Below, piece by piece: positions 1-43,634 of a stretch of 43,634 nucleotides of DNA. Both the position numbers and the translations under genes were made by a program. Under the pieces are notes generated by a model. It worked only from the letters and a program-made list of their open reading frames with translations. It did not search any database and had not been told where the DNA came from. The DNA comes from Clostridiales bacterium (GTDB lineage Bacteria; Bacillota; Desulfotomaculia; Desulfotomaculales; VENG01): assembly GCA_016278505.1 (NCBI GenBank), contig JADQBQ010000025.1:1-43634 (forward strand). The letters run 5' to 3'. The first letter of the stretch is position 1, and every line of letters begins with the position of its first letter.

Positions 1-60
1 GAGCGGCTTGGGCTCTTGACCCGGCTCAATAGCGCCTTCGAATAGTTGATCAAAAGACAT
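1..60 (-). CDS. acsB: Acetyl-CoA synthase alpha/beta subunit AcsB, N-terminus only
   Basis: The first 20 codons of a minus-strand gene that runs off the left edge of the window. The peptide starts MSFDQLFEGAIEPGQEPKPL, which resembles the N-terminus of acetyl-CoA synthase as I recall it from Moorella (FDKIFEGAI..G.EP). A strong ribosome site (AGGAGGAG) lies just upstream of the ATG, 27 bases after the stop of the CO dehydrogenase gene. AcsB condenses CO, a methyl group and CoA to acetyl-CoA at the Ni-Ni-Fe4S4 A-cluster and forms a tunnel-linked complex with the CO dehydrogenase encoded upstream. Only the first residues are visible, so the call rests on this match plus the gene order. Confidence 0.85.
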   Translation of the reverse strand, partial: MSFDQLFEGAIEPGQEPKPL

Positions 61-87
61 TAGGACTCCTCCTTTCGACCCGGTCTG

Positions 88-2106
88 TTAATAACCCTGA
101 CAGAGTTCGCTTTCGTTGTTCTCGGCAGTATTCTTGTGTACGCCCAATTTCCAACCGCGGTATTCAAGGGCGCTTAGAATCTTCTTAGCAGACTCTGCCG
201 GATCCATTTCAAACATGAAGTAGCCGCCGAAAACGTCACCTGCAACCTGAGTCAGGATGCTGTAAATAAGGTCACTACCCTCTACAGGAGGCATGGCGCC
301 AACGTGTACGGGGCAGCCCATAGCCAGGAACCATGAGCCAATGGCCACAGCCTTACCGCTCATTGCTTCTGGAGCAGATGCCACGAAGGGAACCTTGGGA
401 GTGGGAACGTTCATTTCTTTAGCCATATCCATTAATAGGTCTGAACATCTGGTGTTGTCCACACATGAACCCATGTGGAATACAGCCGGCAGACCGGTGC
501 TCAGGTTAGCATTTTCGCCTATACGGGCCATGAAACTCTTTAGCCCTTCTCCGCCAAATTCTTGCACAGCTTCCGGTGTAAGGAGGCCCATCTTAGCACA
601 AGCCTGCATAGAACAGCCGGTTCCGATCACGAATACATCGTTTCTAAGGCACTCTTTGATGGTTTCCAGATGGCTGTCATCTTGAGGCCTCTTCAGGTTG
701 TTACAGCCTGCAAATACGGTAACACCCTTTAGCTCGCCGCTTTGAATGGCGTCGGTGAGTACCTTAACCGGGTTATCCGGGTTGACAGACTTAAACACTT
801 CGTAAAGCGCTTCTTTACTCCAACCGGCCACCACTTTATTAGAAATGGTAGGAATGTGTACTTTAGTGTTATCCCTATCCTTAAAGGCGTCAATGGCAAT
901 TTGAATAGCCTGCTTAGCGTTGGCCAGTGCCTTCTCGGTCTGGAAGTCAATATGGTACGCCCCAGGTATCTTTACGATCGGAGTAGTGGTGATGATCCGG
1001 GTATGGAAACACTCAGCCACGGTCCTTATGGAGGGCATAATGCACTGTACGTCTACGCACATGGCATCAATAGCTCCGGTGGCCAGTGCATATTCCTGTG
1101 AAGCAAAGGAAGTTACCAGAGGTACTCCCTGGCGCATTAGAACTTCGTTACCGGTACAGCAGATGCCCATCAGGTTGATGCCGTCAGCGCCGGCAGCCTT
1201 GGCAACATCCTCCATTTCCTGTGCTGCCTGCACGATAATTTCACTAAGAATGGGGTTATGGCCGTGCAGTACGAAGTTGACCTTTTTCTCGTCGATAACG
1301 CCCATGTTTGCTTCGCTTACTACCGGAGTAGGCGTGCCGAAAATAACATCGGAGAGATCAGTTCCTACGTGCATTCCTACGTAGTCAGCCAGAGCTACCC
1401 GAACAGCGGAAAAAATAATATTTACAGGATCGTTATCCATGCCGACGTGGGCTTGGGTTACTAGCTCAGAAATTACATTATAAACACCACTGGGCATTAC
1501 ATCGTGGCTGCGGAATTTTTCGATGCGGTCCGGAGTAACCGTTGTATTAACCCAGGTAGATTCTCCGAATCCTTTAAGACGGCTGTAATCGGCCAACGCT
1601 GCTTCAGCTAATTCCTTGGCCAATGCCATTTCTTCTTTGCCTTCTGTTGCTATACCAACGCGCTCACAAACCGCACGTAATTTTTCCGGGTCTTTTACCC
1701 CATAGTCAGGTGCATGTCCTTCTGCCGCTTCCAGCAGGGTATGAGCCATATGACTGGCGTGCTCACTGTGTGAAGCTGCGCCTGTCAGAAGCATTAGGCC
1801 GGTATGGCGGGCAGCAATTGTCCACGATGAAGCCCCGCAAATACCTCTGCTGGCGGGGCCCTCATCAGATTTAATGCGGCACGGTCCCATCATACAGAAG
1901 CGGCAGCAAAGACCTTTATAACCAAATTGGCATTGGGGCTGCTGCGCAACAGCACGGTCAAAAGCGGTAATTATGCCTTTTTCCTGTGCTATGTCGACCA
2001 TTTCAAGTACTGCCGGGTCAATAGAACGCTTTATAGACTTCGGATCAACTACCCGAGGTGCATCCGAAGGCCGGCAGGTATGGTTTACATCACTAAACCT
2101 TGGCAT
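88..2106 (-). CDS. acsA: Anaerobic Ni-CO dehydrogenase catalytic subunit (ACS-associated)
   Basis: Interconverts CO and CO2 with ferredoxin and supplies CO to acetyl-CoA synthase. The N-terminal part has the cysteine cluster CRFCMMGPCRI (B and D [4Fe-4S] clusters). Further on are the C-cluster ligand regions: VLHGHNP with the histidine, MGICCTGNE, VDVQCIMPS, FAGCNN, GTGCSMQACAKMG and MGSCVDNTRC. The length of 672 residues from the chosen start is normal for the family. I chose the ATG at 2106 because AGGAGG lies about 8 bases upstream; an 18-base longer reading from a TTG would put that ribosome site inside the gene, and homologues begin MPRF. It lies between cooC and acsB in a minus-strand operon. 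Confidence 0.97.
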   Translation of the reverse strand: MPRFSDVNHTCRPSDAPRVVDPKSIKRSIDPAVLEMVDIAQEKGIITAFDRAVAQQPQCQFGYKGLCCRFCMMGPCRIKSDEGPASRGICGASSWTIAARHTGLMLLTGAASHSEHASHMAHTLLEAAEGHAPDYGVKDPEKLRAVCERVGIATEGKEEMALAKELAEAALADYSRLKGFGESTWVNTTVTPDRIEKFRSHDVMPSGVYNVISELVTQAHVGMDNDPVNIIFSAVRVALADYVGMHVGTDLSDVIFGTPTPVVSEANMGVIDEKKVNFVLHGHNPILSEIIVQAAQEMEDVAKAAGADGINLMGICCTGNEVLMRQGVPLVTSFASQEYALATGAIDAMCVDVQCIMPSIRTVAECFHTRIITTTPIVKIPGAYHIDFQTEKALANAKQAIQIAIDAFKDRDNTKVHIPTISNKVVAGWSKEALYEVFKSVNPDNPVKVLTDAIQSGELKGVTVFAGCNNLKRPQDDSHLETIKECLRNDVFVIGTGCSMQACAKMGLLTPEAVQEFGGEGLKSFMARIGENANLSTGLPAVFHMGSCVDNTRCSDLLMDMAKEMNVPTPKVPFVASAPEAMSGKAVAIGSWFLAMGCPVHVGAMPPVEGSDLIYSILTQVAGDVFGGYFMFEMDPAESAKKILSALEYRGWKLGVHKNTAENNESELCQGY

Positions 2107-2205
2107 TAACTTCAACCTCCTCAATTCAAGAGTTGCCTACATGATTAGTTAACTCGCAAGTTTAGGCTTCCCCCAGCCAACAACTTGGAGATCTTAAAAG
2201 TGCTT

Positions 2206-2982
2206 TTAATCTCGCCTTAAATCACCTACCTCCTTTTCAATCTTTTGGCAAACATTTTCGATCTGATCCAACAATTCTCTCCCTGACTCCACTTTGTCTG
2301 GTGACTCCATTGTGTTTGCCCAAAGGATGTCGTTAAATGGTATAAATCCCAAGACGTCTCCGTCCGGGAAACTTTTTGCGATAAATTGTTTTTGTTTCTC
2401 AGATGCTATTTTATTGGCAATGATTTTAACATTTTTTATTCCCAGGTCACCGGCCATTTCCTGTACGCGGTGGGCGGTATTGATGCTATTTTTAGTGGGC
2501 TCAACCACCACTAACATCATGTCCACTCCTTTTGCGGTTCCCCTGGTTAAATGTTCTATTCCCGCTCCCATATCCATCACTACAACTTCGCCCTTATCTA
2601 AAAGCAAAGAAGAAATGAGAGCGTGTAAGAATGTATTTTCCCGGCAATAGCATTCGGAACCACCTTTTTTTACGTCTCCCATGCGGAGGAACCATACATT
2701 GCCGTGCCGATAACAGTATTCTTCTACTGCATCGTCCAGTTTGGGGTTAAGGACATAAAAGGCACCACCTCCGCTTTTGCTGCGGATTAAATCCCTCATA
2801 TCCACCACCGGTTTAATGCTTTGGGCTTCTTGATCAGGAATTCCAATGCCAGATGCCAGGCAAGCATCAGGATCAGCATCGATAGCGTAGACAGCTGAAC
2901 GCTTTGCAGCAAAAACTTTAATTAAAGCTGATGCTATGGTTGTCTTCCCCACGCCGCCCTTACCTGAAATTGCCAATTTCAT
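2206..2982 (-). CDS. cooC: CooC-type nickel-insertion ATPase for CO dehydrogenase
   Basis: 258 residues of the MinD/SIMIBI ATPase class. The deviant Walker A motif GKGGVGKTT is at residues 7-15, followed by the switch region DADPDAC, and MDMGAGIEH corresponds to Walker B. The motif ECYCREN supplies the paired cysteines (CxC) which in CooC proteins bind a metal at the dimer interface. The family matures the Ni-Fe-S C-cluster of CO dehydrogenase, and here the gene lies directly upstream of acsA, 99 bases away on the same strand. The ATG is preceded by AGGAGTGG. It is the first gene of the visible cooC-acsA-acsB operon; the 270 bases upstream hold repeated AT-rich motifs but no convincing promoter. 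Confidence 0.95.
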   Translation of the reverse strand: MKLAISGKGGVGKTTIASALIKVFAAKRSAVYAIDADPDACLASGIGIPDQEAQSIKPVVDMRDLIRSKSGGGAFYVLNPKLDDAVEEYCYRHGNVWFLRMGDVKKGGSECYCRENTFLHALISSLLLDKGEVVVMDMGAGIEHLTRGTAKGVDMMLVVVEPTKNSINTAHRVQEMAGDLGIKNVKIIANKIASEKQKQFIAKSFPDGDVLGFIPFNDILWANTMESPDKVESGRELLDQIENVCQKIEKEVGDLRRD

Positions 2983-3097
2983 ATTACCACTCCTGTCAAA
3001 TTCAACGACTAGTTGTACTCAAGTACTGTATTTATTTATCAAATAAAATTGACGAAATATTAGTATAATTCACATCATACATTTTCTACATCTCTAA

Positions 3098-3214
3098 ATA
3101 AAAATCCTTCTTCTAAATAAATTTATAAGATCTTTAATTAAAAATTGGAAACCCGTAAGATAAAAATACTTCCACATCAAGTGATCTTCGACGGAAATAA
3201 TAAAAATCCTTCTT
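3098..3214. repeat. Three AT-rich repeats upstream of cooC
   Basis: The 270-base gap between cooC and the next gene is very AT-rich. ATAAAAATCCTTCTT occurs exactly twice (3098-3112 and 3200-3214), and a near copy ATAAAAATACTTCC lies between them (3160-3173). They could be operator sites for the CO dehydrogenase operon, or simple AT-rich drift. I see no clean sigma-A promoter for cooC: the TTGACG and TATAAT near 3050 are on the plus strand and only 9 bases apart. Confidence 0.45.
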
Positions 3215-3252
3215 AGGGGCTGAAAAATTGCTGAACATATGACAGTAATTGC

Positions 3253-4347
3253 TTAGGTGAAAAATAAGAAACGTTTCTTGAGGAAACGGTATTCCGCGTA
3301 AAGAATAATAACAAAAACTACAAAAAGAAAATATCCGCCAAACTTGGCTATTTTCATTTTTAGCTTCAGGCTGTCAATTTCACCTTGTTGTTTTTTGATT
3401 ACTTTTGTGTACTGTGCTTTTTCCGCGTCCAGACGGGATTGCTGCTGCTTTACTTCTGTTTGCTCCTTCTCCATTGCTTCCAGTGCTGCGGATGCTTGTG
3501 CATATGCTAGTGATAATTCCTTTACCCGCTGTTCCAATAATTTATTACGCGAAGAGCTGCCTACCGACTCGGGGTCTATAGCTTCATAAAAAACCATGCC
3601 CGCCTCCGGTGGCTCTTGGTCGTTTACGTATTTTAGTGTGGCAAAAACATCTACCAAAGAGGCGGTGGGTACATTAATACTGTCCCTAATCCCTTTTCCC
3701 TGCATTGCCGCAGGAGGGTTGCCGGTTGATCCGGTAATGGCCAGGCAAGTATCACCCGCCATATCGTTACTTTTTAAGTGGTATAATAATAGGCCTACCT
3801 GGTTGTCTAAAAGAGAGAGTGTAGGAGCTCCTTTAGATTGGTTGTCTACATTTAGTCCAGGCAAAACAATTAAACAGAATATATCCCCGGAGGAATTAAT
3901 TTCTCTTAACGCTGTCTCTATAATCCCCTTGCCTCCTGATTGGAACGGCCCGTCTTTGACAACAGAAGCACCCCGGGATAAAGAGGCTAATTTGCCACCG
4001 GTACCGTCGATTACAGCGGTTTTTACCCCGTTTTTTTTCTTGGCTGCGTAAAAACCGGTTAACGCGTTCTCTCCGGGATTTCTTTTACCTGTAAGTATTA
4101 GCGAAACTGTGCCGGCAAGGTTTTTCGGTACATTAATAACTTTTTGCACAGATGTCCCACTTTGGCACAGGTTGGTAATGTTGGGGGCTTGTGACGACTG
4201 CAGGTGTTTTTGCAGCAGCCCGTCAATAACAATAATAACCGTGCGGTCTGGATCATTTGCATCTAATTTGTTGCCGGACAGGGCTGTTACCGGCAAAGAA
4301 AAGGCGAGTATGACTGCCAGTAAACCAGATATAATTTTTTTAAACAT
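3253..4347 (-). CDS. Membrane-anchored alkaline-phosphatase-fold (phosphodiesterase-like) protein
   Basis: 364 residues. Residues 1-24 are a signal peptide (basic MFKK then a hydrophobic stretch). From about residue 33 the sequence TVIIVIDGL...APNITNLCQSG resembles the start of type I phosphodiesterase / alkaline phosphatase superfamily proteins. NVPKNLAGTVSLILTG and LAITGSTGNPP fit later parts of that fold, but the usual metal-binding set is not all visible, so activity is uncertain. Residues about 270-330 are a charged coiled coil (LEAMEKEQTEVKQQQSRLDAE region), followed by a C-terminal transmembrane helix. The domain should therefore lie outside the membrane, tethered at its C-terminus. 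It stands alone between cooC and a phasin-like gene, with a GGGGAGG ribosome site. Substrate unknown. Confidence 0.6.
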   Translation of the reverse strand: MFKKIISGLLAVILAFSLPVTALSGNKLDANDPDRTVIIVIDGLLQKHLQSSQAPNITNLCQSGTSVQKVINVPKNLAGTVSLILTGKRNPGENALTGFYAAKKKNGVKTAVIDGTGGKLASLSRGASVVKDGPFQSGGKGIIETALREINSSGDIFCLIVLPGLNVDNQSKGAPTLSLLDNQVGLLLYHLKSNDMAGDTCLAITGSTGNPPAAMQGKGIRDSINVPTASLVDVFATLKYVNDQEPPEAGMVFYEAIDPESVGSSSRNKLLEQRVKELSLAYAQASAALEAMEKEQTEVKQQQSRLDAEKAQYTKVIKKQQGEIDSLKLKMKIAKFGGYFLFVVFVIILYAEYRFLKKRFLFFT

Positions 4348-4436
4348 TTAAAGGACCTCCCCATTTATCTATCAATACTAGTTATAATTAGGGATGTCCT
4401 TAAAATATGCCAATAATTGTACCATTTTCCTTTTAC

Positions 4437-4757
4437 TTAATCAGTACGGTCCTTGTGAACCTCTGACGAGAGCCTTTTTTCTAGCTGAGAAATTCTTTCC
4501 GATATTTCTTCCAGCTCCTTCTTGGTGATCAAGTTCATATCATTCTTTATCCTGTCAAATTCAGTACGGATGGTCTTTTTCAGTACATCTCTTTCTTGCT
4601 CGCCTCGTTCCATCAAGTCATCTAATACTGACTCGGCGTCTTCTCCCTGTACTTGCCCTTTTTTCACCATCTCATTAACTACCTGCTCCGCTTTTTCTCT
4701 AGTCAGGGCAAATGCACCAATACCTGCCAGCATCATTTTTTGGGCGAAGTTACGCAT
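4437..4757 (-). CDS. Phasin-like coiled-coil protein
   Basis: 106 residues with no enzyme motifs. A short hydrophobic N-terminal segment (LAGIGAFALT) is followed by a long, highly charged helix (EKAEQVVNEMVKKG through ISQLEKRLSSE) that should form a coiled coil. The pattern matches the small polyhydroxyalkanoate granule-associated / phasin-superfamily proteins of Clostridia, which often occur without any polymer synthase gene, and none is seen here. The start is supported by GGAGGTG about 9 bases upstream. The role in this organism cannot be inferred; granule binding is only one possibility. Confidence 0.65.
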   Translation of the reverse strand: MRNFAQKMMLAGIGAFALTREKAEQVVNEMVKKGQVQGEDAESVLDDLMERGEQERDVLKKTIRTEFDRIKNDMNLITKKELEEISERISQLEKRLSSEVHKDRTD

Positions 4758-5041
4758 GAAAGTAGCACCTCCGAAAAAGTTATATTTATACTTTTCTAGC
4801 TAAGGAAAGTATAACACAAAAGTTAAAAGATTATAGGTGAACAGTAATTCTTGTTCTGATGTATATTTAGGGCAAATTCGGCAAAAATATAAATACTCCG
4901 CTTTGGTGAGTTCTATCTCTCCCCGTCCAGCGCAAGCTGGACCTTTTTTTTTACGAAAATGCCCGGGATATATAGGATTTTTGATGCGTTCTTTTAGTAA
5001 TGTTTTTTGATATGAAAACATCTTAGGGTATTCCTTTTGGG

Positions 5042-5262
5042 AAAACATTTGGGGTATTTCTTTAGGGTCGTTTTCTGACAGGATTTACAGGATTGGCAGG
5101 ATTTTTCTTGAGCAGGATCACTACTTTGAGAGCGTAGATAATTCTATCCGTCATTGCATAAAGAAAAATTCCATTGCCAGATAAACTTCATTGTGTATCC
5201 TATTAATCCTGTAAATCCTGTAAAAAGTTTGGTTGGCCGCAAAGTACGACCCCAAATGTTTT
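5042..5262. repeat. MITE-like inverted-repeat element with CAGGATT repeats
   Basis: A 221-base palindromic element in the gene-poor stretch 4758-5383. The outer arms are the perfect 14-base inverted repeat AAAACATTTGGGGT (5042-5055) and ACCCCAAATGTTTT (5249-5262). Inside these lie GGGTCGT and its complement, then tandem CAGGATT units (around 5077-5102) facing the inverted ATCCTGTAAATCCTG (around 5207-5221). There is no coding capacity. The rest of 4758-5350 holds nothing else I can support; an 82-codon frame across 4800-5048 looks fortuitous. Confidence 0.7.
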
Positions 5263-5349
5263 TTTGCGGATATAAATTTTCATTCTAGTTTGTGTATATG
5301 GTTCATGTGAGTTTTGACATAAATCGGGTACAAAGAATATAAGGGATGT

Positions 5350-5380
5350 AAAAAAACCCCAAAGACAATGCCTTGGGGGT
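5350..5380 (-). terminator. Rho-independent terminator after tRNA-Leu
   Basis: On the minus strand CCCCAAGG, a short loop and CTTTGGGG are followed by a run of seven T, starting 4 bases after the tRNA-Leu CCA end. Confidence 0.85.
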
Positions 5381-5383
5381 GAA

Positions 5384-5471
5384 TGGTGCGGCAGAGAGGA
5401 CTTGAACCTCCACGAGCATTGCGCTCATAAGAACCTGAATCTTACGCGTCTGCCAATTCCGCCACTGCCGC
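5384..5471 (-). tRNA. tRNA-Leu (anticodon CAG)
   Basis: 88 bases including an encoded CCA. The acceptor stem is GCGGCAG paired with CTGCCGC, the anticodon stem TAAGA/TCTTA encloses TTCAGGT, giving CAG, and a long variable arm follows, as expected for a class II tRNA. It has its own promoter and terminator and is transcribed alone. Confidence 0.96.
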
Positions 5472-5525
5472 ATATTCTATTGATCAACCGATGCTCACAA
5501 GCTGTGGTCACCAACGACAAATAAT

Positions 5526-5554
5526 ATATTAACATACCTCATAACCTTTGTCAA
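5526..5554 (-). promoter_or_regulatory. Sigma-A promoter of tRNA-Leu
   Basis: Minus strand: -35 TTGACA (5549-5554), exactly 17 bases, -10 TAATAT (5526-5531), about 55 bases upstream of the tRNA 5' end. Confidence 0.8.
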
Positions 5555-5647
5555 TAAACCACTAAAGGAGACAATTTACAAGGCCTTGCAGCAAGAAAAA
5601 ATGCCTCCGGAGTAACCCCCGAAAGCAATGGAAAACTTCTTTTTAAA

Positions 5648-5890
5648 TTAGTTAGCCTGGGCTGCTTGATATTCAGGGTTTGGTATGCGGGAAATAGCGT
5701 CTACGGGGCAAGCCCTGTAGCAACGACCGCAGCGTTTGCAATTATTCAGGTCAATAGCATAATTTACAGTGTCGTCAACGTATACTGCATCGTCAGCGCA
5801 TTCCCATTCACAAGCGGCACATGCCATACATGAATCAGCATCAAGAATGAAGTTAAACTTAGGGATCTTTTTTTTCTTTTCATCAGCCAA
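5648..5890 (-). CDS. Small 4Fe-4S-type ferredoxin
   Basis: 80 residues, soluble. It has two cysteine clusters. The first is CMACAACEWEC, followed in place of the usual CP by ADDAVYVDD; the second is the classic CKRCGRCYRACP. This suggests two [4Fe-4S] clusters, the first with irregular ligand spacing. The start is a TTG at 5890, fixed by AAGGAGG 9 bases upstream; the protein then begins MADEKKKK. It stands alone between tRNA genes. As a low-potential electron carrier it could serve the CO dehydrogenase or hydrogenase encoded or matured nearby, but nothing in the sequence links it to one partner. Confidence 0.88.
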   Translation of the reverse strand: MADEKKKKIPKFNFILDADSCMACAACEWECADDAVYVDDTVNYAIDLNNCKRCGRCYRACPVDAISRIPNPEYQAAQAN

Positions 5891-6046
5891 AGCGCGCTTC
5901 CTCCTTTTGCAATAGATTACTTTACCAAAAGCTTTCTACAGTCTCCATATAAAATCCTGCCGGTAAATGTGCAAATATTTCATAAAATAAATATTTTCAT
6001 ACTAGGCAGAATATTGTTAAGGCCACTAATAAGGGAGGATTACTCT

Positions 6047-6193
6047 ATGGTAAGAAAAATACAGGGAGTGGTAAAGAATTACGGTAAGCAGCGCACCACG
6101 GAATCAGGGTATAGACCGGTCTGGGATATGGGGCAGGCAGGTAGAATCAAGAAACGCCAGAGAATGACGGGTGTTGACAGGCCTAGTACTTAG
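6047..6193 (+). CDS. Small basic protein, 48 residues, unknown
   Basis: An isolated plus-strand frame starting ATG with AAGGGAGG 8 bases upstream. The product MVRKIQGVVKNYGKQRTTES... is rich in Arg and Lys, has no cysteine and no membrane segment, and I do not recognise a family. It lies in the gap between the ferredoxin and the tRNA operon, with its 3' end about 35 bases from the tRNA operon terminator on the other strand. The strong ribosome site and well-formed short frame make it a plausible real gene. Confidence 0.5.
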   Translation: MVRKIQGVVKNYGKQRTTESGYRPVWDMGQAGRIKKRQRMTGVDRPST

Positions 6194-6227
6194 TGCTTTA
6201 TGTACTTCACAACAGCTTATAGTCATC

Positions 6228-6260
6228 AAAAAAACCCCCGTGGAATTTCCACGGGGGTTT
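6228..6260 (-). terminator. Terminator of the four-tRNA operon
   Basis: Minus strand: near-perfect CCCCCGTGGAA / TTCCACGGGGG hairpin followed by seven T, directly after the CCA end of tRNA-Gln. Confidence 0.92.
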
Positions 6261-6335
6261 TGGCTGAGGTGGCAGGATTTGAACCTGCGCATCCCGGGAC
6301 CAAAACCCGGTGCCTTACCGCTTGGCTACACCCCA
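6261..6335 (-). tRNA. tRNA-Gln (anticodon TTG)
   Basis: 75 bases with encoded CCA. The acceptor stem TGGGGTG pairs with CACCTCA including one wobble; the anticodon loop TTTTGGT gives TTG. It is the last member of the Pro-Glu-Tyr-Gln operon. Confidence 0.95.
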
Positions 6336-6340
6336 GCGAT

Positions 6341-6427
<87 letters not shown>

Positions 6428-6433
6428 TATATA

Positions 6434-6509
6434 TGGTGACCCCACCGGGATTCGAACCCGGGTTACCGCCGTGAAAGGGCGGTGTCTTAAACCGCTTGAC
6501 CATGGGGCC
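6434..6509 (-). tRNA. tRNA-Glu (anticodon TTC)
   Basis: 76 bases with encoded CCA. Acceptor GGCCCCA pairs with TGGGGTC with wobble at the end; the loop CTTTCAC gives TTC. Glutamyl-tRNA is also the substrate of HemA, the first heme-pathway enzyme encoded later in the window. Confidence 0.95.
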
Positions 6510-6522
6510 TTGCTTGATATTT

Positions 6523-6600
6523 TGGTCGGGATGGAGGGATTCGAACCCCCGGCCTCTTGCTCCCAAGGCAAGCGCGCTAGCCAAGCTGCGCTACATCCCG
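6523..6600 (-). tRNA. tRNA-Pro (anticodon TGG)
   Basis: 78 bases with encoded CCA. Acceptor CGGGATG/CATCCCG, anticodon loop CTTGGGA giving TGG. First gene of the tRNA operon. Confidence 0.95.
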
Positions 6601-6620
6601 TCATTTCGAACGCGAGATTT

Positions 6621-6649
6621 ATTATACCGAAAATGAACAGAAGTGTCAA
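6621..6649 (-). promoter_or_regulatory. Consensus sigma-A promoter of the tRNA operon
   Basis: Minus strand: TTGACA (6644-6649), exactly 17 bases, TATAAT (6621-6626). Both hexamers are perfect, about 20 bases upstream of tRNA-Pro. Confidence 0.93.
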
Positions 6650-6658
6650 GCGACCATG

Positions 6659-7066
6659 CTATGAAATATTTGCTATTTTAACATAAACATTTCTGTTCCT
6701 TGGCCCGTCGAATTCACAAAAATAAATTCCCTGCCAGGTACCCAAAAGCAGTTTTCCTTCGTTTATAATTACGGAGCAGCTGCTTCCCAGTAGTGACGCT
6801 TTTATATGAGCTGCGGAATTGCCTTCTATGTGTTTAAAAAAATTATTTTCCCATGGTATTAATTCCTCTAGCTGCTTAATAATATCCCTTTGCACCGTTT
6901 GATCAGCATTTTCGTTAATGGTAATTGCAGCTGTTGTATGAGGTACATAAATATAACATATACCCTCTTCTATATCCGTGTTGGAAACCATTTTAGTGAG
7001 GTCTCCTGTAATATCAATAAACTGTGAGTGTTTTTTAGTCTGAACGCTTAAAATCCGGGGTGACAT
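6659..7066 (-). CDS. YjbQ/UPF0047 family protein
   Basis: 135 residues from the ATG at 7066. The family signature VPHTTAAITINENAD is near residues 42-56, followed by HIEGNSAAHIKASLLG and GTWQGIYFCEFDGPRNR, the glycine-rich end typical of YjbQ. Members form small trimeric barrels, and E. coli YjbQ shows weak thiamin-phosphate synthase activity; the physiological role is unsettled. I chose the ATG at 7066 because GAGGAG lies upstream; a TTG 27 bases earlier would overlap the preceding gene and encode residues not seen in the family. It follows the SLOG gene closely, probably in one transcript. Confidence 0.88.
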   Translation of the reverse strand: MSPRILSVQTKKHSQFIDITGDLTKMVSNTDIEEGICYIYVPHTTAAITINENADQTVQRDIIKQLEELIPWENNFFKHIEGNSAAHIKASLLGSSCSVIINEGKLLLGTWQGIYFCEFDGPRNRNVYVKIANIS

Positions 7067-7074
7067 AAAAAAAT

Positions 7075-7560
7075 TCAACTCCTCGGGATGCAAGCTTGCA
7101 GGGCTAGATTCACTGCTTCTAAAGGGGTGTTGGCATTGACAAACTGGTAATGCTTATGCGTGGGAGGATTTATGCCCCAAGTACGAAGACCGATAACAGT
7201 TTTCCCCATTTTAAGTGCCAGACCGATCTCAGATAATGTTCCTGCTCCTCCGGATATAGCAATAAGCGCGTCAGCGGAGCAGGTAATGATGGCGTTGCGG
7301 GCATCTCCCAGCCCGGTAGGTAAAACATAAGTTAGGTATTTGTTGCCTTCACAGCGATCATGGCCGGGTAATATGCCAATTACCGTTCCACCGCGACTGG
7401 CTGCGCCTATGGCCGTTCCTTCCATAACCCCGCCATGGCCTCCGCACAATATTATTGCCTCATTGTTAGCCAATTCCTCACCCACACTGATGGCCAAATT
7501 CTTTATTTCATCACTGCACCTGGCAGCTCCAATTACTCCGATATAATAAATAATTACCAC
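7075..7560 (-). CDS. SLOG / TIGR00725-type protein (LOG-like nucleotide-binding fold)
   Basis: 161 residues with a Rossmann-like fold. CGGHGGVMEGTAIGA (about residues 38-52) and SGGAGTLSEIGLALKMGK (about 102-119) match the paired glycine motifs of the LOG/SLOG superfamily, which includes nucleotide phosphoribohydrolases and nucleotide sensors. The first motif lacks the PGGxGTxxE spelling of true LOG enzymes, so catalysis is uncertain. The start is a GTG whose ribosome site (CGGAGAG) is unusually close, so the true start may lie a few codons later. It lies between rex and yjbQ on the same strand. Confidence 0.78.
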   Translation of the reverse strand: MVIIYYIGVIGAARCSDEIKNLAISVGEELANNEAIILCGGHGGVMEGTAIGAASRGGTVIGILPGHDRCEGNKYLTYVLPTGLGDARNAIITCSADALIAISGGAGTLSEIGLALKMGKTVIGLRTWGINPPTHKHYQFVNANTPLEAVNLALQACIPRS

Positions 7561-7599
7561 TCTCCGAAAAAGAGTTCCTCACTTTAAAAGGACTTAGGA

Positions 7600-8241
7600 C
7601 TAAATATTTTCCGCTTCATGAAACCCAAGGTTAAAAGTCAGTATCTCTAACTTAACTGAAAGGTCAACATTTCGAAGTTCTACGTTATCGGGGATATTTA
7701 ACGCCACCGGGGCAAAGTTTAAAATGGCCTTTAGCCCTGTTTTAACCATCAAGTCAGCCACTTCCTGAGCTGCCTTCGGCGGGACTGCAATGATACCAAT
7801 TTTGGCGTCATACTTCTCAACCATATTTTCAAAGCTATCTAACGATTGTACTTCCAAATCGCCAATTTGCTTACCCACTTTCGTTGGGTGATTATCAAAC
7901 ACGGCTTTAATGGTAAAACCACGCATGTTAAATCCTTTGTAGGTGCATAACGCAAAGCCTAAATTTCCGGCTCCCACCAGTAGTAAGGACCAGGACTTAT
8001 CTAATCCTAAAATCCTAAGTGTATATTTCATTAGATCTTTTACATTGTAACCCACACCCCGGGTGCCGAATTCCCCAAAGTAGGCCAGGTCCTTTCTTAC
8101 CTGAGCCGGGCTAACTCCTACACCTTCCGCAATATCGCCTGAGGATACTGTGGTAACTCCATTTTTATCAAGACGTTCTAAAAATCGGGAATAAATAGAC
8201 AAACGGGTTACCGTTGCCTCTGGAACTCTAAGGGTTTTCAC
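7600..8241 (-). CDS. rex: Redox-sensing transcriptional repressor Rex
   Basis: 213 residues, usual for Rex. The N-terminal winged helix includes [21 protein letters not shown] and [12 protein letters not shown]. The Rossmann NAD(H)-binding part has [12 protein letters not shown], and the C-terminal helix for domain swapping ends FHEAENI. Rex binds DNA when NAD+ is high and releases it when NADH rises, controlling fermentation, hydrogenase and respiratory genes. The start is a GTG behind AGGAGGAG. A promoter and a possible operator precede it, suggesting autoregulation. The hydrogenase-maturase operon lies next to it, upstream with respect to transcription but ending in its own terminator. Confidence 0.97.
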
Positions 8242-8277
8242 CGGTCTCTCCTCCTTAAACCTATTTACTCACTTATT

Positions 8278-8295
8278 TCGTGAAATTTTTAACTT
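8278..8295. promoter_or_regulatory. Possible Rex operator upstream of rex
   Basis: TCGTGAA-ATTT-TTAACTT has the dyad and 4-base spacer of the Rex consensus TTGTGAA-N4-TTCACAA, matching about 10 of 14 specified bases. It lies 37 bases upstream of the rex start codon in the leader, where a bound repressor could block transcription. Confidence 0.4.
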
Positions 8296-8364
8296 GATGA
8301 CATAAAAAAATACCTTTTAAAAATAAAAAAGCATTTAAGTTCCGAAATTCACATAACTTATGTA

Positions 8365-8394
8365 TTTATACCATTGCTAAGGTTGACCTGTCAA
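8365..8394 (-). promoter_or_regulatory. Sigma-A promoter of rex
   Basis: Minus strand: TTGACA (8389-8394), 18 bases, TATAAA (8365-8370) with a TGG extension before the -10. It points at rex, with a leader of about 120 bases. Confidence 0.75.
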
Positions 8395-8402
8395 TAAGAT
8401 TA

Positions 8403-8445
8403 AAAAAAGCGTGATCAGGGAGTAATCCTGGTCACGCTTTCTTAA
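8403..8445 (-). terminator. Terminator after hydG
   Basis: Minus strand: AAGCGTGACCAGG, a 7-base loop, CCTGATCACGCTT and a T-run, immediately after the hydG stop. Confidence 0.88.
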
Positions 8446-8454
8446 CCCCGTTTA

Positions 8455-9867
8455 TTAAAAATAAAGGTCTCGTTCTCCATTTTCAATGCGTTTGAGTCTG
8501 CCCTCTGTGGCAGAAAGAATTTTAGCATTTGTTATTTCAGCCAGATTATCCTTAATTGTTTGCTCGCCTACTTTTCTGGTTTCTTCCGAGGCATAATCCA
8601 TGAGAAATTCTTTGAAAGTCATAATAGCATTAGGCTGGCAGACATTTTGTATCTCACCGGTTTTAGCCAAAGACATAAATCTGTCCCCAGTACGTCCCTG
8701 TCGGTAGCATGCAGTACAAAAACTGGGAAGATACCCGGAAAGGCAGATACTCCTTAAAACTTCGTCCGGGGTGCGGTGATCTTCAACCTCAAATTGAGCT
8801 GTATTATCTTTACAGTTGCAGTTAGTAGTGTCTTGCTCCCGCTTATAGCCTCCTACTCCGGTACAGGATCCGGCGCTAAATTGTGAGACACCTACAGATA
8901 AAAGACGATCCCGTGTCTCAGGTTTTTCACGTGTGGACATAATGAGACCGGTATAAGGAACAGCGAGCCGGATAATGGCTACTATTTTTTTAAACTCATC
9001 GTCGGATATCATATGCGGGTATTGTTTTAGGTCCATTCCCGCTGCGGGGCGAAGCCTGGGTACGGAAATTGTATGTGGTCCTACCCCGAATGCCTCTTCC
9101 AGGTGTAGTGCGTGCATTAACAGGCCAATGACTTCAAATTTATAATCATAGAGCCCGAATAGTGCCCCTAGGCCAACGTCGTCTATGCCGCCCTCCATAG
9201 CCCTGTCCATGGCCGTGGTATGCCAGTCATAATCTTTCTTGGGGCCGGCAAGGTGTAGTTTAGCGTATGTTTCCCGGTGGTACGTTTCCTGGAACAGAAT
9301 ATACGTACCAATACCGGCTTCTTTAAGTAACCTGTACTCCTCCACGGTGGTAGCGGCAATGTTTACGTTGACCCTGCGTATACTACCGTTCTCTTGTTTT
9401 ACTTCATATATATTCCTAATAGCTTCCACCACGTATTCTATGGGACATTGCTTGGGATGTTCACCCGCTTCCAAGGCCAGTCGCTTGTGGCCCATAGATT
9501 CCAATATGGCTACCTCTTCTTTGATCTCCGGCATAGATAGCTTACGCCTCTCCAGATCATTAGTCCTCTGGTAACCACAGTAAGTACAGCTATTTATACA
9601 ATGATTGCTCAGATAAAGGGGGGCGAATAGGACCACCCGCCGACCGTAAATTTTGTTTTTGATTTCCGATGCCTGTTGATATAAAAGAGCCGTTATTTCC
9701 GGGTCAGAGGTGTGCAGCAAAGCTGCAGTCTCTTCCATGGTAAGGCCCTTTGCCTCGCCGGCCTTACTTATAATCCGGACAATTTCTTTCTTGGGTGTGT
9801 TCTTGGCATCTTCGATAATGGTATTTATCCGTTGTTCATTGATAAAACTTGCGTCATTAAAAGACAA
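8455..9867 (-). CDS. hydG: [FeFe]-hydrogenase maturase HydG (radical SAM tyrosine lyase)
   Basis: 470 residues. The radical SAM motif CINSCTYC (CX3CX2C) begins near residue 94. The C-terminal auxiliary-cluster motif CTACYRQGRTGDRF... reads CX2CX22C, diagnostic of HydG and absent from the related ThiH. HydG cleaves tyrosine to form CO and cyanide on an Fe(Cys) unit for the hydrogenase H-cluster. The start is a TTG at 9867 with AAAGGAAGG 8 bases upstream, overlapping the end of hydE by 11 bases, so translation is likely coupled. No hydrogenase structural gene is in the window, so the maturases act in trans. Confidence 0.97.
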   Translation of the reverse strand: MSFNDASFINEQRINTIIEDAKNTPKKEIVRIISKAGEAKGLTMEETAALLHTSDPEITALLYQQASEIKNKIYGRRVVLFAPLYLSNHCINSCTYCGYQRTNDLERRKLSMPEIKEEVAILESMGHKRLALEAGEHPKQCPIEYVVEAIRNIYEVKQENGSIRRVNVNIAATTVEEYRLLKEAGIGTYILFQETYHRETYAKLHLAGPKKDYDWHTTAMDRAMEGGIDDVGLGALFGLYDYKFEVIGLLMHALHLEEAFGVGPHTISVPRLRPAAGMDLKQYPHMISDDEFKKIVAIIRLAVPYTGLIMSTREKPETRDRLLSVGVSQFSAGSCTGVGGYKREQDTTNCNCKDNTAQFEVEDHRTPDEVLRSICLSGYLPSFCTACYRQGRTGDRFMSLAKTGEIQNVCQPNAIMTFKEFLMDYASEETRKVGEQTIKDNLAEITNAKILSATEGRLKRIENGERDLYF

Positions 9868-10942
9868 TACTAACGCCTTCCTTTCTTATTTGGGTTCTAT
9901 AATTTAATCTGTTTTCCAGTGCGCTGCCTTTTCCTGATGACACCTTTCGCCCCATGCCTTGAACAAGTGCGCTAAGGTTTTCCTGGCCATCAAATAAACT
10001 TTCTTTGCCCGGGTAGATTTGATAATGTCTTCTTAGCTCGGGTGGTGTAATGTTAGGCATAATTACATTAGCGCCACAGCCCAGAGCCATTGCCCTCCCA
10101 CGGTTATCAATTGTTCCCAAGGCGGTGGTAGCCGGAATATTACACCAGGGCAGGGCCAGTCGCGTTAGCGCTACAGCTTTCAGGGTCAAATATAAGTCTC
10201 CCTGAGAGGAGTTTTTCAAAGGCGTGTGCTCACTGGGGATAAAAGGCCCCACCCCCGCCATATCAATATCCAATTCCCGCATCAGTAAAATGTCCTGGGC
10301 CAGCACATCCAGACTTTGCCCGGGCAGACCAACCATATTTCCCGATCCTACTTCAAATCCTTGTTTTTTTAATTCTTTGATGCAATCCAATCTTTTTTCT
10401 AAACTTGTTCCAGGGCGCAGTCTGGCAAAAAGTTCTGGGTCTTTCGTTTCGTGTTTAATTAAATACCTGTCAGCTCCGGCTTCCCGCAGGCACTGATAAA
10501 AGCCGACCTGTTTTTCTCCCAGAGAAAGAGTAATCGCCAGATCATGTTTACCTTTAATGCGCCAAATTAAGTCAGCCAGTGTATCAGCTGAATAGTTAGT
10601 ATCTTCCCCTGACTGCAGTACTATAGTTTTAAACCCCGCCGTTGCGGCTTGATCACAGGCTTTCATAATTTGCTCGGGGGTCATTCTATACCGCCGTAGC
10701 TTTTTATTATCCCTGCGCAGTCCACAATAAAGGCAGTTTTGTAAACAGTGGTTGGAGAATTCAATAATGCCGCGAAAGTGAACCTCATTGCCTACGTACC
10801 GTTGGCGCGTTGCGTCAGCTGTCGAAAAAAGAGTATTCATTTCTTCCGGGTCCGTTGCTTCCAGGAGCGTAACCAGGTCCTCTCGGGCTGGGGTTATTCC
10901 CTCTAAAGTTTTTTCTAAGGCTGCCTTAAAGCTGGTGCGCAT
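9857..10942 (-). CDS. hydE: [FeFe]-hydrogenase maturase HydE (radical SAM)
   Basis: 361 residues, usual size. SNHCLQNCLYCGLRRDN (near residues 67-83) holds the CX3CX2C cluster, and GGEDTNYS-like VLQSGEDTNYS and GNMVGLPGQS follow the HydE pattern. HydE acts on the product of HydG during assembly of the bridging dithiolate-containing diiron unit. Its ATG shares a base with the hydF stop (TAATG), giving tight translational coupling, and GGAGG lies upstream. Confidence 0.96.
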   Translation of the reverse strand: MRTSFKAALEKTLEGITPAREDLVTLLEATDPEEMNTLFSTADATRQRYVGNEVHFRGIIEFSNHCLQNCLYCGLRRDNKKLRRYRMTPEQIMKACDQAATAGFKTIVLQSGEDTNYSADTLADLIWRIKGKHDLAITLSLGEKQVGFYQCLREAGADRYLIKHETKDPELFARLRPGTSLEKRLDCIKELKKQGFEVGSGNMVGLPGQSLDVLAQDILLMRELDIDMAGVGPFIPSEHTPLKNSSQGDLYLTLKAVALTRLALPWCNIPATTALGTIDNRGRAMALGCGANVIMPNITPPELRRHYQIYPGKESLFDGQENLSALVQGMGRKVSSGKGSALENRLNYRTQIRKEGVSIVF

Positions 10943-12207
10943 TAAAGTTCCTCCACTCTCTTATCTGATCCTGCCCTAGGTCGGTATGGTGTTTGATGCA
11001 AAATTTCCAGGGCTTCCGGGAAAGGTGATAAAACCCTTGGCAATATGCCGTGTATATGCGCAATTAATACCCCGTAATTGACAATGGGGATCTGCGCTTT
11101 TTTACATTCCATTACCCGGTACATCATCTCCTGGCGATTAATCATACACGCACCGCAGTGTACTACCAGATCAAACTGGTTTAGATTTTCCGGCAAATTA
11201 ATCCCATTGGCCCAGGTGAAGTTTAGCTTACCGCCTACTTTCTGCTCCAGCCAGTGAGGTATCTTTTGGGTTCCGATATCATCATCAACCCTGTGGTGGG
11301 TACAGGCTTCTGCTACCAGCACCTTAGCACCCGGCTGCAGTTCATCCATCGCCTTAGCACCGGCAACCAGCGTTTCCAGGTCACCTTTATATCTGGCGAA
11401 GAGGATAGAGAAGGATGTTAGTTCTATGCTTGCCGGAATGATTTCCGAAACCATTTTAAAGGCCTGGGAGTCTGTGATCACCATCCTGGGGGGGGAGCTC
11501 ATTTTTTCTATACTTGCCGCTAATTCCGTTTCTTTGCAAACCATAGCCTGTGTATCATGATCTAAAAGGTCGCGCAGCGTTTGCACCTGAGGTAGAATGA
11601 TACGTCCCTTTGGTGCTGCGTTATCAATAGGGATCACCAGTATCACGGTATCCCCGGCGGACAATTTATCTCCTATGATGGCCGGTGCCGTCCAGTCTTT
11701 GGGGGCATGTTTAACGATGCCCTGTTTAAGTTCTTGTAAGCCATAACGGGTTACAGAGCTCACCAGATAGAAAGGAATATCCAGTGAGCGCTGCCAATCT
11801 TCAACTTTAGGATCCAGGTCCAAGTCCTGTTTATTGGCAACTCCCACTACCGGAACACCGTTTTCCGAGGCCAGCCGGGCAATATCCGTTTCATAATGGC
11901 CCGGCTCATTTTCGGGTGCTACCACCAACAGCACCAGGTCAGTTTTCCTTAACACTTCCAGAGTCTTTTTCCTTCTTAATTCACCCAACATACCCTGGTC
12001 GTCAATTCCTGCTGTGTCGATAAGCACCACCGGCCCGATGGGTAGGATCTCCATGGATTTGAATACCGGGTCCGTTGTTGTGCCCGCCACATCCGAAACA
12101 ATAGCCAGGTCCTGGTTGGTTAGCGAGTTGATTAGACTAGATTTACCCACATTTCTTCTACCAAATATAGCTATGTGCAGTCTACTGCCCCTGGGGGTAT
12201 TATTCAT
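10942..12207 (-). CDS. hydF: [FeFe]-hydrogenase maturation GTPase HydF
   Basis: 421 residues. The N-terminal GTPase has the P-loop GRRNVGKSSL (residues 12-21), DTAG and NKQD. The C-terminal domain has the [4Fe-4S] ligands CTHH and HCGACM, fitting the HydF pattern CxHx(n)HCxxC. HydF is the scaffold on which the diiron subcluster is assembled before transfer to apo-hydrogenase. AAGGAGG precedes the ATG; the gene follows the TM1266-like gene by 22 bases. It completes a maturase set regulator-hydF-hydE-hydG transcribed in that order. Confidence 0.97.
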   Translation of the reverse strand: MNNTPRGSRLHIAIFGRRNVGKSSLINSLTNQDLAIVSDVAGTTTDPVFKSMEILPIGPVVLIDTAGIDDQGMLGELRRKKTLEVLRKTDLVLLVVAPENEPGHYETDIARLASENGVPVVGVANKQDLDLDPKVEDWQRSLDIPFYLVSSVTRYGLQELKQGIVKHAPKDWTAPAIIGDKLSAGDTVILVIPIDNAAPKGRIILPQVQTLRDLLDHDTQAMVCKETELAASIEKMSSPPRMVITDSQAFKMVSEIIPASIELTSFSILFARYKGDLETLVAGAKAMDELQPGAKVLVAEACTHHRVDDDIGTQKIPHWLEQKVGGKLNFTWANGINLPENLNQFDLVVHCGACMINRQEMMYRVMECKKAQIPIVNYGVLIAHIHGILPRVLSPFPEALEILHQTPYRPRAGSDKRVEEL

Positions 12208-12229
12208 GCTTAATTGTTACCTCCTTTTA

Positions 12230-12481
12230 CTAATCCTTAGAAACAAGGGCTGATTTTACTTGCACTCCCTTTATGTTTCCCAGTTTCCCTGACATGGCGC
12301 CGATCTCGTCCGTATCACCGTCAATGATTAAGGAGATAACGGAAACCTTTCTCTCCCGGTAGGGAATCCCCATCCGGCCTACTATTAAATGCGAGTATTC
12401 CCCTAAAATCTGATTGATGCGTGCAGCGGCATGACCGCGGTCTTCCACTACAATTCCGATAACTCCAATGCGCTGGGACAT
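12230..12481 (-). CDS. TM1266-type iron-only hydrogenase system regulator (ACT-like fold)
   Basis: 83 residues. RIGVIGIVVEDR...NQILGEYSHLIVGRMGIPYRER and VISLIIDGDTDEIGAMSGKLG match the small ferredoxin-like/ACT-fold family named after TM1266, usually found beside hydEFG genes. The family is presumed regulatory; no DNA-binding helix is visible in this short protein and no ligand is known. The ribosome site AAGGAGTG is good. It is the first gene of the hyd maturation operon. Confidence 0.85.
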   Translation of the reverse strand: MSQRIGVIGIVVEDRGHAAARINQILGEYSHLIVGRMGIPYRERKVSVISLIIDGDTDEIGAMSGKLGNIKGVQVKSALVSKD

Positions 12482-12514
12482 ATCTCTATCACTCCTTAAG
12501 AGATCCTAAAGTAT

Positions 12515-12555
12515 AAAAAAAGCCTGCTTTTTCCATACGAAAAAAGCAGGCCTTA
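12515..12555 (-). terminator. Terminator between the NuoE-like gene and the hyd operon
   Basis: Minus strand: GCCTGCTTTTTTC, a short loop, GAAAAAGCAGGC and seven T. The stem is perfect over at least 11 pairs. It separates the two transcription units. Confidence 0.92.
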
Positions 12556-12680
12556 CCTGTCATACTCATGGTAATGCCTCCCCTATAATTCCGGTCTACA
12601 ACCTTTTTCGCAGGGAGTTCATAATTAAATTTTGTTTCCCTTCACCCAGTTTTACACCGAAGTGTCAGGATTATCACAGT

Positions 12681-13202
12681 CTATTCATTAAACTTGGCAA
12701 GTATTTTGGGAATTTTCTCCGGTTTCACCTGGGGATAAATTTCACCGTCCACGGTTAAAACCGAACCCAGTGCGCATGCACCGACGCAGCGCACTACATC
12801 CAAAGAAAACTGCCGGTCAGGGGTTGTATCCCCCGGCTCTATGTTCAGTTCGCGGCAAAGTCGGTCCAGTACCTCATTTGCCCCCTTTATATAGCAGGAA
12901 GTGCCCTTACAAACACATATTTTGTGCTTGGCATCATTTTCCCCATTAATCTCCTCACCGGTTTTGATTTGTAGCCCGGGATAAACGGATGCTACTGCGT
13001 GCACATCTACCGGCGGTATTTCCAGCCCGGCTGCAATATAGTCCAACAGCTCTTCGGGCAGGTGCCCCAGAAGCGAATGTGCTTCTTCAAGAACACGTAT
13101 TAAGGCATCCGGGCGTCCTTTATGCTCCTCAATGACCGCGTCAATAGAAGTACATTGTCCCTCGTCCTCTTGTTGATGATTATGTCTTCTTTCGTGGTCC
13201 AT
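12681..13202 (-). CDS. Stand-alone NuoE/HydC-like [2Fe-2S] thioredoxin-fold protein
   Basis: 173 residues. The C-terminal half has CKGTSCYIKGA (CX4C) and later CVGACALG (CX3C), the four ligands of the NuoE-type [2Fe-2S] cluster; the N-terminal half (VIEEHKGRPDALIRVLEEAH) is the usual helical part. The first 20 residues are an unusual His/Glu-rich tail (HERRHNHQQEDE). Such subunits belong to NADH-linked bifurcating hydrogenases, formate dehydrogenases or Complex I, but here no NuoF or NuoG partner is adjacent. It precedes the hyd maturation genes, separated by a terminator, so a link to an [FeFe]-hydrogenase is reasonable but inferred. Confidence 0.85.
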   Translation of the reverse strand: MDHERRHNHQQEDEGQCTSIDAVIEEHKGRPDALIRVLEEAHSLLGHLPEELLDYIAAGLEIPPVDVHAVASVYPGLQIKTGEEINGENDAKHKICVCKGTSCYIKGANEVLDRLCRELNIEPGDTTPDRQFSLDVVRCVGACALGSVLTVDGEIYPQVKPEKIPKILAKFNE

Positions 13203-13306
13203 GCAATACCTCCTGCCGTCAGCAGGTAAAAAATGTTGGATTATGTTACTTGGGGAACATTATATCGCTAATTTTCGAAGATAACAAGCCTTAATAAATC
13301 AGGTTT

Positions 13307-13615
13307 TGGCTAGCTGCTCGATTCAATTCATTCACTCAGCGCAAAAGGCAGGTTTGTCATCGCCGGCCGGCCTTTTGCCGGCCAGGGCCTGGTAGCTTAA
13401 CCTGCCTTTTGCGCCCGCTCATTCATTCATCTCGCAGGCCAGGCTAAGGCTCAGCCGGACGCTCCAGCTGGATTACCCGCCCCATTCGCCGTCCTGGCTC
13501 AGGGGGCGGCCTCGCACGTCCTGTGCTCGGTCCCGCTTCCGCTTACCGGCTTTGCCAGGCCTGGCTAGCTGCTCGATTCAATTCATTCGCTCAGCGCAAA
13601 AGGCAGGTTTGTCAT
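13307..13615. repeat. GC-rich structured intergenic repeat flanked by 54-bp direct repeats
   Basis: The 435-base gap between the NuoE-like gene and hemL holds two 54-base direct repeats with one mismatch (13307-13360 and 13562-13615). Between them the DNA is strikingly GC-rich. GCGCAAAAGGCAGGTT (13339-13354) is inverted exactly at 13399-13414, enclosing a GGCCGGC/GCCGGCC hairpin (13365-13383). On the minus strand, CCGCCCC/GGGGCGG (13503-13509 with 13477-13483) encloses the hairpin GCC-AGGAC-GGC (13488-13498), and a neighbouring hairpin reads GCAC-AGGAC-GTGC (13514-13526). There is no coding frame. It is either a multicopy repeat or a structured RNA. Nothing else is seen in 13203-13306. Confidence 0.7.
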
Positions 13616-13637
13616 TAGCCTCGGCTTATTTAAGAAA

Positions 13638-14933
13638 TTATGATAAACTTTTTAAGGTGTTCTTAGCAGCATCAATTGTTTTTTCAATATGTTTCTGGGT
13701 GTGGGCCAGGGAAACAAAGACAGATTCAAATTGAGATGGTGCCAGGTAGATTCCCTGCTGCAGCATGGCTTTATAATAATCAGAAAAAGCCTCTGTGTTT
13801 GATGAACAGGCCGTGTCAAAATTGTGCACCGGACCGCGGGTAAAGTACGAGCACACCATGGAGCCAACTCTGTTTACAGTGGCTGGGAAGTCTGCTTCCC
13901 TGGCCGCCTCTTCCAGGCCACGGGCAAGTTGTGCGGCCTTCGCTTCCAGTTCTTGATAGATACCTTTTCTTTTAAGAATTCTTAAGGTAGCCAGTCCGGC
14001 AGTCACTGCCAGAGGGTTCCCCGCCAGTGTTCCTGCCTGGTATACGGGCCCTACGGGTGATATGTATTCCATGATGGACTTTTTGCCCCCGTAAGCACCT
14101 ACAGGCAATCCCCCGCCAATAATCTTACCCAGGCAGGTCAGGTCGGGGTCAATGCCATATAGACTTTGTGCGCCGCCGTAACTTACCCGGAAACCCGTCA
14201 TAACTTCGTCAAATATCAAAACCGTCCCGTACTGCAGTGTAATTTTACGCAGCCCTTCCAAGAATCCAGGTGCCGGCGGTACCACACCCATGTTACCGGC
14301 GACAGGCTCCACAATTACCGCTGCTATATTGGGCCCTTCCTGCTCAAATATCCGCCGGCAAGCCTCTATGTCATTGAAGGGAGCGTTAATAGTGTTTTCA
14401 GCGGTAGTTTCAGGAACACCGGGGCTGGTAGGAACGCCGGTGGTCAGCGCGCCTGATCCAGCCTTAATCAGCAGAAAGTCAGCGTGCCCGTGGTAACACC
14501 CTTCAAATTTTACGATCTTGTTCCTCCCCGTGTATCCACGGGCCAGCCGCAGTGCGCTCATGGTTGCCTCGGTGCCGGAGTTTACAAGACGCACCATGTC
14601 CATGGAAGGAACGGCCTGTGTAATCTCGTTGGCGAGCTGGGTTTCCAGTTCGGTGGGCGTTCCAAAGCTGGTTCCTTTCTCCAGGCACTTGGCCAGTGCC
14701 TCCACCACTTCAGGATGCCGGTGGCCAAGGATAAGGGGGCCCCAGGAGGCCACATAATCTACGTAATTGTTGCCGTCCGCATCATAGATCAAAGCACCTT
14801 CCCCTTTTTCCATAAAAAGAGGCCCCATATCTTTGATGGAAGAAAAGGCACGAACGGGACTGTTTACGCCGCCTGGGATGACTTCCTTGGCCTGTGCGAA
14901 AAGCTCCTGTGACTTGGTAAAACTTTTGGACAC
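13638..14933 (-). CDS. hemL: Glutamate-1-semialdehyde 2,1-aminomutase
   Basis: 431 residues. [48 protein letters not shown] and the PLP-lysine region [16 protein letters not shown] are all present in order, as in class III aminotransferases of the HemL type. It forms 5-aminolevulinate from glutamate 1-semialdehyde, the HemA product. The start is a GTG with TAGGAGTGG upstream. It is the last gene of the heme operon, 29 bases after ahbB. Confidence 0.97.
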
Positions 14934-14962
14934 TTTACCACTCCTAAAAAAAGATTTACAAA

Positions 14963-15433
14963 TTAATCCTCAAAATACTTCATGCTGCTCTTTTTTAATT
15001 CTCTGGTACTGAAGACCGGTTTATAATTATGGTACCCTGTTTTCTGTGCGATAGCCCCGGCTTTTTCCTCGCATTCAGCGCGGGTTTTGCCGTGTACTAC
15101 GGTAAATAGTTTATAAGGCCAGCCCGGATGGGTAGGGCGTTGATAGCAGTGACTGACTTCGGGAAATTGGGCCATTGTTTTACCAGCCTCTTCTACTTGG
15201 TCATCGGGTATGTCCCAGACAACCATGGCGTTGGCGGTATAGCCCAGATTTTGATGCCTTACCGTGGCGCCGAACCTGCGTAAAATACCCCTTTGCCTGA
15301 ACTCCTCTATCTTGTCTAATAGTTCCTGTTCCTCCATGCCCAGCCTGCGGGCCATTTGCTCAAAAGGCCTTTTCACCAGAGGTATGTTGTTTTGTAATTC
15401 CTTGACAATTTTCTTTTCTTGTTCTGTTAACAT
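14963..15433 (-). CDS. ahbB: Siroheme decarboxylase subunit AhbB
   Basis: 156 residues of the Lrp/AsnC-like NirD/AhbAB family. An N-terminal helix-turn-helix part ([21 protein letters not shown]) is followed by [21 protein letters not shown] and the pocket segment [21 protein letters not shown]. With AhbA it removes two acetate carboxylates of siroheme to give 12,18-didecarboxysiroheme. The assignment to B rather than A rests on the WPYKLFT segment as I recall it. The ATG lies inside the end of ahbA (7-base overlap), so the subunits are probably made at equal levels. Confidence 0.88.
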
Positions 15434-15897
15434 TTACTCTCTCCCGCTACTTTAAAGTTTACTTTAATTTTGAAAATGCGGCTGGCAGGAAGGCTTAATA
15501 TCTCTTCAATTTTAGTTCTTTCGCGAATTTCACCCAATATTTGGTCAATTCTCTCCGTGGACTCGGCTAAAAGGGTAAACCACATATTATATTCGTGGTC
15601 GCGTAAATAATTATGGGTAATGCCGGAGTACTCATTAATTACTTCAGCCACTGACTCTATTCTATCCTCCGGCACCTTTAAAGCGCACAGTGTTCCTGTA
15701 TATCCCACCTGGCGGGAATCAAAAATCCCCCCCAGCCTGCGAATAACTCCTGCGTCAATCATTGCCCGCAGTCTGTTGATTACTTCTTCTTCCATTATAC
15801 CCAGTTGGTTTGCTAAATCCTTGTATGGCTCAGGTACAACAGGGAAGCCGTGCTGAATTTTGTTCAATAACTCTCTGTTCAGATTATCCAAGTGCAT
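15427..15897 (-). CDS. ahbA: Siroheme decarboxylase subunit AhbA
   Basis: 156 residues from the ATG at 15897. It has the same two-part fold as AhbB: a helix-turn-helix region (PYKDLANQLGIMEEEVINRLRAM), then IRRLGGIFDSRQVGYTG and the characteristic ITHNYLRDHEYNMWFTL. The open frame extends 200 bases further up, but that part is out of frame with and inside ahbD. The chosen ATG has GGGAGAAAGG upstream and lies one base after the ahbD stop. It works as a heterodimer with AhbB on siroheme, the product of the CobA and dehydrogenase steps encoded upstream. Confidence 0.88.
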   Translation of the reverse strand: MHLDNLNRELLNKIQHGFPVVPEPYKDLANQLGIMEEEVINRLRAMIDAGVIRRLGGIFDSRQVGYTGTLCALKVPEDRIESVAEVINEYSGITHNYLRDHEYNMWFTLLAESTERIDQILGEIRERTKIEEILSLPASRIFKIKVNFKVAGESKC

Positions 15898-15898
15898 A

Positions 15899-16891
15899 TC
15901 AATATCCCTTTCTCCCGTGGTAAAGGCACCAAGGTTCTTCTGCCATGTAGTCGTTATGATAGTAGTATGCCCTTGCTCTGCAGCCGCCGCATACTTTTTT
16001 ATAGCCGCAGGAACCACACCCTCCTTGATAATCCAAGGAGCGCAGCTTATCAAATACCTCATTTTGCTCCCAAATTTCGCTAAAAGGCGTGTTGCGTACA
16101 TTGCCTACAGGAACCTCCAGATATGCGCAGGGCTGAACGTCTCCCACCGGGTTGATGATGCAATAGGAAATCCCCGCTAAACAACCCCTGGTGAAACGCA
16201 AATTAAGTCCCATTTGCTCCGCAATGCGCATAAATTGAGGCGCACAGGTTGGTTTTACTTCAATATCAACTTCCTGCTGTTTTTGCATTAGCCGTTTGAT
16301 CAGACTCTCATACTGGCAGGCCCGCAGGCTTTCCTCTTCAATGTCAACAGCCCTGCCGGTGGGCACCAGGAAAAATACGTGATGGCCACGTGCACCTTCT
16401 GCTACTGCAAAATCAGTCAGTGTTTCCACCTCATCATAGTTCCATTCCATGACTGTGGTGTGAATCTGGAAAGGGAGGTCTATCTGCCTGCAGGCTCTCA
16501 TTCCTGCCACGGCTTGTTCCCAACAGCCAGGAACAGCTCTAAATTTATCGTGCCCGGCTGCATCGGTGCTGTCTAAGCTGATACCTACCGCCATCAGTCC
16601 TGCTGCTTTAAGTTTACGAGCTACCTCGGGGGTGATAAGAGTCCCGTTGGTGCCCAGTACCGGGCGAAGTCCTGTTTGCGCAGCGTGAGTGATCAATTGG
16701 TAAATATCCTGCCGCATGAGAGGTTCTCCGCCGCTGAAAATCATTATTTTAAAGCCGGCTTTGGCTATTTCATCGATGAGATTTATCGCTTCTTCGGTGT
16801 TCAGTTCGTCTTGGGCACGAATCCCTGCATCACGGTAGCAATGCTGGCAGTATAAGTTGCATTGATTGGTAGTGTTCCAGGATACCAGCAT
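15899..16891 (-). CDS. ahbD: Radical SAM/SPASM heme synthase AhbD (NirJ2-like)
   Basis: 330 residues from the ATG at 16891. CNLYCQHCYRDAG (CX3CX2C) near the N-terminus binds the SAM cluster; GGEPLMR and GTNGTLI follow. The C-terminal SPASM-type segment has CGSCGYKKVCGGCRARAYYY, for an auxiliary cluster. In the Ahb pathway AhbD converts the two propionates of iron-coproporphyrin III to vinyl groups, giving heme b. I assign D rather than C because the sister gene 17914-19089 has the AhbC-type N-terminus. The start is supported by GAAGGGA upstream; a TTG at 16930 would overlap hemB and lacks a ribosome site. Confidence 0.88.
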   Translation of the reverse strand: MLVSWNTTNQCNLYCQHCYRDAGIRAQDELNTEEAINLIDEIAKAGFKIMIFSGGEPLMRQDIYQLITHAAQTGLRPVLGTNGTLITPEVARKLKAAGLMAVGISLDSTDAAGHDKFRAVPGCWEQAVAGMRACRQIDLPFQIHTTVMEWNYDEVETLTDFAVAEGARGHHVFFLVPTGRAVDIEEESLRACQYESLIKRLMQKQQEVDIEVKPTCAPQFMRIAEQMGLNLRFTRGCLAGISYCIINPVGDVQPCAYLEVPVGNVRNTPFSEIWEQNEVFDKLRSLDYQGGCGSCGYKKVCGGCRARAYYYHNDYMAEEPWCLYHGRKGY

Positions 16892-16908
16892 GATATCAAT
16901 CCCTTCTA

Positions 16909-17889
16909 TTAATCTCTGTATTGTAGCCAACGGGCAGCATCGAGGGCATGGTAAGTAAGAATGATATCCGTACCCGCCCGCTTGAGCCCGGTAAGATATT
17001 CCAAAACAACACCTTTTTCATCTATCCACCCCTGGGAGGCAGCTGCCTTAACCATGGAGTATTCACCGCTAACGTTATAGGCTGCCATAGGGAGGTTAAA
17101 GGTATCTTTAGCTTTTCTGATAATGTCCATGTATGCCAGGGCTGGTTTCACCATCACTATATCGGCGCCCTCTTCCATGTCTGATTCTATTTCCCTGAGA
17201 GCCTCCCGCGCGTTGGGGGAATCCATTTGATATGACTTGCGATCCCCGAATTGAGGCGCAGACCCCGCTGCTTCCCTAAACGGGCCGTAAAAGGCGGAGG
17301 CAAACTTGGCTGAATAAGCCATGATGGGTATATCTGTATAGCCTTCACCGTCCAGGGCTGACCGGATAGCCGCAATCCTACCGTCCATCATATCAGACGG
17401 GGCAACTATATCCGCCCCGCTGCTAACGTGTGATATAGCGCACCGCTGGAGAAGTTCCAGGGTAGTATCGTTGATTACTTTTCCTTCCTTTACTATACCG
17501 CAATGGCCGTGGTCGGTATATTCACACAGGCAAACATCGGTAACTACCAGGAGGTCAGGATAGGCATCTTTCACTGCCCGGACAGCCTTTTGAATTATAC
17601 CGTCGTCCGCGTACCCTTCGGACCCAACAGCGTCCTTATGGGCTGGAATTCCAAAAAGGATGATGCCGGGTATGCCCAGTGCGATAACTTCCTTAAGCTC
17701 ATCAAGTAGCACATCCACAGAGTAATTGTAAACACCGGGCATGGCACTGACAGCCTTCTTTACTCCCTTGCCGTGCGTTACAAAGACAGGCCAGATTAAA
17801 TCGTCTATACGGAGGTGATTTTCCCTTACCATCCTGCGCAGCGTGTCACTGGAACGCAGGCGTCTCAACCGGGTGACAGGAAAAGCCAC
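16909..17889 (-). CDS. hemB: Porphobilinogen synthase (delta-aminolevulinate dehydratase)
   Basis: 326 residues. [14 protein letters not shown] holds the three-cysteine zinc site, [17 protein letters not shown] and [11 protein letters not shown] hold the two active-site lysines, and GEYSMVKAA follows. It joins two 5-aminolevulinate molecules to porphobilinogen. The GTG at 17889 is the best start, with AAAGGAG 8 bases upstream and homologue-like [10 protein letters not shown] next; a GTG three codons earlier overlaps the ribosome site. The gene sits between ahbC and ahbD. Confidence 0.97.
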
Positions 17890-17913
17890 GTAATTCACTC
17901 CTTTAAATGCGTA

Positions 17914-19089
17914 TTAAGCTAAATCTATTTCTTGATCCGTGAGGTAACAGGCCGGGTCAGCGGCCCAAAAATCGCCGTGTACGGCTTCGGCCCGCGGCCT
18001 GAAGTTGCCGTTGCATACATCTAGCCAGCGGCACTGCTTACAGCGGCCGGTTAAGAGCGGCTTGCGCTCCTTAAGGCCTTTCAATATCTCGCTGGTGGGG
18101 CTGCCCCATATTTCTGCAAAACTTGACTGTGTAATATTACCCAAATGGTGGTTTTGGGTAAACTGGTCCGGATGAACATTACCCTGCCAGTCTATTTGGC
18201 CAATGGCTATGCCACTCCGGTTGCCGCCGTTTAAACGCAGCAAGCTCAGCGCTTCCTCCGCCCTGGCCGGGTCTTGCTGCAGCAGCTTCAGATAAACATA
18301 CACACCGTCGGCGTGGTTGTCCACCGTAAGGACCTCCTTATCCAATCCTCTGCGGTGGAAATCCTGTGTACGATCAATAATCAAATCTAATGCTGATCTT
18401 GTTTCCTCATGTGAAATATCTTCTTCGATCATCTTGCTTCCCCTGCCGGAATATACCAGGTGATAAAAACATACCCGGGGGATATCTTCTTCTTCAAGCA
18501 ATTTGAAAATTTCCGGTAATTCCAAGTAGTTATGCTTGTTGATGGTAAAGCGAAGGCCCACCTTTTGGTCTTCCCCGCGGCAATATTGAATACCCTTCAG
18601 TGCTGCCTCAAAGGCTCCTTTTTTGCCCCGGAAGCGATCATTGTTTTCACCAATACCGTCCAGGCTGATACCCACGTAAGATACGCCCGCCTTTTTGATG
18701 TCGCGGGCCAAATCCGGTGTAATAAGCGTGCCGTTGGTGGAAATGGTAGCCCGAATTCCTTTTTTCCCGGCGTAATCAACCAACTCAAAAAAGTCCGGTC
18801 GAAGCAGGGGTTCACCCCCTGAAAACAATATAACCGGCACATTAAATGCCGCTAAATTATCGATAAGGGAAAGTGCTTCCTTAGTGGAAAGTTCCTTCTC
18901 CACTACATCAGAGGCGGAATCAGAATAACAGTGTCTACATCTTAAGTTGCAGGTCCGGGTGACATTCCAAACCACCACCGGGCCGAAACCACTGGAAGTG
19001 CCGTGCTTTTGTCCTTGTGAAGTTTTGTTATATCTCAGAGAGTCACCAAAGAACTCATTGCCGCATACCAGTCTGCTTATACTGATCAT
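17914..19089 (-). CDS. ahbC: Radical SAM/SPASM 12,18-didecarboxysiroheme deacetylase AhbC (NirJ1-like)
   Basis: 391 residues. The N-terminus MISISRLVCGNEFFGDSLRY is of the AhbC/NirJ1 type. CNLRCRHCYSD (CX3CX2C) binds the radical SAM cluster, FSGGEPLLRP and STNGTLI follow, and the C-terminus has CKQCRWLDVCNGN with later PACYL, the SPASM-like cluster ligands. AhbC removes two acetate side chains to give iron-coproporphyrin III. It lies between the cobA-hemD fusion and hemB, all one direction, with AAGGAATG before the ATG. Confidence 0.9.
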   Translation of the reverse strand: MISISRLVCGNEFFGDSLRYNKTSQGQKHGTSSGFGPVVVWNVTRTCNLRCRHCYSDSASDVVEKELSTKEALSLIDNLAAFNVPVILFSGGEPLLRPDFFELVDYAGKKGIRATISTNGTLITPDLARDIKKAGVSYVGISLDGIGENNDRFRGKKGAFEAALKGIQYCRGEDQKVGLRFTINKHNYLELPEIFKLLEEEDIPRVCFYHLVYSGRGSKMIEEDISHEETRSALDLIIDRTQDFHRRGLDKEVLTVDNHADGVYVYLKLLQQDPARAEEALSLLRLNGGNRSGIAIGQIDWQGNVHPDQFTQNHHLGNITQSSFAEIWGSPTSEILKGLKERKPLLTGRCKQCRWLDVCNGNFRPRAEAVHGDFWAADPACYLTDQEIDLA

Positions 19090-19142
19090 TTTATAATCAT
19101 TCCTTAAATCTAAATTTATTGATATTATAACATACCGGTTTT

Positions 19143-20663
19143 TTATTGGTCATACGTTTGCATAATTGCCTTTAAAAGACCTTCAATGGTATATTCTGAA
19201 GCCTGGATAGATACCTGTAGTCCATATTCTTCCGCCGTGCGCGCCGTGATAGGGCCAATACAGGCTACAAGAACATCCGTCATTAAGGGTTTTATATCTT
19301 GAGTATCCAACATAGTCATAAAATTACGTACGGTGGACGAGCTGGTAAACGTAACCATATCTACCTGTCCTGACTTCAGCAGCTCTAAAAGCTCACCGGT
19401 GTTGTTTTTTTCGGTCACTGTTTTGTAAGTGGTTACCTCTGTTACGTTGGCCCCGAGTTCTTTAAGTGATTTGGGCAAAATCTTGCGGGCTATGTCAGCT
19501 CTGGGCAATAACACCTTATCCCCTGGCTTTAATTTATCCTTAAGCCCGGCCACTATTGCTTCCGCCCTAAATTCCACCGGCACGTAATCAACCCTTAGCC
19601 CGTAATTTTCTAAAAGCAGACGCGTTTTAGGGCCAATGGCACACAGGTTTAACCCTTTTAAATCCCTTATATCCCCACCCAGTTGGTGCAGTCTGCGGGC
19701 AAATATTTTAACGCCGTTGACACTGGTGAAAATAACCCACTGGTAAGAAGCTATTTGTTTTATAGCATCATCCAGCGGGGAGAAGTCATCCGGCGGTACA
19801 ATCTTAATGGTAGGAAACTCATACGGCTCGCCGCCCAGTTCGGAAATTTTACGAGAAAGAATGCTGGCCTGTTCCCTGGCGCGGGTAACAATAATTCTTT
19901 TACCGAATAGCGGTTTTTTCTCCAGCCAGGCTAATTTTTCCCTTAAGTTAACTACGTCGCCCACGAGAATGATAGCCGGGTTTTTGAATTCCGTTTCTAG
20001 CGCTTTCTGTGCGATATCCTCCAGGTTGCCGGTGAGTGTTTTTTGCTCCGGGCGAGTTCCCCAGCGGATAAGTGCTACCGGTGTTGACGCGGGACGACCG
20101 CTTTCTATCAACTTTGCGGCAATCTTATCCAAATTCCCCATGCCCATTAGGAACACCAAAGTACCTGTTCCATTGGCGATATGTTCCCAGTTAATATTAG
20201 AGTCATCTTTGGTGGGGTCTTCATTACCGGTAATAATGGACACCGAAGAAGTGTAGCCGCGGTGGGTAACAGGAATACCGGCATAAGCAGGTACCGCTAT
20301 AGCAGACGTAATGCCCGGCACTATTTCAAAGGGAATTTGGTTTTCCACCAAAACCTCTGCTTCTTCCCCTCCTCTTCCGAACACGAAGGGGTCTCCACCT
20401 TTAAGGCGGGCTATGGATTTACCCTCTTTAGCCTTATCCACCAGCAGTTGGTTTATTTCCTCCTGCTTTAAGGTGTGCCGGTCAGGTCCTTTGCCCACGT
20501 AAATCATTTCCGCATCCCGGCGGCATTTCTTTAACAGTCTAGGGTCTGCCAGTCGGTCATATACAACGGTATCGGCTGCTTTTATGCACTTCAGGCCTTT
20601 CACCGTGATTAGATCAGGATCGCCGGGGCCTGCACCTATTAAATATACCTTGCCTTTAGTCAT
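19143..20663 (-). CDS. cobA-hemD: Fused uroporphyrinogen-III C-methyltransferase / uroporphyrinogen-III synthase
   Basis: 506 residues with two domains. Residues about 1-245 are the SAM-dependent methyltransferase (VYLIGAGPGDPDLITVKG, then FGRGGEEAE, GITSAIAVPAYAGIPVTHRG, PVALIRWGT). Residues about 250-506 are uroporphyrinogen-III synthase (RIIVTRAREQASILSRKI, FTSVNGVKIFA, CIGPITARTAEEYGL). The fusion, common in Clostridia, makes the macrocycle and carries it on to precorrin-2, steering flux to siroheme. Its ATG overlaps the end of hemC by 8 bases. Confidence 0.96.
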   Translation of the reverse strand: MTKGKVYLIGAGPGDPDLITVKGLKCIKAADTVVYDRLADPRLLKKCRRDAEMIYVGKGPDRHTLKQEEINQLLVDKAKEGKSIARLKGGDPFVFGRGGEEAEVLVENQIPFEIVPGITSAIAVPAYAGIPVTHRGYTSSVSIITGNEDPTKDDSNINWEHIANGTGTLVFLMGMGNLDKIAAKLIESGRPASTPVALIRWGTRPEQKTLTGNLEDIAQKALETEFKNPAIILVGDVVNLREKLAWLEKKPLFGKRIIVTRAREQASILSRKISELGGEPYEFPTIKIVPPDDFSPLDDAIKQIASYQWVIFTSVNGVKIFARRLHQLGGDIRDLKGLNLCAIGPKTRLLLENYGLRVDYVPVEFRAEAIVAGLKDKLKPGDKVLLPRADIARKILPKSLKELGANVTEVTTYKTVTEKNNTGELLELLKSGQVDMVTFTSSSTVRNFMTMLDTQDIKPLMTDVLVACIGPITARTAEEYGLQVSIQASEYTIEGLLKAIMQTYDQ

Positions 20664-21597
20664 CTATATCATTCTCCTGTCTGGCCTTTTCTAAAATCTC
20701 CCCTGCCCCCATATCGAGCATCCTTTGGGCCAGCTGATCACCCAATTCCCATGCTTTTTGGACAGGGCCTTCCAAGTTTAATCTGATTGATTCCTTGCCG
20801 TCCAGGCTGGCTACCACTGCTTCCATGGTTAATGTGCCGCCTTCTATATTAGCCAGTGCACCAATGGGAACTTGACAGCCGCCCTCCAATTTCTTCATTA
20901 GGGCTCGTTCAGCACTAATGGCATGTCTTGCTTCAGCGCTTTCCAGCTTATTTATCACCGTGGCGATTTCAGGATCACTATCCCTTATTTCCAATCCCAT
21001 GGCCCCTTGTCCCACAGCAGGCAGGCAGATAGAAAAAGGTATCTTTTGTGCGATCATATTTTCAAATCCCATGCGATATACTCCGGCATACGCCAGTATT
21101 ATGCCGTGCATGTTTTGTTCCTCTATCTTTCTAATGCGAGTATTTATGTTCCCCCGCACCGTTACGATTTCCAGGTCAGGGCGGAACTTAAGCAATTGGG
21201 CCCTGCGCCTTAAACTGCTGGTGCCTATCCTGGCGCCATGTGGAAGCTTGTCCAGTGTAATTTTTTGTGTGGAAACCAGAACGTCACCGGGATATTCCCG
21301 CGGGCTTATGGCCCCAATGATCAAGCCGGACGGCAATTTGGTAGGCAGGTCTTTCATACTGTGCACTGCCATATCTATTTCTTTTCGTTCCAAGGCCAAT
21401 TCCAACTCTTTAGTAAAAAGTCCTTTGTCCCCTATTTTAGCCAGGGCCACATCTAATATGTTATCACCGGTGGTTTTCATGCCCTTAATTGTAAAGCTGT
21501 AGTCAGGGTTTAACTCCTGCAACCGGCTGCATACCCACTCAGCCTGCCACATAGCCAAGCCGCTTTTTCTGGTGCCGATAATAATCTCACGTTTCAT
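20656..21597 (-). CDS. hemC: Porphobilinogen deaminase (hydroxymethylbilane synthase)
   Basis: 313 residues, normal length. The N-terminus REIIIGTRKSGLAMWQAEWV, HSMKDLPTKLP, GTSSLRRRAQL and the cofactor-cysteine segment EGGCQVPIGA are all present; the cysteine carries the dipyrromethane cofactor. GGAGGCAC precedes the ATG. It is separated from hemA by 181 bases that contain a terminator, so it may start a second transcription unit or be expressed by partial read-through. Confidence 0.97.
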   Translation of the reverse strand: MKREIIIGTRKSGLAMWQAEWVCSRLQELNPDYSFTIKGMKTTGDNILDVALAKIGDKGLFTKELELALERKEIDMAVHSMKDLPTKLPSGLIIGAISPREYPGDVLVSTQKITLDKLPHGARIGTSSLRRRAQLLKFRPDLEIVTVRGNINTRIRKIEEQNMHGIILAYAGVYRMGFENMIAQKIPFSICLPAVGQGAMGLEIRDSDPEIATVINKLESAEARHAISAERALMKKLEGGCQVPIGALANIEGGTLTMEAVVASLDGKESIRLNLEGPVQKAWELGDQLAQRMLDMGAGEILEKARQENDIDD

Positions 21598-21680
21598 TTA
21601 TATGTGCCTCCAAAAAATCGAAATATTTTCTTTTCGGCAAGGATTCCCTGTGCTTACATTTATAATAACCGTTATGTATC

Positions 21681-21721
21681 AAAAAAGTGCGGGTGTGCAG
21701 ATTTTGTTCTGCGGCACCCGC
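21681..21721 (-). terminator. Terminator between hemA and hemC
   Basis: Minus strand: GCGGGTG-CCGCAG, an 8-base loop, CTGCA-CACCCGC, then ACTTTTTT. It could split the heme cluster into an upstream unit (prenyl synthase, siroheme dehydrogenase, hemA) and a downstream one, or act as an attenuator. Confidence 0.8.
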
Positions 21722-21778
21722 CGGTTTTGTTTTGTATTTATAAAAAAGCCTGTTGGTATTAAACGGCTTGTGATGTTT

Positions 21779-23107
21779 CTATTTTGCTTTGGTTGCTGTG
21801 TTTGCAGAGGAGTCTTCGTTTTTTTCATCTTCCTCATTTTCCTCGGTATGCAAATTAAAAAGGTTCTCCAGGGCCTCTGTATAAACTGAACCCTTGTCCG
21901 TCGTGGCATATGATTTTAAACGGGTTACAGGGTCATGTAATAATTGATTAACAATGGAATTTGCCAGGGAACTAACTACTTTTTTCTCGTGATCGGAAAG
22001 CTCTCCCAGCCGGTTGTATGCCCTGCGCAGCTCTTTTTGCTTGATCTGCTCTCCCCTGTTTTTTAATTCAGAAATAGCAGGGATGACAAATTGAGTCTTT
22101 AGCCATGTTACATATTCCTGTGTATCTTCTTCGATAATGGTTTCTGCCATCATCGCTGAGCGTTTCCTTTTATCAAAATTACTGTCCACTACATTTTGTA
22201 GGGCATCCACATCATAAACGGTGACTCCATCGATTTCTCGCACATCGGGCTCAATGTCCCGGGGCACGGCAATATCAATCATCATCAGTTGCTTGCCCGG
22301 CTGCTTGTGCATAAACTCGGCAACCTGCTCTTGGTGCACCACATAGTGCGAGGCAGCTGTACAGCTGATTACTATGTCGGCGTCCTCCATATACTTGAAC
22401 AAGTCGTTAAATTTAACTGCAATGCCATTAAACTGATTGGCCAGAGTTACTGCACGATCAAAAGACCGGTTGGATACGATTACTCCAGAAACACCGTTCG
22501 CTACCAGGTGCTTGGTAGTGAGTTCACTCATTTTCCCGGCACCGATAACCAAAACAGAGCGACCGGTTAGGTCTTTAAATATCTGCTTGGCCAGCTCTAC
22601 AGCAGCATAGCTGATGGATACAGCGTGCTGGTCAATGCCGGTTTCTGCCCTTGCCCTTTTCCCGGTACGGATTGCCTGTTGAAACAAAATATTTAATATT
22701 CGGCCCGTGTTACCGCTCTCCAGGGATAATTCGTAAGCAGCCCGGACTTGTCCAAGTATTTGCGTTTCTCCAAGCAGCATGGAATCCAGCCCCGCGGCAA
22801 CTTGATACAGGTGTTTTACGGCATCATGGTCAAAAAAACTGTAAAGGTAGCTGCCGATAACTTCCGTATCCAAGCCTGACTTGCGGGATAGAAATTCCTT
22901 AATATCTTCTAACCCCTGCTCTGCATCTTCGCTTACAGTGTATATTTCGGTACGGTTACAGGTGGAAAGTATAACTGCTCCGTTGATAACCGGGTAAGAC
23001 CGTAATCCAGCAAGGGATTCGGGCATTGAATGTTCGGCAAAAGACATTCTTTCGCGTACTTCTACAGGAGCCGTTTTATGATTGATCCCCACAGCTACAA
23101 TAAACAT
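21779..23107 (-). CDS. hemA: Glutamyl-tRNA reductase
   Basis: 442 residues from the ATG at 23107. GINHKTAPVEVRERM and LSTCNRTEIY (catalytic Cys), then SMLLGETQILGQVR, the NADPH site VIGAGKMSELTTKHL and DIAVPRDIEP are in family order. The last 20 residues form an acidic Glu/Asp-rich tail (TEENEEDEKNEDSS) not typical of the enzyme. It reduces glutamyl-tRNA-Glu to glutamate 1-semialdehyde. The ATG lies inside the preceding gene (32-base overlap) with AAAGGAGCG upstream; the longer frame starting at 23194 is in the wrong context. Confidence 0.96.
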   Translation of the reverse strand: MFIVAVGINHKTAPVEVRERMSFAEHSMPESLAGLRSYPVINGAVILSTCNRTEIYTVSEDAEQGLEDIKEFLSRKSGLDTEVIGSYLYSFFDHDAVKHLYQVAAGLDSMLLGETQILGQVRAAYELSLESGNTGRILNILFQQAIRTGKRARAETGIDQHAVSISYAAVELAKQIFKDLTGRSVLVIGAGKMSELTTKHLVANGVSGVIVSNRSFDRAVTLANQFNGIAVKFNDLFKYMEDADIVISCTAASHYVVHQEQVAEFMHKQPGKQLMMIDIAVPRDIEPDVREIDGVTVYDVDALQNVVDSNFDKRKRSAMMAETIIEEDTQEYVTWLKTQFVIPAISELKNRGEQIKQKELRRAYNRLGELSDHEKKVVSSLANSIVNQLLHDPVTRLKSYATTDKGSVYTEALENLFNLHTEENEEDEKNEDSSANTATKAK

Positions 23108-23723
23108 TGTTGACCCGCTCCTTTGCCTGTTCCAGATATCCTTCACGTAAAAGGCGGATAGTCTCCCGATCCGCCAGCGCTGAAAGAATTTCATGTCTTC
23201 TTTGAGGGTTGTTTACAGTTTTTACTACTTGTTCTCGAATGCTTCCTAAAAAATCTAAAAAATCACCAAAATCAGGCCCGTAAAGAGCCTCTAAATCTGC
23301 ACGTAGTAATTTCGCCATTAACGGGCTTTTACCGTTTGTGGACACGGATATGGATAGCGGTCCCCGGCGTATCGTGGAAGGAACGAAAAAGTTTGCCTTT
23401 GCCGGTGCATCAACCACGTTAACCAAAATATTTCTGCGCCGGCACTCTGCAGAAATTGCTTCATTAATATCTTCCCGGTCAGTGGCGCTGATTACCAAAA
23501 AAGCATCATTTAAATCTTCAGGTTCATATCTATCCGGTTTATATTGAATATCACCGTTATTTGCTAATTCCCTTAAGCGGAAGGTTAATTCCGGACTGAC
23601 TACACGAACCTGAGCATCACATTCCAGAAGTGATTGTACCTTCCGTTCAGCAACCTTGCCGCCGCCAACGATAACACAAAGCTTGCCTGACAGCTTTAAG
23701 GCAACCGGATAACATTTGGTCAC
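23076..23723 (-). CDS. Precorrin-2 dehydrogenase (Met8/SirC-like) for siroheme synthesis
   Basis: 215 residues. The Rossmann motif VIVGGGKVAERKVQSLL is at residues 17-33, with LVISATDREDINEAI, NVVDAPAKANFFVPSTIRRGPLSISVSTNGKSPLMAK following; this is the conserved core of the CysG-N/Met8 family. It oxidises precorrin-2 to sirohydrochlorin with NAD+. Whether it also inserts iron, as Met8 does, cannot be told from the sequence; no separate chelatase gene is in the window. It overlaps hemA by 32 bases. Confidence 0.9.
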   Translation of the reverse strand: MTKCYPVALKLSGKLCVIVGGGKVAERKVQSLLECDAQVRVVSPELTFRLRELANNGDIQYKPDRYEPEDLNDAFLVISATDREDINEAISAECRRRNILVNVVDAPAKANFFVPSTIRRGPLSISVSTNGKSPLMAKLLRADLEALYGPDFGDFLDFLGSIREQVVKTVNNPQRRHEILSALADRETIRLLREGYLEQAKERVNNVYCSCGDQS

Positions 23724-23829
23724 AGTATCAGTTCTCCTAGCAATAAATATGCCAATACGGCAGTATCACTCATTGTACATGTTACCAGAATCATAGACAC
23801 TAAGCAACTATATATTGGCCAAACTATGC

Positions 23830-24792
23830 CTAAAAATTTCTAAAAGAGATGAAATCAGCAATGGTTTTCAAAGTTTCTTTAACTGGTACGTCGGGAAGCG
23901 GGTTTAGCTCTTGTTTAGCTTTTGATATATACCGCTGTGCTATTCTAGAGGAATATTCCAATCCTCCACAGTCCTTGATAATAGATATAGCTTCAAATAC
24001 TTCTTCGTTGGACTTATTTTCTTTATTAATTAAATGTAGTATATGATCTCGATCAGCACTATTGGCGAGGGCATAAATAACCGGCAAAGTAATGATCCCC
24101 TGGCGTATATCACCACCAATGGGCTTGCCCAGGCGCGTTTGTTCAGCAGTCATGTCGAGAATGTCATCAGTAATTTGAAAAGCCATACCCACGTGGTTTC
24201 CGTACCTGCGCAGAGCCAGGTGTGTCTTGGGAGGAGCATCGCATGCAATGGCCCCAAGTTGGCAGGATGCCGAAATTAAAAGAGCGGTCTTTCTCTTAAT
24301 GCGATAAAAATAATCGCGCAGGGTTTGGTCTGTATCGTAAGAGGCGGAAATCTGGTAGATTTCCCCTTCACACATCTTTACACTGGTATCAGCCAATACA
24401 GGTGGGATCATGGTACCTTGATATGATGATAAAAGAATAAGAGACTGCCCGAACAGGTAATCACCTATGTGGGTAGATATTTTATTGCCCCACATAGCCT
24501 TAACAGTACGAACCCCACGGCGGGTCATTGCGGAATCAACTACATCATCATGTACCAGTGTGGCCATATGAATGAGTTCCAACGCCACCGCTAAAGGTAA
24601 AACCTTTTTAATTTCAAAATCCCCGAACTTTCCCCCTAACAAACTAAAAGCGGGGCGTAACCTTTTCCCGCCTGCTTTTAGCAAATGTGTGGCTGTATCG
24701 GTTAAAAGTGGGTCCGGTGCTTTAACTACCTCCAGCAACTCAGCTTCTACGATTTCTAGGTCAGACCTTATTTCGTCAAATAGTTTTATCAT
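23830..24792 (-). CDS. Trans-polyprenyl diphosphate synthase (heptaprenyl/octaprenyl type)
   Basis: 320 residues. The first aspartate-rich motif LVHDDVVDSAMTRRG and the second FQITDDILDMT are intact, with KAGGKRLRP at the N-terminal substrate site. It should make the long side chain of a menaquinone or similar quinone, membrane-bound electron carriers for anaerobic respiration; the exact chain length cannot be read by eye. It precedes the siroheme dehydrogenase gene by 106 bases on the same strand, a common neighbour of hemA in this group. The ATG follows AGGTG. Confidence 0.92.
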   Translation of the reverse strand: MIKLFDEIRSDLEIVEAELLEVVKAPDPLLTDTATHLLKAGGKRLRPAFSLLGGKFGDFEIKKVLPLAVALELIHMATLVHDDVVDSAMTRRGVRTVKAMWGNKISTHIGDYLFGQSLILLSSYQGTMIPPVLADTSVKMCEGEIYQISASYDTDQTLRDYFYRIKRKTALLISASCQLGAIACDAPPKTHLALRRYGNHVGMAFQITDDILDMTAEQTRLGKPIGGDIRQGIITLPVIYALANSADRDHILHLINKENKSNEEVFEAISIIKDCGGLEYSSRIAQRYISKAKQELNPLPDVPVKETLKTIADFISFRNF

Positions 24793-24944
24793 TATAAAAT
24801 CACCTGCTCATTGTTGTAGAAAACAGTCTGTTAAATCATGATACCAAGGGAGAATCTAAAAACATTTCGCCGTCGCTGCAGCTAAATCCTCCCTTGTTCT
24901 CACGGAAAACAAAGTGAAATGCCCTATATAGCTGTACCACGAAT

Positions 24945-24973
24945 TTGACGAAATACCTTCATTATATTATAAT
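24945..24973 (+). promoter_or_regulatory. Sigma-A promoter of the tRNA-Sec gene
   Basis: TTGACG (24945-24950), exactly 17 bases, TATAAT (24968-24973), 35 bases upstream of the tRNA 5' end. Read-through could also enter the island integrase. The rest of 24793-24944 holds nothing clear. Confidence 0.85.
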
Positions 24974-25007
24974 AATATCTCGTTGAGATCAATGGTTTGA
25001 GTTTAAT

Positions 25008-25105
25008 GGGGGTGGATGGAGTCTGGTGGCTCTCCTGGTCTTCAAAACCAGTCGTGGGGCGGCGATCCCGTCCTTGGTGAGTTCGATTCTCACACACTCC
25101 CGCCA
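25008..25105 (+). tRNA. selC: tRNA-Sec (anticodon TCA)
   Basis: 98 bases with encoded CCA, much longer than ordinary tRNAs. The 6-pair D stem GGAGTC/GGCTCT has a 4-base loop TGGT, the anticodon stem CTGGT/ACCAG encloses CTTCAAA giving TCA, a long GC-rich variable arm follows, then GTGAG-TTCGATT-CTCAC and the discriminator GCCA. The 8-pair acceptor GGGGGTGG/ACACTCCC has one wobble and one G-A mismatch at its inner end. The organism should therefore insert selenocysteine at selected UGA codons. The 3' three-quarters of the gene are duplicated at 35971-36046. Confidence 0.96.
25030..25105 (+). repeat. attL: 76-bp direct repeat inside intact tRNA-Sec
   Basis: Identical over 76 bases to 35971-36046, from CTCTCCTGG in the D arm to the terminal CGCCA. 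The anticodon-arm dyad CTGGT-N7-ACCAG in the repeat is the likely strand-exchange region for a tyrosine integrase. Confidence 0.93.
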
Positions 25106-25181
25106 AAACAATACACATGCGGGCTGAGGGTGTTTTCTAAAGGTTGGAAGGAATTTTAACTTCCTATCTAAATAAGCCCAG

Positions 25182-25241
25182 ACCAGTCGTGCTAGGACAG
25201 GCTTTTGACCTGACTGGTATTGTGTCCGCAACCAGACTGGT
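25182..25241. promoter_or_regulatory. Left-end recombinase/excisionase site cluster
   Basis: ACCAGTC at 25182-25188 and its complement GACTGGT at 25212-25218 and 25235-25241, with start-to-start spacings of 30 and 23 bases. The last is the perfect palindrome ACCAGACTGGT (25231-25241). The same heptamer occurs in the tRNA core at 25047-25053. They lie between attL and the integrase start. Confidence 0.65.
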
Positions 25242-25291
25242 TTTTTCCTTCTCTATTTTGATTTTCACTATCAAATAAGGAGGATTTTTTT

Positions 25292-26257
25292 ATGCCTAAA
25301 GTGGCTAACAAGAAAAAAACGAAAGGTAAGGTTACCAAGATTGAGGATTATAATCCTTCCACCTGGGAAGAAGCTATAGAGGAATTTATTTATTTAAAAA
25401 AGGCTCAAGGCAGAAGTGAAGGAACCATTGATGACTATCAAAGGCATGCGAAATATTTTTTTAATCGATACCCTAAAGCATTTAATAGTTTCAGGAGCTT
25501 AAAGACAGCCGTTTTAAAATATATGTCTGATGATATTAAACCAAATACGTTTAATAGGAGAAGACAGTATCTAAATGGGTTCTTCTCTTGGTGCGTTGAG
25601 GAAGGAATACTTGAAAGAAATCCCTTTGACAACATTCCTAAAAAGAAAGATGAATTTAGAAACGTTAATTTGGATATTGAAACTATTAAGCAACTCCTGC
25701 AATTGCCAGATACCGCCACCTGGTCAGGACTTAGAGACTATGGATTAATCATCTTAACTTTGGATACAGGGATTAGACCATCCGAAGCTTTTTCTTTACT
25801 ACCATCTGATGCAAATCTGAAATCTGGTGAAATAATTATAAGGTCTGAAAATGCCAAAACTAGAGTTGCAAGGACTCTACCAATGAAACATCCGTCAATT
25901 GATGCTATAAAGAGATTACTTCACGCAAGGCATAGAGCCTGGAAAGAGAATACGCCAATTTTTTGTACTTACCAAGGTACTAAATTAAATCGAAAGGCAT
26001 GGCAGGAAAGATTGGTAATTTACAGCAAGACCCTAGAAGTAAAAATTTGCCCTTATGATTTAAGGCACTGTTTTGCCTTACAGTATTTGAGGAACGGCGG
26101 TAATGCATTATCACTTCAGAGGACACTTGGGCATTCTGATTTATCAATGACTAGAAGATATGTGGCGTTAACTGAGGGTGACTTAAAAGCTCAACATAAC
26201 GATGCATCTCCGTTAAATACTTTTTTACCGCAGAAAAGACGAGTAAAGAATATATAG
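25292..26257 (+). CDS. int: Island integrase, tyrosine recombinase
   Basis: 321 residues. After a basic N-terminus (VANKKKTKGKVTK) there is a SAM-like core-binding domain (about 25-110). The catalytic domain has Arg in LDTGIRPSEAFSL, the PYDLRHCFALQYLRNGG box (Tyr in place of the usual first His), LGHSDLSMTRRYVAL with the His and nucleophile Tyr. It should integrate and excise the island at the tRNA-Sec 3' end. It lies 187 bases from attL, facing away from it, with AAGGAGG before the ATG. A hairpin terminator follows. Confidence 0.95.
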   Translation: MPKVANKKKTKGKVTKIEDYNPSTWEEAIEEFIYLKKAQGRSEGTIDDYQRHAKYFFNRYPKAFNSFRSLKTAVLKYMSDDIKPNTFNRRRQYLNGFFSWCVEEGILERNPFDNIPKKKDEFRNVNLDIETIKQLLQLPDTATWSGLRDYGLIILTLDTGIRPSEAFSLLPSDANLKSGEIIIRSENAKTRVARTLPMKHPSIDAIKRLLHARHRAWKENTPIFCTYQGTKLNRKAWQERLVIYSKTLEVKICPYDLRHCFALQYLRNGGNALSLQRTLGHSDLSMTRRYVALTEGDLKAQHNDASPLNTFLPQKRRVKNI

Positions 26258-26275
26258 CTTTCCACTGCAATCAAG

Positions 26276-26300
26276 AAGAGCCTTCAAAAAAAGGCTCTTT
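26276..26300 (+). terminator. Terminator after the integrase
   Basis: AAGAGCCTT, 6-base loop, AAGGCTCTT then a T-rich tail. It separates the integrase from the convergent primase-helicase gene. Confidence 0.85.
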
Positions 26301-26337
26301 ACTTTATTATTCTTTCTTAATACTTAATATTAAATGG

Positions 26338-29334
26338 TCAATTATTTTCCCGCCGTAGCAAATACTTCTCTCTCCCTACACGTTTTGATTCATAACCTAA
26401 CATACTAATTAAATCCTTATTTTTACGTAGGAGTCTGCTAAAGCTATCTTCTTTCATTCCAAGCTTTGTGCGAAGTTCTGTATATGATATTGACTCTATA
26501 CCACTCTCTAAGACCTCAACCAACATTTGCTGTTTATCGTTATTGGTGTGGGATTTTATTTTCCCAACAATTATTTCTTTTGGTAACCACTCTTTAACCT
26601 GAGACCCAGGAAACTTTATCCTGATAGCATCTAAGAAAACCTTATCCTTAGTGAAAATAAAAACCTTACCTTTTACGTTCTCAGTCTGGTTTCTTTGACT
26701 TGTACGGGCTATTTCCTGGCTATAATCAACAATCATATCATGTAACTTCACAAGCTCAACATCCTTTGCTATAAAACGTCTGGTTCTATTATAATCATTG
26801 TAGGTGTCTAGGCTTGCAACCTTACCGTTAATAGCCTTGGCAAGAGATAGATAAAACAACTCAGTCTTATGGAGAATACCAGCGACAATTACAATACTGC
26901 AATCCTTGAACTTATTACTTCCTCGTGTTTCTCCAAAGCTGGCAACCTTTATTTGACTTTTATTGATGTACTCTTTAAGTTCTTCTACTAAATATGTCTT
27001 ATGCTCCTTATAGACTGGCACATAGATTTTTTCATCAGGATACTTATTAGCAATGTTCTTTATTTCTCTACAAAGACTTTGGACAATCTTTTTAAAGTAG
27101 GAGCGAGATGAGCTAATATCTTGACAAAAGTAAAACTCAAGGTCTTCATAGGTTCGTAGGGGTTCAAAGTTAAGCAAGTGATGATTTTCATGCCTATAGG
27201 TCAAGTCCAAATCTGCTGTACCGTCAAAAATAACAGTAGAGAACTGTTTGTTATCAGGGTAGTCCTTGTAAAGTCCAAGTGATAATACAACTTTACCATT
27301 AGTTGGGTTGATTTCCTTAACACAGCCATTAGCTATAATTTTTTCAATAGCTTCCAATGCCTGGTATGGCTTATCCTCAAAGCTGAAAATGATGCGAATG
27401 TATTCTTTTAATTCTGGACTAAATTCAAAATCTTTCTTAATAGGGTTTATTTCCTCTCGTATTACTTCGGATGGTATCAGTAGGTTCGCAACCATACGAT
27501 TTGCACCATTAACTTCTTTAATAAAATCCTTTCTTGCCTTAAAATTATTTAATCGTTTATGGGCTGTTTTCATTAGCCCGTCGAAGCTAAAACTTGAAAT
27601 ATGGTATATGCTAACAAGTTTGGGTTTTTCGTCTATCAAAAGCCTTGTCCTTTGGAATTCATCGTTGTTAACCGTAAAATACTTATATTTCTCAGCAAAT
27701 ACATTAGCATCCATAAACATTCTTTGGTGGGTCATTATCAAAAATGGGTAGTTTTTATAATCAAACTTTTGCCTATAATACCTACAGTCATAACCCCTGT
27801 CATCATATTTACATTTATTAAACATTGGGTTGCTACTATACTGGCAACGAGTGAAACCAGTATCATGAAAGCTATTTGACAAACATTCATGGGGTTCATA
27901 ACCATACATTGGATATGCAACATCTTTCCCAATAGCTTTATTAATAGAGTTAGTCATTTTCTCAACGTCTTTTTTGAATTCTAGGCAAATAATTTCGCCA
28001 AAATCCTTATCTAACCTACTCATGGATACTGTGAATTGTCCCAATACAGCAGTTTTCCCACCACCCATTGTTAATGGAAAGAGATACTCTTCTCCAGTTT
28101 GACCTTTGAGGAGGACTTGTAGAATAGCTTCAATGTATGATTCATGCTTGTCATTGATGTCCTGTCCTATAACCTCATGAAACAGTTTAATAGCGGTTCC
28201 CTTTAAATCTTTCAGGACATTTTTTTCATACTCAGTAAGTTGTAGGTGTGGAATGTCATCAACATTTACCGCTGATGACTGTATTTTTTCAACTGACTCT
28301 GTAATATCTAGGTCATGTCGACTGAGTTGATTAAGTACACTTTGCCAGCCCATTATTTTAGCCAGTTCTTGAAGGGGAAGTTTAGCACCACAACCAGAGC
28401 AATGATACCAAAGATTTTCCTTATCAAACCATGCAGAAGGATTCCTGTCATCATGTTCTGGCAAGCAACAACGGCAAGTAATTTTGTTTGGTTTATCAGT
28501 AACTACATCTAGATGAGTTCTAACTATATCAATAATCTTTTGCGTTTCTTCATCTAAATCCATATCAATAATGGTATTAGTCAGTTTAATTTTGTTGTTA
28601 TTTGCAGCTTTGGTTTTGGTCACTTGACCATCTTTAATGGCAGTGAATGAACCCGTTAAATAAGTCTGAGTGTATTTAATATCTGGTTTCCAATGCACGA
28701 TTTTAACAAGGAAGGGATTTTTATAATCCTTTATATGGTAAAAATATGGCATTCTCATTACTCTAGACAGGTTAATACATTTTTTATCGCCACCAAATTG
28801 CTGGACAAGTTGTTTTTGAACAAAGCGGTATAAGTCCTTCTGCCCGTATCTTGACAGGAGGTAATAGACATGAATACCGTTCTTAGTTTCCACCACAATG
28901 GAGGGTTTAACAGGATAAATGAGTGCTTGGTCTATCTTTAATTGCTTCCAGGCAAAAAGATTTTCATTGTCCTGTTTAATATCATCTGGGGCATCAATAT
29001 CGATAAACTGACAAACAACATCCTGAACGTCATCATCAGTTGCTGTACAGGTTTCCATTTTGTTAAAATCAAGGTTGTTAGGAGTAAAAAATACTCCCAT
29101 GATTCCACCGCAATTAAACAGCTCGTTAAGCCTTTCTAAGTCGGCATTTGACTTGAAGCTGATATTTACTTTATCTTTCTGTTTGCCTGCATAGACATTA
29201 ATACCACTTATTAAAAGGCTCCTTGCTGTGGCTACGGTTTTACCTCCAGGATCTTGAAGCAGACGAATCTCAAAGCAGTTATCACCGTGAATGGTCTTAA
29301 GAAAAGTATAAGCATCAATATTTTGGCAATTCAT
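26338..29334 (-). CDS. Primase / zinc-finger / four-Cys SF2 helicase fusion (island replication protein)
   Basis: 998 residues. Residues 1-230 resemble RepB-type archaeo-eukaryotic primases: FIDIDAP (110-116) supplies paired acidic residues, GIHVYYLL (153-160) the histidine, RVMRMPYFYHIK (191-202) the later motif. A CHC2-like zinc finger spans C287-C290 to HCSGCG (311-316). The helicase part has TMGGGKT (422-428, Walker A), four cysteines (484, 497, 508, 517) followed by YY and FLIMTHQRMF as in XPD/DinG iron-sulfur helicases, LLIDEKP (Walker B), GETRGSNKFKDC and QEIARTSQRN (motif VI-like). A C-terminal winged helix (about 930-998) resembles a replication-initiator tail. It probably replicates the excised island. 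Single-gene operon with its own promoter. Confidence 0.8.
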   Translation of the reverse strand: MNCQNIDAYTFLKTIHGDNCFEIRLLQDPGGKTVATARSLLISGINVYAGKQKDKVNISFKSNADLERLNELFNCGGIMGVFFTPNNLDFNKMETCTATDDDVQDVVCQFIDIDAPDDIKQDNENLFAWKQLKIDQALIYPVKPSIVVETKNGIHVYYLLSRYGQKDLYRFVQKQLVQQFGGDKKCINLSRVMRMPYFYHIKDYKNPFLVKIVHWKPDIKYTQTYLTGSFTAIKDGQVTKTKAANNNKIKLTNTIIDMDLDEETQKIIDIVRTHLDVVTDKPNKITCRCCLPEHDDRNPSAWFDKENLWYHCSGCGAKLPLQELAKIMGWQSVLNQLSRHDLDITESVEKIQSSAVNVDDIPHLQLTEYEKNVLKDLKGTAIKLFHEVIGQDINDKHESYIEAILQVLLKGQTGEEYLFPLTMGGGKTAVLGQFTVSMSRLDKDFGEIICLEFKKDVEKMTNSINKAIGKDVAYPMYGYEPHECLSNSFHDTGFTRCQYSSNPMFNKCKYDDRGYDCRYYRQKFDYKNYPFLIMTHQRMFMDANVFAEKYKYFTVNNDEFQRTRLLIDEKPKLVSIYHISSFSFDGLMKTAHKRLNNFKARKDFIKEVNGANRMVANLLIPSEVIREEINPIKKDFEFSPELKEYIRIIFSFEDKPYQALEAIEKIIANGCVKEINPTNGKVVLSLGLYKDYPDNKQFSTVIFDGTADLDLTYRHENHHLLNFEPLRTYEDLEFYFCQDISSSRSYFKKIVQSLCREIKNIANKYPDEKIYVPVYKEHKTYLVEELKEYINKSQIKVASFGETRGSNKFKDCSIVIVAGILHKTELFYLSLAKAINGKVASLDTYNDYNRTRRFIAKDVELVKLHDMIVDYSQEIARTSQRNQTENVKGKVFIFTKDKVFLDAIRIKFPGSQVKEWLPKEIIVGKIKSHTNNDKQQMLVEVLESGIESISYTELRTKLGMKEDSFSRLLRKNKDLISMLGYESKRVGREKYLLRRENN

Positions 29335-29382
29335 AGAATTTCACCCCATGTAGTTATCTACAGGAGTAGTATTTCACGGCTA

Positions 29383-29461
29383 AAGTGTAACCATGTGAAC
29401 TAAGTTCCTTTAGAGCTTACACTTGACCATTTTCTATATAATATTAACTGGTTAAGGTCAA
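29383..29461 (-). promoter_or_regulatory. Promoter and operator of the primase-helicase
   Basis: Minus strand: TTGACC (29456-29461), 17 bases, TATAGA (29433-29438). Just downstream, over the probable start site, lies an inverted repeat AAGTGTAA (29383-29390) / TTACACTT (29417-29424), a likely operator. The remaining gap up to 29752 holds only the terminator at 29493; nothing else was identified. Confidence 0.7.
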
Positions 29462-29492
29462 CTGTATATTTTTTTCACTGTTTTCTGCCTAT

Positions 29493-29526
29493 AAAAAGGA
29501 GTAAGGTATAAATACCCTACTCTTTT
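29493..29526. terminator. Bidirectional-type hairpin terminator
   Basis: AAAAGGAGTAAGGTA, loop, TACCCTACTCTTTT: near-perfect stem flanked by A and T runs, 227 bases after the stop of the nuclease-like gene on the minus strand. Confidence 0.65.
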
Positions 29527-29752
29527 AAAGCATCCAAAGAGATTTGAAATTTTACAGTATTATTTGGCTCATTAACTAGCCTCAGAGACAGACCATGCCA
29601 AACACTTGTTCGTATGTGCTAAGCTAAGTAAATCACGTATCTAAAAGAAATCTATACGAATTTATTACCGTGTGAGCTACCTAGGTTTTTAAATTTAAAG
29701 GACTTTGACTTTTGAATTTTTTACAATTACCACAATTAACTTGGGTTATATA

Positions 29753-30913
29753 TTAAGCTGACTGCAAAACATTATCAAAACATTTTATTATCAACTGGTC
29801 AATATTCTTGAGGTCATCAGGCGACTTAATGACAATTCTGCTACTGTCTCCATGCCCTTTAGAAGCTTGCTTAACTTCAAATCCATTAACTAAAGTTTCT
29901 GCTTCGTCAAAAGGTATTCTAGCTATTATACTTTTGACCCCTCCATCAAGATAAAGGCGAAGGAACCATTTAAGAATGTTTTTGTTAAATATTCCAAAAT
30001 AGCCAATAGTATCTTTGTAGTTTAATTCAGAGATGTCCTTTCCTGCACCTTGCAATATTTCTTTAACTAGTTCAAAGCATTGGAGTTCTTCTTCTGTAGT
30101 TACAACTTGCCTTTTTGGCTTGTCAGGCTCAGGAGTGCTATCGTTACCCTCAAAGCCATTTTCTGGAACGTGTTCCTCTTTAGCGGATTCTTCCTTACCG
30201 ATTTCTTCTTTCTCCTGGAACAACCCTTGGCTAACAATATCTATCACTGCCTTAGATATTGACTTTTTAACAATTGGGCGGAATCGCTCAATAACATTAC
30301 TGGTTATGCGAGTATCACGGAAGTCCTTTATTAGGTACCTAATAAATTCATCTGGCGGGTTATCAAAAATTTCCTTTAATTTCACCTTCAAGTTAGTAGT
30401 GTAAATCATCTCCTCGGCAAAAAACATTAATTCTTCTGTATCAAATGCTTCTTTCCGAAACTTTCTCAAGCATGTTATATCTGCATCACTTAACTCTCCA
30501 ATGTCAACCTTTAAAAAGGGTTCGTCATCCATCATATTATTAGCATTTAAATCCGTATAGAATTTGTATGACATACCATTAGTCAAGATAGCAAGTTTTA
30601 CATCTTGGGTACTGTTGAAATAACGTGCAAGCTGAGCACTGTGGGTACCTAGTTTTTCATTGACAGGTTTAGCTTCAATAAATATTATTGGCTTACCATC
30701 ATTTAGGATGGAATAGTCAACCTTTTCTGCTTTTCTCTTGCCAAAGTCGGCTTGATATTCCGACCTTACTTCCAAGGGGTCAAATACATCGTATCCTAAT
30801 ACCTGAAGAAAAGGAATGATTAATGCTTGTTTTGTTGTTTCCTCGTTTGTGACATGCTCTGCACGTTTCTTGATTTGAATTGAAAGGTTGTCCATGTCAT
30901 CTTTAAAACCCAT
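29753..30913 (-). CDS. PD-(D/E)xK nuclease-like protein with HsdR N-terminal domain
   Basis: 386 residues, well short of a full HsdR. Residues about 20-160 are the type I restriction HsdR-N-type fold: TKQALIIPFLQVLGYD, then VDYSI (D66) and IFIEAKP (E80-x-K82), the PD-(D/E)xK catalytic set. A charged linker (about 225-270, rich in Glu/Pro) joins a C-terminal domain of about 110 residues (ELVKEILQGAGKD, YLDGGVKSIIARIPFDE). There is no helicase domain and no methylase or specificity gene nearby, so it is not a type I system; it could be a stand-alone defence or resolvase-type nuclease. GGGAGG precedes the ATG. Confidence 0.8.
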   Translation of the reverse strand: MGFKDDMDNLSIQIKKRAEHVTNEETTKQALIIPFLQVLGYDVFDPLEVRSEYQADFGKRKAEKVDYSILNDGKPIIFIEAKPVNEKLGTHSAQLARYFNSTQDVKLAILTNGMSYKFYTDLNANNMMDDEPFLKVDIGELSDADITCLRKFRKEAFDTEELMFFAEEMIYTTNLKVKLKEIFDNPPDEFIRYLIKDFRDTRITSNVIERFRPIVKKSISKAVIDIVSQGLFQEKEEIGKEESAKEEHVPENGFEGNDSTPEPDKPKRQVVTTEEELQCFELVKEILQGAGKDISELNYKDTIGYFGIFNKNILKWFLRLYLDGGVKSIIARIPFDEAETLVNGFEVKQASKGHGDSSRIVIKSPDDLKNIDQLIIKCFDNVLQSA

Positions 30914-30976
30914 TGTTAGACCTCCCTATATAATTTAAAATATAAGTAGAAATTTGTCGAACTCTCTTATAAGTAC

Positions 30977-31004
30977 AAAACCCGTTCACCAGTAGGTGAC
31001 GGGC
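30977..31004 (-). terminator. Terminator after the coiled-coil gene
   Basis: Minus strand: CCCGTCACC, 4-base loop, GGTGAACGGG with one bulge, then TTTTGT. The surrounding 220 bases hold nothing else. Confidence 0.65.
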
Positions 31005-31134
31005 TTATCAGTCAAAGAACTCCTTAATACTTATACAGCTATGAAAATGTCGTATATTTATACATGGACTAATATAACTTGTCCTAACTTAGTTTATTAT
31101 ACTCTGCCTATGCTAATGTGACAATAAATATCTA

Positions 31135-31875
31135 TTAATCAGGCTTGTTGTTACTAATTTGATATTTCTGTTTAACTAGCAAGGGAATGGCGGATTTAAC
31201 CAGATTTCCAGCAATGCCAAACTTTTTGTTAGTAAATGGGCAGACATATGGTCTGACTTTAAAATCTGAATTAAATAATGACGTTTTATCACCATCATCA
31301 CTGAATAGCCCCTTAAATAAACTTTGTCTTGCTTTCTGCTGAACATCAGGGTGATATTTAACTCTTGTTCCGTCATTTTGCCATATATCTTCTACTTCTG
31401 CCCTGGTCAGTTCTTTGGGCAGGTTTGTGTTACTATTATTTAAGGTCTGCAATTCCTTTTCCAGACCCGCTACTTTATTCTTTAACTTTAATACTTCCTG
31501 CCCGTTTTCTTCTAGTGCCTCTTGTCGAATAACAATTCTTTCATGCTCCAATTGCTGAACACGATTAATTAAGTGTTTTATTTCCTTTTCTTGTTCAGAA
31601 ATAACTTTCTGCATAGTGGCAATGTCTTTTTTATTGGGCACTATGGTTTTAGACTTAGATTCCCTCTTATCTGGTTCAGGCAAGCCAGTGCTGAAATTAT
31701 TAAATTGTCCTTCAGTTATCGCTTCTTCATTAAGCAATTCTATCAACTTGCCTTTGGCATTTTCTATAGTGCCCAGGTAAGCAATAACCTTGGACACTAC
31801 TTTACCTTCCTTGTAGTGCCGTTCTTCAATGTAGCCATATTTTCTGTCCTTTTGTTTCTTCCATCTAATAAACAT
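31135..31875 (-). CDS. Coiled-coil protein of unknown function
   Basis: 246 residues from the ATG at 31875 (AGAGGTGG upstream; a GTG three codons earlier overlaps it). The N-terminus FIRWKKQKDRKYGYIEERHY and VVSKVIAYLG recalls the opening of some IS4/IS1634-type transposases, but there is no DDE domain afterwards. Residues about 75-140 are a strong coiled coil (KKDIATMQKVISEQEKEIKHL). The C-terminus (CPFTNKKFGIAGNLVKSA) is compact. It might be a DNA-binding accessory protein of the island. I cannot name a family. Confidence 0.6.
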   Translation of the reverse strand: MFIRWKKQKDRKYGYIEERHYKEGKVVSKVIAYLGTIENAKGKLIELLNEEAITEGQFNNFSTGLPEPDKRESKSKTIVPNKKDIATMQKVISEQEKEIKHLINRVQQLEHERIVIRQEALEENGQEVLKLKNKVAGLEKELQTLNNSNTNLPKELTRAEVEDIWQNDGTRVKYHPDVQQKARQSLFKGLFSDDGDKTSLFNSDFKVRPYVCPFTNKKFGIAGNLVKSAIPLLVKQKYQISNNKPD

Positions 31876-32051
31876 AGTGCCCACCTCTCTGTTGAACTGG
31901 TCACTAATATTATAACTTACATAGTGGGTAACTTCAATGGTAGCTAGGCACTATTACGATACCCTTGAAACGCTTATAATTGCCCTGTAAGAGGCTAAAA
32001 CTACTCAGTCAAGGAATCCAAACAAACTACCCTGAAAGCCATTTGGGGAAA

Positions 32052-32080
32052 CAAAAAAAGAGAAGGTATAACCTTCTCCT
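32052..32080 (-). terminator. Terminator after the second recombinase
   Basis: Minus strand: GAGAAGG, TTAT loop, CCTTCTC and seven T, just after the stop codon. Confidence 0.88.
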
Positions 32081-32087
32081 CATAAGT

Positions 32088-32954
32088 TTACAGTTTCTCC
32101 AGTGCTGATACCTTTTCTTCCTCTGTTGGCCTGGTATAAATAGCTGTAGTATTAATATTTGAATGTCCTGCCAAGTCAGCTACAGCAACAATGTCTACCC
32201 CGCTAGTAAGTAATTGTTTGCAAAATGTATGCCTTATCATATGTGGGTTGGCATCTACAATGCTTGCCATGGTTGCATATTTGTTAAGGATACGGAATAC
32301 AGCTTCTCTTCTTAGACTTCCTCTTTGCCCCTGGAATAGTCTTGTATCATTGGTTAGGGGGCGAACCTCTAGGTATTCTTTAATAGCTTTCCTAACTGTT
32401 GCATTTAATGGCACTACCCTGTATTTTGCCCCTTTACCTGACCTAATCGTAAGTGTACCTTTCCTTTCACTGATTTGGATGTCATCAAGCTCTATACTGC
32501 AAAGCTCACTGACACGGCAACCAGTGTTATACAAGGTTTCAATTATAGAAATGTCCCTTAAATTCCCACTCTTGTGAAACTCTCTTCTCAGCTTGTAAAA
32601 GTCATTTTTTGATAGGGATTTTGGAGCTGTATCCTTGGCTTGTATCTTAACCTTCTTCACTGCCTTGGCAGGGTTATTTGACAGTACCCCTTTGGCAACT
32701 AGGAAGTCACAGAACTTTGTTAAACCTGACAGCTTGTTGTTAATGGTTTTCGGGCTTTGTTTGGCAACTTTGAGAAGATATGATTTATATTCTCTAACGT
32801 CTAGCTCAATGATGTCCTTAACATCAAACTGTTTGCCTGTTCTGCCTTCAATGTATTTGGCAAAGTCAGCAATAGCCCTTATGTAATTTGATATGGTGTT
32901 ATCAGACTTCTCCTGCCTGGTTAATTCCTCCTTGAACTGGTCAACATAGTCCAC
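32088..32954 (-). CDS. Second tyrosine recombinase (XerC/XerD-like)
   Basis: 288 residues. An N-terminal SAM-like domain (YVDQFKEELTRQEKSDNTISNYIRAIADFAKYI) is followed by the catalytic domain with all expected boxes: NTGCRVSELCSI (Arg), HMIRHTFCKQLL (His-x-x-Arg), LAGHSNINTTAIYTRP (His and Tyr). The start is a GTG behind AAGGAGG. It resembles dimer-resolving Xer or element-encoded recombinases rather than tRNA integrases. Three copies of ATTGTGTTGC lie in the 200 bases upstream and could be its sites. It may resolve multimers of the replicating island or act as a second integrase. Confidence 0.92.
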   Translation of the reverse strand: MDYVDQFKEELTRQEKSDNTISNYIRAIADFAKYIEGRTGKQFDVKDIIELDVREYKSYLLKVAKQSPKTINNKLSGLTKFCDFLVAKGVLSNNPAKAVKKVKIQAKDTAPKSLSKNDFYKLRREFHKSGNLRDISIIETLYNTGCRVSELCSIELDDIQISERKGTLTIRSGKGAKYRVVPLNATVRKAIKEYLEVRPLTNDTRLFQGQRGSLRREAVFRILNKYATMASIVDANPHMIRHTFCKQLLTSGVDIVAVADLAGHSNINTTAIYTRPTEEEKVSALEKL

Positions 32955-32984
32955 TGTAAATCCTCCTTAAAAGTGCTTAAAATT

Positions 32985-33093
32985 ATTGTGTTGCGAGATT
33001 TACACCTGCTAAGTGGTTCCTTGTTGGGAATATCATACCAAATAATCAGCTAACTGGCAACATAATTTACATTGTGTTGCCTAATTGTGTTGC
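32985..33093. repeat. ATTGTGTTGC repeats upstream of the second recombinase
   Basis: The decamer occurs exactly at 32985-32994, 33071-33080 and 33084-33093, and TGTTGC is inverted at 33057-33062, forming the dyad GGCAACA/TGTTGCC. The last two direct copies are 13 bases apart. They could be recombinase binding sites, an operator or short iterons. Confidence 0.6.
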
Positions 33094-33205
33094 TAACCTA
33101 CAAATAAGATGGGAGTCCAAAATACCTATAATTAGAGGATAATAGATTAGTTATCAAGAAATGTTATTTTGAGCGGTCCAAATTATCAGAGTATTCATCA
33201 AACAT

Positions 33206-33231
33206 GGAGGGGGGGGGGATGTAATAGCATG
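33206..33231 (+). promoter_or_regulatory. GGAG + G10 tract and minimal ATG-TAA before the 156-aa gene
   Basis: GGAGG runs into ten consecutive G (33209-33218), then ATG TAA (33219-33224) and the true ATG at 33229. The G-run sits between ribosome site and start, so changes in its length would alter their spacing; the start-stop pair is at normal ribosome-site distance. Confidence 0.5.
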
Positions 33232-33699
33232 AAATATAATTACTTCGAACTAGATATTACATTAAACAAATTAGGCTACAACTATGACGATATGAACTGC
33301 CTATTCCATGAACCTTTTGTTACATCTTATAAAACAAAGATTGGTTTTCAATGGCAACCTGGAGCAGTTGATATTGAATCAATAAACATGTTGATGCTAT
33401 TCAAACTACCTTTAAGCATAGCTGCCAGTGCGATATTGGCTGAAATCAGCAAGGATTTATATGAATGGGTTAAAGAATCCTTTAGCAAAGTTATCTCTAA
33501 AAAAAATAGCTTTGCCGAATCTAAAATTATTCTCTCCTTTGATAATGTTACTATAACGATTTATGTTAACAATAAAGATGATTTATTGTATTGCTTAGTT
33601 AACATCGAGTTTATTTTGAAACAATTAGCTAAAATGAAACTTGATAGCTACGATATGGAATTAAATGCCAATGAGGTTAGAATTATACTTGGTGAATAA
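33229..33699 (+). CDS. Unknown 156-residue protein
   Basis: Starts KYNYFELDITLNKLGYNYDD. The middle has a hydrophobic helix (KLPLSIAASAILAEISKDLYEWVKE), then a predicted strand-rich part (KIILSFDNVTITIYVNNKDD) and a helix (LVNIEFILKQLAKM). No catalytic motif is visible and I do not recognise the family; the helix-plus-strands layout faintly recalls small constant components linked to bacterial conflict systems, which is only a guess. The ATG at 33229 is preferred to a TTG at 33169, which has no ribosome site and would translate the G-run. It lies 189 bases upstream of the DUF262 gene on the same strand and may be functionally paired with it. Confidence 0.65.
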   Translation: MKYNYFELDITLNKLGYNYDDMNCLFHEPFVTSYKTKIGFQWQPGAVDIESINMLMLFKLPLSIAASAILAEISKDLYEWVKESFSKVISKKNSFAESKIILSFDNVTITIYVNNKDDLLYCLVNIEFILKQLAKMKLDSYDMELNANEVRIILGE

Positions 33700-33888
33700 A
33701 ATACAACTTTGATACCCTCTATCATTGTCATGCACATAGAATCTACCACTAATAGCTATTTACCAACTACATGAAATTTTTAATAAGCTTTCTGACTAAA
33801 AAGCAAATTGCAAAATACAGGATTTTGGTTTGCCCTATAGAAATTCTTATTAAGAAGATTTTCATTATTTGGCAGGAGGGCATCAATA

Positions 33889-35544
33889 ATGTCTCAAATT
33901 ATTGGAGAGAAAGTCTCGTTAAAGAAATTTTTCAGTGATGATTTCTTTTTTTGTGTACCAGAGTACCAGAGACCTTATTCGTGGGAAAAATCACATTGTG
34001 AGCAATTGTATGAAGATATTTTTGATTCGAACAGAGAAAATGAATATTTTCTTGGTACAATTATTTTACAAGAGGTCGGCAAGATTGGAACAGGTAAAGA
34101 ATACGATGTAATTGATGGGCAACAAAGAATCACTACACTCCAAATTTTGTTAGCATGTTTAAGGGACATGGTAAATGACACATCATATAAAAGTGCAACA
34201 CAAAAAAAAATATACCAGAAGGAAAATCTTGCTGATGGGATTCCTGAACAAGTTAGACTTGAAGTTAGGGAGCAAGATTGTTTCAAAAAATTGATTCAAA
34301 AATATGGTGGAACTAATTTGATTGATAGTGTTGAACCTAAAAATGATACGCAACAGAAAGTGAAAATTGCAGTAGAAACATTTAAAGAAAATTTAAGTGG
34401 TATAAATCAAGAAGAAATAAAAAATTTAATTGAGCATATATCACAAAGATGTATATTTATCTATGTATCAACAAAGGACTTTGATGATGCGTATAGACTT
34501 TTTACAATTATAAATGATAGAGGTCTTCAACTGCGAAGAATCGACATACTGAAGGCTAATAGCCTTCAGCCGACAGTAATTTCTGACCCCAATGAACGGG
34601 CACAATATGCTAGTTTGTGGGAGTCTATGGAAAATGATTTAGGCTCTGAGGATTTTGAAAACTTATTATATTTTATACGAACAATGTTCATTAAAGAAAA
34701 AGCTAAGGAAGACTTATTAAAAGAGTATAACAAACTAATCTTCGATAAAGAGAAAATTAAAAAGGGAAAGGAATTTATTAACCATGTAAGGTATTATAAA
34801 GAGATTTTTCAAAAAACTATTCTCGATAGAGATGTTTATGATACAGAAAATGATTTAAGGGTGCATGCGATACCATACAAAAATTTAGTAAGTATTATGC
34901 TAAATCATTTAGCTACTGAGTGGATACCTCCACTACTGTCCTTTTACAATAAATTCGGGAAATTTAAATTGTTTGACTTCTTGATAAAATTGGAAAATAA
35001 GTACGTAGCTGACTGGGTCATTGGCTTAACTCCAACAAAACGGACAGTAAATATGAATTCTATATTAAAAACTATAGAACAAGTCTCTGATGTCGATTCT
35101 TTACTTGATAGCAGTGTATTAGAGTATGATGTATCAAGATTTAAAAACGAGCTTGAACAAGATATTTACGGGAAAAAATATACGAAATATATATTACTTA
35201 AATTGGAATATGCAACCTCAGAACATAATGTGATTAGACAATATGGAACTTTAAGTGTTGAACACGTCCTACCTCAAAACCCAAGTGATGATAGCAAGTG
35301 GAGAGAAATTTTTGATACTAACGATATAAAATATTGGACAAATAAACTTGCAAATTTAGTTTTACTGAGTAAACGAAAAAACTCTTCTGCAAGTAATCTT
35401 GATTTTTCTGTTAAAAAAGAAAAATATTTAAAAGATAGAATAGTAGATTTGGCGAGAAGTCAACAAGTGTTGTCTTACGATGAATGGACTCCCGAGATAT
35501 TGAAGGACAGGCAAGGGGTTGCAGTTAATAAATTGCTTAACTAA
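33889..35544 (+). CDS. DUF262/DUF1524 (GmrSD-type) putative nuclease
   Basis: 551 residues. The DUF262 part has VPEYQRPYSWE (23-33) and VIDGQQRITTLQ (74-85), the ParB-like nucleotide-binding motif. TIINDRGLQLRRIDILKA follows near residue 205. The C-terminal DUF1524 part has SVEHVLPQNP and LANLVLLSKRKNSSASN, the His and Asn residues of an HNH-type nuclease. Relatives include the type IV restriction enzyme GmrSD and several stand-alone anti-phage proteins. GGAGGG lies upstream of the ATG. As cargo of a mobile island, a defence role is likely but inferred. Confidence 0.88.
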   Translation: MSQIIGEKVSLKKFFSDDFFFCVPEYQRPYSWEKSHCEQLYEDIFDSNRENEYFLGTIILQEVGKIGTGKEYDVIDGQQRITTLQILLACLRDMVNDTSYKSATQKKIYQKENLADGIPEQVRLEVREQDCFKKLIQKYGGTNLIDSVEPKNDTQQKVKIAVETFKENLSGINQEEIKNLIEHISQRCIFIYVSTKDFDDAYRLFTIINDRGLQLRRIDILKANSLQPTVISDPNERAQYASLWESMENDLGSEDFENLLYFIRTMFIKEKAKEDLLKEYNKLIFDKEKIKKGKEFINHVRYYKEIFQKTILDRDVYDTENDLRVHAIPYKNLVSIMLNHLATEWIPPLLSFYNKFGKFKLFDFLIKLENKYVADWVIGLTPTKRTVNMNSILKTIEQVSDVDSLLDSSVLEYDVSRFKNELEQDIYGKKYTKYILLKLEYATSEHNVIRQYGTLSVEHVLPQNPSDDSKWREIFDTNDIKYWTNKLANLVLLSKRKNSSASNLDFSVKKEKYLKDRIVDLARSQQVLSYDEWTPEILKDRQGVAVNKLLN

Positions 35545-35848
35545 AGAGTGGGGCTGCCAATTAAGTAAGCAAAAGGTAGTTTTGGCTTTTCGAATAAAGG
35601 AACATAACTTAAGGAGACAGGCTTTGAGAAAGATGGATTTTTTTTCAAAGGTATGGGGTAAGTTTACTAACTGATTTAAGGAATGGGTTGCTTATATACA
35701 GGTACTTGGTCAGCAATTAAGCCGAGGTTCTTCTAGTGCTTGCGTATGAAATATAAGTTTTCTAAGTATTGTAATTTCAAAAATAAAGGTTGCCCCACAA
35801 ATTTGAAACTGTGGTATAATTTAATTGAGAAATTGCACTTCATAACCT
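35545..35848. other. Noncoding right end of the island
   Basis: About 300 bases with no standard gene. A short frame opens at ATG 35633 (TTG at 35624 with AAGGAGACAG upstream), meets TGA at codon 14 (35672-35674), and would continue in frame to 35749 if that codon were read. Further right is the extended -10 element TGGTATAAT. Confidence 0.5.
35812..35820 (+). promoter_or_regulatory. Extended -10 promoter facing attR
   Basis: TGGTATAAT is a perfect extended -10; a weak -35 TTGCCC (35790-35795) is 19 bases away. In the integrated state it fires only into attR and the opposing host gene. In an excised circle it would read through attP into the integrase. Confidence 0.5.
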
Positions 35849-35908
35849 GACTGGTTTTCTTAAAGGAACATGACTGGTATTGCATAATATTACTTTCTTA
35901 GACCAGTC
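35849..35908. promoter_or_regulatory. Right-end recombinase/excisionase site cluster
   Basis: GACTGGT at 35849-35855 and 35872-35878 and ACCAGTC at 35902-35908. Start-to-start spacings of 23 and 30 bases mirror those of the left end. ACCTGACTGGT is shared exactly between 25208-25218 and 35845-35855. Confidence 0.65.
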
Positions 35909-35970
35909 GGTACAAAAATGATGAGTTGGAAAAAACCTAGTAATGATGCGGGTTTGGATGGTATCATACC

Positions 35971-36046
35971 CTCTCCTGGTCTTCAAAACCAGTCGTGGGG
36001 CGGCGATCCCGTCCTTGGTGAGTTCGATTCTCACACACTCCCGCCA
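35971..36046 (+). repeat. attR: tRNA-Sec 3' remnant
   Basis: Identical to 25030-25105 over 76 bases. The 5' part needed for a tRNA (acceptor 5' strand and D arm) is replaced by unrelated sequence ending GGTATCATACC, so this copy cannot make tRNA-Sec. Confidence 0.93.
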
Positions 36047-36049
36047 GTA

Positions 36050-36083
36050 TAGAAAAGGTTTCCGAGTTTCGGAAGCCTTCTCT
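36050..36083. terminator. Hairpin after the metallophosphoesterase gene
   Basis: AGAAAAGGTTTCCGA, loop, TCGGAAGCCTTCTCT: long imperfect stem at the stop of the minus-strand gene; no strong T-run on either side, so strength is uncertain. Confidence 0.55.
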
Positions 36084-36807
36084 ATTGATCGTCTTCACCC
36101 GCCCTTATAATATTTGCAAATTCCACCGGCAGGCCGGCTTTTTCCACGGCACCGGCGGCAGCCTCGTAATCATACGGAACTTTAATAAAGATAACATCAA
36201 TATCTTTATCTATCTCCAACAGGGCATATACTGCCTGGGGGTCACCATGTTTGGGTTTGCCTATACTACCGGCATTAATAATATGAATGCCGGATTCCAG
36301 TACGCGATGATATGGAAGATGGGTATGGCCGCAAATTAAAACATTAACACCGGCTTCTTGCATCATAGGTGTAATTTCTTCGACAGGCACATCTTCGAAA
36401 AGATATTCATTTAACTTACGGGGACTGCCGTGGACAAACATTATTTTATAATCACCTATATTCTTTATTATCCTTTCCGGTAAGGACATCATGAAGTCCT
36501 TGCTTTCCTCACCGGTGTTTTCAAGTGTCCAGCTAATTGATTTTACGCCCAACTCAGCTGCCCTTTCATCTTTATAATCGCAGCCGCAGACCAAACGCCG
36601 GTTGGCAATACCGTCATCATAGTTGCCCATGACCGTGGGAATGCCCACAGCTTTAACTGTTTGCACCACCTCATCCGGAAATGCCCCGTACCCCACCAGG
36701 TCACCCAGGCAAACAACCAGGTCCGGTTTTTGGTTTTGTATATCAGCCAAAACTGCGTCCAGAGCATGTTTGTTGCCGTGGACATCGGAAAATACAGCAA
36801 TTCTCAA
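36082..36807 (-). CDS. YfcE/MJ0936-like metallophosphoesterase
   Basis: 241 residues. All metal motifs of the calcineurin-like fold are present: DVHGN (residues 8-12), GDLVGYG (about 36-42), GNYDD (about 61-65), VHGSP and CGHTHLPYHR. The His of the usual GNHD is Tyr here. Soluble phosphodiesterase or phosphatase, substrate unknown. The start is a TTG at 36807 fixed by AGGAGG 7 bases upstream. It is the first host gene to the right of the island. Confidence 0.9.
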   Translation of the reverse strand: MRIAVFSDVHGNKHALDAVLADIQNQKPDLVVCLGDLVGYGAFPDEVVQTVKAVGIPTVMGNYDDGIANRRLVCGCDYKDERAAELGVKSISWTLENTGEESKDFMMSLPERIIKNIGDYKIMFVHGSPRKLNEYLFEDVPVEEITPMMQEAGVNVLICGHTHLPYHRVLESGIHIINAGSIGKPKHGDPQAVYALLEIDKDIDVIFIKVPYDYEAAAGAVEKAGLPVEFANIIRAGEDDQ

Positions 36808-36846
36808 CTTTATTCCTCCTCGCTACCCCCATACGCAGCTTTAGTC

Positions 36847-37206
36847 TTACTTTGTTTTAACGCAGGAGTGCACTACATTTTCTATACGCCGGCAGGCATC
36901 GTAATCCCGGTGATTCTGCCGGTTCTCCAGGTTGTCGCTTATCTTATCAAAAAAGTCATTATTACTTGCCAGGTGTTGTGCAAAAAACTTTTTATGCAGA
37001 GAATAAAATACCCACCGGCCATCTTTGTCATCCTGCACTATACCGCTCTTTTTTAAAATCCGGAGGTGGTGGGAAACAGCCGGCTGGGACATGTTCAACT
37101 CAGCCATTATTTGGCAGACGCACATATCCCGCCGGGATAACATCATGATAATTTTTAGCCGGGTTTCGTCGGCTAAAAGTTTCAAAAAATACAGTGCATC
37201 CTTCAT
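36847..37206 (-). CDS. arsR: ArsR/SmtB-family repressor
   Basis: 119 residues, winged helix. DETRLKIIMMLSRRDMCVCQIMAELNMSQPAVSHHLRILKKSGIV contains the recognition helix and the CVC pair typical of arsenite-sensing ArsR proteins. It follows the ACR3 gene by 19 bases on the same strand, downstream of it. It should repress the arsenic genes and release DNA on binding arsenite. The gene looks intact although its target pump is broken. Confidence 0.92.
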   Translation of the reverse strand: MKDALYFLKLLADETRLKIIMMLSRRDMCVCQIMAELNMSQPAVSHHLRILKKSGIVQDDKDGRWVFYSLHKKFFAQHLASNNDFFDKISDNLENRQNHRDYDACRRIENVVHSCVKTK

Positions 37207-37225
37207 TTTATTTCCCCCAAAAGCT

Positions 37226-38318
37226 TCATCTGATAAATATCACCTGGCGCTCTGCACTTCTTCTGGAAAACCAGTGCCTGGTTTTGTTTGCAACCCGAAC
37301 CAGCGCCAACATAACAGGTACTTCCACCAGTACGCCCACTACCGTAGCCAAAGCCGCGCCGGATTGCAAGCCAAAAAGGGCGATGGCCACCGCAACCGCC
37401 AGCTCAAAAAAATTGCTGGCACCGATCAACCCCGCGGGGGCTGCAACGTTATGAGGTAATTTCCACATTCTTGCCCAACCATAAGCTATGGTGAATATGA
37501 AAAATGTTTGAATGATCAAAGGTACGGCGATGAAAACTATATGCAGAGGATTATTTAAAATGACGTCTCCCTGGAAGGAGAATAATATAATCAGGGTTAA
37601 TAAAAGCCCAATAATGGTTATATTATCAAATTTCTTTAAGAAAACATTATCGAAATAATCCTGTCCCTTGTTCTTAATAATCATGGTTCTAGAGAGATAA
37701 CCTGCTGACAGGGGGATTACAATAAATAAAACCACGGATAATAACAATGTCTCATATGGTACCGGTACATTACTTACCCCCAACAAGAACATCACAATGG
37801 GTGCAAAGGCAACCAGCAGTATTAAATCATTAACTGCCACCTGAACCAGAGTGTAGGCAGGATTGCCCCTGGTTAAGTGGCTCCAAACAAATACCATGGC
37901 GGTACATGGAGCAGCTCCCAATAAAACCGCCCCGGCGATATATTCAGTAGCCAGCGAATCAGGAATAAAACCGCCAAATATGACCTTTAAGAAAAGCCAG
38001 GCGAAAATATACATAGTGAAGGGCTTGATCAGCCAATTGGTAGCGGAAGTAACTATTAGCCCCTTGGGCATTTTAAGGGCCCTTACAATACTTGTAAAGT
38101 CAATCTTTAACATCATAGGGTAAGATCATCAGCCAGATCAGTACCGCCACCGGTATGGATACATTGGCATATTCTCACTGGCTCAGTGTGTTGGGAAATA
38201 CCGGTATCATTTGTCCAATTGCAACCCCCAGTATTATACAAAGAGCTACCCAAATAGTAAGGTATCTTTCAAAAAAACCTAAACCTTTTTCTTCTTGTAT
38301 TACTTCTTTATTACTCAT
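37226..38318 (-). pseudogene. ACR3 arsenite efflux pump, disrupted by a stop and a frameshift
   Basis: The true start is the ATG at 38318 (GGGAGGGAG upstream), giving SNKEV...[29 protein letters not shown] as in ACR3. The frame meets TGA at 38175-38177, where the family usually has an aromatic residue before EYANVSIPVAVLIWLMI, which continues in the same frame. A second lesion, one extra base at about 38122-38123, throws the reading off before MMLKIDFTSI; the rest (296 codons, 37226-38116) is open and shows the normal ten-helix pattern. As sequenced no full pump can be made unless translation restarts. Two independent lesions make simple sequencing error less likely but not excluded. Confidence 0.85.
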
Positions 38319-38436
38319 TAAATCTCCCTCCCATGCATTAATTTGGATTCTTCGATAAGAGACAAATAACAAACTATGTTGCCCGGCGTTAGATAGATCA
38401 TGACCAACATGCATAAATCATTTTTTATATATTTCA

Positions 38437-38547
38437 CTAAAAAAATTTAAAGCTAAATATAATGATAAGTCCTATAATACCAACCGAGCCGTCCCCCACC
38501 TGCATTTGAAAAATTTTTGACGCATTGGGATCGCAGCAATTTGCCAT
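38437..38547 (-). CDS. Small cysteine-containing protein, 36 residues
   Basis: MANCCDPNASKIFQMQVGDG then SVGIIGL and a hydrophobic end. AGGAGGG lies at good distance before the ATG. The opening (CC near the start, then a GxSVGIxGL segment) recalls small proteins found beside ArsR genes in anaerobes, which are normally about twice as long; this one may be shortened. It sits just downstream of the promoter at 38584 and upstream of the ACR3 pseudogene in the same direction. Confidence 0.5.
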   Translation of the reverse strand: MANCCDPNASKIFQMQVGDGSVGIIGLIIIFSFKFF

Positions 38548-38583
38548 TCTGTAACCCTCCTATTATATACCTATAAAATCTTG

Positions 38584-38625
38584 CTTATATAATAATATCA
38601 ACAACATTCCCTTGTCAATTCCCAA
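38584..38625 (-). promoter_or_regulatory. Promoter/operator of the ACR3-arsR unit
   Basis: Minus strand: TTGACA, 18 bases, TATTAT. It overlaps ATATTATTATATAAG (38584-38598), which is identical over 15 bases to the element upstream of the second arsR (42275-42289), so both are candidate ArsR operators. Confidence 0.6.
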
Positions 38626-38629
38626 ACCC

Positions 38630-39833
38630 CTAAGGACACGCAATCATCTGCCTAGCCCAGAGGCAGTCGGCACAGGAAGGTGAATTGCCCCAGCAGTCGC
38701 CTTCATTGGTTTCCTTATAAGAACAACCGTTCTGGAATTTGCAGTCCGTACAGGAGGGGAAGTGGAAATCCTTCACTGCCCGCCTAAAATTAATATAAGT
38801 CGGTTCTGTTCATATTTCATTTAAAAGTTTTTCAGTTACATCACCCATATAAAAGGGGTATATTTCTTTCTCCCGGTCATAAATGAAGCAGTTATACCTG
38901 TGCATGAAAGCATAGCAAGGGGATATAAGTCCCTTGTGGTTAACTGCCATAGCCTTATCTTCCACAAACTTGCAGTAGCGCTCGGTACGCAGCTTCATAT
39001 ACGGCAGATGCGCCTGCATAAGCAAAAGGGGTGAGTTATACCCAAAGGGTACATCTGTATCCTCCATGTCATACAGAATTTGTTCTTTCATTTCCTCATT
39101 ATACGGGAGTACATTGGTAACGATTAATTGTCGGGCTTTAAGCTCCGAAGCCAGGGACGCCATCTGCGGCAGCTTACGGTAATTGTATTTGGTGGCCATA
39201 AACTCAATTCCCAGTTCCGGGCAGCGGACACCTCTGCGTTCTTTTACTTCGTTTAACAGCCTGATATTATCAAGAACGCCGGTAAAATCTGCTCCCTGCC
39301 TTATGTTGCAGTACTCTTCTTCATCGGGGCCGTCCAGGGATATAAATATATTGTCCATCTGTATGTCAATCAACTTGTTAATTACTTCTTCCGACAGCAA
39401 AGAGCCGTTGGTGATTGCTTCTACTTTCACTCCATGCTCCTCAATCATGGACAGCATTTCCAGAAGCGAGGGTGGCTGAAAGGCTCTCCGAATCCTCCAA
39501 AGTGCACGCGCTCCAGCTGCGGCAAATGCGGGATACTGTCCAAAATGCGCTCAAAAACAGGCCACTCCATATGTGACAGGTCATCCTGCCAGGAATTCCT
39601 GATGCAGGTGGTGCAGTAAAAATTACAGAGGGTAGTTGCTTCAATATATAATTTTTGGGCATCGGGAACCCTGGGAATCACGCGCCAGCCTTCATCACAT
39701 TTAATGACCCATCCTCCGGGCTTTGACCGGTAGGCACTCTATCCGGCAGGGTTATGGTCCCCCTTGAAGAAATAGATAAAGTTTTACCGCTTTTAAAGCT
39801 TGTTTCGATAAAGGTCTTTTGGCTGCCGGTCAT
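38630..39833 (-). pseudogene. Tungsten-cofactor-oxidoreductase-type radical SAM maturase, multiply broken
   Basis: The start is the ATG at 39833 (AAGGAGG). Frame 1 gives GKTLSISSRGTITLPDR; a one-base loss near 39737 moves to the frame reading AYRSKPGGWVIKC...PDAQKLYIEATTLCNFYCTTCIRNSW, which carries the CX3CX2C cluster. Another one-base loss near 39462-39468 moves to the frame LLEMLSMIEEHG...ITNGSLL. That frame meets TGA at 38810-38812, where Trp is expected (EIW), then continues as TEPTYINFRRAVKDF with a Cys-rich auxiliary-cluster tail (CTDCKFQNGC...CADC) to TAG at 38630. The PDA..LYIE...CIRNSW pattern is that of maturases for tungsten aldehyde oxidoreductases. Three lesions indicate decay. 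Confidence 0.85.
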
Positions 39834-40234
39834 ATTAATCCTCCTTGATGAACTGTTTTAAAAAAAATACACATTTTGTTTTAAAATTAACCACACGTTT
39901 CATTACGGAACACAAATTGACGGGGAGTTATATATAAAATCTAATTTAAATATTAAGCAATTTCAATACCAAAAATTAAAGTATAAGTGTTCAAACGAAG
40001 AAAGCAATTATTATGCCGGCGGCTCGCCATCAGGTTAATGGCCTGCTGATCCATATCCACCAGCGTACGGGCCGAGCCGGGAACGTTAATGCCGTGCTCT
40101 TTAAGTAAATCGGTAATTACTAAAAACACTGCATACAAGTTACCGGGGCGGCAACGGCTATGGTATTGAGAAAATTATGATACGTCCGGCCAGGGGCTCA
40201 GCCCGCTAATGAATCCCGCGATTAAGCCAGGAAA
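39834..40234. other. Intergenic stretch without a supported gene
   Basis: A 61-codon minus-strand frame (39953-40138) reads VFLVITDLLKEHGINVPG... and looks protein-like, but it has no normal start or ribosome site and I do not recognise it; it may be a gene fragment. Confidence 0.35.
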
Positions 40235-40263
40235 ACCCCTGGGGATGCTCAAGCCCCAGGGGT
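40235..40263 (-). terminator. Terminator after the permease
   Basis: Perfect ACCCCTGGGG / CCCCAGGGGT stem with a 9-base loop; on the minus strand it runs into TTTTCC. Confidence 0.85.
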
Positions 40264-40271
40264 CATTCACA

Positions 40272-41327
40272 TTAAGTCACAATATTTCCGAAGATCATGC
40301 CCGTAAACGTTGCCATTACAACTACTATTAAAACATATGCTATAGTTCTCTTAGTACCCATAACATTTCTGACCACCAACATGTTGGGTAAACTTAAGGA
40401 CGGGCCTGCTAGAAGCAGCGCCAGTGCGGGGCCCTGCCCCATACCCATGTCCAACAGAGCCTTTACAATGGGCACTTCGGTCAGGGTGGAGAAATACATC
40501 AGCGCTCCGATAACAGAAGCCACTATATTGGATGAAAGGCTGTTGCCGCCTACCGAGGCAGAAATCCACTGTTCAGGGACAACTGCTTTTAAAACTCCGG
40601 CCACGAATACACCCACCAGCAGGATGGGGAAAATTAATTTGACAAACTTCCAGGTCTCCACCAGCCAATCCTGCACTTCATCCCGGTCATACCAGGCAAT
40701 AAGCACTGTGGCCAAGAAACTTAAGAGCGCCATTACAATGGCTATTTTACTCCAAAGTGGTATGGATGCGGTGCCGAAAATGAGGATGGCCACCATAGCA
40801 CCAAAGAAGGCAAGCAGGTGACCCACGGGTTTACCGTCTTCCCCCTCAAACATACCGCCGTCGTCACCTTTTTCGGCCTGTTTTTTGTCTTCTTCTTTTT
40901 TAAAGATCAAGGCCATCAAAAGTCCGATTGCTACGGAAAATACTACTGCGCCTATGGCCCGGGCCACGCCCAGTTCCCAGCCCATTTTTATGGCGGTAAG
41001 TACTATGGCCAATATATTGACTGCCGGGCCGGAAAAAAGGAATGTCACTGCCGGGCCCAGGCCGGCTCCCTTTTTATGAATACCGGCAAAAAGGGGGAGC
41101 ACGGTACAGGAACAAACGGCCAGTATTGCTCCTGACACCGATGCCACGCCGTACGACAGGTGTTTTGGCGCCCGGGGGCCGAAATATTTGAGCACCGCCC
41201 CGGTGGATACCACCGCGGCTATGCCGCCGGCGATGAAAAAGGCCGGCACCAAGCAAGTAAGTACGTGTGCCGAAAGGTACTCCAGAAGCTCGTTAAACCC
41301 GCTCTGCAGCACGCTCATGAAGGTCAT
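40272..41327 (-). CDS. YraQ/DUF318 permease (putative metal or metalloid efflux)
   Basis: 351 residues from the ATG at 41327 (GGGAG upstream; an ATG 24 bases earlier has a weaker site). It has about eight membrane helices in two groups, separated by a charged loop (KKEEDKKQAEKGDDGG). The signature AVCSCTVLPLFAGIHKKGAGLGPA is in the first half, and PIVKALLDMGMGQGPALALLLAGPSLSLP repeats the fold in the second. Relatives include ArsP and Cu/Zn efflux permeases, in which the Cys pair is thought to bind the metal. It follows a small thioredoxin and arsR on the same strand, a common trio, so a metalloid substrate is likely but not shown. Confidence 0.85.
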   Translation of the reverse strand: MTFMSVLQSGFNELLEYLSAHVLTCLVPAFFIAGGIAAVVSTGAVLKYFGPRAPKHLSYGVASVSGAILAVCSCTVLPLFAGIHKKGAGLGPAVTFLFSGPAVNILAIVLTAIKMGWELGVARAIGAVVFSVAIGLLMALIFKKEEDKKQAEKGDDGGMFEGEDGKPVGHLLAFFGAMVAILIFGTASIPLWSKIAIVMALLSFLATVLIAWYDRDEVQDWLVETWKFVKLIFPILLVGVFVAGVLKAVVPEQWISASVGGNSLSSNIVASVIGALMYFSTLTEVPIVKALLDMGMGQGPALALLLAGPSLSLPNMLVVRNVMGTKRTIAYVLIVVVMATFTGMIFGNIVT

Positions 41328-41381
41328 ATTCCCATCTCCCAACAAAGCCATGTTTATCTCTAAATGGTTAATTAATTATTA

Positions 41382-41465
41382 TTACTTTAAGGAATCCTTA
41401 ACTTTTTTACAGATCTTCTGTATATCTTCCTCACGTAGTTTAAAATCATGGGTTTTACATTTCAT
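41382..41465 (-). CDS. Possible 27-residue ORF between thioredoxin and permease
   Basis: MKCKTHDFKLREEDIQKICK... overlaps the end of the thioredoxin gene by 11 bases and stops 55 bases before the permease ATG. AAGG is immediately next to the ATG, so initiation would depend on coupling. A short, Lys-rich peptide with two Cys and one His; evidence is weak. Confidence 0.3.
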   Translation of the reverse strand: MKCKTHDFKLREEDIQKICKKVKDSLK

Positions 41466-41694
41466 CCTTAATGTACTTGATAATATCCTTGTGCTTAGGT
41501 ACCCGCCCGGTTACCTTTACCTTTCCGTTAATTACGATGCCGGGGGTCATCAGCACATTGTAGTCGGCTATTTTATCCATTTCTTCCACCTTTTCCACAT
41601 CAGCTTGAATGCCCAGCTCTTCCACTGCTTTTTGTACGGCTTTTTCAGTTTCTTTACACTTCTTGCAGCCAGGTCCCAGTACTTTGATTTCCAT
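41455..41694 (-). CDS. Small redox-active thioredoxin-like protein (TM0996/MTH895 type)
   Basis: 79 residues from the ATG at 41694, with AAGGAGATGG upstream. EIKVLGPGCKKCKETEKAV has the redox pair CKKC at about residues 10-13, and VMTPGIVINGKV holds the cis-proline. The size and motif fit the minimal thioredoxins encoded with DUF318 permeases and ArsR proteins, where they may reduce the substrate or the permease cysteines. A CcdA fragment that could once have reduced such a protein lies at the right edge of the window. Confidence 0.9.
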   Translation of the reverse strand: MEIKVLGPGCKKCKETEKAVQKAVEELGIQADVEKVEEMDKIADYNVLMTPGIVINGKVKVTGRVPKHKDIIKYIKDEM

Positions 41695-41713
41695 TAATAC
41701 CATCTCCTTAGTG

Positions 41714-41848
41714 TTATTCAAATATAGCTTCCGGCTTTGCCTTAACCGGAAGAAACGCCTTCTTTAAAATGCCACACTTTTTGCAACCGGGGGCTCAACC
41801 TAACTTTATCATGTGTTTGTTTATGAATTTTACCGCCGCCTCAAGCAT
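41714..41848 (-). pseudogene. 44-codon ORF with an in-frame TGA
   Basis: Starts ATG five bases after the arsR stop, with GGAGG at good distance. It reads MLEAAVKFINKHMIKLG, then TGA (41795-41797, codon 18), then APGCKKCGILKKAFLPVKAK to TAA at 41714. The PGCKKC after the TGA matches the active-site segment of the next gene. It is either a small gene with a nonsense mutation (Trp or Cys originally) or a candidate selenoprotein, since tRNA-Sec is present. A CTTCCGG/CCGGAAG hairpin lies 43-67 bases after the TGA, further than usual for a bacterial SECIS. No frameshift is needed. Confidence 0.5.
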
Positions 41849-41852
41849 TAAC

Positions 41853-42248
41853 TTATGCCTCCTGCTTAATTTTTACCGCATCTATTTTTCCTTCCTTACA
41901 TTGCGCCACTCCGCAATCTTCCTCCAACTCTTTAAAGCGCTGGTTTTCCCCGGTGAAAAGGGGCAGGCTTTCCAGATCTGCATGAAAGAATTCCAGTAAT
42001 TCCTTAAACTGTTCATCGAGATAATCAATTTTAAGGGCGTAAAAGGTGCGCTGGGCCTCCTTGCGCTCTGTTACCAGTCCGGCATGCTTCATTACTCGCA
42101 GGTGCTGGGATATCCTGGGTTGGCTCATTTGCAGCACTTTCTCCAGCTCACATACGTACATGGGTCTTACTGATAGAAGCTTTAGCATTCTTAACCTGGA
42201 TGGCTCGCCCAGGGCCTTGAATATCTTGACATAGTTATCGATACTCAT
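41853..42248 (-). CDS. ArsR/SmtB-family repressor
   Basis: 131 residues from the ATG at 42248, 8 bases after AGGAGG; a GTG three codons upstream overlaps the site. Winged helix: EPSRLRMLKLLSVRPMYVCELEKVLQMSQPRISQHLRVMKHAGLV. One Cys (YVCEL) is in the position of the usual metal-binding helix and more (CGVAQC) are near the C-terminus, so it may bind thiophilic metals differently from the first ArsR. It heads the arsR-thioredoxin-permease unit and sits behind a palindromic operator. Confidence 0.92.
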   Translation of the reverse strand: MSIDNYVKIFKALGEPSRLRMLKLLSVRPMYVCELEKVLQMSQPRISQHLRVMKHAGLVTERKEAQRTFYALKIDYLDEQFKELLEFFHADLESLPLFTGENQRFKELEEDCGVAQCKEGKIDAVKIKQEA

Positions 42249-42274
42249 TGTATCCACCTCCTTATTAGCTTTAA

Positions 42275-42311
42275 CTTATATAATAATATTATTATACACG
42301 GATATTGTCAA
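42275..42311 (-). promoter_or_regulatory. Promoter and palindromic operator of the second arsR
   Basis: Minus strand: TTGACA (42306-42311), 17 bases, TATTAT (42283-42288). The -10 lies inside a perfect 18-base palindrome TATAATAATATTATTATA (42279-42296). Fifteen bases (42275-42289) recur at 38584-38598. Confidence 0.75.
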
Positions 42312-42426
42312 TATTCACATCACAAAAATTATTAAATTATTGGCATTGATTTACTTTTATATTATAATTATATAACAATTTATTTATTAGCGAAAGTCCA
42401 AAATAAAAAAATAAGGAGGTATTACT

Positions 42427-42621
42427 ATTCAAGGCTGTGAACACTGCGGGCTGCGTGTCAACAGCAGGTGTTTTGTTACGGGCAGACAAGCAGAGCCGGA
42501 AAGTAACGATCTATTTAAAAAGTGTATTTATTTCATGCGGCCGTTATTTGAGGACGGAAAAACCATGGAACCGGAGAGATTATTACTTCTGGCGGAACAC
42601 GAGATAAAAAGGCGCAAGTGA
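42427..42621 (+). CDS. Small Cys-rich protein, 64 residues, ATT start or lost start
   Basis: AAGGAGGT (42413-42420) is followed 6 bases later by ATT, not ATG; an in-frame TAA lies just upstream and no ATG, GTG or TTG occurs for 36 codons. The frame reads QGCEHCGLRVNSRCFVTGRQ then a charged C-terminal helix (ERLLLLAEHEIKRRK). The Cys pattern suggests metal or cluster binding. Either ATT is used, as in infC, or an ATG was mutated. It precedes the Fe-S protein gene by 71 bases. Confidence 0.5.
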   Translation: MQGCEHCGLRVNSRCFVTGRQAEPESNDLFKKCIYFMRPLFEDGKTMEPERLLLLAEHEIKRRK

Positions 42622-42692
42622 AGGTTAATCTAACATCCGTGTGGTGTTGAGAGATTGAGTTAATGTCATGTAAATGCAAGGAGGTAAAACTA

Positions 42693-43220
42693 ATGTTTTT
42701 AAATGATATTGAGATTACGAGCGTAGCACCATGTATAGTGGTGCCCAATCGAATAAGATTCAGGGCCCGCTTTTCCGATGACATTACCGCTGTGTTGCCT
42801 TATCTTAATGCCGTCATAAAAAATGCAGTGTACAACCATGAAGGCAAAGTGCTTTCTATGACCAAAGACGAAAGATTAATCACACTTTACCCCCAGGAAG
42901 TAACAGTGGCTAAAGCACTGAGCGAAGATGATGCACATGAAACCTCTGCCTGGATAAAAGAGTTAATAAATAAAACATATGTTGACAGAGAAAACACAGA
43001 GCCCATTTATGAAAAGCGCTCCAGGCCCACTCCCCTGGTAATTTACGGCTGGCTGCCTCAAAAGACAGGCTGCCGCCGGTGCGGCGAACAAACCTGTTTG
43101 GCTTTTGCCGCACAGATGGTCAATGGTGGGAAAAAGCTAGAAGAATGCCCCGTTATATGGGAACCGGGGAATGAGGATCTATTGGAATCTTTGAAGGAAA
43201 TGGTGAGCGTACTTGTTTAG
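42693..43220 (+). CDS. Protein with AcsC-type Fe-S cluster motif
   Basis: 175 residues. Residues 1-105 are unrecognised (EITSVAPCIVVPNRIRFRARF). The C-terminal part, GWLPQKTGCRRCGEQTCLAF followed by AAQMVNGGKKLEECP, matches the four-Cys [4Fe-4S] domain found at the N-terminus of the corrinoid iron-sulfur protein large subunit AcsC and in stand-alone proteins of anaerobes. It could be an electron carrier or part of a corrinoid system. AAGGAGG precedes the ATG at 42693. A terminator follows. Confidence 0.82.
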   Translation: MFLNDIEITSVAPCIVVPNRIRFRARFSDDITAVLPYLNAVIKNAVYNHEGKVLSMTKDERLITLYPQEVTVAKALSEDDAHETSAWIKELINKTYVDRENTEPIYEKRSRPTPLVIYGWLPQKTGCRRCGEQTCLAFAAQMVNGGKKLEECPVIWEPGNEDLLESLKEMVSVLV

Positions 43221-43261
43221 GACAGTATAATATTCCTTGCATAGCATTTTTGTCGGAACAG

Positions 43262-43290
43262 GGAGCGGGCATTTTACCTGCTCCTTTTTT
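43262..43290 (+). terminator. Terminator after the Fe-S protein gene
   Basis: GGAGCGGG, loop CATTTTA, CCTGCTCC then six T. The remaining bases to 43425 hold no clear feature. Confidence 0.88.
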
Positions 43291-43425
43291 AAGTTCGGAA
43301 TTTGTTCGGACTCTGTTCACAACTTGATCAAAATTAGAGGGTAAAATAAATTTTAGTGACACATCTATTGTAACAATATTACAATTAATTTATAGTTATA
43401 AAATAATGAGCTTATGTAATAATCT

Positions 43426-43634
43426 ATGGGGCGCAGTATCCCCCTACTGGCAGCGGGCACTTTTACCTCGGTGGTGAAAAATACTTCTAAATTTACACGG
43501 GCCAGTTACATTATCCAAAGGGTAAGTGGTTTGGTGTTGATAGGCCTGGGATTTTATTTGTTATACAATACAATGATTCAACTGCTGAAACCGGGTATCA
43601 ACTCCCCTGGTTTCAGTAAATGTAAAAAAATCAC
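43426..43634 (+). pseudogene. C-terminal fragment of a CcdA-like membrane protein
   Basis: Reads GRSIPLLAAGTFTSVVKNTS and IIQRVSGLVLIGLGFYLLY, the last two helices of CcdA (thiol-disulfide transporter of cytochrome c biogenesis / DsbD core). Two in-frame TAA codons stand just before the first ATG and there is no ribosome site, so the N-terminal two-thirds are absent. The frame is still open at the window edge. CcdA is a usual partner of small thioredoxins like the one at 41455-41694. Confidence 0.7.

What the first reader, a model, noticed from the sequence alone, without database searches (positions are those of the whole stretch)
25030..36046. Genomic island at selC with exact 76-bp att duplication
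Two 76-base segments (25030-25105 and 35971-36046) are identical, and only the first belongs to a complete tRNA-Sec. The integrase sits beside the intact copy and the interval is AT-rich. tRNA-Sec is a classic integration target, but this combination (primase-helicase, two tyrosine recombinases, HsdR-N nuclease, DUF262 protein, no transfer or capsid genes) does not match a textbook element I know.
Basis: partly seen in the sequence, partly recalled or inferred. Interest (0 to 1): 0.75.

Follow-up and report, generated by a model that had tools for sequence, protein, structure and literature searches.

The report
Mobile defence island in selenocysteine tRNA
This is a real 10.9-kb mobile DNA element inserted in the selenocysteine tRNA gene of an anaerobic Peptococcaceae-like Firmicute; it carries its own replication gene and probable anti-phage enzymes, and it belongs to a little-described family of small tRNA islands whose integration sites appear to be built from copies of the tRNA sequence they target.

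Summary
The 76-bp segments 25030-25105 and 35971-36046 are identical, occur only twice in the genome, and only the first completes tRNA-Sec. The right flank starts with the selC terminator found in relatives, so the 10,941-bp interval was inserted into selC; the sister genus G001 has an empty selC.

I read it as a non-conjugative integrative island. Int1 recombines in the tRNA anticodon arm. A primase-helicase probably replicates the excised circle. A second, plasmid/TnpI-like recombinase with its own inverted-repeat site probably resolves multimers. A GmrSD type IV restriction enzyme and an HsdR-N nuclease are the likely anti-phage cargo. Transfer must rely on a helper; no capsid, terminase, relaxase or AlpA gene was found.

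Eight sister islands in the same order, in Leu or Trp tRNA genes, share the integrase lineage and att geometry. tRNA-Sec targeting arose at least twice in that lineage. In about half of the islands examined the attP arms carry extra copies of that island's own anticodon half-site (17 observed, 1.7 expected); the window has six. One sister island shares the second-recombinase cassette at 78% DNA identity, again next to variable restriction-like genes.

It is a new variant of a known kind. Excision, replication, resolution and defence are inferred, not shown.

The parts
25008..25105 (+). attL: intact tRNA-Sec (selC), reconstituted by the element
   Evidence: ARAGORN; alignment with relatives' selC
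25030..25105 (+). 76-bp att identity block, left copy; starts in the anticodon arm, ends at the tRNA 3' end
25179..25244 (.). left attP arm: three core-like half-sites (25179-25189 +, 25211-25221 -, 25234-25244 -), each within 2 mismatches of AAAACCAGTCG
   Evidence: region 25007-25193 is 85% conserved in the G095 selC element
25292..26257 (+). int1: tyrosine integrase (SAM-like core-binding domain plus catalytic domain, no separate arm-binding domain recognised)
   Evidence: Pfam PF00589 3e-27, PF02899; relatives sit beside tRNA/tmRNA genes
26338..29334 (-). primase-helicase: RepB-type AEP primase, CHC2 zinc finger, Walker-A MGGGKT helicase part
   Evidence: PF16793 above cut-off, PF01807 sub-threshold; motifs FIDID, KNGIH, SRVMRMP conserved in the 38% homologue of G074
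29753..30913 (-). HsdR-N endonuclease, PD-(D/E)xK residues D66, E80, K82 invariant; C-terminal part resembles the T4 MotA DNA-binding domain
31135..31884 (-). coiled-coil protein related to plasmid DUF6788 proteins; neighbour of a Xer relative on an Alicyclobacillus plasmid
32088..32954 (-). second tyrosine recombinase (Xer/TnpI-like), catalytic residues present
   Evidence: PF00589 3e-35; 80% identical in the G095 tRNA-Leu island; plasmid relatives
32088..33095 (-). xer cassette: DNA block 77.6% identical to the G095 island; homology stops at the outermost half-site
33056..33081 (.). candidate resolution site: inverted repeat GGCAACATAA-6-TTGTGTTGCC overlapping the xer -35 box; further half-sites at 33085-33093 and 32986-32994
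33169..33699 (+). 176-aa orphan of unknown function upstream of gmrSD
   Evidence: no match in Pfam/PHROGs/PADLOC/NCBIfam, plasmids or order-mates
33889..35544 (+). GmrSD: fused DUF262-DUF1524 type IV restriction enzyme, all published motifs intact
   Evidence: PF03235 1e-35, PF07510 1e-24; PADLOC Orf5/HEC-06; motifs from PMC4619093
35848..35909 (.). right attP arm: three core-like half-sites (35848-35858 -, 35871-35881 -, 35899-35909 +)
35971..36046 (+). attR: displaced 3' part of the original selC, followed by the original selC terminator (about 36052-36080)

Best explanation
A 10.9-kb integrative, non-conjugative mobile island sits in selC. SHOWN: the att duplication; displacement of the host selC terminator; an integrase lineage shared with other tRNA islands of the order that have the same att geometry; intact catalytic motifs in both nucleases and intact reading frames. 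INFERRED: (1) Int1 exchanges strands in the anticodon loop of tRNA-Sec and uses extra copies of the anticodon half-site in both attP arms to assemble its complex. (2) On excision the AEP primase-helicase replicates the circle. (3) The second recombinase acts at its own inverted-repeat site, which overlaps its own promoter, and resolves multimers of that circle, as plasmid Xer or TnpI systems do. (4) GmrSD, and probably the HsdR-N nuclease, protect the host from phages, perhaps ones with modified DNA. (5) Cell-to-cell transfer needs a helper, since no transfer or packaging genes are seen.
For: Exact att pair, unique in the genome. Empty selC in the sister genus and selC terminators at attR. Nine islands (window, L071, L074, L075, L077, L078, L083, L084, L085) with 35-76 bp att blocks, 6.2-10.9 kb apart, all starting in or near the anticodon arm. 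Own half-site in the arms: 6 in the window against 0.14 expected, 17 against 1.74 over 16 islands, own motif 1.06 per island against 0.05 for other islands' motifs. The xer cassette is 78% identical at DNA level to the G095 tRNA-Leu island; an inverted repeat plus a half-site 86-89 bp further on, at matching positions, lies upstream of four xer genes, one of which (G025) has a wholly different sequence. xer and DUF6788 are neighbours on a plasmid, and an xer relative lies beside a Tn3-family transposase. GmrSD motifs VIDGQQRITTLQILL, VEHVLPQ, LANLVLL...N and NLDFSVKK match PMC4619093. Nuclease D66/E80/K82 are invariant; its relatives lie between the integrase and regulatory genes of prophage-like regions.
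Against: No genome shows an empty site with both flanks. No excisionase or RDF gene was recognised. Only one full-length relative of the primase-helicase exists in the genomes searched, and its AlphaFold model was useless (pLDDT 36), so replication function rests on motifs. Arm half-sites pass the 2-mismatch test in about half of the islands only. The inverted repeat alone is borderline against shuffles in the window (p about 0.07); its weight comes from conserved position and repetition. Nothing here shows activity.
Confidence: 0.75

Rival explanations
1. It is a phage satellite (P4- or PICI-like) of a Firmicute: packaged by a helper phage, with a divergent set of hijacking genes.
For: Size, integrase beside the tRNA, primase-helicase and a defence-rich end all resemble P4/PICI (PMC8628076, PMC9122126). 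The integrase has a 42% relative in a Moorella phage and the nuclease is found in a range of phages.
Against: No psu, sid, delta, AlpA, terminase or capsid gene. No relative of the primase or xer in 2.9 million viral contigs at the sensitivity of that search.
Confidence: 0.25
2. It is an integrated plasmid: a replicating element of plasmid descent (primase, DUF6788, Xer resolution) that acquired a tRNA integrase and spends most of its time in the chromosome.
For: xer and DUF6788 relatives lie side by side on a plasmid, and xer relatives are on many Firmicute plasmids.
Against: No partition genes or typed replicon; the primase has only partial relatives on plasmids.
Confidence: 0.35
3. It is an immobile remnant: once a mobile island, now fixed for its defence genes.
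For: Several selC islands in relatives are decayed: int1 broken in G095 and a fragment in G086.
Against: All seven genes here are intact, the two att copies have no mismatch in 76 bp, and the arm sites are preserved.
Confidence: 0.2
4. The second recombinase is not a resolvase but exchanges cargo: its site marks the junction where new defence genes are loaded.
For: Homology between islands stops at the edge of the site, with different cargo beyond it in the window, G095 and G088.
Against: There is one site per island, not a pair around the cargo; the same boundary is expected if cargo is simply gained by ordinary recombination.
Confidence: 0.15

Closest known systems
tRNA/tmRNA genomic islands with tyrosine integrases (Islander class; anticodon-centred sites)
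   Same: Intact tDNA on the integrase side, displaced 3' fragment at the other end, crossover region in the anticodon arm (PMC4383910).
   Different: Here a second recombinase with its own site is present, and the attP arms hold copies of the core half-site that follow the target tRNA.
P4-like satellites
   Same: About 11 kb, integrase at a tRNA, primase-helicase, hotspot of defence genes (PMC8628076, PMC9122126).
   Different: None of psu, delta, sid, epsilon or alpA; unrelated primase (RepB-type plus CHC2 zinc finger); Firmicute host.
TnpI/IRS resolution system of Tn4430-type transposons, and plasmid Xer systems
   Same: Tyrosine recombinase with an inverted-repeat site and extra half-sites in its own promoter region; one relative lies beside a Tn3-family transposase. 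The TnpI-IRS layout is from memory; the literature search found no detailed paper.
   Different: No Tn3 transposase here; the recombinase sits inside a tRNA island with a separate integrase.
GmrSD / BrxU type IV restriction enzymes
   Same: Fused DUF262-DUF1524 with every published motif (PMC4619093).
   Different: Only the carrier differs; substrate unknown.
Archaeal pT26-2-type integrases
   Same: One integrase lineage spread over many tRNA genes, with target switching within tRNAs that have, or lack, a long variable arm (PMC8371274); 10 of 11 targets in the window's clade have a long arm, against 1 of 6 in the neighbouring clade.
   Different: Not the suicidal type; the integrase gene here stays intact on integration.

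Membership tests
tRNA genomic island (tyrosine integrase) | intact tDNA, integrase and displaced tDNA fragment in the same orientation | tested here: met
tRNA genomic island (tyrosine integrase) | unoccupied target in relatives | tested here: met
   G001 selC is a single copy followed by a terminator; joined two-flank empty site not found
tRNA genomic island (tyrosine integrase) | excised circle with attP | not testable with these tools
   no reads available
P4-like satellite | psu, delta, sid, epsilon, alpha, alpA set | tested here: not met
   no hits in Pfam, PHROGs, NCBIfam or PADLOC; component list from PMC8628076
PICI | AlpA regulator and packaging-interference genes | tested here: not met
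   none among the seven genes; very small ORFs were not scanned
ICE / IME | relaxase or type IV secretion genes | tested here: not met
   none hit
GmrSD type IV restriction enzyme | DUF262 and DUF1524 with DGQQR, (E/D)H.xPQ, L(G/A)NLxLLxxxN and NxxFxxKK motifs | tested here: met
   Pfam, motifs
GmrSD type IV restriction enzyme | cleavage of modified DNA only | not testable with these tools
   needs biochemistry
TnpI-type / plasmid Xer resolution system | tyrosine recombinase adjacent to an inverted-repeat core with accessory half-sites | tested here: met
TnpI-type / plasmid Xer resolution system | resolves two-site substrates | not testable with these tools
   needs assay
TnpI-type / plasmid Xer resolution system | Tn3-family transposase (for Tn4430-like transposon membership) | tested here: not met
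   no transposase in the island
AEP (RepB-type) primase | DxD, H and R motif residues | tested here: met
   PF16793 above cut-off; motifs conserved in G074 and visible in the G088 primase

The most novel reading that the evidence does not exclude
These islands use an integrase with no separate arm-binding domain that builds its whole attP from one motif, the anticodon half-site of its target tRNA. Moving to a new tRNA therefore means rewriting the core and the arms together with the integrase, as one exchangeable end module. A second, self-contained recombinase cassette resolves the replicating circle next to a variable defence region.
Probability: 0.35. Interest if true: 0.65.

Novelty: new variant of a known kind. 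Interest (0 to 1): 0.5.

Why it matters
Most small tRNA islands have no explained route of movement: PMC4383910 notes that about 71% of its mapped islands are not prophages by PHAST. This gives a defined family with precise ends, many targets and comparable members, so target switching can be studied directly: tRNA-Sec targeting arose at least twice, and two islands in one genome (G028) share a 7-kb backbone of about 83-100% identity but have different integrase ends. If the arm sites really follow the target tRNA, it is a simple rule by which integrases change target. The islands also carry restriction-type genes in hosts where defence is little studied.

Tried and rejected
Searching for a two-flank empty site: the right-hand metallophosphoesterase gene is not beside selC in any of the relatives that hold it. 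Viral contigs for the primase and xer: nothing. Solved-structure sequence search for the primase and nuclease: no hit. AlphaFold of the primase-helicase: pLDDT 36, not used further. Inverted repeats upstream of more distant plasmid xer genes (L137-L141) and of G051: none convincing; G074 shows repeated TATGACGAA half-sites but no clear inverted repeat. A cargo cassette bounded by two xer sites: only one site found. The 176-aa protein at 33169: no relatives anywhere searched.
Full report
CHECK OF THE OBSERVATION. The two 76-base segments are identical, tRNA-Sec is complete only at 25008-25105, and no third copy exists in the 3.92-Mb genome. The 10,941-bp interval has 30-40% GC per kb, lower than its flanks.

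WHICH SIDE IS HOST. selC stands next to ispA-cysG-hemA in most relatives examined. In the sister genus G001 selC is a single copy with a terminator directly downstream. The window's right-hand copy is followed by about 33 bp that align with the selC terminators of relatives, whereas the DNA after the intact left copy does not. That DNA instead aligns at 85% with the integrase-bearing selC element of G095. So the tRNA 3' part plus terminator was pushed 10.9 kb to the right by an insertion that rebuilt the tRNA. An empty site joining both flanks was not found, since the right-hand gene is elsewhere in relatives.

GENES. In order: int1 (+); a 998-aa protein with a RepB-type AEP primase domain, a CHC2 zinc finger and a Walker-A helicase part (-); an HsdR-N nuclease (-); a coiled-coil protein related to plasmid DUF6788 proteins (-); a second tyrosine recombinase (-); a 176-aa orphan (+); GmrSD (+). 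GmrSD carries every motif listed for the family in PMC4619093. The nuclease keeps D66, E80 and K82 in all eight proteins aligned. Its model (pLDDT 79) matches type I/DrdV-like nucleases at the N-terminus and the T4 MotA DNA-binding domain at the C-terminus, with modest scores; a role in reading modified DNA is speculation. Close relatives lie in prophage-like regions of G003 and G090 between integrase and regulatory genes.

A FAMILY OF ISLANDS. Relatives of int1 at 40-56% identity in the same order nearly all start just downstream of a tRNA or tmRNA gene. Eight of these loci, besides the window, have a detectable att pair 6.2-9.9 kb apart. In all nine the identity block begins at or near the 5' side of the anticodon arm and runs to the tRNA 3' end. 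Several of the others carry a Prim-Pol or DnaC/IstB-type replication gene in the middle, so the replication module varies. A tree of the integrases requires at least two origins of tRNA-Sec targeting: the G009 selC integrase nests among tRNA-Leu integrases, away from the window's. In G028 two islands, in tRNA-Trp and tRNA-Leu, have backbones 83-100% identical per 200 bp, but the identity falls to 62-74% within the integrase gene and ends before each tRNA: the end module was exchanged.

ARM SITES. The window's core half-site is AAAACCAGTCG. Three further copies with at most two mismatches lie in each attP arm: six in all, 0.14 expected from dinucleotide shuffles. Over 16 islands the total is 17 against 1.74 expected (largest of 1000 shuffles: 8). 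Each island's arms match its own half-site (1.06 per island) far more often than those of islands with different tRNAs (0.05). Int1 has the core-binding and catalytic domains only, which would explain why arms and core use one motif. About half of the islands show no arm copy at this threshold, so the rule is not yet general.

THE SECOND RECOMBINASE. A 1008-bp block, 32088-33095, containing xer and about 140 bp upstream is 77.6% identical in DNA to the G095 tRNA-Leu island, and the homology stops on both sides. The upstream part holds an inverted repeat (33056-33081) that overlaps the -35 box of xer, plus further half-sites. G095, G088 and, with a wholly different sequence, G025 have the same layout, with a half-site 86-89 bp beyond the start of the inverted repeat. 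Relatives of xer are on Firmicute plasmids; one lies beside a DUF6788 gene, as here, and one beside a Tn3-family transposase. I take it to be a TnpI/Xer-type multimer resolution system for the replicating circle. In the window, G095 and G088 the DNA beyond the site is different cargo: GmrSD; a GHKL-type ATPase (read from sequence) with an Mrr-like type IV nuclease; an ATPase with a PIN-like protein (read from sequence). A cargo-loading role is therefore possible but less likely, as only one site per island was found.

MECHANISM AND LIMITS. Shown: integration, ends, intact genes, conserved sites, family. Inferred: excision, replication, resolution, defence, helper-dependent transfer. Membership tests fail for P4-like satellites, PICIs and ICE/IMEs, and pass for a tRNA genomic island, GmrSD and the layout of a TnpI/Xer resolution site.

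Noticed in passing
L039 9007-11250 (G074, JAILZP010000042.1): A 747-aa protein with a GHKL ATPase and a Spo11/Topo VI-A Toprim domain (Topo VIII-like) sits next to the only full-length relative of the window's primase-helicase, with two tyrosine recombinases nearby.
   Followed up: partly
L084 and L085 (G028): Two islands in one near-complete genome, in tRNA-Trp and tRNA-Leu, share a 7.3-kb backbone at 92% overall identity but have different integrase ends; it looks like an end-module exchange.
   Followed up: partly
G000:C14:65380-66285 (L087 15393-16310): The window's own genome has a second, distant int1 relative (about 35%) downstream of a tRNA-Gly.
   Followed up: no
L143 2790-3891 (Moorella phage MTATph1, OR602862.1): A 177-kb Moorella phage carries a 42% int1 relative directly after an annotated tRNA gene, as in the islands.
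   Followed up: no
L105 1-8898 and L043 (G003:C4): G003 has a selC fragment at its contig end about 47 kb from selC, with a different integrase and a 65-81% identical but frame-shifted copy of the HsdR-N nuclease: selC also seems to receive a prophage-sized element.
   Followed up: partly
L070 (G009), L046/L047/L086 (G095), L041 (G020), L042 (G060): selC is an integration hotspot in the order: a G009 island with another primase, a broken int1 in G095, and extra selC fragments 4.9 kb and 1.8 kb downstream of selC in G020 and G060.
   Followed up: partly
L078 8560-18561 (G095:C19): A 9.9-kb tRNA-Leu island with a GHKL-type ATPase, a 317-aa protein, an Mrr-like type IV nuclease and a 190-aa possible restriction enzyme in one cluster: a candidate multi-gene defence system.
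   Followed up: partly
window 29753-30100 (C-terminal part of the nuclease): The nuclease model's C-terminal domain matches the T4 MotA DNA-binding domain and YjbR folds, an unusual partner for an HsdR-N domain.
   Followed up: partly
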